The translations under genes and the position numbers were made by a program. A model generated the notes under the pieces. The model did no database searches. It was not told the DNA's origin and was given only the letters and a program-made list of their open reading frames with translations. 31,801 bases of DNA, from positions 1-31,801 of IMG/VR virus record IMGVR_UViG_3300030098_001259; one strand, given 5' to 3'. Positions 1 through 31,801 of this stretch are shown one piece after another; positions within the stretch are counted from its first letter, which is position 1, and each line of letters opens with the position of its first letter. This DNA is from a virus.

Positions 1-299
1 AGGAAAATCGACTTAGGGGTCGCAAATTTATCTGAGGCATTAATGGGTTTTGAAGGCGGACTGACCCCCCGTACCCCTCTGTCAATGATAGCGTGCAGAG
101 GGGAAGCATGGATGAGCTCGGGGGCTCTCCTACATGCATCGGTAAGACGGTGTGTGTAGGTGAGGTGTGTCATCTCACAAGTGGTATGTGGTAGTTCATG
201 CCCATCAGCTGCTCGCAGCGTTTAACTACCAACCGATCGCCTGCGGATTGGTTCACCTAACTTTAACTTAGAAGGACTGCCAACTTCTTGGAGATTGTT
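1..299 (+). ncRNA. Hairpin-rich untranslated leader at left edge
   Basis: No convincing gene lies here. The stretch holds several strong inverted repeats: CCCCTCTG (74-81) pairs perfectly with 96-103. TGGTAGTT (189-196) pairs perfectly with 224-231 and encloses a GCTG/CAGC stem (208-211 with 216-219). AACCGATC (231-238) pairs with 246-253 with one G-T wobble. None is followed by a T tract, so they are not ordinary terminators. Position directly before the first large gene suggests a structured 5' leader or processed RNA. A frame open from base 1 to 159 runs through the hairpins and could be the tail of a gene entering from the left, but I do not trust it. No sigma70-like promoter was recognised. 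Confidence 0.35.
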
Positions 300-2405
300 A
301 TGAAAGACCGACGGGTTAGCACCACCCCTAAAAGTGCAACTAAGGGCGACTCAGCTGCAACTGTTCGTGACAGAGACTTGTGTGATGTCACGGATGGAAT
401 AGCCCAAAAGTATGGATACTCAAAGCTGATGAGTTCCATTGGACAAATGATGAAGCTTGGCGCTTCGAAACAGAAGATTGCGAAATCTCATATCAATCGT
501 GTTTCTGACACAACCTCTTGCACTGCAAGAGAAGCTGTCAAAACAGTTATAGCTTGCTATAAACTGTTGATACGTATGACAGGGAAAGTAGAAGTCGACT
601 CTTCGGACGTTAGTGACATCCTCTCGACCAAAGTCGTCAGCAAACCAGTGCAGCCCGGAAAGATTGGTTTGTTGGTATCTAACCGACCCGATTATTCTAG
701 CACGTGTAAAGAAGGACTGCAACTTCCTATGCACCGCTGGGAATATATGAAAGGTCAGTCAGAAACTGGTCTGCGCTTAACGGAAGATACTCTTCACTGC
801 ATTGGGCAGCTAGAGAAACTACCAAAGGAAATGTTAGATGATAAAGATATGACTGACCCTGCCTATGAGGGTGAAGTTGAATCCGATTCAGATTTCGAAC
901 CTATTAGCCATCGCCTGCACCTGAAACAATTCTTTGCTCTTGTAAAGAAGGCTACTGATGCAGGTCTCTCAACGATCTACGGATTGTTTAAGATGGACGG
1001 CACAGGACGGTTCCACGACTTCTCTCGATATGGACATCAAGGACCTGCTGGTATCCGTAGCTCGCATAGTGCGGACAAGAGTAGACTGGTTACACTTAAA
1101 GATCTTAAACTGTGGGCGTGGTTTCTAACCAACGAATACGGTATAGACTATAAGCAAGTAGCAAACTTACTTGACATCAGGAATTTCTCCGAACTCGTTA
1201 GAGATGAAGATGTTTCACTTAATAGCTATGCTTGCATGTATAAATTCCTTAAAGCAACTAGAACGGGTCACACCGACTACTTGCTTGAGGTAGACATGAA
1301 CTTAAGCTTAGGCTTCATTAAAGCATTGTTTATGAGATGTGTTACTAGTGCTAAAGCAGTTGGTGCGCTCTGTGGTTGGTTAATCCCAGACACATGGCAA
1401 GCTATTGCTCGTGCTACTGATAGTGATTTACTTCACAAACATCTCACAGCTATCATGCGTAAGATTACCAAAGCTGCTGGTACACCTGGTGGCTACGGTG
1501 CCAAGGATCCCACTAAAGCTCTTGCTATCTTGGGACTTAAAGGCGCTAAGCTAGGTGTAGGTAAGGAGAAAGTTGTAGTCGCTACGCTTGACGACCTGAA
1601 GATTGAAACGTATGCAGATAATGGTGTCCTTATACCTAAGGAAGAATGGGACTATAGACCTCTCGAAGAAGTTGTAGCTTTCATTAAGCCGAAGGTATTA
1701 GACGCTATGCGTAGTTACCATAGTGAGAACAGCCCTCGTGATCTCGCTTTGTGTGATATCGTTATGTATGCTCTCGAACTTTCAGAGGCTAACAGTGATG
1801 CTATGAACGAAATCCTCCCGTGTTTAGAGGCGTTTGATGAAACAGTTCTACCTCTATTCAAAGGATCTCCTGTCAAGGAACTTTGGGATATGTTCGGATT
1901 CCACTCCGTCATTCCTAATTGGAAATTGTCAGAAGATAAGAAGGATGTGTTCGACTTCACTACTACTGTCAGAGGCAACACGTCAAGGACTAGGTTTATT
2001 CGACCAGTAAAGAAGAAAGGTGTACTCTCCGTGGGTCCGTACATCGTCTTCATGATCGAATCATCAGCCTTAGTTAAGACGTGGCTCCGTACTCGTTACA
2101 GAGTGCCAGTGCAGAAAGCTGTTCATGATGCGTTGCTGGTTCCTATTCAGTTCGCTCATGTTATGAACAAAGTGCATGGAGAATCTATCATTGAAGCTGT
2201 TCGTAAGTTTGGTGGTGATGATTTCGCTGAAAGATGCGGGATTGACACATCAAATGATGATGCTTTCTTTGATAGAGTAAAAGCTGAACATAACGTATTT
2301 GGTTTGCCGAACGAAGATCAACTAAACGATATGTTCCCAGATAAAGATTTCGAAGATAGTCTAGAAGTACTTCGGTACCAAGCGTGGCTATCTGAGAACC
2401 GTTAA
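300..2405 (+). CDS. Divergent second single-subunit RNA polymerase (T7 fold), 701 aa
   Basis: Likely DNA-dependent RNA polymerase of the single-subunit family, very different from the one at 10738. Counting from ATG 300, all core motifs occur in family order: DGTGR at 233-237 (the DxxGR motif); a motif A candidate EVDMNLSLGF with Asp332; motif B RKITK...GGYG with Arg387, Lys391 and Tyr399-Gly400; and motif C VHDALLVP with His609-Asp610. In T7 polymerase Arg627, Lys631 and Tyr639 have exactly the same spacing as Arg387, Lys391 and Tyr399. The segment before motif C also resembles T7 (GPYIVFMIESSALVK against APNFVHSQDGSHLRK). Odd points: motif A lacks the usual GxQ, and 701 aa is shorter than T7's 883. 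A family A DNA polymerase is the alternative, since motifs B and C are shared, but DxxGR and the absence of an exonuclease or DYSxxE motif favour RNA polymerase. The start is ATG 300, not TTG 288, because GGAG at 290-293 is its ribosome site. Function is inferred. Confidence 0.72.
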   Translation: MKDRRVSTTPKSATKGDSAATVRDRDLCDVTDGIAQKYGYSKLMSSIGQMMKLGASKQKIAKSHINRVSDTTSCTAREAVKTVIACYKLLIRMTGKVEVDSSDVSDILSTKVVSKPVQPGKIGLLVSNRPDYSSTCKEGLQLPMHRWEYMKGQSETGLRLTEDTLHCIGQLEKLPKEMLDDKDMTDPAYEGEVESDSDFEPISHRLHLKQFFALVKKATDAGLSTIYGLFKMDGTGRFHDFSRYGHQGPAGIRSSHSADKSRLVTLKDLKLWAWFLTNEYGIDYKQVANLLDIRNFSELVRDEDVSLNSYACMYKFLKATRTGHTDYLLEVDMNLSLGFIKALFMRCVTSAKAVGALCGWLIPDTWQAIARATDSDLLHKHLTAIMRKITKAAGTPGGYGAKDPTKALAILGLKGAKLGVGKEKVVVATLDDLKIETYADNGVLIPKEEWDYRPLEEVVAFIKPKVLDAMRSYHSENSPRDLALCDIVMYALELSEANSDAMNEILPCLEAFDETVLPLFKGSPVKELWDMFGFHSVIPNWKLSEDKKDVFDFTTTVRGNTSRTRFIRPVKKKGVLSVGPYIVFMIESSALVKTWLRTRYRVPVQKAVHDALLVPIQFAHVMNKVHGESIIEAVRKFGGDDFAERCGIDTSNDDAFFDRVKAEHNVFGLPNEDQLNDMFPDKDFEDSLEVLRYQAWLSENR

Positions 2406-2416
2406 GACTCTTGATA

Positions 2417-2448
2417 CCACATCCCAGGAGCGAGCAGCTGGGGTGTGG
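2417..2448 (+). promoter_or_regulatory. 11-bp intergenic hairpin, possible RNase III site
   Basis: Bases 2417-2427 pair with 2438-2448 over 11 bp with one T-G wobble and a 10-base loop. No T run follows, so this is not an intrinsic terminator. It sits in the 80-base gap between the divergent polymerase gene and the next gene. T7-type phages place RNase III processing hairpins in such gaps; that role here is inference. Confidence 0.5.
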
Positions 2449-2485
2449 ACTCAATAGCCTCACGGCTGGAAAGGAGGATTAGTCT

Positions 2486-2794
2486 ATGACTAAGCCTAGA
2501 TTCCATGGTAGGTTTCACGACCACACATATGAGGATGGGACTGACACCATCACACTCACCGTTGATTGTCAGGAGGGTTACACCGATCGACAGTCAGCAC
2601 CGAGACGTGATGAACGTCAGACAGTCTGTGCTTATCTGTTGAAACGATTTCATGCTGAGCGTAAGCTTAACGGCTTCGAGAAGTGTGAGGTTGTGTTTGA
2701 TGGCAAGGCAATAGATGACCGTCCACCACCTCGACAACCAATAGAGCTACCTCCAGAGGTAGTAGACTTGGATGTTGATGATGTCTGGTTCTAA
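2486..2794 (+). CDS. Small early protein, unknown function, 102 aa
   Basis: I do not recognise this family. The start is well supported: AAAGGAGG at 2471-2478 lies 7 bases before ATG 2486. The N-terminal half is polar with a run of aromatic and His residues (RFHGRFHDHTYEDG), followed by an Arg-rich centre. The C-terminal 30 residues are Pro-rich and then acidic (PPPRQP, then DLDVDDVWF), like an exposed tail. Two Cys residues are far apart with no metal-site pattern. The gene is followed 11 bases later by a strong terminator, so with the upstream polymerase gene it forms a short closed unit at the left of the genome. Small acidic early phage proteins are often host-takeover factors, but nothing in the sequence shows that here. 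Confidence 0.75.
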   Translation: MTKPRFHGRFHDHTYEDGTDTITLTVDCQEGYTDRQSAPRRDERQTVCAYLLKRFHAERKLNGFEKCEVVFDGKAIDDRPPPRQPIELPPEVVDLDVDDVWF

Positions 2795-2805
2795 CTTACC
2801 TATGG

Positions 2806-2840
2806 GAGTCATCCCTTCGTTGGGATGGCTCTCTTTTTTT
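2806..2840 (+). terminator. Strong intrinsic terminator 1
   Basis: GAGTCATCCC (2806-2815) pairs with 2822-2831 over 10 bp with one T-G wobble, with a six-base TTCGTT loop, followed by seven T residues at 2834-2840. It closes the transcript carrying the divergent polymerase gene and the 102-aa gene. Confidence 0.9.
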
Positions 2841-2983
2841 GAAGCGACGGCTTATGGGTGAGTCGCACGCTGCCCGCACGACTCTTCGGAAACATTCGCC
2901 AGTGGAATGTTAGCGGGCACGCACCCGATGGTCGGGAAGCGACTTGCCCCACACCGGAACCCTTAGCCAAAGGAGACCATCTC
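2841..2983 (+). ncRNA. Structured leader of the 100-aa gene
   Basis: This 143-base gap between a terminator and the next gene is dense in inverted repeats. GCGAC (2844-2848) pairs with 2862-2866. GCCCGC (2872-2877) pairs with 2913-2918 and encloses a perfect 7-bp hairpin, AACATTC (2891-2897) with 2905-2911. The result looks like an extended branched RNA just upstream of the ribosome site AAAGGAG. A GTG-started frame from 2858 crosses it, but the structure and the far better ribosome site at 2984 argue that it is untranslated. Confidence 0.4.
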
Positions 2984-3286
2984 ATGGCAAATCAAGGAAC
3001 CAAAGTTGCACGACCCTCCAAGACTCAACGCCTAGTCAAAGAGCAACGACCACTCGATGTGGTTAAAGCTCACATGATTATGAGTTCAGCCGAAGGTGTC
3101 GAGCACGATGACCATCAGCGTTGGAGTGCGAGTCGCAAGTTGCAGTGGATTGAAAGATTCCAGCGACAAGGTGTCTCACAACCAGACGCTAAAGGTGCTC
3201 GTAAACCAGAGAAGATTCACATATTCTTCGAAGGTGTGGACACCGTGGACATCGACACAGGTGAAATCGTTACCGAAAACGATTAA
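2984..3286 (+). CDS. Small basic early protein, unknown function, 100 aa
   Basis: Family not recognised. ATG 2984 follows AAAGGAG (2969-2975) with good spacing, so it is preferred over the upstream in-frame GTG at 2858, which would translate through a structured leader. The first 25 residues are basic (KVARPSKTQRLVKEQR). The middle is mixed with Trp and Arg (RWSASRKLQWIERFQRQ), and the end is acidic (DTVDIDTGEIVTEND). The basic front and a possible helix could suit nucleic-acid binding, but no named domain is visible. It stands alone between two intrinsic terminators (2806-2840 and 3293-3327), so it is probably transcribed as its own short unit. Confidence 0.72.
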   Translation: MANQGTKVARPSKTQRLVKEQRPLDVVKAHMIMSSAEGVEHDDHQRWSASRKLQWIERFQRQGVSQPDAKGARKPEKIHIFFEGVDTVDIDTGEIVTEND

Positions 3287-3292
3287 CCATAG

Positions 3293-3327
3293 GCAGAGCC
3301 CCCACCCACGAGGGGCTCTGCTTTTTT
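3293..3327 (+). terminator. Strong intrinsic terminator 2
   Basis: GCAGAGCCCC (3293-3302) pairs perfectly with GGGGCTCTGC (3312-3321) across a 9-base loop, followed by six T residues (3322-3327). It lies 7 bases after the 100-aa gene. Confidence 0.93.
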
Positions 3328-3328
3328 C

Positions 3329-3418
3329 TGTGTCATTATTATTATTATTACTAATCCTAGTACTCTTGGTGGGGTACTAGATGACTGCATCTGCCTCAAG
3401 TATGGGGACTACAGATGC
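3329..3418 (+). promoter_or_regulatory. Intergenic segment with ATT repeat and 7-bp hairpin
   Basis: Just after terminator 2 comes a short ATT microsatellite (about five units) and then a perfect 7-bp hairpin, CTAGTAC (3357-3363) with GTACTAG (3374-3380). An overlapping alternative stem AGATG/CATCT (3379-3383 with 3388-3392) could compete with it. The sequence ACTGCATCT in this second stem recurs at about 3653-3661. No clear promoter was recognised, although transcription must restart somewhere near here. Confidence 0.35.
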
Positions 3419-3610
3419 GTGGTTATGTCACAGCCATGTAAGTGCGACCTTCGCCTAAGAGACAAGGTTATCTGGTGCTCTAAGGACTGCAGCGATGAAG
3501 ACGATAACGACAACACAACGAAGTGTTCGGCTACCGCTGGACACTCTCAATTTAGGTTAGGTAAGGGTGAGCGTATACATGCAGCCCTGGGTGAGTGTGA
3601 CTGTGATTGA
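3419..3610 (+). CDS. Possible Cys-rich micro-protein, 63 aa
   Basis: A GTG-started frame (in-frame ATG at 3425) encodes a small protein with eight Cys residues in patterns such as CKC, WCSKDC and a terminal CDCD. That would suit a metal-binding peptide. Evidence against it: no convincing ribosome site precedes either start, and the surrounding 700 bases look untranslated and structured. I list it because the Cys spacing is unusual for chance and it fills the only long open frame in this stretch. Confidence 0.3.
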   Translation: MVMSQPCKCDLRLRDKVIWCSKDCSDEDDNDNTTKCSATAGHSQFRLGKGERIHAALGECDCD

Positions 3611-3992
3611 CAGCCCGAAGTGCGGTAGAGGGAACTCACAGGAGATGCGGCAACTGCATCTATAAATAGAGAAGAGTTGCAAACCTAACCAATAAACTAA
3701 GGCACGACGGTGCCGTCCGTGGCTGAATAAGCTCTGTAGTAAGGAGCTAAGGCACACACTAGACCGTGGTGGTCTGACCGATGTACATAATGTATGAGGT
3801 CATCCTCGTAACTGAGGATATGGTGGTAGGTGGTTGTAATAAAAATACTATTACTCCTCTGCCTTGCAGGTAATAATTAAATCCTGCCGGACACTAATCT
3901 TCCACTCATGCCCGAGGCTAAGGCATGGGCTCTTGAAATATAGAGCGTAGAGAGTCCAAACTACGACATCAAAGGGGGCAAATCTATCGGAA
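3611..3992 (+). ncRNA. Untranslated block of serial hairpins with CTAAGGCA repeats
   Basis: No gene is visible in these 380 bases. Short perfect stems follow one another: 3643-3648 with 3656-3661; GGCAC 3701-3705 with 3710-3714; AGCTC 3730-3734 with 3744-3748; AGACC 3761-3765 with 3771-3775; ATCCTC 3802-3807 with 3814-3819; ATTAC 3850-3854 with 3870-3874 enclosing CTGC 3859-3862 with 3866-3869; CATGCC 3907-3912 with 3922-3927. The octamer CTAAGGCA occurs three times, at 3697, 3747 and 3918. It has no tRNA T-loop consensus, so it is not a tRNA cluster. The block ends in terminator 3, consistent with a discrete small RNA transcript. That is inference. Confidence 0.4.
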
Positions 3993-4062
3993 CCCAGTAG
4001 GTGAGGTGATCGAGGCACATGTACTGATGTCGGATCACCCCTACTGTGGTTTCTTTTTTTTT
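3993..4062 (+). terminator. Strong intrinsic terminator 3
   Basis: A long imperfect hairpin: GGTGATC (4005-4011) pairs with GATCACC (4033-4039), extended by AGTAGG (3996-4001) with CCTACT (4040-4045) across a 3-base bulge and by outer CC/GG pairs. It is followed by a T-rich run (4050-4062, nine consecutive T near the end). It separates the left block from the small-gene operon. Confidence 0.85.
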
Positions 4063-4083
4063 GATGTCTTGAAAGGAGTAATT

Positions 4084-4440
4084 ATGCCAGACAATGTAAC
4101 ATATTACCCGTACCTAAACATAGAGATAAGGAATGACTCTTATCATGTAGCAGTACACGTCGCTGATAACAAGTCAAGACTAAGGGAGATACCTCAGACT
4201 GAGGACTCACTTAAGACTGTAGTTGATGAGTTATTAGACGAGTATCCCAACCTCTTTATCCGTAATGTAAGCGGGAAAAGAACGGGGAAACACCTGCACA
4301 TATTCCAAGTGCGGGAAGGGGAAGAGAGGAGAAGGTTTGTTAAGACCCAAGAAGAGGTAAGCAATCCCTTCCGTAACCGTCGAAGATATGCTAACGCCTA
4401 TCCCAAAGCCACTGTGTCCTTCGATACCCTCGACATATAG
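4084..4440 (+). CDS. Small basic protein, unknown function, 118 aa
   Basis: Family not recognised. ATG 4084 is chosen because AAAGGAG (4073-4079) lies just upstream. An in-frame upstream extension to 4006 would read through terminator 3, and its T tract would encode Phe residues, so it is rejected. The protein is soluble and mixed alpha/beta in look (alternating hydrophobics near residues 10-30 and 45-65). It turns strongly basic and charged late (GEERRRFVKTQEE, then NRRRYANAYPK). It is the first gene after the third terminator, so it leads the operon of small genes and would be among the first made from it. Confidence 0.72.
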   Translation: MPDNVTYYPYLNIEIRNDSYHVAVHVADNKSRLREIPQTEDSLKTVVDELLDEYPNLFIRNVSGKRTGKHLHIFQVREGEERRRFVKTQEEVSNPFRNRRRYANAYPKATVSFDTLDI

Positions 4441-4469
4441 TTGGGTATTGTAGATAGGATAACTATGGT

Positions 4470-4494
4470 CCGCCTTTATGTTTATTAAAGGTGG
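4470..4494 (+). promoter_or_regulatory. 9-bp intergenic hairpin
   Basis: CCGCCTTTA (4470-4478) pairs with TAAAGGTGG (4486-4494) over 9 bp with one wobble, with a 7-base loop and no T tract. It sits in the 100-base gap before the next gene and resembles the other processing-type hairpins of this genome. Confidence 0.45.
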
Positions 4495-4541
4495 TGGTGA
4501 AAGACTTTTAGAATAACTTTAGACAGACTTAAGGAATGGAT

Positions 4542-4856
4542 ATGCGTATACAAAATGCTAATAGTCCGTCCTCCGTGCTGCACTACCGGCAGTCCGAGTG
4601 GCTGGCTATTGTAGATACCGTAGAGTATATCTACGATATCTTAGATAAAGAAACCTTGGATAACCTACGGCATGGCTACGGTCAGACGATAGGCTACCCA
4701 ATTATAGACAAGCTAGCGACTGCACTCGAGCAGTTCCTAGAAGATAACGATAGTATGGAGCGAGTTTACATCGACTCATACTTAACTGTTGAAGTCAAGC
4801 GTGTCAAAGACTTCATCAGTTTCATACGATTGGCACAAGAGATACAAGTAAGGTAA
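4542..4856 (+). CDS. Small acidic protein, unknown function, 104 aa
   Basis: Family not recognised. Two ATGs compete: 4536 abuts AAGGA (4531-4535) with no spacer, while 4542 has about 6 bases and is preferred. The product looks largely helical, with repeated acidic and hydrophobic patches (VEYIYDILDKETLDNL, KLATALEQFLEDND). It has no Cys cluster, signal peptide or membrane segment. It ends 5 bases before the next start and so belongs to the same translationally coupled run. Small acidic helical phage proteins often bind host enzymes, but that is only a possibility. Confidence 0.72.
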   Translation: MRIQNANSPSSVLHYRQSEWLAIVDTVEYIYDILDKETLDNLRHGYGQTIGYPIIDKLATALEQFLEDNDSMERVYIDSYLTVEVKRVKDFISFIRLAQEIQVR

Positions 4857-4861
4857 CTCAC

Positions 4862-5251
4862 ATGCAAAACGAAGATACAATTTCAGGTTCTATCTCCATT
4901 GATACCAAGCACGAAGTGTTTGAGCTAGCAATGAGTATGGTAGATATCGACAAAGAGTCGGTACAATTCAAGCTGTATGGCAGGGTAATCTCAGACCACA
5001 ACCTGCTGATATGGATATACGATAAGAACGATAACCCCCACGGTACAATGGTAACAGATATCATTGAGTTTGTGGTAGAAAGTAAACACTTAATGGCAAT
5101 GCACTACGACTATGATCTATCTGAAGACATGCTAGATACATTCAAGATGTTCTTCCTCGATAGATACTGTGAGTTCATCAGACCGAATGGATTACAGGCG
5201 TGTGCTGAAACTGCCCTAGAAAATATGAGGAGTATGGAGTCATGGGACTAG
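4862..5251 (+). CDS. Small acidic protein, unknown function, 129 aa
   Basis: Family not recognised. The start ATG 4862 follows the preceding stop by 5 bases and TAAGG lies upstream. The first 80 residues alternate short hydrophobic strands with acidic turns, as in a compact beta-rich domain. The rest is probably helical (LSEDMLDTFKMFFLDRY) and ends MRSMESWD. The stop lies inside the next gene, a 10-base overlap that implies coupled translation. No catalytic motif is visible. Confidence 0.72.
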   Translation: MQNEDTISGSISIDTKHEVFELAMSMVDIDKESVQFKLYGRVISDHNLLIWIYDKNDNPHGTMVTDIIEFVVESKHLMAMHYDYDLSEDMLDTFKMFFLDRYCEFIRPNGLQACAETALENMRSMESWD

Positions 5252-5583
5252 ATCAATACGCAATAAGCAGAACATATGTAAGCCCTGAGTTTCAGTGGCG
5301 TAAGCATCCTAACCTACAAGGCTGGATGGAAAGACTATGGGAATCACGAGGTAACGAAGGTTGCTTCAACTGTGTAGAAGTACGTCTCTATCGAGAGGAC
5401 ATCCAACAACTAGCACTTGACATCATGTCAGGCAACCTGAATGGTGATGGTGAAGACACTACTGGATTCTTCTTCGGTGGCAATGCTGATGAACACTACA
5501 AAGATCAGGACTTAGAGTTCTGTAAGTGGGCACTCGAAGAAATAGCTCAAGGAAATGAGGTAATCTATGACAGCAGCTGGTGA
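5242..5583 (+). CDS. Conserved phage protein of the MGLDQYA type, 113 aa
   Basis: The opening MGLDQYA, followed by FQWRKHPNLQGWMERLW at about residues 18-34, is a pattern I associate with a widespread family of uncharacterised phage proteins. These begin MGLDQY and carry a WRKxxxLxGWM block. The family's biochemical role is not known to me. The centre has a DGEDTTGFFFGG turn and the end is acidic and helical (DLEFCKWALEEIAQ). The start overlaps the previous gene by 10 bases and the end overlaps the next by 17, so translation is probably coupled. Family assignment rests on remembered motif similarity only. Confidence 0.75.
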   Translation: MGLDQYAISRTYVSPEFQWRKHPNLQGWMERLWESRGNEGCFNCVEVRLYREDIQQLALDIMSGNLNGDGEDTTGFFFGGNADEHYKDQDLEFCKWALEEIAQGNEVIYDSSW

Positions 5584-5791
5584 TCACATACTAGTACTTG
5601 TAAATAAGAATATCATCATGCCCTATGAAGGGACTATGGTATTCAACCTGCACAAAACACTGAACCGTATGAACTTCCCTTATCATAATTGGTGGGATGA
5701 TTACTTACTGTACGCTCAAAAAAATAAACATGAAGGTGTACCACTAGATACATTTGTAATGGAAAAGATAAAAGGATTGGATGATGAATGA
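5567..5791 (+). CDS. Small hypothetical protein, 74 aa
   Basis: Family not recognised. ATG 5567 lies inside the previous gene's end, with GAGG about 7 bases upstream, so the overlap start is credible. An internal ATG at 5618 is a weaker alternative. The product has a short hydrophobic N-terminal strand (DHILVLVNKNIIM) and several aromatic residues in the centre (FPYHNWWDDYLLYA). It overlaps the next gene by 11 bases. No domain or catalytic residues can be named. Confidence 0.62.
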   Translation: MTAAGDHILVLVNKNIIMPYEGTMVFNLHKTLNRMNFPYHNWWDDYLLYAQKNKHEGVPLDTFVMEKIKGLDDE

Positions 5792-6020
5792 TGAAAGAGA
5801 ACCTGCAAACCTGTGTCATGATGACCCAGGACTAGACGACCCTAACTTTGGGGTGTCATCACACGGTGGATTCTGTGTCGTTAGAGTACATGACTCACTG
5901 TCTGTAGTGGTCATCAATGAACCAAGCTTTGTAACAGTAGAAGTCTATGAAAGAACTGAAGACGATGCGCCTATCGATTCAATGGTATTTCGTAAAGAGG
6001 ATTATAATAATGAGGGATGA
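5781..6020 (+). CDS. Small acidic hypothetical protein, 79 aa
   Basis: Family not recognised. AAAGGA at 5770-5775 serves either ATG 5781 or the adjacent ATG 5784. The protein is strongly acidic (DDPGLDDPN near residues 14-22, ERTEDDAPID late) with a central hydrophobic strand region (GFCVVRVHDSLSVVVI) like a small beta domain. Its stop lies just inside the following gene, which starts at 6010. Small size and charge resemble early host-modifying proteins of other phages, but nothing specific supports a role. Confidence 0.65.
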   Translation: MMNDEREPANLCHDDPGLDDPNFGVSSHGGFCVVRVHDSLSVVVINEPSFVTVEVYERTEDDAPIDSMVFRKEDYNNEG

Positions 6021-6231
6021 TGAATACTGCTGCACCCACTGCGGTGCTACTGAAGGTGTTATCGAGTACCACATGGCAGGTTACGAATTAAATGGTGATA
6101 ACTACAATAATCTGCCGGTGTGTGGTGGGGTAGATTACCCTGTAGAATACTATTGGTGTATTCTGTGTAATGATGAAACTGATATAGAACTGCACGAGAA
6201 CTGGAGTGAAAGGACAACCAATGAAGACTAG
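6010..6231 (+). CDS. Small zinc-ribbon-like protein, 73 aa
   Basis: ATG 6010 is chosen because AGAGG lies about 8 bases upstream; the same frame is open earlier but has no ribosome site. The product carries two Cys pairs, CTHCG near residues 8-12 and CILC near residues 51-54, plus another Cys between. This spacing suits a zinc-binding ribbon. It is acidic overall and ends NWSERTTNED. Two further small genes downstream (6221 and 7026) also have paired CxxC motifs, so this operon has a small set of putative zinc proteins. No further function can be assigned. Confidence 0.68.
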   Translation: MRDDEYCCTHCGATEGVIEYHMAGYELNGDNYNNLPVCGGVDYPVEYYWCILCNDETDIELHENWSERTTNED

Positions 6232-6487
6232 AACTGAGATCATAGGTGAGACTAACTGGTATGAGGTAGCACAACAATGCTACTATGGATATATGAACGG
6301 TGATATAGATGCCCTTCATATCCTAGATTACTATGCTGAAGTTCTTGCTGACTATGAATGCTGTAGTTGTTTAGGAACTAGCCAAAGACAACACGAAGAA
6401 TTGAGATGGATACCTGAACTCGGAGAGGGTGGGGTATTCTATTGTGAAGAATGTGCTGATGCAGAAGGAGTAATTGACCATGCCTAA
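6221..6487 (+). CDS. Small Cys-pair protein, 88 aa
   Basis: AAAGGA at 6209-6214 gives ATG 6221 ideal spacing, better than the in-frame GTG at 6206. The N-terminal half is helical and aromatic (VAQQCYYGYMNGDID). The C-terminal half carries CCSC near residue 48 and CEEC near residue 78, which together could bind one zinc ion. The protein overlaps the previous gene by 11 bases and the next by 8. Family not recognised; metal binding is an inference from the Cys spacing. Confidence 0.68.
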   Translation: MKTRTEIIGETNWYEVAQQCYYGYMNGDIDALHILDYYAEVLADYECCSCLGTSQRQHEELRWIPELGEGGVFYCEECADAEGVIDHA

Positions 6488-6758
6488 CTGGTGTTATAAT
6501 AGAGTAAGTATATCATGTGAAACTGAAGAGATGGCTGAAGAAGTTCTTGAGTTTCTAAAGGATCATGAGCAAGTGTGTGAAATATATGAGGGGTATGCTG
6601 ATGGTATTGATGTGTATATGGAGTTTGACTCACGATGGGCACCTGCTGAAGATGCTTGGAATGAACTGTGGGAAAAGTGGGGAACAGATATTGTCATTAG
6701 CTGGTTCTATGATGAACCTGGAATGCAACTAGCTGGATACTTAGGAGATGCACAATGA
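6480..6758 (+). CDS. Api92-like ferredoxin-fold protein, 92 aa
   Basis: The protein begins MPNWCYNRVSI and later has FDSRWAPAEDAWNELWEKWG and WFYDEPGMQLAGY. These are the hallmarks of the Api92-like family found in phages and plasmids: an MPNWC start, a W-P-W block and a YxEPGxxxAG block, with a ferredoxin-like alpha/beta fold. The family's molecular role is not established to my knowledge. ATG 6480 follows AAGGAG (6465-6470) by 9 bases and is preferred over TTG 6474. The family is usually longer, so this may be a minimal version. The assignment is by remembered motif. Confidence 0.78.
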   Translation: MPNWCYNRVSISCETEEMAEEVLEFLKDHEQVCEIYEGYADGIDVYMEFDSRWAPAEDAWNELWEKWGTDIVISWFYDEPGMQLAGYLGDAQ

Positions 6759-7039
6759 ATATAAGAACTGAAGTAAAACTAATAGGTCTTGCACTTGTAA
6801 TACCTCTTGCTTGTTTCGCTGCTGCTGCAATACCAACAGCTAAGCCGCCAAGGATTATATGGTATGAGGTAGCTGACACTAGTGCTATAAGTGACTACGG
6901 CTACTGTCATAGTATTATATTAAGAGGTTGGTCTAATGGTAAAATAGAATCACGTGGTATCTCTTGGTATGCACGTGATCCAGGATGCACTGATACTTAT
7001 ATGTGTGCGGAAGGATGGGTCAACCATGAACATGAGTGA
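6755..7039 (+). CDS. Small exported or membrane-anchored protein, 94 aa
   Basis: A hydrophobic stretch at residues 10-28 (LIGLALVIPLACFAAAAI) after a short charged front is a signal peptide or membrane anchor. The rest (about 65 residues) is polar with three Cys residues (YGYCHS, DPGCTD, YMCAEG), fitting a disulfide-containing domain outside the cytoplasm. Cleavage after AAAA is possible. It overlaps the previous gene by ATGA and the next by 14 bases. Its placement among early genes suggests an envelope-directed early function such as exclusion, but that is a guess. Family not recognised. Confidence 0.7.
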   Translation: MNIRTEVKLIGLALVIPLACFAAAAIPTAKPPRIIWYEVADTSAISDYGYCHSIILRGWSNGKIESRGISWYARDPGCTDTYMCAEGWVNHEHE

Positions 7040-7283
7040 TGTAGAACCTAACTACAGACCTAGGTGGCACTGTAGTCACTGTGGTAGCTATAATGTAGAA
7101 ACAATAGAACACGCTAGGTTTAATCCTAATAATGGCTATGCATTTGTAGAATCCTGTGAGATACATGTCATGGACTGGTGTAATGACTGTGAAGGCGAGA
7201 CATCATTTGATGAATGCGAAAAGAATCATAAGGAATGGACAGACCGTCATACTATAATGATGAGGGAGCCTAACAACGAATGA
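7026..7283 (+). CDS. Small zinc-ribbon-like protein, 85 aa
   Basis: The frame is open from 6954, but ATG 7026 is the first start with a ribosome-site candidate (AAGG at 7011-7014). The product has CSHCG near residues 15-19 and CNDCE near residues 50-54, a two-pair spacing typical of a zinc ribbon. A Tyr/Asn-rich segment lies between the pairs, and an acidic, helical tail follows. It overlaps the next gene by ATGA. Similar in plan to the protein at 6010, although not clearly a duplicate. Confidence 0.68.
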   Translation: MNMSDVEPNYRPRWHCSHCGSYNVETIEHARFNPNNGYAFVESCEIHVMDWCNDCEGETSFDECEKNHKEWTDRHTIMMREPNNE

Positions 7284-7498
7284 AGAAACGAATACACATT
7301 AATCAACATGTAATTAAACGAAACAAAAAGACTGGTGAACGAGAGCCTGTGATTACCTGTAAGACATACAAGGATAACACATACTGTCATGAGCTAGTCA
7401 TCAATGGACACACTAAAGTAATCTACAGTCCTGACAAACCACTACCATGTGGTGCTCAGGTGTGGATTGAAACTACTGAGGAGGTAGATTGTATATGA
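7280..7498 (+). CDS. Conserved small phage protein, 72 aa
   Basis: The product (MKKRIHINQHVIKRNKKTG, then CKTYKDNTYCHELVINGH and YSPDKPLPCGAQVWIET) resembles a small beta-rich protein I remember from marine and other phages with a xINQHxI front and a CGAxVWIET end. Its role is unknown. It looks like one compact beta-barrel-like domain of short alternating strands. It starts on an ATGA overlap with the previous gene and its end overlaps the next start. The similarity is recalled, not computed. Confidence 0.7.
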   Translation: MKKRIHINQHVIKRNKKTGEREPVITCKTYKDNTYCHELVINGHTKVIYSPDKPLPCGAQVWIETTEEVDCI

Positions 7499-7854
7499 AA
7501 TTCAATGAAGAAGGAAAGATAGTTGAAAACGAAATGATCGATACAGATAGAAAGTTCTGGGCTGTACCTGTTACTATTGTAAGTAATATATGGGAGAGTG
7601 GTTATCATATCTATGAAGCTGACTCAGCAGAGGAAGCACTAGAGATGTACCACAATGAGAAAGAATTTCCTCATGAGATAGAATATACTGGATGGATGGA
7701 CCAAGATTATAAGTACGATGAACTAGATTGTAATGATGGCGATCTCTCTGAAATTGAAGAACTAAACAACGGTGGAGGAGATGTTCAGGCTATACTCTGG
7801 GCAGAGCAACGGAGGGCTGAATTTCAAGCTCAACAGGAAGGTAAGAGACGATGA
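7495..7854 (+). CDS. Small acidic hypothetical protein, 119 aa
   Basis: GAGGAGG just upstream selects ATG 7495 over the in-frame TTG 7489. The protein is strongly acidic. It has a probable helix (SAEEALEMYHNEKEF) resembling the short repeat seen in small phage proteins that follow a beta-strand pair (KFWAVPVTIVSN). The C-terminal 30 residues look like a coiled helix rich in Gln, Ala and Arg (AEQRRAEFQAQQEGKRR). Family not recognised. It overlaps the next gene by 4 bases. Confidence 0.7.
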   Translation: MKFNEEGKIVENEMIDTDRKFWAVPVTIVSNIWESGYHIYEADSAEEALEMYHNEKEFPHEIEYTGWMDQDYKYDELDCNDGDLSEIEELNNGGGDVQAILWAEQRRAEFQAQQEGKRR

Positions 7855-8015
7855 AGAAATGGGGCATTAGAGTAAATAAAAAATGGTGGGTAGAACATGA
7901 CAACAAACCTAGCATTTACTTCCTTAAGCGTGAAGCTGAGGAAGATGCTGCGGATTTTAATTCAATGCGTAAGAAGGGTGATAACCCGTATACTGTAGAG
8001 GAGTACAAGAAATGA
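7851..8015 (+). CDS. Small basic micro-protein, 54 aa
   Basis: ATG 7851 overlaps the preceding stop (ATGA), with AGAGACG upstream. The product is MKKWGIRVNKKWWVEHDN..., with a Trp-rich basic front and a helical acidic centre (LKREAEEDAADFNSM), ending TVEEYKK. The composition is protein-like and the frame is tightly coupled on both sides. Family not recognised; the fold may be a small beta hairpin plus helix. Confidence 0.6.
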   Translation: MKKWGIRVNKKWWVEHDNKPSIYFLKREAEEDAADFNSMRKKGDNPYTVEEYKK

Positions 8016-8065
8016 CAATATATATAATTGTAATAGCATGGTATGTATGGGAGTTATTGAGATGA
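8012..8065 (+). CDS. Possible 17-aa membrane micropeptide
   Basis: ATG 8012 and stop 8063-8065 both sit in ATGA overlaps with the neighbours. The peptide is almost entirely hydrophobic (IYIIVIAWYVWELL), as in a single membrane helix. It could be a real micropeptide or simply a translation-coupling relay to the next gene. Confidence 0.35.
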   Translation: MTIYIIVIAWYVWELLR

Positions 8066-8196
8066 TAGAACCTATGGTTGAGATACCTCACCAAGACTAC
8101 CGTAACCTAATGTATATGTCAGGATTTTTAATGGGAATGATACTAGGAGGTGGGTTAATGGCTATGATTATACACATTAAAGGAGAGTATTTATAA
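8062..8196 (+). CDS. Small single-pass membrane protein, 44 aa
   Basis: ATG 8062 overlaps the upstream stop and the gene ends in TAATG with the next. Residues 17-38 form a Met/Gly/Leu-rich membrane helix (MYMSGFLMGMILGGGLMAM) after an acidic N-terminal segment, and the end is short and polar. Probably an inner-membrane phage micro-protein. Function unknown. Confidence 0.55.
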   Translation: MIEPMVEIPHQDYRNLMYMSGFLMGMILGGGLMAMIIHIKGEYL

Positions 8197-8510
8197 TGGA
8201 TGCACTATTAGACCACGAAGTCGCTGATATTATCAATGATAAGCTAGAAATAGAGTATTTAGATCAAGGTATAGGGTACTATGAACACGGTGATGGAAAT
8301 TATTATCATGAAAATTGGAATAATTGCTTGACAAATCAGATAATTATGGTACAATACCCATTAGATACAGACAGTGTGATCTATACTCAGTTGTATGGTT
8401 ACTATGAAGACGATAATGGTGAGCTTGAATGGATTGCTGAGTTGGATACTATTAGTTGGAATAAAGAATTGAAACTATATGATGTAACTTATGAAGTTCG
8501 TGAACCATGA
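8196..8510 (+). CDS. Small acidic hypothetical protein, 104 aa
   Basis: AAAGGAG at 8179-8185 precedes ATG 8196, which overlaps the preceding TAA. The protein is acidic and rich in Tyr and Asn, with clusters such as GYYEHGDGNYYHENWNN and LYGYYEDDNGELEW, and probably mainly beta. No Cys motif or membrane helix is present. Family not recognised. It overlaps the next micro-gene by ATGA, so translation is coupled. Confidence 0.68.
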   Translation: MDALLDHEVADIINDKLEIEYLDQGIGYYEHGDGNYYHENWNNCLTNQIIMVQYPLDTDSVIYTQLYGYYEDDNGELEWIAELDTISWNKELKLYDVTYEVREP

Positions 8511-8587
8511 TTAAATGGAACCCATGTGTATGGAACAGGATCATAGTTATATATGGTCTACATAATTTTATAGTAGGAGTATGTTAA
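8507..8587 (+). CDS. Possible 26-aa hydrophobic micropeptide
   Basis: ATG 8507 overlaps the preceding stop as ATGA, and the stop abuts the next ATG at 8588. The peptide MIKWNPCVWNRIIVIYGLHN... is mostly hydrophobic. It may be a real micropeptide or a coupling relay; the good ribosome site TAGGAG near its end serves the next gene. Confidence 0.35.
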   Translation: MIKWNPCVWNRIIVIYGLHNFIVGVC

Positions 8588-8806
8588 ATGAAGATAGAAA
8601 TATCTAACAGTTGTATTGAGACCATGCTTAGGTGTGGTATAATTCATGACTACACAGACGATGGATACGTCTTACACGGAAACGGTGGTTGGCTTCCAGC
8701 CGGTGATGTCATTGAATTTTATCTAGGAATGGAGGAGTTTGAACTTGAGCAAGCGAGAGAGAAAGTCCAAGCAGCAGAAGCGCAGCAAAGACGATCAGAC
8801 ACCTAA
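8588..8806 (+). CDS. Small hypothetical protein, 72 aa
   Basis: TAGGAG lies about 8 bases before ATG 8588. The N-terminal 45 residues look like a compact domain with HDYTDDGYVLHGNGGW. The C-terminal 25 residues are a predicted amphipathic, coiled-coil-like helix (FELEQAREKVQAAEAQQR). Its 3' end overlaps a well-supported out-of-frame micro-gene starting at 8745. Family not recognised. Confidence 0.65.
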   Translation: MKIEISNSCIETMLRCGIIHDYTDDGYVLHGNGGWLPAGDVIEFYLGMEEFELEQAREKVQAAEAQQRRSDT

Positions 8807-8897
8807 GAAAAAAACAAAAAGACCCAAGAGGCAGGCAATAAAATCAGATCTCAAACGTTGGGATAATGTTGATTGGGAAAAGTACAGTGATGAATAG
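8745..8897 (+). CDS. Lys/Arg-rich micro-protein with TTG start, 50 aa
   Basis: A TTG start at 8745 has an excellent ribosome site (GGAGGAG 8731-8737, 7-base spacer). The product begins SKRERKSKQQKRSKDD, continues with a run of Lys, Arg and Pro, and ends KRWDNVDWEKYSDE. The front is extremely basic, as for a nucleic-acid-binding tail, with a short acidic aromatic end. It overlaps the previous gene by 62 bases in another frame and ends 8 bases before the DUF932 gene. Family not recognised. Confidence 0.6.
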   Translation: MSKRERKSKQQKRSKDDQTPKKKTKRPKRQAIKSDLKRWDNVDWEKYSDE

Positions 8898-8905
8898 GAG
8901 AATGT

Positions 8906-9892
8906 ATGAGTCACGAAATGTTTGAATATGATCACGCACTTTATGTTGGTAAGCCAGCGTGGCACGGACTGGGAACAGTCGTTGAAAATGCACCAACAAC
9001 CATGGATGCTATGCGTCTGGCAAAGATGGACTTTGATGTAGTAATGTCAAACCCTATCATTGCTCAGTTCAAGGATCCTAATGAGTACTATCAGAACAAT
9101 ACTAAAGCTAGTAAGTTCTATGCTACAGTACGCTGTGATACTAATGAAGTATTGGGTGTAGTAGGAGAGAACTATAAGGTAGTACAGAATGAAGAGCTAT
9201 TTAAGATAGCAGACTCACTGCCTAAAGCTAAAGTTGAGACAGCTGGTACTCTATTCAATGGAGCACAGTCTTATATCTTAATGAAGGATGATGAGTGGGC
9301 TGTCAATGGCAACGATGAGATGCATGAGTATCTCTGTCTTATGAACAGTCATGATGGTACGCTAAGTCTATCAGCACTACCTACCTCAATCAGAGTTGTA
9401 TGTAACAACACATTGAGCTGGGCAATCAGTGAAGGTAAACAACGTATGATTAGACTGAAGCACACAGGTGATATCGATAGTAAGATTCACAGCCTGACTG
9501 AAGCATTAGCTGAATGGCATCATGCTAAAGATAGGTTCAGATCTTCTGTTCGTACCCTAGCTAGTAGACGCTGGGATAGGAATCAAATCCAAACTTTCTG
9601 GATGGACATGTATCAAATGTTCGAAGGCGATGTGCCTCGTGAATCAGATACGGATAAGAATCATAGGCTTCGCAAGAAAGCTATGACTACATTCCATACA
9701 CTATCTGAAACATTCGATAAAGAAGTTCAAAAGTTTGGTCAAGACAATGCATGGATTGCTGCTAACGCAGTAACCAACTGGCTGCAACACAAGAAACGCA
9801 GAACTACCGAAGCTACTGTTGCCAATAAACTTATTGGTGATGCTAGCCGAGACTCTGCTAAAGTGATGCGTCATGCATTGCAATTAGTCTAA
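8906..9892 (+). CDS. DUF932 (phage/plasmid TIGR03299-like) protein, 328 aa
   Basis: The N-terminus (SHEMFEYDHALYVGKPAWHG, then GTVVENAPTTMDAM) and the block VVGENYKVVQNEELF near residue 85 are the signature of DUF932/TIGR03299. This family of about 300-350 residues is widespread in phages and plasmids. Also typical are FNGAQSYILMK and SIRVVCNNTLSWA at about residues 115-175. The biochemical role is not established; a link to DNA metabolism is often suggested from context. The start ATG 8906 follows AGGAG. The length is normal and no frameshift is visible. It is the last gene before a 595-base untranslated block, so it probably closes the small-gene operon. Confidence 0.88.
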   Translation: MSHEMFEYDHALYVGKPAWHGLGTVVENAPTTMDAMRLAKMDFDVVMSNPIIAQFKDPNEYYQNNTKASKFYATVRCDTNEVLGVVGENYKVVQNEELFKIADSLPKAKVETAGTLFNGAQSYILMKDDEWAVNGNDEMHEYLCLMNSHDGTLSLSALPTSIRVVCNNTLSWAISEGKQRMIRLKHTGDIDSKIHSLTEALAEWHHAKDRFRSSVRTLASRRWDRNQIQTFWMDMYQMFEGDVPRESDTDKNHRLRKKAMTTFHTLSETFDKEVQKFGQDNAWIAANAVTNWLQHKKRRTTEATVANKLIGDASRDSAKVMRHALQLV

Positions 9893-10487
9893 GCCCACGC
9901 CTCTGTATCTTAAGTATGGAACATCGTATGGTTACTCATAAGAACAACAGCATTTTGTATACTCTTAAGGACAGAGTGGCAAAGTAGGACGAAGACTGAC
10001 TCAGTATGATACTATTGGTGAGTATAAACAGTATCCACCACGTATCCTCGGTGTAAAACTTTGGGATCGAGTGATGGGCGTAACCCATCGACAATCTAAA
10101 GGTTTCTTTCCGCAATTAACCGGTTTGGAAAGTGTAATGGATGGCGAATGTAGAACAAGATATAGTCATCCCCCTACAATCTACGAGAGTTACGGCTAAA
10201 ACCCCCGTCCGTCAGAAGGACACGTTAACCAGCGGGGTCTCTCAATCAGACTCTGCCGAGTTTTAAGCCTTTGGTGATGCATGGTCAGCGAATAAGACTG
10301 CCTGTAAGGCGTGAAGAGGATGTAAGATTCCTTACGGTAGAGGGTACTGGTCCTTGAGGAAGGACCTAATGCTCCCAGACACGGTGGCTTGTGTCCAGAG
10401 TCAATAGTTTAATAGGGGTGGGCAGCTGGAGCTAGCAGTTAAATAACTATAAACAGCTAACCCACCCCAACAATTATAGGAGACATT
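9893..10487 (+). ncRNA. 595-base untranslated block of serial perfect hairpins
   Basis: No credible gene lies here. The block opens with a long stem, CTCTGT and CTTAAG (9901-9906, 9909-9914) with 9964-9969 and 9971-9976. Next come GATGGG 10073-10078 with 10084-10089; CTTTCC 10106-10111 with 10127-10132, whose loop holds palindromic AACCGGTT; and ACCCC 10201-10205 with 10234-10238 enclosing GTCC/GGAC. Then GTAAG 10322-10326 with 10331-10335; GGTCCTT 10349-10355 with 10360-10366; GACAC 10378-10382 with 10391-10395; and finally GGGGTGGG plus AGCTG (10415-10428) with 10454-10468. This density suggests a structured RNA placed before the second RNA polymerase operon. No tRNA or intron consensus was recognised. 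A 77-codon frame without a start (9969-10200) crosses it. Confidence 0.45.
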
Positions 10488-10757
10488 ATGCCTGGCAATA
10501 GTTGGAGACAAGACAATAGTAACTGGGATACAGATCGGCACTGGCGTAGGATGAAGGAAGATCAGCGTGCTGTTCGTGAAGGTAAAAAGAAATATGTCCC
10601 TAAGAAATGGGATGGTGATGCAGGTAAGGGTGATGGAAGAAGAGAGAGTGATATATCTGATGAAGAGTATGGTCTTAGATATGACCTTGCATTTGGTAAG
10701 ATAACCCGTGAAGAGTTTGAAAAAAGGATGAATAAACTTGACAACTCAATGGAATAA
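10488..10757 (+). CDS. Small charged protein upstream of RNA polymerase, 89 aa
   Basis: Family not recognised. ATAGGAG about 7 bases upstream supports ATG 10488. The first 50 residues are Trp/Arg/Lys-rich (HWRRMKEDQRAVREGKKKY, then KKWDGDAGKGDGRR) and look disordered. The rest is a probable helical hairpin (EEYGLRYDLAFGKITREEFEKRM). It overlaps the polymerase gene by 20 bases, so its translation may feed the polymerase's weak TTG start. A nucleic-acid-binding or polymerase-modulating role would fit, but there is no direct evidence. Confidence 0.7.
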   Translation: MPGNSWRQDNSNWDTDRHWRRMKEDQRAVREGKKKYVPKKWDGDAGKGDGRRESDISDEEYGLRYDLAFGKITREEFEKRMNKLDNSME

Positions 10758-13182
10758 ACTATCTAAAGGTGATAAGATTAAACGAGATGATTGGCAGCGT
10801 GTGTTAGAAGAAGACATGCTAATGACATCTTGTTCTAGATACTGGAATGAATATAACAGAGCACCTGATGAAGGCATACCTGAGCAACAGCTACTAGATG
10901 CTGCGGTTACTAGTCTGGAACCATGTTATCAAGAGTGGATAGATAGAGTATGTCTTAATACTAAGACACCTCAATGGGTACATCCACTACTAGCAGTAGG
11001 TTCACGGAAGATGGCTGACTTAACTATAAGATGTTTACTTAGAGTATGGCTAACACCTAACATATTTGGATACAAGTTCTCAGAACAATGTAATCCACCT
11101 ACTGCACAGATGCTATCAAATCTTATAGCACAAGAGGTAATAAATATTGTAGGCTTTCAACAAGCTAAAGAAAACTATACTGAAGATTGGCGTACACAAT
11201 CCAAGTTCATTAAGAACTGGACACCTAAGAGATGTATAGCATTTGCTAAGAAGATGGATACAATACCTAGCATGACACTGAAGCAGCGACAAGACTTTGG
11301 TCATCACATGATAAGGATCGCTGAAGAAAGTAATGTGATTGTGTCAGTAAGAAGAAGAAAGAAAACTAAAAAAGGCTATAGGAATTATCTATACATAGAG
11401 TTAGCACCTGAACTGTTGTCAGATTTACATGAACAACATTACTTATTAGAGATGTCAACTCTACTATATAGACCTATGATTGTACCACCTGTTGATCACA
11501 CGTTGTCATCATCAGGTGGACATCTTACTCCTAACATTAGGAAACCTGTAGTACAAAAGTATAGATCTAATCTATATGAAGACGAGAAACTTAATCAGAT
11601 ATCTTCTGAACCTTCTCAGTTAGTTATCGATGGGTTAAATGCACTACAAAAAACTGAGTGGTGTGTTAACATGAGAATATATGATGTAATGAAATCATTA
11701 TTTGAAAACAATACGAGACTTGCTAACTTACCATCATGTAACTTTGAAGAGTTTATGTTTAATGATGAGTACCCAGAAGATGGTACTAAACAAGAGCAAG
11801 CTGTATGGTGTCAACACCGTGAAGAAACCTGGGGTAATTGGTATAAAGACGAGCAAGCTAGAGGTAGAATGTTTGTTCGCTTCAAACTAATAGATAGATT
11901 ATCCAAGTGGAATTTCTTTTACATGCCGTATACTCTAGACTTTAGAGGACGTGCTTACTCTGTATGTGAATTGCTATCACCCCAAAGTTCTGATATAGAT
12001 CGTGGGTTGATTATGTTTGCTAATGCAGTAGAACAAACTGAAGAAGGATTGTACTGGCAGAAAATATACTTAGCAAATCTGTTTGGTATAGATAAGGTAC
12101 CATTCGATGAGCGTATTGAATGGGTAGATAAACATTGGCACATCTTTGAAAAGATAAACGATGACCCATACTCAGAACATTTCTGGATTGATAGTTCACC
12201 TAAGAAAAATAAATCATTCCAAAGACTAGCTACAATCTTTGATCTAATGAGATCAGATGGATTAACACAAGTCCCTGTACATATAGACGGTAAGTGTAAT
12301 GGTTCACAACATTGGGCTGCACTTATGCGTGATGAAGTAATAGGTTTACTAACCAATGTGTTACCATCTAATACACCTCAAGATCTTTATCAATTTGTTG
12401 CTGATAAAACTACAGACTATTGTAAGTTTCATCTTGATGATAATAATTACTATGAAGAGTTCATGGATCATTGGGCTGATGGTATTAGTCGTGATGTAAC
12501 TAAACGTTCTACCATGTGTGATTCATATGGCTTAACTTTTTATGGTATTCAAAAGTATACTAGATCAGAAGGTCATGTCGATTGGATACCTAAAGAACGA
12601 AGGGGTGGTGCTGTTGTTGAATTAGCTAGAGCTATACAAGCAGGACTTAACACATCACTTGAAGGACCTAACAGAGGCAAGGCTTACCTAAAAGAATTAG
12701 CTAGTATAGCCTGTGAAAATAATAAACAACTAGTATGGTATACACCATCTGGTTTTAAAGTTGTACACGTGTATAATAAGACTGGTTCAAGAAGATCTTT
12801 AGCTAAGATGTTTAACAACAAAGAGCTTCAGTTCTTTTTTAGAACTAAGGATATAGATGAGAGAGCAGTTAAACAAGCTATCTCTCCTAACTATATTCAT
12901 TCGTTGGATGCTGCCCACATGTTTCTTGTTATCTATGCTTTCATAGCTGATCATATAAAAGATATGTCTATGATACACGATTCATTTGGATGTCACGCTC
13001 CGTTAATAGGTATCTTAAACAAACATATTAGAGAGGAGTTTAAAAAGATGCATTCCAAAAATTTGCTAGAAAAATTTCGACAGGACATTGGATCCTTAAT
13101 TGGTACACAGTTACCAGAAGTTCCAATGACTGGTGATTTAGACATCGCTGATGTATTATTGTCTAGGTTCTTCTTCTCATGA
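10738..13182 (+). CDS. T7-like single-subunit RNA polymerase, 814 aa
   Basis: Phage RNA polymerase of the T7 family, which transcribes middle and late genes from phage-specific promoters. Diagnostic motifs: LDFRGRAYSV with Asp401-Arg405; motif A VHIDGKCNGSQHW with catalytic Asp517; motif B RDVTKRSTMCDSYG with Lys589 and Tyr597; PNYIHSLDAAH; and motif C IHDSFG with catalytic Asp748. Spacings match T7 (D401-D517 is 116, as in T7), and the length is close to T7's 883. The N-terminal third, which reads the promoter, is divergent as usual, with a basic patch SVRRRKKTKKGYRNY near residue 205. The only start upstream is TTG 10738, 9 bases after AAAAAGGA, inside the end of the previous gene. All catalytic residues are intact. 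I could not identify its promoter by eye. Confidence 0.97.
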   Translation: MTTQWNKLSKGDKIKRDDWQRVLEEDMLMTSCSRYWNEYNRAPDEGIPEQQLLDAAVTSLEPCYQEWIDRVCLNTKTPQWVHPLLAVGSRKMADLTIRCLLRVWLTPNIFGYKFSEQCNPPTAQMLSNLIAQEVINIVGFQQAKENYTEDWRTQSKFIKNWTPKRCIAFAKKMDTIPSMTLKQRQDFGHHMIRIAEESNVIVSVRRRKKTKKGYRNYLYIELAPELLSDLHEQHYLLEMSTLLYRPMIVPPVDHTLSSSGGHLTPNIRKPVVQKYRSNLYEDEKLNQISSEPSQLVIDGLNALQKTEWCVNMRIYDVMKSLFENNTRLANLPSCNFEEFMFNDEYPEDGTKQEQAVWCQHREETWGNWYKDEQARGRMFVRFKLIDRLSKWNFFYMPYTLDFRGRAYSVCELLSPQSSDIDRGLIMFANAVEQTEEGLYWQKIYLANLFGIDKVPFDERIEWVDKHWHIFEKINDDPYSEHFWIDSSPKKNKSFQRLATIFDLMRSDGLTQVPVHIDGKCNGSQHWAALMRDEVIGLLTNVLPSNTPQDLYQFVADKTTDYCKFHLDDNNYYEEFMDHWADGISRDVTKRSTMCDSYGLTFYGIQKYTRSEGHVDWIPKERRGGAVVELARAIQAGLNTSLEGPNRGKAYLKELASIACENNKQLVWYTPSGFKVVHVYNKTGSRRSLAKMFNNKELQFFFRTKDIDERAVKQAISPNYIHSLDAAHMFLVIYAFIADHIKDMSMIHDSFGCHAPLIGILNKHIREEFKKMHSKNLLEKFRQDIGSLIGTQLPEVPMTGDLDIADVLLSRFFFS

Positions 13183-13415
13183 GCTTTTTAATAATAACAA
13201 ATGAACATGACATGGAACAGAACATAGATTATGTTACTGAACTTGCTAAAAATAATAGTAATTCTAAAATAGATATTGCATTCCCTAATCAAAAGTTTGC
13301 TACACTATTTATGGAAAACTTAATGAAGAATTTCAAAAGAGAAAAGGTTAAGAAAGATTGTGGATTACACATTATCATAAGTGTACCACCTAATGAAGGA
13401 GAGACTAATGATTGA
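13179..13415 (+). CDS. Small hypothetical protein, 78 aa
   Basis: Family not recognised. It starts on an ATGA overlap with the polymerase stop. The product is a compact alpha/beta sequence: short strand SFLIITNE, helix MEQNIDYVTELAKN, strand KIDIAFPNQKF, helix, then LHIIISVPPNEGETND. There are no catalytic or metal motifs. Tight coupling to the RNA polymerase gene suggests co-expression; in T7 this position carries polymerase or host-takeover cofactors, but no similarity is visible. Confidence 0.65.
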   Translation: MSFLIITNEHDMEQNIDYVTELAKNNSNSKIDIAFPNQKFATLFMENLMKNFKREKVKKDCGLHIIISVPPNEGETND

Positions 13416-13656
13416 ACCTAATGGAAAGTATTACAACTACAGACTAGACAATACTTTAAACGAATTGCAAATCATGCACATGAACGGTGAGATAGATTTA
13501 CACGAACCTATTGAAGCGTACTATGCTAAGTGGAAACATGATAACAAAGGTAACAATCATCAACCCATTGAAGAAACTAGAACGAGAAAGGATCTACCTT
13601 CTATTGCTCAGCAGTGGAAGACAGATTACAATAAACGGAGAAACAATAATGGCTAG
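13408..13656 (+). CDS. Small basic hypothetical protein, 82 aa
   Basis: AAGGAGAG sits just upstream of ATG 13408, which is better than the in-frame earlier start at 13381. The N-terminal half (YYNYRLDNTLNELQIMHMNG) looks helical. The C-terminal half is basic and Asn/Arg-rich (ETRTRKDLPSIAQQWKTDYNKRRNNN), as in a disordered nucleic-acid-binding tail. It overlaps both neighbours by about 8 bases. Family not recognised. Confidence 0.62.
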   Translation: MIEPNGKYYNYRLDNTLNELQIMHMNGEIDLHEPIEAYYAKWKHDNKGNNHQPIEETRTRKDLPSIAQQWKTDYNKRRNNNG

Positions 13657-14302
13657 AGTATTATGCATAGGTGATATACACCTACCCGCAACACACGAAG
13701 ACTACTTAGGTTTCGTTAAGAAGTTAAAGAGAAAGTATAAGACTGATACTACAGTATTCATAGGTGATATTGTAGACATGCACGCTATCTCTTATCATCA
13801 AAAGAATCCTGAATTACCTAGTGCTATTGATGAGCACGAAGCAGTAGTAAAAGGACTGAAGGCTTGGAAGAAAGCTTTCCCAGAAGCATATGTATGCATA
13901 GGCAATCATGATGAAAGAGTACACAGATTATCAGCAACTGCAGGTATACCGTCCGTCTATCTGGCAGACTATAAAGAACTTTATGATACTCCTAATTGGG
14001 ATTGGGATTATGATTTTGTTATTGACGGTGTTCAGTATATTCATGGTACTGGTCTTAGTGGTCAGCAGCCTGCATTTACTGCTGCGCAAAGGCTTGGGCA
14101 CTCAGTAGTCATGGGTCACACACATAGCATAGCTTCTATTAAAGTGCAACAAACAGTTACCAAAAGAATCTTTGGTATGAATGTAGGTTGTGGTGTTAAT
14201 ATGAATCACAAAGCTATGAACTATTCCAAGGCACACTTAAACAAATCTGTGATCTCAGCAGGAATTATTATTGATGGAATTCCAATTTTAGAGTTGCTTT
14301 AA
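13649..14302 (+). CDS. Calcineurin-like metallophosphoesterase, 217 aa
   Basis: The protein carries all blocks of the dinuclear metallophosphoesterase fold: GDIH with Asp9 and His11, GDIVDMH with Asp40, GNHDE with Asn86 and His87, and GHTH at 156-159. Such phage enzymes hydrolyse phosphodiesters or phosphoproteins; the substrate here cannot be told. The start is ATG 13649, with CGGAGA upstream, at which the conserved fold begins cleanly; the frame is open further upstream inside another gene and that extension is rejected. It lies between the RNA polymerase unit and the ssDNA-binding protein, so a nucleic-acid or nucleotide phosphatase role is plausible. Length is normal for the family. Confidence 0.9.
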   Translation: MARVLCIGDIHLPATHEDYLGFVKKLKRKYKTDTTVFIGDIVDMHAISYHQKNPELPSAIDEHEAVVKGLKAWKKAFPEAYVCIGNHDERVHRLSATAGIPSVYLADYKELYDTPNWDWDYDFVIDGVQYIHGTGLSGQQPAFTAAQRLGHSVVMGHTHSIASIKVQQTVTKRIFGMNVGCGVNMNHKAMNYSKAHLNKSVISAGIIIDGIPILELL

Positions 14303-14321
14303 TTTTTATTTATGGTATAAT
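14294..14321 (+). promoter_or_regulatory. Sigma70-like promoter with extended -10
   Basis: TATAAT at 14316-14321 is preceded by TGG, forming an extended -10 element, and TTGCTT at 14294-14299 is a partial -35 with a 16-base spacer. It lies at the end of the metallophosphoesterase gene and 45 bases before the ssDNA-binding protein gene, which would be the first gene read. It is the only clear host-type promoter I saw in the window. Confidence 0.6.
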
Positions 14322-14365
14322 ACATGAATAATAACAACGGGTCAGAAAACAAAAGGAGAAATTAA

Positions 14366-14878
14366 ATGAAAGCATTTGTAACTGACACACTTAACGTAAA
14401 GTGGGGACACTTACACCGACCGGATGATAAGTTCGGAGCGGACTCAGCAAACCATAACGTCACAGTAATTGTGGACGATGAGCTTCAAGCAGTACTAGAT
14501 AAACTTATGAAAGAATCTGGTGCCAAGAAGATCAATGGTATGCGTACTGATGATGATGGTGATACCCTACTTAAAGTAAAGACAAAGACATTTGTCAAGA
14601 AAGGTGAACAAACATTCCCCTGTCGTGATGCCAAAGCTGAAAAGACTGAAGCAACACCATTCGGTGGAGACAAAGTTCGCCTTCGCTTAAACCCCATGGT
14701 TCTCGATCGTGATAACTCATTAAGTATTTATCTTAATGGATGTCAGATCATCGAGAAGAACGCATCAGATACTGGTGGGTTCGCACCAACCGACGGCTTT
14801 GATGGCTCTGAGTATACTGCTCCTACCCCAGAGAGTAATACAAATGAACCAGAAGAAGTCGAGGATCTTCCATTCTAA
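14366..14878 (+). CDS. ssDNA-binding protein, T7 gp2.5-like, 170 aa
   Basis: Probable single-stranded DNA-binding protein of the replication fork. The first 130 residues form an OB-fold-like body (TLNVKWGHLHRP near residue 8, later KVRLRLNPMVLDRDNSLSIYLNGCQII). The C-terminal 35 residues are a disordered acidic tail ending EEVEDLPF. Such a tail with a terminal aromatic is the interaction tip used by T7 gp2.5 and bacterial SSBs to bind polymerase and helicase. T7 gp2.5 is 232 aa, so this is a short version. AAAGGAG is well placed before ATG 14366 and a host-type promoter lies just upstream. The stop overlaps the resolvase start (TAATG). Confidence 0.85.
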   Translation: MKAFVTDTLNVKWGHLHRPDDKFGADSANHNVTVIVDDELQAVLDKLMKESGAKKINGMRTDDDGDTLLKVKTKTFVKKGEQTFPCRDAKAEKTEATPFGGDKVRLRLNPMVLDRDNSLSIYLNGCQIIEKNASDTGGFAPTDGFDGSEYTAPTPESNTNEPEEVEDLPF

Positions 14879-15261
14879 TGGAGTGGAAGTTTCCTATTAG
14901 CCCAGTGGCAGCAAGTAGACCCCGTGTGTCAAAGCACGGGGCTTACTTCACTGGTGCTTACAAAGAATACCGTAAGGTCATGCTGGATTTAGTTCCTGAA
15001 ACCTTAGGAGAATTTGAACCACTAACATATCCACTCAGTGTAGACTTGGAGTTGTATGTTAAGAGACCAAAGACTACTAAGCTTGAAGCTCCGAGAGCAG
15101 ATATAGATAACTATCTCAAAGCAATATTCGATAGCATGAACGGTTTCTTGTGGGAAGATGACACACAAATACGCCAAGTATATGCTACTAAACAGTGGGC
15201 TAAGCCTGGCGAAGATGGTTACTTTATTATAGGAGTAAATGAGTATGGACATTATAATTGA
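14878..15261 (+). CDS. rusA: RusA-type Holliday junction resolvase, 127 aa
   Basis: Endonuclease that cuts branched DNA such as Holliday junctions, probably for clearing replication or recombination intermediates before packaging, the job of gp3 in T7. The RusA signature is present: RPRVSKHG near residues 14-21, PRADIDNYLKAIFDSMNG at about residues 72-89 and WEDDTQI at 92-98. Asp75, Asp77 and Asp94/95 match the catalytic Asp70, Asp72 and Asp91 of the 120-aa E. coli enzyme. The start overlaps the ssDNA-binding protein stop (TAATG), so the two are made together. All catalytic residues are intact. Confidence 0.93.
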   Translation: MEWKFPISPVAASRPRVSKHGAYFTGAYKEYRKVMLDLVPETLGEFEPLTYPLSVDLELYVKRPKTTKLEAPRADIDNYLKAIFDSMNGFLWEDDTQIRQVYATKQWAKPGEDGYFIIGVNEYGHYN

Positions 15262-15301
15262 TGACAATGGAGTAATTGTTATTGATAATGGGGGAGATTA
15301 A
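15245..15301 (+). CDS. Possible 18-aa relay peptide
   Basis: ATG 15245 lies within the resolvase end and the stop overlaps the next ATG (TAATG). The peptide is MDIIIDDNGVIVIDNGGD. GGGGGAG near its end serves the next start. It is more likely a translation-coupling relay than a functional protein. Confidence 0.25.
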   Translation: MDIIIDDNGVIVIDNGGD

Positions 15302-15579
15302 TGAATAAAGAATATAGATTAATTAAGATACGGTGGATGGATATCATTAGACCTGATGCAACATGGATGTTCCCAGAAGAATTAAAGACTCTCGAGCCTG
15401 CTAAGATTACTACAGTAGGTTGGATAGTAGATGAATCTTCTGAGCAGATCACTATAGCAAGTTCATTAGGAGATGATAGACAATTGGGAGATATCAACTG
15501 TATACCTAAGTCTGTTGTCCAGACTATAGAAGATCTAGGAGAAACACATGAAAAAACAATTGAAATACCTATTATTTAG
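15301..15579 (+). CDS. Small hypothetical protein, 92 aa
   Basis: GGGGGAG at about 15290-15296 precedes ATG 15301. The protein has a probable small beta domain (IRWMDIIRPDATWM, then KITTVGWIVDESSEQITIAS and the acidic DDRQLGDINCIPKSVV) and may be an SH3-like barrel. No catalytic motif is visible. The gene overlaps the lipoprotein gene by 32 bases in another frame. Several phages have similar short proteins between resolvase and primase genes, of unknown role. Confidence 0.65.
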   Translation: MNKEYRLIKIRWMDIIRPDATWMFPEELKTLEPAKITTVGWIVDESSEQITIASSLGDDRQLGDINCIPKSVVQTIEDLGETHEKTIEIPII

Positions 15580-15949
15580 TTTACTATTAATGGGCTGTAG
15601 TTCAAAGTCTAACTGGTTTCCATCAACACCTTCCATAGAAGGAGTTAGTAATGAGGTTGTGGCTGGTTCGATGTCAAGTTGCAGTCCTATGCTTGGTTGG
15701 ATCGGAGGTATTTGTACCTTATTCGGTATGGCTTTGCTTGTTCTTACTGGTGGTAGAATGGGTATGCGTCCAATTATCGGAGGAATAATATTCGTAGTAA
15801 TAAACTACGCACTAGCAACTTATGCTAGCTGGATATTCCTGCCTGTAGTTATAGCAACTGGTGCTATATCTTTAGCATGGGCAGGAAAAATTATATGGAA
15901 GATCGTCAATGATGACGACATTAAAATTAAGGAGATGTTCAATGGGTGA
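15548..15949 (+). CDS. Lipoprotein with multiple membrane segments, 133 aa
   Basis: The N-terminus has a charged front and a hydrophobic core ending in a lipobox, LLMGC, so Cys17 may be lipidated after signal cleavage. A polar segment follows. Three hydrophobic stretches are visible: about residues 49-66 (MLGWIGGICTLFGMALLV), 75-95 (RPIIGGIIFVVINYALATYA) and 97-115. The protein is therefore a membrane-embedded lipoprotein, unusual for a phage early region. AGGAGA upstream supports ATG 15548. It overlaps the next membrane micro-gene, and the pair could act in the envelope, for example superinfection exclusion or lysis control. That is only an inference. Confidence 0.75.
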   Translation: MKKQLKYLLFSLLLMGCSSKSNWFPSTPSIEGVSNEVVAGSMSSCSPMLGWIGGICTLFGMALLVLTGGRMGMRPIIGGIIFVVINYALATYASWIFLPVVIATGAISLAWAGKIIWKIVNDDDIKIKEMFNG

Positions 15950-16085
15950 AATGTTAAGTTCAGGATTAGGAACAGTATTTTATTCTATCGTAGTCTTCAT
16001 GGCAGGTGCATTAATCGGTCGCCCTATGTGGTGTTGGATGTGTAAGTCAATGCCTTGGAGTGACTGTGGTAAAGAATGCAAGTAG
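15942..16085 (+). CDS. Small Cys-rich membrane protein, 47 aa
   Basis: AAGGAG lies 7 bases before ATG 15942, which overlaps the lipoprotein stop. Residues 8-27 form a membrane helix (GLGTVFYSIVVFMAGALIG). A short tail follows with four Cys residues (WCWMCK, DCGKEC), a possible metal or disulfide site. It is likely a partner of the preceding lipoprotein. Family not recognised. Confidence 0.6.
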   Translation: MGEMLSSGLGTVFYSIVVFMAGALIGRPMWCWMCKSMPWSDCGKECK

Positions 16086-16096
16086 TAAGGAGAGCT

Positions 16097-17800
16097 ATGT
16101 CAAAGGTAATTGATAGGGAACAGTGTCCTGCTTGTGCTAGCCATGGGCAGGACACTTCCTGTGATAATTTAGCCGTCTATGATGACGGTCACAAGTATTG
16201 TTTTGCTTGTGAGTATAGAGAAAGTGGTAAAGGAGAAACAGTGCCAACAGTTACAGAACAAAGTAATGTAAACTTTTACAAAGGTACTTATGTAGCCAAC
16301 CGTGGTATAACTGAAAAGACTATGCGTATGTATGGTTATGAGTCTATACGACAAGGCGATAAGAAAGCCGAGATTGCTTCGTTCTATTCTGGTAATGGTG
16401 GTCTTGTTGCTCAACATTTACGTGGTCCAAATAAAACATTCAGATGGATTGGTGATGTTAACAATGTAACCCTATGGGGTCAACACTTATGGAAGACTGG
16501 TAGCGGTAAGCGATTGGTAATCACTGAAGGTGAGTACGATTGCATGACTGTTGCTCAGTTATTTAATCTTAAGTGGGCAGTTGTTAGCTTACCCAACGGT
16601 GCTGCAGGTGCAGTGAAAGCAGTGAAGGATAACCTAGAGTTTGTTAGTGGTTATGATGAAGTTGTTTTAATGTTCGATAACGATCAGCCAGGCAAAGATG
16701 CAGCAGCAGCAGTTGCTGAGATCTTACCGCCAGGTAAATGTAAGATAGCAACACTACCTTATAAGGATGCGAACGAATGCTTAATGAATAATGATTCCCA
16801 ATCAGTAATCAATGCTGTATGGGAAGCACAACGATTTAGTCCAGATGAGATTATGCATATCTCTAGTATAGCTGAAGCGCCTGATCTATCTGAAACTAAA
16901 GTGTATCCCTTCCCTTTTGATTCGCTTACTGAATTCTTAGTAGGTCAGCGGTCAGGAGAGATTACACTATGGGCATCAGGTACAGGCTCAGGTAAGACTA
17001 CAATTGTTCGTGAGCTAATACACCACCACCTAATTGAAGGTAGGTCGGTAGGTGCTATCATGTTAGAAGAATCACCACAGGAAACTATGGATGATATGAT
17101 CTCTCTCATGATCAACAAACCTGTTAGAGTTATTAGAGCATCACGCATGATGAATAACTTAAGGGAATCACTAGGTCAAGATCCTATTGATATCCATGTT
17201 ATAGATGATCTTACTGATGAAGAATATATAACAGCAAGAGAAAGCTTAAATAATACTAGCCTATATATCTATGATCACTTAGGTAATAACGCACTCAAGA
17301 ATCTATGTTCACGCATAGAGTACATGGCTGTATCTCTAGGTGTAGATGTAATCGTGTTGGATCATATCACAGCTGCAGCCACTGGACTTATGTCTGGTGA
17401 TTCTGACTATGATAATAATTCAAACGAACGGTTACTTATAGATAGTATTATGAAAGAACTACGAGGTCTAGTTAGTAGGACTGGTGTGAGGATAGATGTA
17501 ATCTCACAACTCAAGAAGACTAATAAAGCATACGAAGAAGGGGATAGGATTACGCTACAAGATCTGCGTGGTTCTGGTTCACTATCTTCTGTGCCTAATA
17601 CAGTCATTGGTCTTGAACGTGACAGACAAAACCCTGACACTAAGATAGCTAACACCACGGTCATTCGTGTGTTAAAGAATAGACTTACTGGTAAAGCAGG
17701 TGTAGCCACTTGCTTATACTACAATCACATATCGGGTCGTTTAGAAGAACTAAACTGGGCTCAAGATGATGAAGGTGAATTGAGGTTTGATCCAGTATGA
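16097..17800 (+). CDS. Primase-helicase, T7 gp4-like, 567 aa
   Basis: Bifunctional replication protein: the N-terminal primase makes RNA primers and the C-terminal hexameric helicase unwinds DNA. From ATG 16097 (AAGGAG upstream; the earlier ATG 16076 has no ribosome site) the order is: zinc motif Cys10, Cys13, Cys35, Cys38 with DGHKYCFAC; TOPRIM domain with ITEGEYDC (Glu144) and VLMFDNDQPGKDA; then a RecA-type helicase with Walker A GTGSGKTT (295-302), GAIMLEES, VIVLDHI, ISQLKK and DLRGSGSLSSV. The length matches T7 gp4 (566). The acidic end (DDEGELRFDPV) resembles the T7 tail that contacts the DNA polymerase. All motifs are intact. Confidence 0.97.
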   Translation: MSKVIDREQCPACASHGQDTSCDNLAVYDDGHKYCFACEYRESGKGETVPTVTEQSNVNFYKGTYVANRGITEKTMRMYGYESIRQGDKKAEIASFYSGNGGLVAQHLRGPNKTFRWIGDVNNVTLWGQHLWKTGSGKRLVITEGEYDCMTVAQLFNLKWAVVSLPNGAAGAVKAVKDNLEFVSGYDEVVLMFDNDQPGKDAAAAVAEILPPGKCKIATLPYKDANECLMNNDSQSVINAVWEAQRFSPDEIMHISSIAEAPDLSETKVYPFPFDSLTEFLVGQRSGEITLWASGTGSGKTTIVRELIHHHLIEGRSVGAIMLEESPQETMDDMISLMINKPVRVIRASRMMNNLRESLGQDPIDIHVIDDLTDEEYITARESLNNTSLYIYDHLGNNALKNLCSRIEYMAVSLGVDVIVLDHITAAATGLMSGDSDYDNNSNERLLIDSIMKELRGLVSRTGVRIDVISQLKKTNKAYEEGDRITLQDLRGSGSLSSVPNTVIGLERDRQNPDTKIANTTVIRVLKNRLTGKAGVATCLYYNHISGRLEELNWAQDDEGELRFDPV

Positions 17801-18384
17801 TATTAGTAACAGGCGCATGTAGATCTGGTAGTAGTTTAGTGATGCAGACTCTTCAGCTATTAGGAATACCTATAGCTGGGGAGGCTCATCACCCTGACTT
17901 TCCAGTAGAAGAAGGAAATCCTAAAGGGTATTATGATTTACCCTTTTACAATTTAGTTACGGGTGTTGATGGTAAGTTCGATAATAAAGCTGTTAAGTTA
18001 TTTGGTACAGCCTTACCAAAGATTATGTATCCAGAAAGAGTAACACATGCTATTGTGTGCTGCCGCAAGGATACTAAAGCACAGGATGCTAGTACTAGAA
18101 AGTTAATGGATTTAGAAATGGAAATAGAATCAGAGTCACCTCTTAGGAAGATGGCTATAGATGCTATGTCAAATTTAACTGATGATGATATCTCAAGTAT
18201 GAGACGTAAGACTTATAAGAGAACGTATAAATACTTAGAAGATCATGATATTAAATATATTAAAGTTTATTATGAAGATATGAAGTATAAAACTTTAGAA
18301 GAGATCCAAAGAATACTAGAGTTTCTTAAGATCAGAGCTAAAGAAGATGAAATCAATGAAGCAAAGGAGAATGTAGATGTATGA
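17797..18384 (+). CDS. Sulfotransferase-like P-loop protein, 195 aa
   Basis: The N-terminus VTGACRSGSSLVMQTLQLLG resembles the 5'-phosphosulfate loop of sulfotransferases (RSGSS/T), followed by GNPKGYYDLPFYNL, a segment seen in phage members of this family. Typical sulfotransferases move a sulfuryl group from PAPS to a carbohydrate or protein. This protein is short and lacks an obvious second PAPS-binding block, though the late segment KYIKVYYEDMKYKTLEEIQRILEFL matches the YEDL-like block of the fold. The target is unknown; virion or host glycan modification is a guess. A nucleotide kinase is the alternative. The gene overlaps both the primase-helicase and DNA polymerase genes by 4 bases. Confidence 0.7.
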   Translation: MILVTGACRSGSSLVMQTLQLLGIPIAGEAHHPDFPVEEGNPKGYYDLPFYNLVTGVDGKFDNKAVKLFGTALPKIMYPERVTHAIVCCRKDTKAQDASTRKLMDLEMEIESESPLRKMAIDAMSNLTDDDISSMRRKTYKRTYKYLEDHDIKYIKVYYEDMKYKTLEEIQRILEFLKIRAKEDEINEAKENVDV

Positions 18385-20075
18385 AAAGGTTAGTATTTGA
18401 TATTGAGACTGATGGTCTTAATGAAATAACTATCAACGGCAAGGGCAATGCAGTCCCCGAAGGGACTAAAGTCTACTGTCTATGTACGATAGACGTTGAC
18501 TCTGGTGAAGAGACCAAGTATGTTGGATCACATGTTGAGTACGGTGTGAAAGCATTACGCAATGCAGACTTAATCATTGGACATAACATACTAATGTTTG
18601 ACATCCCTTTCCTTGAAAGATTATATGGAACTATAACTACTAAAGCACTAGATACTTTGATTGTATCTAGGCTTATGTATCCTGATCCATACAATCATCC
18701 CCTCGGTGGTAACTCACTAAAGAACTGGGGTAAACATTTAGGTGAAGAGAAGATACAGTATGATAACTTTGATTACTTCTGTGAAGAGATGCTAGAGTAT
18801 TGTCTTCAAGATGTTAAAGTTAATCTAGGTATCTTCAATGCACAACAAGACTTCATTAAGAAGTATAAAAAGAATGTAGATCTAGAACACATCACCACTA
18901 GAATCATAGCAAGACAGATTGATAACGGTTATGGCTTTGATTTAGATGCTGCTGAAAGACTTCAGATGGAGTTACTAGGTGAGAAAGCTAGGATAGATGA
19001 TGAGATGCGTAAAGTATTTCCACCTATTGTAGAAGAGAGGTGGTCTGAAAAGACTGGTAAGCGTTTGAAAGATAAGGTAACTGTATTCAATCCAGGCTCA
19101 CGCCAACAGATAGCAGATAGATTGTCTAAGAAGTATGGTTGGAAACCACCTTTAACAGAGAAAGGCAACCCAAAGGTAGACGCTGCTGTTCTTAAGAAGC
19201 TATCCTACCCTGAAGCTAAAGAATTAGTTCGAGCTTTTGATGTTATGAAACTTGAAGGTCAAGTATCTGATTGGATCAAGAGAGCAACAGCCTCAAGAGA
19301 TGGTAGGATACATGGCAATGTAAATGTACAAGGTACAGTGACAGGTCGTATGACTGCTAGTCAACCTAACATGCAACAGGTATCTGGTGACAAGAGAGCA
19401 CGAGCTTTATTCAAACCTAAAGATGGTTGGGTTCAGGTTGGTATTGATGCCTCAGGTCTAGAAGCTAGGATGCTGGCTAACAGGATGGCACCTTATGATA
19501 ACTTAGACTATGGTAGGATTATACTACATGATGACATTCATGAAGCTAATCGTAAAGCTGCAGGTCTAACGAACCGTGACCAAGCAAAGACATTCTTCTA
19601 TGGTCTTATCTATGGTGCTGGTAATCAGAAGATTGGTGAGATTGTGGGTAAGAATGCCTACACTGGTGGTAAGTTGAAAACTAAGTTCTTTGAAAATATA
19701 CCTGCTATTAAGACTGTAATGGATAACTGTGCCTTTCAAGTAGCTGATAAGAAAACAATTACACTACTAGATGGTCGTGAAGTACCGTGTCGATCTCAAC
19801 ATGTAGGTTTAAATGTACAATTACAGGGTGATGGGGCTATTGTTATGAAGCTAGCCCTATGTATTCTTATTAATAAACTATCAGTATACAAGGGTAAGTA
19901 TGCACTGATGGCTACCGTCCATGATGAGTGGCAGTTTGAGTGCGATCCTTCTATTGCTGAAGAGGTTGGTAAGCTAGGGTGTGATGCCATTAAAGAGGCG
20001 GGTGAGAGACTGTCTTGTATCATGCCTTTAGATGGTGACTATAGAGTAGGAAAGAACTGGTCTGAATGTCACTAG
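18381..20075 (+). CDS. Family A DNA polymerase, T7 gp5-like, 564 aa
   Basis: Replicative DNA polymerase with 3'-5' proofreading. The exonuclease domain starts FDIETDG (Asp7, Glu9), with GHNILMFDIPFL and YCLQDVKVN as later exonuclease blocks. Polymerase motifs: GRMTASQPNMQQV, motif A GIDASGLEAR (Asp356), motif B RDQAKTFFYGLIYG (Arg399, Lys403, Tyr407, Tyr411) and motif C TVHDEWQFEC (Asp515). Tyr407 is the position matching T7 Tyr526 and E. coli Phe762, so this is the Tyr type associated with dideoxynucleotide acceptance and, in marine phages, with lytic life. At 564 aa against T7's 704 it may be missing the thioredoxin-binding loop. It overlaps the neighbours by 4 and 10 bases. Confidence 0.97.
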   Translation: MKRLVFDIETDGLNEITINGKGNAVPEGTKVYCLCTIDVDSGEETKYVGSHVEYGVKALRNADLIIGHNILMFDIPFLERLYGTITTKALDTLIVSRLMYPDPYNHPLGGNSLKNWGKHLGEEKIQYDNFDYFCEEMLEYCLQDVKVNLGIFNAQQDFIKKYKKNVDLEHITTRIIARQIDNGYGFDLDAAERLQMELLGEKARIDDEMRKVFPPIVEERWSEKTGKRLKDKVTVFNPGSRQQIADRLSKKYGWKPPLTEKGNPKVDAAVLKKLSYPEAKELVRAFDVMKLEGQVSDWIKRATASRDGRIHGNVNVQGTVTGRMTASQPNMQQVSGDKRARALFKPKDGWVQVGIDASGLEARMLANRMAPYDNLDYGRIILHDDIHEANRKAAGLTNRDQAKTFFYGLIYGAGNQKIGEIVGKNAYTGGKLKTKFFENIPAIKTVMDNCAFQVADKKTITLLDGREVPCRSQHVGLNVQLQGDGAIVMKLALCILINKLSVYKGKYALMATVHDEWQFECDPSIAEEVGKLGCDAIKEAGERLSCIMPLDGDYRVGKNWSECH

Positions 20076-20509
20076 AATTCTCTGTTAATTTCTACGATAC
20101 CCGTCATTTAAATTGGCGGAACTGTCTTATAGGTTTCTTTTCATGTACTAATATTACTCACGTTGGGTTGCAAGTAGATCTTGGAACTCAAAGTATAGAG
20201 TATACCTGTATAGATAAGAACCGTGGTCTTAGTGTAGTGAATCCAAAGGTATACTCTAAGCTCTACTGTAAGCCAGTTGATTCCATTAAGTTGGGTATTG
20301 TAGACAAACCCCTTCCGGAAATACCAGACAACTTCTCTCTGACTGGTAGAGGCTTATTGTTCTACCATCTAATAGGTAGATTCATAGGTTCCGATATGCC
20401 TGATGGCTGCTGTGTATTTGTATCCCAAGTACTAGTAGACTTAGGTATAATTAAACGGAAGATATTTTATCCTGAACAATTATATAAGGAGTTAAATAAA
20501 TGCAGATGA
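20066..20509 (+). CDS. Possible permuted papain-like (NlpC/P60-type) hydrolase, 147 aa
   Basis: The protein has THVGLQVD near residue 31 and PDGCCVFVSQVLVDLGI near residues 112-128, ending YPEQLYKELNK. A His early and a Cys followed by SQVL late is the order of circularly permuted papain-like peptidases or amidases, which cut peptidoglycan peptides or lipid amides. If so this could be a lysis or wall-modifying enzyme, since no other endolysin is seen in the window. The match is by pattern only, and the fold might be different. It overlaps the DNA polymerase gene by 10 bases and the next gene by 10, so it is co-translated with replication proteins. Confidence 0.5.
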   Translation: MSLEFSVNFYDTRHLNWRNCLIGFFSCTNITHVGLQVDLGTQSIEYTCIDKNRGLSVVNPKVYSKLYCKPVDSIKLGIVDKPLPEIPDNFSLTGRGLLFYHLIGRFIGSDMPDGCCVFVSQVLVDLGIIKRKIFYPEQLYKELNKCR

Positions 20510-21267
20510 TACTAATTGCTGGTCAAGCTGGCGTAGGTAAATCAACAATGGCTAAGATGATAGCAGCAGAAGCGTTTAAAAAAGGATTAACTCCAGTTTT
20601 ATTGTCGTTTGCTAGCCCTCTTAAGGAAGAGGCTGCTCGTAAAGGTTATGGTAAAGAGGTTAATCCACAGAAATACAGATCGTACTGTCAAGAGATTGGT
20701 GCCGCTAGAAGAGCTGATGATCCTGACTACTGGATCTACAAGTTTGATGAATCGGTTAAGAAAATTCAGAAGGATGAGCAGAAAGCTGTGAATGATTCTT
20801 CTAAGTTTTGGGAAAGAGTTATTATTATTGATGACGCTAGGTATCCCAATGAGTTAGCATATGGTAAACTACATGAAGCTACTAGTATATTTATATCAGC
20901 CAGGGACAGGGATGACCTAGATCTGGCTGCTGAGTGGCGAAATCATGAGTCAGAAGACTTGGCAAAGAGGATTGATAACGGTGTAGCCGGAACTATCCTT
21001 AAAGAGTTTACTAACATTGTATTTAGTTGTGATGGTTTAAATGCCTATAAAGAAACTGTGGAAGAAATGGTTCCTATCTGGTGTGGACTAACAGCAGATC
21101 AGTACTGTGAGGATAATACTTGCACTTGTGATAATTGTATGAACAAGGCATTAGATGTACCCAATCTTCAGGATATATTAGAGAACCTAACTGATATGTT
21201 ATTCTTATCTGATCCTGATATTCCAGATCCTGATGATGAAGAGGAGGATGAAGATGACTATTCCTAA
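20500..21267 (+). CDS. P-loop nucleotide kinase (dNMP kinase-like), 255 aa
   Basis: Walker A GQAGVGKST at residues 8-16 begins a P-loop kinase fold. The ASPLKEEAARKGYG segment near residue 38, followed by ADDPDYWIYKF and VIIIDDARYPNEL (a Walker B-like DDxRYPNE block), matches phage deoxynucleoside monophosphate kinases of the T4 gp1 type. These convert dNMPs, from digested host DNA, to dNDPs. The role fits the neighbours: exonuclease and ribonucleotide reductase follow. The C-terminal 60 residues are an unusual extension with a Cys cluster (CEDNTCTCDNC) and an acidic tail ending in Asp and Glu runs. AAGGAG precedes ATG 20500. Confidence 0.8.
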   Translation: MQMILIAGQAGVGKSTMAKMIAAEAFKKGLTPVLLSFASPLKEEAARKGYGKEVNPQKYRSYCQEIGAARRADDPDYWIYKFDESVKKIQKDEQKAVNDSSKFWERVIIIDDARYPNELAYGKLHEATSIFISARDRDDLDLAAEWRNHESEDLAKRIDNGVAGTILKEFTNIVFSCDGLNAYKETVEEMVPIWCGLTADQYCEDNTCTCDNCMNKALDVPNLQDILENLTDMLFLSDPDIPDPDDEEEDEDDYS

Positions 21268-22015
21268 ACTAGCCATTATAGATGGAGATATTATAGCATA
21301 TAGAGCTGCATTCTGGGCTGATGTTGAGGGTATTGAAGAACTAGAGTCCCGTCTGCAGCAGGATATAGACAACTGGACACCTTCGGATTGTTCTGATGTT
21401 TTAGTTGCTTTGTCTTGCAAGAGAAAGCACAACTTTAGAAAGGATTTCTGGAACAGTTACAAGGAACATCGGAACAGTGTCTCATCTCCTGAGTCTTTAG
21501 GCTATTGTAAGGAGTTATTAGGGGACATGTTTGATAGTATAGAAGAGCCTAGACTAGAAGCAGACGATCTTATGGGTATTTATATATCTAAAGGAGATGC
21601 TATAGGTATAACTATAGATAAAGATTTAAGAACTATACCTGGATATCATTGGAATCCAGATAAAGAAAAGAATCCTGTGCATGTTACTGAAAAGGAGGCA
21701 GATTTCTTCTTTCATCAACAGTGGATGCAAGGTGATAGTACTGATGGGATCCCAGGCTTGTGGCGTGTGGGTCCAAAGAAGGCTATTAAGTTTATAAATA
21801 GTATTATAGAAGAAGATGGTAATGTTATTGAAGCTATCTTTAATGAATACGACACAGAAAAGCGTCCTAACGAGCTAGAAATGGACACTTATGACTTTGC
21901 TTTGTCTATGGCAAGGTGTGTTCGTATCTTAAGAGACGGTGAATACGACTTTGAAACCAAAGAAATTAAATTATGGGAACCCAAAGTTGGGTATAGCGAT
22001 AGTAAGGAGACATGA
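21254..22015 (+). CDS. FEN-type 5'-3' exonuclease, T7 gp6-like, 253 aa
   Basis: Nuclease that removes RNA primers and degrades DNA ends. Metal-site acids are in the family order: IDGDIIAYRA (Asp10, Asp12), LEADDL (Glu102, Asp104, Asp105), TIDKDL (Asp122, Asp124) and QGDSTDGIPG (Asp161, Asp164), followed by the helix-hairpin-helix GIPGLWRVGPKKA. The length is slightly below T7 gp6 (300). The start is ATG 21254, because GAGGAGG (21241-21247) gives 6-base spacing; ATG 21248 is too close. It is embedded in the end of the kinase gene and overlaps the reductase start by ATGA, a tight nucleotide-metabolism set. Confidence 0.93.
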   Translation: MTIPKLAIIDGDIIAYRAAFWADVEGIEELESRLQQDIDNWTPSDCSDVLVALSCKRKHNFRKDFWNSYKEHRNSVSSPESLGYCKELLGDMFDSIEEPRLEADDLMGIYISKGDAIGITIDKDLRTIPGYHWNPDKEKNPVHVTEKEADFFFHQQWMQGDSTDGIPGLWRVGPKKAIKFINSIIEEDGNVIEAIFNEYDTEKRPNELEMDTYDFALSMARCVRILRDGEYDFETKEIKLWEPKVGYSDSKET

Positions 22016-23916
22016 TGGATCAGTTTCAAGAGTTTATAACCACCAAAAACTATTGTAGGTGGCTTGAAAAAGAGAATAGAAGAGAAACTTGGCAAGAATG
22101 TGTAGATCGTTATTACGATTACATGATAAGTAGATTTCCTGTGCTTCAAGAAGAGCATAGTGAGGTTATGACAGAACTACGAGAAGCTACATATAATAGA
22201 GAAGTCTTCCCGTCAATGAGAGCGTTGATGACAGCTGGTCCAGCTGCAGATGTAGACGATACCTGTATGTATAACTGTTCTTATCTTGCTATTAATAGTA
22301 TAAGGTCTTTCTCAGACGTACTTTACATCCTGTGCTGTGGTACAGGTGTAGGGTTTTCCTGTGAAAGAGAAGAAATAGATCAATTACCTACAGTCCCAAC
22401 CTTAGTTCGGGATGAAGATACTGTAATTACAGTGCCTGATTCTCGTAAAGGTTGGGCTGATTCCCTTAGAGACTTATTAGATTATCTTTATAAAGGTATT
22501 CACCCCACTTGGGATATGTCTCAGGTTAGAGATAAGGGAGAAAGACTTAAAACATTTGGAGGTAGGGCTTCAGGTCCAGAACCATTAGAGCGTTTGTTTA
22601 AATTTATTATAAACATCTTCAGAAATGCTGAAGGACGTAAGCTTACCTCTTTAAATGTTCATGATATTGTTTGTATGATTGGTGAGATTGTTATTGTTGG
22701 TGGTGTTAGACGCTCCGCTTTAATTTCTCTGTCTGATTTAGATGACAGGGATATGGCAATGGCTAAGTCTGGACCATGGTGGGAGAATGCTAGTCAAAGA
22801 TCTCTTGCTAATAACTCAGCAGTTTATGATTCCTATCCTGGGATGAGTAGATTCATGGAAGAGTGGTGTAATATATACAACTCACATTCAGGTGAGCGTG
22901 GTATTTGTAACAGAGAAGCTATGAATACTCTTGCTTTAAAATCTGGACGGACTTCTGCTAAGTTTGGAACCAATCCATGCAGTGAAATCATTCTTAGACC
23001 TAAACAATTCTGTAACTTAACTGAAGTTGTGATCAGATCTTATGATGATATAGCTACATTACGACGAAAGGTGAGGCTTGCTGCAGTACTAGGTACTATA
23101 CAGTCAGCTTGCACTAAGTTTTCATACTTAGATCCTGAATGGAAAGCTAACTGTGAAGAAGAAAGATTATTAGGCGTATCCTTTACTGGGATATATGATA
23201 ATACTTTCATGTCTACATGTAGTGAAGAACTCAGTAAAGGTTTAGAATTATTAAAGAACGAAGTTAAGGAAGTTAACAAGGAGTTTGCGGACTATCTTGA
23301 TATCAGTCCTTCTCTAGCAACTACATGCTGTAAACCTAGCGGTACTACATCATGTGTTGCTGGGACTTCGTCAGGTATTCATCCAAGATTTTCTCCCTAT
23401 TATATTAGAAGGGTGAGGATAGATAACAAGAATCCTATGTGTGAGTTTATGATAGCTGAAGGTTTCCCTCACGAACCCTGTTCGATGAGACCTGACAGCA
23501 CTGAGATATTTTCATTCCCCATCAAATCACCTGAAGGTTCTTTAACATACGAAAATTATTCACCAATTAAACATTTAGATCTGTGGTTATTATATCAAGA
23601 AATGTGGTGTGAACATAAACCATCAGTAACTATTAACTATACTGATGATTCTTTCCTAGCTATAGGACAATGGGTTCACGATAATTGGGATAAAGTTTCA
23701 GGTATTTCATTCTTACCTAAGGATGACCACATCTATGAGCAAGCTCCCTTTGAATCCGTAGATGAAGAAACATATATAAGTCTTCTTGAGTCAATGCCTG
23801 TTGATGTTGATTGGAAAAGACTTTCATTGTACGAACTAGAAGATACATCCTCTAGTTCACATTCGTTAGCATGTCATGGGGGCGCATGTGAAGTAGTAGA
23901 TATATTGGAGAATTAA
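22012..23916 (+). CDS. nrdJ: Class II (B12-dependent) ribonucleotide reductase, 634 aa
   Basis: Converts ribonucleotides to deoxyribonucleotides using adenosylcobalamin. Motifs fit the monomeric class II type: NCSYLAI near Cys89; NPCSEIIL with Cys323 and Glu325, and CNLTEVV with Cys334, an 11-residue spacing identical to the L. leichmannii thiyl and acceptor cysteines 408 and 419; KPSGTTSCVAGTSSGIHP as a phosphate-binding block; and a C-terminal CHGGAC pair (Cys621, Cys626) for reduction by thioredoxin. GTGVGF and VGGVRRSALIS are also typical. It is shorter than the roughly 739-aa Lactobacillus enzyme but all active residues are present. AAGGAG precedes ATG 22012. Dependence on B12 implies a host that has or makes cobalamin. 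Confidence 0.95.
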   Translation: MMDQFQEFITTKNYCRWLEKENRRETWQECVDRYYDYMISRFPVLQEEHSEVMTELREATYNREVFPSMRALMTAGPAADVDDTCMYNCSYLAINSIRSFSDVLYILCCGTGVGFSCEREEIDQLPTVPTLVRDEDTVITVPDSRKGWADSLRDLLDYLYKGIHPTWDMSQVRDKGERLKTFGGRASGPEPLERLFKFIINIFRNAEGRKLTSLNVHDIVCMIGEIVIVGGVRRSALISLSDLDDRDMAMAKSGPWWENASQRSLANNSAVYDSYPGMSRFMEEWCNIYNSHSGERGICNREAMNTLALKSGRTSAKFGTNPCSEIILRPKQFCNLTEVVIRSYDDIATLRRKVRLAAVLGTIQSACTKFSYLDPEWKANCEEERLLGVSFTGIYDNTFMSTCSEELSKGLELLKNEVKEVNKEFADYLDISPSLATTCCKPSGTTSCVAGTSSGIHPRFSPYYIRRVRIDNKNPMCEFMIAEGFPHEPCSMRPDSTEIFSFPIKSPEGSLTYENYSPIKHLDLWLLYQEMWCEHKPSVTINYTDDSFLAIGQWVHDNWDKVSGISFLPKDDHIYEQAPFESVDEETYISLLESMPVDVDWKRLSLYELEDTSSSSHSLACHGGACEVVDILEN

Positions 23917-23917
23917 T

Positions 23918-24124
23918 ATGTTAGACAATCTTTACAGAAGAATAGAAATTGGTGGTAAGCTAAACCAGGCTCACTCACTAATCGTTCTAAAAGATATCGT
24001 AAGAAGAGTAAATGAATTGGAGAAAGCTAATGCAGTTTCAGTATCTGGATCCAAAGCTAGTAGCACACCTAAGAAAAAAGCTGCCAGCAAAAGAGTATCA
24101 AGAAAATCAGAAGATGACTCCTGA
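23918..24124 (+). CDS. Small helical Lys-rich protein, 68 aa
   Basis: Family not recognised. GGAG lies 7 bases before ATG 23918, one base after the reductase stop. The N-terminal 40 residues form a likely helix pair (LYRRIEIGGKLNQAHSLIVLKDIVRRVNELEK). The C-terminal 28 are Ser/Lys-rich and disordered (SSTPKKKAASKRVSRKSED), as in nucleic-acid-binding tails. It sits at the switch from nucleotide metabolism to virion genes. The next gene starts inside it in another frame. Confidence 0.6.
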   Translation: MLDNLYRRIEIGGKLNQAHSLIVLKDIVRRVNELEKANAVSVSGSKASSTPKKKAASKRVSRKSEDDS

Positions 24125-24212
24125 AGAATTTTTAGCTGACTCCGCCTTTAGGGCAGGTCAACGAGATATTATTACAAGGTTAGAAAAAATTATTAAGGAT
24201 CAGGATAAATGA
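24030..24212 (+). CDS. Small helical protein overlapping its neighbour, 60 aa
   Basis: GGAGA about 6 bases before ATG 24030 supports this start within the previous gene; the frame is also open from ATG 24012. The product (QFQYLDPKLVAHLRKKLPAK, then MTPEEFLADSAFRAGQRDIITRLEKII) is helical. Its second half looks like a small phage packaging or head-completion protein, but I cannot name it. It overlaps the previous gene by 95 bases. A shorter version from ATG 24114 is possible. The stop overlaps the next start (ATGA). Confidence 0.5.
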   Translation: MQFQYLDPKLVAHLRKKLPAKEYQENQKMTPEEFLADSAFRAGQRDIITRLEKIIKDQDK

Positions 24213-25453
24213 TACCTGATAAAAAGATAGAAGAGTTCTTTGGTTCCGAGTACCTCCGTAGGCATCGTCTTATGGAAGATGCCATAAAACAAAGAGTGGG
24301 TACTAGAAATCTATATGTTGAACGAACTCTCTTTGGTAAGAATGAACCAATAGAAGGTCAAGGTAATTTACAAGAGTTTGTTAATAGGCTTGAATCTGAC
24401 AGGGCTGAGTATCATAGGAACTGGATAAAGTATCACAGAGCTAAAGAAGAACGAGATCATATGGGTAATTGGCTTGATGAGTTAGATCATCGTGCTGATG
24501 CGTTAGCTCCTCCTAGTATGAAGGTTAATTATAATCCAAGCAGAGGTCCCTCTTTAGATATTGGCATGTTTAGACCCATAATTAGAAATGCAGGTAGGCA
24601 CGGTGATACGGAGATCGCTCACTTAACTAAAGGTGAGGTAGTATTACCAGAAGAGGTGGCTCGTACTTTACAGAATCAGATCAAGGACATCATGAATAAA
24701 AATTCACTTGATGAGCTAACTGTAGGTAAGGGAAAGATTAACCCCGAGACAGGATTAGAAGAGTTTTGGCAACCAGGTTATACAAGCGATCCTGATCCTG
24801 AAACAGGTAAGCGTGGCTATATCATGCATTGGAAAGACTACAGGTCTCATCTGTCTTATTTAAAACATGGTACTAGGGCTCGATCATTAACTGGTAAAAT
24901 GAAAACTGATGAGTGGTGGGCAGATAAAGACATTCATTCTCAAATAGGTCAATTAGATTCTGAAGGTGACTTTACAGCTAAAGAACGTAGGGAATACGAA
25001 CATCTTTCTAGGTCTTATTATCAAGCTTTACATAGGGGACAGGATAATCCTATTGATACGTCAGGTATGAGTCATAGTACTTGGAATAAATATTACAGAA
25101 AGACAGCTGGTAAATGGATTCATGATATAGCAAATAAAGAAAAGCGATTATTAAACTGGGAAAAACATCGTAATAAAAGATTGCAAACAGAACTGGTTGA
25201 ACGACAAAGGCTTGAAGAAGAAGCTCTTATTAGGGAACAGGAAAGAGAAGCAGGCATTCAAAGAGCATTAGAGTTAAGAACTAAACGAGGATATGCCGAA
25301 CAAATAGGCAGATTGGATGAGGGTAGAATAACCGCAGCAGCAGAGCAAACAGCTTCTGCTGATCCGCAAAGTTATTCTGCTCCCAAATACACAACACGAA
25401 GACGTAGTAAAGGAAGAAGAATATCTAATCCAGGTTTCTTCTTCAACGTTTAA
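24209..25453 (+). CDS. Virion-associated protein with tape-measure-like motif, 414 aa
   Basis: Probably a minor structural or internal virion protein. Near residues 132-146 it has GDTEIAHLTKGEVVLPEEV, and near residue 172 KINPETGLEEF. These are blocks I associate with the ends of phage tape-measure and internal proteins (AHLTPGEVVLP and INPxTGLxEF). The front half is charged and helical. A coiled-coil stretch rich in Glu, Arg and Gln spans about residues 330-375, and the end is very basic (YTTRRRSKGRRISNPG). It starts the virion gene cluster, two genes before the portal. ATGA overlap with the previous gene; no membrane segment. Confidence 0.6.
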   Translation: MIPDKKIEEFFGSEYLRRHRLMEDAIKQRVGTRNLYVERTLFGKNEPIEGQGNLQEFVNRLESDRAEYHRNWIKYHRAKEERDHMGNWLDELDHRADALAPPSMKVNYNPSRGPSLDIGMFRPIIRNAGRHGDTEIAHLTKGEVVLPEEVARTLQNQIKDIMNKNSLDELTVGKGKINPETGLEEFWQPGYTSDPDPETGKRGYIMHWKDYRSHLSYLKHGTRARSLTGKMKTDEWWADKDIHSQIGQLDSEGDFTAKERREYEHLSRSYYQALHRGQDNPIDTSGMSHSTWNKYYRKTAGKWIHDIANKEKRLLNWEKHRNKRLQTELVERQRLEEEALIREQEREAGIQRALELRTKRGYAEQIGRLDEGRITAAAEQTASADPQSYSAPKYTTRRRSKGRRISNPGFFFNV

Positions 25454-25463
25454 GGAGAAAATT

Positions 25464-25823
25464 ATGAGAAGCATAAGATGGGAACTAGAGCATGGTGTTC
25501 TACACTTCGGTGGTGGAAGTGTGCAGGTGCCCGATAACTCCGAAGCTATGATGGCTATGATGCGTGAGCAAGATGCTCGTAATGCAGAGTTACAAGCTCA
25601 GCATCATGAGCGTATGATTGCTATGCAAGAACGCCAGGCGGAGATCGAAAGGGCAAATGTTTTATCACTACAACGGGAAGAAGATGAGCTTAAACTTGAA
25701 GCTCAACGCATGGAAGATGCGGCTCAAGGTGAGGCAATGGCTCAGGCTGTTGACCAAACTCAAGACTATGATCAGATCATTACTGGCTTCTATGGTTCCT
25801 TAGCAGGAGATAGACCTGAATGA
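25464..25823 (+). CDS. Coiled-coil virion protein, 119 aa
   Basis: AAGGAG 8 bases upstream supports ATG 25464. After a short beta-like start (IRWELEHGVLHFGGGSVQVP), residues 30-95 form one long, Met/Gln/Glu-rich coiled-coil helix (MAMMREQDARNAELQAQHHE and on). The rest is acidic with DQIITGFYGSLAGDRPE. The 3' end overlaps the portal start (ATGA). In T7-like phages small genes just before the portal are often host-specificity or assembly factors such as gp7.3. A virion assembly role is inferred from position. Confidence 0.62.
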   Translation: MRSIRWELEHGVLHFGGGSVQVPDNSEAMMAMMREQDARNAELQAQHHERMIAMQERQAEIERANVLSLQREEDELKLEAQRMEDAAQGEAMAQAVDQTQDYDQIITGFYGSLAGDRPE

Positions 25824-27466
25824 AGGAAGCAACAATAGCAGAACGGTTTAATAAACTAGAATCAAAACGTACAGCTAAGCTGGAACGATCTAGGTACTGT
25901 GCATCTCTATCTGTACCTTCTCTCTTACCGCCTAGCGGGTGGACAGAAGAGTCACAGCTACCTCAGCCATTTAGTTCTGTCACTGCACGAGGTGTAACAG
26001 CTATGGCTAGCCGTATGCTCAGTGCTTTACTACCTTTGAATGATATGCCATTCTTTAAGTTTGAAATGAATACTGGAATGGAACCTGATGAAGATATTAG
26101 AGTATACTTAGAGGCTTTAAGTTATCAAGTATATAATAAATTGTCTTCTAAAAATCTAAGAGAAACTTTGTATCAAGTATTACAACACCTTATTGTTGTT
26201 GGTGATATACTTTTAATTATGGAAGATGACTTCTCATACAGACTAATTAGATTAGATCAGTTTGTAGTTAGACGTGATGTCAACGGAGATGCTAAAGAAA
26301 TTATTCATTTAGATTTCGTGGCTAATGACAACGACAGTGAATATGTAGACGCATTCTATAATGATAGTACTGAATTTAATCGTACTGGATATGAAACAAT
26401 TTACTGTAGGTGTTGGCATGATGAAGATGCAGGCGTATGGAAATGTAGGAAAGAAGATTCAGATGGCAACCTTATTATGGAAGGTGAATGGAAGGTTAGT
26501 CCTTACGTCTGTCTCCGATGGTCGGGTGTAGCAGGAGAAAACTATGGTCGCTCACACTGTGAGGATTTAATTGGTGATATCAGATCCTTAGAAGCCTTTA
26601 CTGAAGGTCTAATCTATGGTACTGCAGCGTCCTCATCTTTCTGGGTAGGAATAGATCCTGCAGGTATTACTGAAATAGATGATATTCATGATGCACACAA
26701 AGGAGCATTTGTTCCAGCTAGACAACAAGATGTATTTACTATATCACCGGCAGCTACAATGACACCTCAGTTACAAGCTACTCAATCTGGTGTTGAGAAT
26801 ATGCGTAGAGAAATTGGTCAAGCATTCTTGCTCAACTCAGCTAGTATTCCAGAGGGTGATCGGGTTACAGCTACTGCAGTTAGGGCTATTGGTCAAGAGT
26901 TAGAGAACGTACTAGGCGGAGCGTTTAGTTCTATTGCACGCAATCTAATGAAACCTCTTGTAGCTAGAGCAGTATATCTCATGTTAGACAATCAAGAGAT
27001 AGATCCTCGTATGGAAGCAGAGTTTACTGAAGATGGTGAACTTACTGTAGAAATTGTGACTGGTCTTCAAGCTTTGAGTCGGGACAGTGATTTACAAAAG
27101 TTAATGCAGATGGGTGAGATGGTACGGAACCTACCTGAACCAGCAATAGCAAACTTTAGATGGGAATCCTATGGTCGTGCTCTCATTTCATCATTAGGAT
27201 TTAATCCTGACAACTGGGTTAAGTCTGAAGAGCAGATTATGCAAGAGCAGCAGGCTATGCAACAAGAGCAAATGGCTATGCAACAGCAAATGCAAGCTCA
27301 AGCTGGTGTTCAAGAGATGATGCAACAGGCAGCAGCACAAGACATACAGCAAAACGGTGGAGCTGGTATTAATCAACTCATGGGTCAGATGGATCAAGGT
27401 AGCCCAATGCCTGAGGGTGCTGACGAGATTCCACCTGAGATTGCTGCAATGATGGGAGGCAGGTAA
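25820..27466 (+). CDS. Portal (head-tail connector) protein, T7 gp8-like, 548 aa
   Basis: Dodecameric portal at the head vertex through which DNA is packaged and ejected. The front (AERFNKLESKRTAKLERSRY, then SLLPPSG) and SSVTARGVTAMASRMLSALLP near residue 52 match T7-type connectors. Later typical blocks are GDILLIMEDDFSYRLIRLDQF near residue 128, WSGVAGENYGRSHCEDLIGD near 235 and PEGDRVTATAVRAIGQELENVLG near 350. The length is close to T7 gp8 (536). The C-terminal 70 residues are Gln/Met-rich (EEQIMQEQQAMQQEQMAMQ) and end GADEIPPEIAAMMGGR, a flexible tail. The stop overlaps the next start (TAATG). Confidence 0.93.
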   Translation: MKEATIAERFNKLESKRTAKLERSRYCASLSVPSLLPPSGWTEESQLPQPFSSVTARGVTAMASRMLSALLPLNDMPFFKFEMNTGMEPDEDIRVYLEALSYQVYNKLSSKNLRETLYQVLQHLIVVGDILLIMEDDFSYRLIRLDQFVVRRDVNGDAKEIIHLDFVANDNDSEYVDAFYNDSTEFNRTGYETIYCRCWHDEDAGVWKCRKEDSDGNLIMEGEWKVSPYVCLRWSGVAGENYGRSHCEDLIGDIRSLEAFTEGLIYGTAASSSFWVGIDPAGITEIDDIHDAHKGAFVPARQQDVFTISPAATMTPQLQATQSGVENMRREIGQAFLLNSASIPEGDRVTATAVRAIGQELENVLGGAFSSIARNLMKPLVARAVYLMLDNQEIDPRMEAEFTEDGELTVEIVTGLQALSRDSDLQKLMQMGEMVRNLPEPAIANFRWESYGRALISSLGFNPDNWVKSEEQIMQEQQAMQQEQMAMQQQMQAQAGVQEMMQQAAAQDIQQNGGAGINQLMGQMDQGSPMPEGADEIPPEIAAMMGGR

Positions 27467-28056
27467 TGACATATGCAGAGGTAATAAAAGATGATGTTGG
27501 AACAGGAGGTTCTGGCGGCAAAAGCGGAATAGAAGGTATATCAGGTATTGGTGGTAATCAGGACGGTGGCGGTACTGATTCTGGTGCCGGTACTGATTTT
27601 ACTTATTATAACGTAACATCTGATACTACTATGGGTGGTGGTGGTTCTAATCCAGGGGCTAGTGATACTCCTGTACTAACACTTCCTGATACTGTTAGTG
27701 TTAGAGATAATAAAGGTTGTGTTGTTCAAATAACTATAGGTACAGCTTCCGGTGCAACAGGTAGTGCTGTTCCTTTGTTTGCTGAATTTTCACACGATGG
27801 TACTACTTGGACTGTACACAATGGTACGGGCAGTGTTAACAATACTACAATAAATGCTGCACTACCTACAACTTCTACAGGTACACATACCTACTGGCTT
27901 GATTTAAATAATTGTAACTTTCCTAGATTTAGGGTAGGTTTTAATAGCAACGGACAAAACTTAAACGGAATGGTATTTAACATGGCTGTTACATTCATTG
28001 ATGATTGGGTAGATCCTGCTAAATACAGAAAGTGGAACGCTTTACAAGGCGAATAG
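27466..28056 (+). CDS. Putative head-spike or decoration protein A, 196 aa
   Basis: Residues 1-50 are a flexible Gly/Ser/Asp linker (DVGTGGSGGKSGIEG...). The rest is a beta-rich, Thr/Asn-rich domain with FAEFSHDGTTWTVHNGTG near residue 105 and YWLDLNNCNFPRFRVGFNSNG near 144. The same blocks occur in the next protein, so the two are tandem paralogues. Position between portal and scaffold, with no catalytic residues, suggests a virion surface or decoration protein. That is inference. The start TAATG overlaps the portal stop. Confidence 0.62.
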   Translation: MTYAEVIKDDVGTGGSGGKSGIEGISGIGGNQDGGGTDSGAGTDFTYYNVTSDTTMGGGGSNPGASDTPVLTLPDTVSVRDNKGCVVQITIGTASGATGSAVPLFAEFSHDGTTWTVHNGTGSVNNTTINAALPTTSTGTHTYWLDLNNCNFPRFRVGFNSNGQNLNGMVFNMAVTFIDDWVDPAKYRKWNALQGE

Positions 28057-28065
28057 GAGTAACTT

Positions 28066-28518
28066 ATGGCGACTGCAACAACTATTAATAAGACGTGGAC
28101 TGTTACTAATACGTCTAATAATAAATATGCGTATCGTATATTAGATAACAATGATACTTTAACATCAACTACTAAGACACACAAACTAGTAACCCCAGCC
28201 ATTGACAGTACCAGTAAACTGAGTGGCAATAAAGTATTGATAATTGTACATGTAACTGCAGGTGGTGATAATGTAGCTGCAGATTGTTTTTTAGAAATTA
28301 GTGCCGATGGTACTAACTTCAGTCAACACGAAGGAACTGGTCAAGATTACCTTGAAGTTTCTAGTGACATCCAACCAGATGTTACAGGTCAAAAAGTATT
28401 CATGGTTGATCTAACATCTTATGCCGTTCCTTACTATAGGATAGGTATTAACTCTGCCGGTTTAGATTTAGGAACCGCATTAAAAGTAAAATTAGGGTAT
28501 GCATACCCAATAACCTAG
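28066..28518 (+). CDS. Putative head-spike or decoration protein B, paralogue of A, 150 aa
   Basis: AGGAG precedes ATG 28066. The beta-rich domain contains FLEISADGTNFSQHEGTG and MVDLTSYAVPYYRIGINSAG, which line up with the corresponding blocks of the preceding protein: F-x-E-x-S-x-D-G-T, H-x-G-T-G, and D-L then P-x-x-R-x-G-x-N-S-x-G. It lacks the Gly-rich front of protein A, so it is the bare domain. It probably arose by tandem duplication. Likely a virion surface or spike component; no enzyme motif. I am fairly sure of the paralogy, less of the role. Confidence 0.65.
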   Translation: MATATTINKTWTVTNTSNNKYAYRILDNNDTLTSTTKTHKLVTPAIDSTSKLSGNKVLIIVHVTAGGDNVAADCFLEISADGTNFSQHEGTGQDYLEVSSDIQPDVTGQKVFMVDLTSYAVPYYRIGINSAGLDLGTALKVKLGYAYPIT

Positions 28519-28526
28519 GAGGGATT

Positions 28527-28793
28527 ATGATTAAATATACTAAGGCTGCTGCAATCACGCCACACAACACAACCGATAGAAGTATTGATACTAAGTATGG
28601 TACACCTATTGACGCTATATATGTTGGTGTGGGTGGTGACGTAAACCTTCAACTAAGTAGAGATTCTTCAGCTGTATTATTTAAAAATATGATTGCTGGT
28701 ACTATATATCCGCTGTCTGCTACATATGTTTTGGCTACTAACACTACTGCTACAAACATTGTAACGTTAGATTCTGGTAGTAAGTATGAGTAA
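28527..28793 (+). CDS. Spike-base-like protein, 88 aa
   Basis: The sequence plan is AAAITPHNT at the front, AIYVGVGGDVNLQLSRDSS in the middle, FKNMIAGTIYPLSATYVLAT and NTTATNIVTLDSG at the end. This matches my memory of the phage/GTA spike base family (RCAP_Rcc01079 type: xITPxDT, ALYVGxxGD, FxNVxAGxxLPxxVxxVxxTGTTA). In the Rhodobacter gene transfer agent this protein anchors head spikes. AGGAGG lies just before ATG 28527. The next gene repeats its first 16 residues (KYTKA..ITPHNT) and overlaps it by 8 bases. The assignment is recalled, not searched. Confidence 0.65.
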   Translation: MIKYTKAAAITPHNTTDRSIDTKYGTPIDAIYVGVGGDVNLQLSRDSSAVLFKNMIAGTIYPLSATYVLATNTTATNIVTLDSGSKYE

Positions 28794-29751
28794 GTATACT
28801 AAAGCCTATTCTATTACACCTCATAATACTAACGCAATTGATCCTAGACCAGATGCATATTATGTAGGTGATGGAAACTATACTAATGGACATGATGATG
28901 GTGACTTTTACAATCCTAGTGTATGGTTTAGATTAGACAATGCAAGAGGAAGCTCTCCTATAACTGGGTTAGCTTCTTACGGTACATCATCTAAACCAGA
29001 CATGGATTCTGTTGCGACGGTTAATAAAGTAACAGGAAATGCAGCAACCAACTTTGTAGATTACGTACACTTTACTGCCGCTAGTTCTCATATAACAGTA
29101 AATGATAACGCTGCTTTTAATATAGGCACTGGTGAGTTTGAAATGATGGCTGTTGTTAGGTTTGAAGATAACGGGGATCAATATCAACACATAGCCACAA
29201 GAGATAAAGGAGCTAGTAACTGGGGTTGGCTAAGAAGATCCGATGCTGCTGGCTCAAATACAGGCAAGATTACCTTTTCTATATCAGGTACCAATGCATA
29301 TTCAGCTGATGCACCATCTTACGGTACTTGGTATATATTAGGAGTATCTAGAGATAGCTCAAATAATGTACAATTATGGAGAGACGGGGCTACTGACGGT
29401 TCTTCTATTTCTAATAGCGCAGATTTAGATGCTGATGCTGATGACAATCTAATTATAGGGGCTATGCATAACGGTACTAGCTATGTACAGGGAGTGCAAG
29501 GAGATATGGCTGAGTTTATTCTATGGGAAACTTCACTAAGTACAGCTGAACGGGCTGCTGTTGTGGCTAATCTTCAAGATAGATACTTTAATGATCGTAG
29601 AGGAAAGCTAGTAACATGTACAGATCCTAGTGATGCTGACACTTATTCAATTACTTATCCGACAATTGGAAAAATTATAGATGATAGCCCTAAATATATT
29701 AGAGACTTTGGTAAACAAGCTTCTGATATAGTAGGATTACTAGAAAAATAG
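28786..29751 (+). CDS. Spike protein with LamG/concanavalin-like domain, 321 aa
   Basis: The first 30 residues (SKYTKAYSITPHNTNAIDPR, then AYYVGDGNY) resemble the spike base protein before it, giving a shared anchoring module. Residues about 40-265 look like a laminin-G/concanavalin beta-sandwich: PSVWFRLDNARG, FTAASSHITVNDNAAFNIGTG, FEMMAVVRF, then WYILGVSRDSSNNVQLWRDG, DNLIIGAMHNG and GDMAEFILW. Such domains bind carbohydrate. The tail returns to DADTYSITYPTIGKIIDD. It is probably a head spike or fibre that touches host polysaccharide. Carbohydrate binding and location are inferred. Confidence 0.75.
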   Translation: MSKYTKAYSITPHNTNAIDPRPDAYYVGDGNYTNGHDDGDFYNPSVWFRLDNARGSSPITGLASYGTSSKPDMDSVATVNKVTGNAATNFVDYVHFTAASSHITVNDNAAFNIGTGEFEMMAVVRFEDNGDQYQHIATRDKGASNWGWLRRSDAAGSNTGKITFSISGTNAYSADAPSYGTWYILGVSRDSSNNVQLWRDGATDGSSISNSADLDADADDNLIIGAMHNGTSYVQGVQGDMAEFILWETSLSTAERAAVVANLQDRYFNDRRGKLVTCTDPSDADTYSITYPTIGKIIDDSPKYIRDFGKQASDIVGLLEK

Positions 29752-29763
29752 AAAGGAAAAACT

Positions 29764-30000
29764 ATGTCACCACAAGATCCATGGGAAACTCATAACGAAC
29801 AAACTAATGGCTGGCAAGAATATAAACGTTTGGTTATAAACGAGCTTGAAAGAGCTAATCTAAGGTTAGATTTAGTAGATAAGCGTCTTCAAAATATGGA
29901 GAAGCATATCACAGTATTGCAAACAAAGGCTGCAACATGGGCAGCAGCGATTGCATTTTTAATTTCAGGAGGGGTAACCTTCCTAATACAAATCCTTTGA
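29764..30000 (+). CDS. Holin-like protein with C-terminal membrane helix, 78 aa
   Basis: AAAGGAA lies just upstream of ATG 29764. Residues 20-50 form a coiled-coil-like helix (ELERANLRLDLVDKRLQNMEKHI) and residues 56-78 one membrane helix (ATWAAAIAFLISGGVTFLIQ). That plan, a soluble coil then one C-terminal membrane segment, is shared by XhlA-like hemolysin/holin-associated proteins and some phage holins. It could therefore help lysis by permeabilising the inner membrane. A virion membrane-anchored factor is the alternative. Confidence 0.6.
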   Translation: MSPQDPWETHNEQTNGWQEYKRLVINELERANLRLDLVDKRLQNMEKHITVLQTKAATWAAAIAFLISGGVTFLIQIL

Positions 30001-30037
30001 CTCTGGGGAAACAGAACTATCGTAAGGAGATAAGACA

Positions 30038-31015
30038 GTGGCAGAAGAATATCAACAAGAACAACAATTTAATGCAGAAAATTCTGCAACACCAGGAGCA
30101 GTAGCTCCAGCTGATACAACCGCAGAACAGATGCAACAAGCAGCTAGCGATCCTACATCTGATTGGGAAAGCGTACAACGTTTACAAGAAAGACAAGCGT
30201 TTGAAACTTATGTACAAAATTCAGGTGATAAAATCCCTGAAAACTTTAAAGACGCAGGTGCTTGGTTTGATTCATTAAAGGAAGCTCAAGCTAATTACAC
30301 TCGGGGTCAGCAAGAAATGGCTGAACTAAAGAAACAATACTCTGAAACTAATGCAGCAAATCCTAACTATAAAGAGCCAACACCAGAGCAACCAGCTCCG
30401 GTAGAAGATACTGGTCCTAATCCAGAACTTCGTATCCCTAATCCTGAAGAAGCTTCTCCAGTTCAAGAAGAAGCCGCATCAGTGGGTATTACAGAGGACA
30501 AGTGGCAAGAGTGGGGAATGGAGATTGCAGCCAAAGGAGATCTTAGTGATGAAACTAAGAACGAAATTAGGCAAGCTGGTTTTACAGATCGAATGATCGA
30601 TGATTTCCTTGGTGCTCAAAAAGCCAGAATGCGTGAAGCTTATGGCGATGCTTCTAAGGTAGTAGGTGGTAAAGAAAATCTAGATAAGATATTCAATTGG
30701 GCTGCCAATAATCTTTCTTATGAAGAACAAGTACAAATAAACGTAGGGTTATCTAGCCCAGCCTATGAAGTAACTCTTCGTGGGTTAAATGAAATGTATA
30801 AAAACAATGCCAATCAAACAGCCAAGGCTAATGAGCCAAAAACTATGGCTAATAGGCAGAATGTAGCTGATACACAAACAGGCTACACTGAATACAAAAC
30901 TAAGCGTGAGTTCTATGCAGATAGAAATAATCCACGCTTTAATACAGATCAAGCGTTCCGTCAGGCTGTTGAAGAACGGATGATGCGAACTGATTTTAAT
31001 AAACTTGTAAACTAA
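30038..31015 (+). CDS. Scaffolding protein (capsid assembly), T7 gp9-like, 325 aa
   Basis: Located between portal-associated genes and the major capsid gene, exactly the T7 gp8-gp9-gp10 order. The protein is highly charged and Gln/Glu/Ala-rich with long disordered stretches (EEYQQEQQFNAENSATPG at the start, Pro-rich segment near residues 110-135). The C-terminal helical half has YGDASKVVGGKENLDKIFNWAANNLS near residue 205, YEVTLRGLNEMYKNN near 245, and an end block YTEYKTKREFYADRNNPRFNTD. The KREFYADxxxxxFxxD pattern resembles the C-terminal capsid-contact part of T7-type scaffolds. The start is GTG 30038 with TAAGGAG upstream. Length is close to T7 gp9 (307). Confidence 0.85.
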   Translation: MAEEYQQEQQFNAENSATPGAVAPADTTAEQMQQAASDPTSDWESVQRLQERQAFETYVQNSGDKIPENFKDAGAWFDSLKEAQANYTRGQQEMAELKKQYSETNAANPNYKEPTPEQPAPVEDTGPNPELRIPNPEEASPVQEEAASVGITEDKWQEWGMEIAAKGDLSDETKNEIRQAGFTDRMIDDFLGAQKARMREAYGDASKVVGGKENLDKIFNWAANNLSYEEQVQINVGLSSPAYEVTLRGLNEMYKNNANQTAKANEPKTMANRQNVADTQTGYTEYKTKREFYADRNNPRFNTDQAFRQAVEERMMRTDFNKLVN

Positions 31016-31194
31016 AAATAGGTAGATTTTAGTTTGCTACCAGACGAGTTATCTTGTCTGCCTTCTCTGCGGGGAAAGGTTAATAGATAACTCAGAGGTC
31101 ATAGATGAATACTCCGGACGGAATAATTGAAGTCTATGTTTGATGTACACTACCATATATTAATCTATAGTCTTAATTTCTAAGGAGAAATACA
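31016..31194 (+). promoter_or_regulatory. Structured leader of the capsid gene
   Basis: The 179-base gap has a perfect 8-bp outer stem GAGTTATC (31046-31053) with 31086-31093. It encloses a smaller pairing at CCTT/AAGG. An alternative stem CAGAC (31041-31045) with GTCTG (31056-31060) would trap GAGTTATC in its loop, so the two folds exclude each other. AAGGAG then precedes the capsid ATG. In T7-type phages this position often carries a late promoter for the capsid gene, but I could not identify one by eye. Confidence 0.45.
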
Positions 31195-31801
31195 ATGACT
31201 TCAATCGGATCCCCGGTAGGTAATATTCCTGCCAATGCAACTCCGTACCAACCGTACCGATACAGCGAATCTGCTGCAACAATGGGTGCCAACTGGTCCG
31301 GTAGTGATAATAATCGTGGTAAGCTTTGGCTTCCAATCTGGTCTGGCGAGGTAATCCGAGCCTATGACGAATACAATATCTTCGAAGGTCTAGTTAATTC
31401 AAAGACAATCTCAAGTGGACGCTCAATGGAATTCCCAATCACAGGAACTGTTAGCATTAAGACTGCTTGGAATGCTGGCGAAGAACTAGTCGGTGGTCAA
31501 GACAGCAAAGCAACTGGCTTCTCAGTCAACCTTGATGCTCGTCCAATCGCTGCTCACTTCGAAACAGATAACATTGACCTCATGATCTCACAGTGGGAGT
31601 ATCGTTCAGAACTTGCTCGACAAGCTGGACTTGCTCTTTCTAACGCTCGTGATAAACAACTCTTCTCATTCCTTGTACGTGCTGGTGCTACTACCCAACT
31701 AGGTGGTGACCCTCGTCCGTCAATGGGATTGGATAATGTTATCTATGGTGGTAACGACGGAGCTCACTCCAACGCTGATCACCTTGGTGGCATGTGGTCA
31801 C
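31195..31801 (+). CDS. Major capsid protein, T7 gp10-like (5' part)
   Basis: Main shell protein of the phage head (HK97 fold). The first 202 codons are present and the gene runs off the right edge. The front (GRSMEFPITGTVSIK, AGEELVGG, then HFETDNIDLMISQWEYRSEL and ARQAGLALSNARDKQLFSFLV) matches T7-like capsid proteins; the WxYRSELARQxGxALSxxxD block is diagnostic of this group. AAGGAG lies 8 bases before ATG 31195. It follows the scaffold and a structured leader, as expected for an abundantly expressed late gene. A full T7 gp10A is about 345 aa, so the rest lies outside the window. Confidence 0.93.
   Translation, partial: MTSIGSPVGNIPANATPYQPYRYSESAATMGANWSGSDNNRGKLWLPIWSGEVIRAYDEYNIFEGLVNSKTISSGRSMEFPITGTVSIKTAWNAGEELVGGQDSKATGFSVNLDARPIAAHFETDNIDLMISQWEYRSELARQAGLALSNARDKQLFSFLVRAGATTQLGGDPRPSMGLDNVIYGGNDGAHSNADHLGGMWS

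What the first reader, a model, noticed from the sequence alone, without database searches (positions are those of the whole stretch)
9893..10487. 595-base hairpin-rich untranslated block before the canonical RNA polymerase operon
At least eight perfect or near-perfect stems occur in series, including a 13-bp composite stem (10415-10428 with 10454-10468) just before the ribosome site of the 89-aa gene and a 7-bp stem with GAGG loop (10349-10366). In such a compact genome, nearly 600 unexplained bases are striking. It may be a structured phage RNA such as a decoy, processing array or regulatory leader.
Basis: seen in the sequence. Interest (0 to 1): 0.75.

Follow-up and report, generated by a model that had tools for sequence, protein, structure and literature searches.

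The report
Shuffled RNA-cassette array in phages
Between two genes of an uncultured phage lies a row of small folded RNA pieces joined by a common 9-letter linker, and unrelated phages carry the same pieces in other orders, swapped like cassettes, possibly as RNA decoys against the host.

Summary
The block is real, non-coding and structured, but it is neither one RNA nor an RNA-polymerase leader. It is a mosaic array of about eight structured modules. In relatives these sit at the same site in other numbers, orders and combinations, joined by a sense-only linker RACAAT(C/T/A)TAA: 63 copies in 25 arrays against 1.2 expected, none antisense. The same modules, up to 100% identical, occur in a phage lineage that lacks the RNA polymerase and has Sak4 instead. 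Near-identical arrays differ by one clean cassette insertion or swap. Stems and H-type pseudoknots covary while loops stay conserved. Rfam knows none of the window's modules, and they are absent from 84,980 bacterial genomes and 50,697 isolate phages by the searches made. A relative's array ends in a 79-nt tmRNA tRNA-like domain without a tag frame, a molecule type reported to inhibit host tmRNA. Best explanation: a recombining cassette array of RNA effectors (decoys, mimics or antitoxin-like pseudoknots) made in the 3' region of the upstream transcript. The architecture is well supported; the function is inferred. Rivals are a swappable scaffold RNA, selfish hairpin elements and DNA-level recombination sites.

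The parts
9893..9994 (+). Cassette 1: outer stem GCCCAC..GTGGC / CTCTGT..ACAGAG enclosing a nested hairpin
   Evidence: Outer part recurs with other inserts in L007 and L012
9924..9955 (+). Conserved 32-nt core TCGTATGGTTACTCATAAGAACAACAGCATTT, here nested in cassette 1
   Evidence: Exact in 9 IMG/VR stretches, inside different flanking stems
9999..10035 (+). H-type pseudoknot PKc: S1 9999-10003/10019-10023, S2 10008-10013/10030-10035, linker ATAAAC
   Evidence: Alignment A1: 100% of cells paired, 20-48% when slid, compensatory changes in S2
10036..10067 (+). Probable H-type pseudoknot PKe: CACC/GGTG and ATCC/GGAT, linker TAAAACTTT
   Evidence: Read from sequence; whole module recurs in L029 at 96%
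10068..10099 (+). Hairpin M1 (GATGGG/CCCATC) with linker GACAATCTAA
   Evidence: In 26 IMG/VR stretches by a stem-free pattern, 6 stem variants all 6/6 paired; 4 of 6 pairs compensatory
10100..10183 (+). Cassette 5, ends in TACAATCTA
   Evidence: Also in L006 and L044; 3 compensatory pairs in 3 sequences
10184..10248 (+). Cassette 6, GAGAG..CTCTC closed
   Evidence: In window and L009; absent at this site in L006 and L007
10249..10402 (+). Cassette 7, GACTCTG..CAGAGTC; inner branch with GAGG-loop stem 10349-10366 is replaceable
   Evidence: Found in four relatives besides the window; branch missing in L007, replaced in L003
10403..10414 (+). Linker AATAGTTTAATA
   Evidence: Linker variants aligned
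10415..10468 (+).
   Evidence: Nine other arrays in both lineages; core nested in another hairpin in L044
10469..10487 (+). Linker AACAATTATA then Shine-Dalgarno GGAGA of the 89-aa gene
8906..9892 (+). Upstream gene, DUF932
   Evidence: PF06067 E 2.5e-41
10488..13182 (+). 89-aa gene and T7-type RNA polymerase (10738-13182)
   Evidence: PF00940 E 1.7e-78

Best explanation
The block is one site of a recombining array of RNA cassettes. Each cassette is a closed stem, often holding an H-type pseudoknot, with conserved loop letters and freely varying stems, followed by the unpaired linker RACAAT(C/T/A)TAA. Shown: modular architecture, sense-only orientation, covariation, one clean cassette gain or loss, one clean swap, and sharing between unrelated phage lineages. 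Inferred: cassettes are exchanged by ordinary annealing-type recombination at the linkers and conserved stems (a Gp2.5-like annealing protein in this lineage, Sak4 in the other; no integrase or resolvase found). Inferred: the array is transcribed with the upstream gene as its 3' region, and the folded units act as separate RNA effectors (decoys or mimics of host RNAs, or antitoxin-like pseudoknots) whose stock is turned over by host defence.
For: Mosaic arrays at the same site in relatives. Clean 159-nt cassette difference between 99.8% identical L019 and L049, seen in four contigs on the inserted side; cassette swap between L042 and L039 with identical flanks. 63 linkers against 1.2 expected, 0 antisense; 888 sense HSPs, 0 antisense. 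Covariation. G.T 36 against A.C 16 in strong stems, p 0.008, favouring the transcribed strand. Lineages A and B separate yet share cassettes at about 88-100% identity. L003's array ends in a tRNA-like-domain-only tmRNA, RF00023 51.8 bits, E 2.7e-19, G3.U70 and A73 kept. Such a molecule strongly inhibits tmRNA, perhaps by titrating SmpB (PMC4131195; PMC11915505). Phage pseudoknot RNA mimicry is proven for PhiTE pseudo-ToxI (PMC3475682). No integrase or resolvase in 13 records, positive controls rang.
Against: No transcript data. No target known for any cassette in the window; the only cassette with a recognisable target is in one relative, lacks the linker and could be a chance neighbour. Folding energy alone shows no strand preference. 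The G.T/A.C excess is moderate and depends on the stem cut-off (p 0.14 at the loosest). Individual inner pseudoknots are weak one by one; only the set is significant (Fisher p 0.0016). The host is unknown. The cassettes could act as one RNA.
Confidence: 0.45

Rival explanations
1. The whole array folds as one large scaffold RNA (GOLLD- or ROOL-like in kind) whose outer helices are swappable; function depends on the assembled RNA.
For: Matches to the window block lie in one place per genome; where present, the pseudoknot chain ending in M1 lies 5' of the linker-joined cassettes; branches inside cassette 7 are replaceable.
Against: Array length runs from 246 to 1010 nt (some truncated by contig ends) and no module is universal: L033, L035 and L040 lack M1. 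Cassettes close on themselves and are joined by linkers predicted unpaired.
Confidence: 0.2
2. Selfish or neutral hairpin elements (REP- or double-hairpin-like) that insert into tolerant intergenic sites and loops, with no phage function.
For: Nested insertion into hairpins: 12 different inserts in one docking hairpin of lineage B; presence/absence polymorphism.
Against: Loop sequences conserved while stems compensate; clustered at one site per genome rather than scattered; sense-only; no terminal motif shared by all beyond the linker.
Confidence: 0.15
3. DNA-level device: hairpins are recombination sites (integron attC-like) or an ssDNA replication structure.
For: Cassette gain and loss at a short shared linker; hairpins as strong on the other strand by energy.
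Against: No tyrosine or serine recombinase family in 13 phage records; G.T exceeds A.C on the sense strand; attC sites keep stem features and vary loops (own knowledge), the reverse of what is seen here.
Confidence: 0.1
4. mRNA leader, processing or stability element of the downstream RNA polymerase operon.
For: Position before the 89-aa gene and polymerase; no promoter found between in the window.
Against: Consensus promoter between array and operon in L002, L005, L016; same cassettes in polymerase-free phages.
Confidence: 0.1

Closest known systems
Phage PhiTE pseudo-ToxI (mimic of type III antitoxin ToxI), PMC3475682
   Same: Phage-encoded non-coding pseudoknot RNA of about 36 nt per unit in a tandem locus that changes by recombination
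   Different: PhiTE repeats are near-identical and match a known antitoxin; here units differ from one another, no cognate toxin is known, and hairpin cassettes with a common linker follow
tRNA-like-domain-only tmRNA (mycobacteriophage DS6A), PMC4131195, PMC11915505
   Same: The last element of the L003 array is of this type
   Different: Only in L003 among the arrays read; not in the window
GOLLD and ROOL RNAs, PMC12286853
   Same: Large pseudoknot-rich phage non-coding RNAs of unknown function; GOLLD has a variable 5' part
   Different: Single conserved architecture, not an array of exchangeable cassettes; no Rfam match to them here
Integron gene-cassette arrays
   Same: Cassettes at a fixed site, gained and lost at a short shared sequence, one orientation
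   Different: Cassettes encode no protein and no integrase was found

Membership tests
Type III antitoxin (ToxI/CptI/TenpI) or pseudo-ToxI | H-type pseudoknot units of roughly 30-45 nt in tandem | tested here: met
   PKc and PKe adjacent in the window, PKb-PKc in relatives; covariation for the PKc/PKa family. PKb, PKd and PKe were read by eye only
Type III antitoxin (ToxI/CptI/TenpI) or pseudo-ToxI | Near-identical direct repeats | tested here: not met
   Self-comparison finds no within-array direct repeats in the window; only single partial duplications in L015, L039, L042
Type III antitoxin (ToxI/CptI/TenpI) or pseudo-ToxI | Cognate ToxN-type toxin, in phage or host | tested here: inconclusive
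   PF13958 absent from 12 phage records, but no control genome rang; host unknown
tmRNA, tRNA-like domain only (L003 element) | Acceptor with G3.U70, T arm, reduced D loop, no tag frame | tested here: met
   RF00023 51.8 bits over gathering 47, 288 model positions skipped; A6 keeps G3.U70 and A73
GOLLD, ROOL and all Rfam families (window block) | Covariance-model match | tested here: not met
   Nothing credible to E 10 in 8900-10800
Integron cassette array | Tyrosine integrase and attC sites | tested here: not met
   PF00589 and PF00239 absent from 13 records, controls rang; records may be incomplete
Group I intron (considered because of GATATAGTC in cassette 5) | P3-P9 core, Rfam Intron_gpI | tested here: not met
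   No Rfam hit; the motif lies in the 3' side of a cassette-5 stem and the block sits between intact genes

The most novel reading that the evidence does not exclude
An RNA counterpart of the anti-defence island: a recombining cassette array in which every unit is a structured RNA effector against a different host system, traded among unrelated phages that share a host.
Probability: 0.35. Interest if true: 0.95.

Novelty: categorically new. Interest (0 to 1): 0.85.

Why it matters
Phage-host conflict is read almost wholly from proteins. If short structured RNAs are gained, lost and swapped as cassettes at fixed sites, phage intergenic gaps hide a store of RNA effectors. Each cassette is short, self-contained and easily expressed, so targets can be sought one by one. 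The tRNA-like-domain-only tmRNA in one array gives a first testable target (SmpB / trans-translation).

Tried and rejected
Coding: longest stop-free runs match shuffles in nearly all arrays; L002 is borderline at 4%. tRNA or tmRNA in the window: none. Group I intron: rejected. Assembly chimera: rejected, because identical arrays come from separate samples (L012 and L027; L033 and L038; L035 and its three copies; L049, L051, L052). Cassettes in bacterial genomes: two patterns, 0 hits in 84,980 species. Isolate phages and plasmids: no match. Strand test by folding energy: no difference. A whole-array shuffle fold timed out. Simple flank-complementarity scoring of the 32-nt core was inconclusive, since bulged stems defeat the measure. 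ToxN search uninformative. Other non-coding gaps of the window (1-287, 3611-4005, 31016-31192) share nothing with the relatives fetched. Literature searches found no description of such arrays in the held library, which lacks most subscription journals.

Full report
Setting. The window is most of a 34.8-kb IMG/VR virus record. The phage has a T7-type RNA polymerase, T7-like primase-helicase, DNA polymerase and a Gp2.5-like annealing protein. The polymerase is only 27% identical to its nearest isolate relative. The block 9893-10487 lies between a DUF932 gene and an 89-aa gene followed by the polymerase.

Observation. All named stems are present at the stated places. The block folds 2.0 SD below shuffles, weak alone. 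Rfam has no credible match to E 10; isolate phages have none.

The block is a mosaic. Relatives found through the two flanking genes hold, at the same site, different rows of modules. A scan for one module brought more loci, many in another setting: after a 174-aa gene that follows a Sak4-like protein. A stem-free pattern for hairpin M1 found 26 stretches; all six stem variants pair 6/6, whereas mismatched arms pair 6/6 in 23%.

Linker. RACAAT(C/T/A)TAA joins modules: 63 sense copies in 25 arrays (13.5 kb), 1.2 expected, none antisense; 28 of 50 distinct linkers follow the 3' arm of a stem of at least 7 bp, random positions 29%. Cross-array matches are 888 sense to 0 antisense.

Recent events. 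L019 and L049 are 99.8% identical over the aligned array except one 159-nt cassette bounded by linkers. L042 and L039 differ by one cassette swap (and one docking-hairpin insert) with identical sequence either side. Repeated assembly from separate samples argues against artefact. In lineage B one fixed hairpin (TTAGTAGGTACC..GGTATCTACTAA) holds 12 different inserts in 11 arrays, some of them cassettes known elsewhere (L022, L044).

Horizontal sharing. Records with the polymerase and records with Sak4 do not overlap among the 13 tested, yet cassettes are shared at up to 100% over 65-68 nt, while the polymerase itself has diverged down to 51-57% within its lineage.

Structure. Pseudoknot PKc/PKa: every cell pairs in nine sequences, and sliding the partner drops this to 20-48%. 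M1: four of six pairs compensatory. The closing stem of the GGGGAGTAGT family: five of twelve pairs compensatory, 97% paired. Inner pseudoknots of that family are found in 13 of 14 members; S1 and S2 pair within a sequence but rarely across sequences (the arms compared there were chosen from the solutions, which favours own-sequence pairing). Window cassettes 5 and 7 have three and one compensatory pairs. Strong stems carry 36 G.T against 16 A.C mismatches (p 0.008), pointing to the transcribed strand, though folding energies do not differ by strand.

Expression. In L005 a 12/12 sigma-70 promoter with extended -10 follows the array; L002 and L016 show the same by eye. Several lineage B arrays end, read by eye, in G-rich hairpins with T runs (the scanner did not list these on the plus strand of L032). 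I infer that the array belongs to the 3' end of the upstream transcript. This is not shown.

Function. Conserved loops on freely changing stems, cassette turnover and exchange among phages are what one expects of RNA effectors under arms-race selection. One element has a recognisable target: the last unit of the L003 array is a tmRNA tRNA-like domain lacking the tag frame, a type known from phage DS6A; a similar molecule was reported to inhibit tmRNA (PMC4131195; PMC11915505). Similar 79-80-nt elements occur in three other contigs. Tandem H-type pseudoknots resemble ToxI, and PhiTE proves phages can use such mimics (PMC3475682), but the repeats here are not alike, so membership is not claimed.

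Verdict. Architecture: near certain. RNA-level function: likely. Decoy/mimic role: the best single guess, about even at most.

Noticed in passing
L003:4586-4664: 79-nt tmRNA tRNA-like domain without mRNA-like domain at the end of a cassette array; ARAGORN and Rfam gathering mode miss it, the permissive search finds it.
   Followed up: yes
L066:6513-6591 (-), L068:1311-1389, L067:10222-10301 (-): Further tRNA-like-domain-only tmRNAs in other phage contigs, with compensated acceptor stems and G3.U70. In L066 and L068 the surrounding genes are separated by repeated CTAATAATTAGTT palindromes.
   Followed up: partly
window 3701-3897: manA RNA motif (RF01745, 77.9 bits) in a 395-nt gap (3611-4005) whose remainder also looks structured and matches no fetched locus.
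   Followed up: partly
window 1-287 and 31016-31192: Other non-coding stretches with visible stems, not shared with the fetched relatives.
   Followed up: no
L005:1462-1489; also L002, L016: Consensus sigma-70 promoter with TG-extended -10 between the array and the RNA polymerase operon (L002 and L016 by eye).
   Followed up: yes
L032-L044 and L022, lineage B arrays: Docking hairpin TTAGTAGGTACC..GGTATCTACTAA with a different insert in nearly every phage.
   Followed up: partly
L029:5600-5700 (-): Third genomic setting of the cassettes, in a contig whose end carries a Sak4 homologue, so lineage B may hold a second array.
   Followed up: partly
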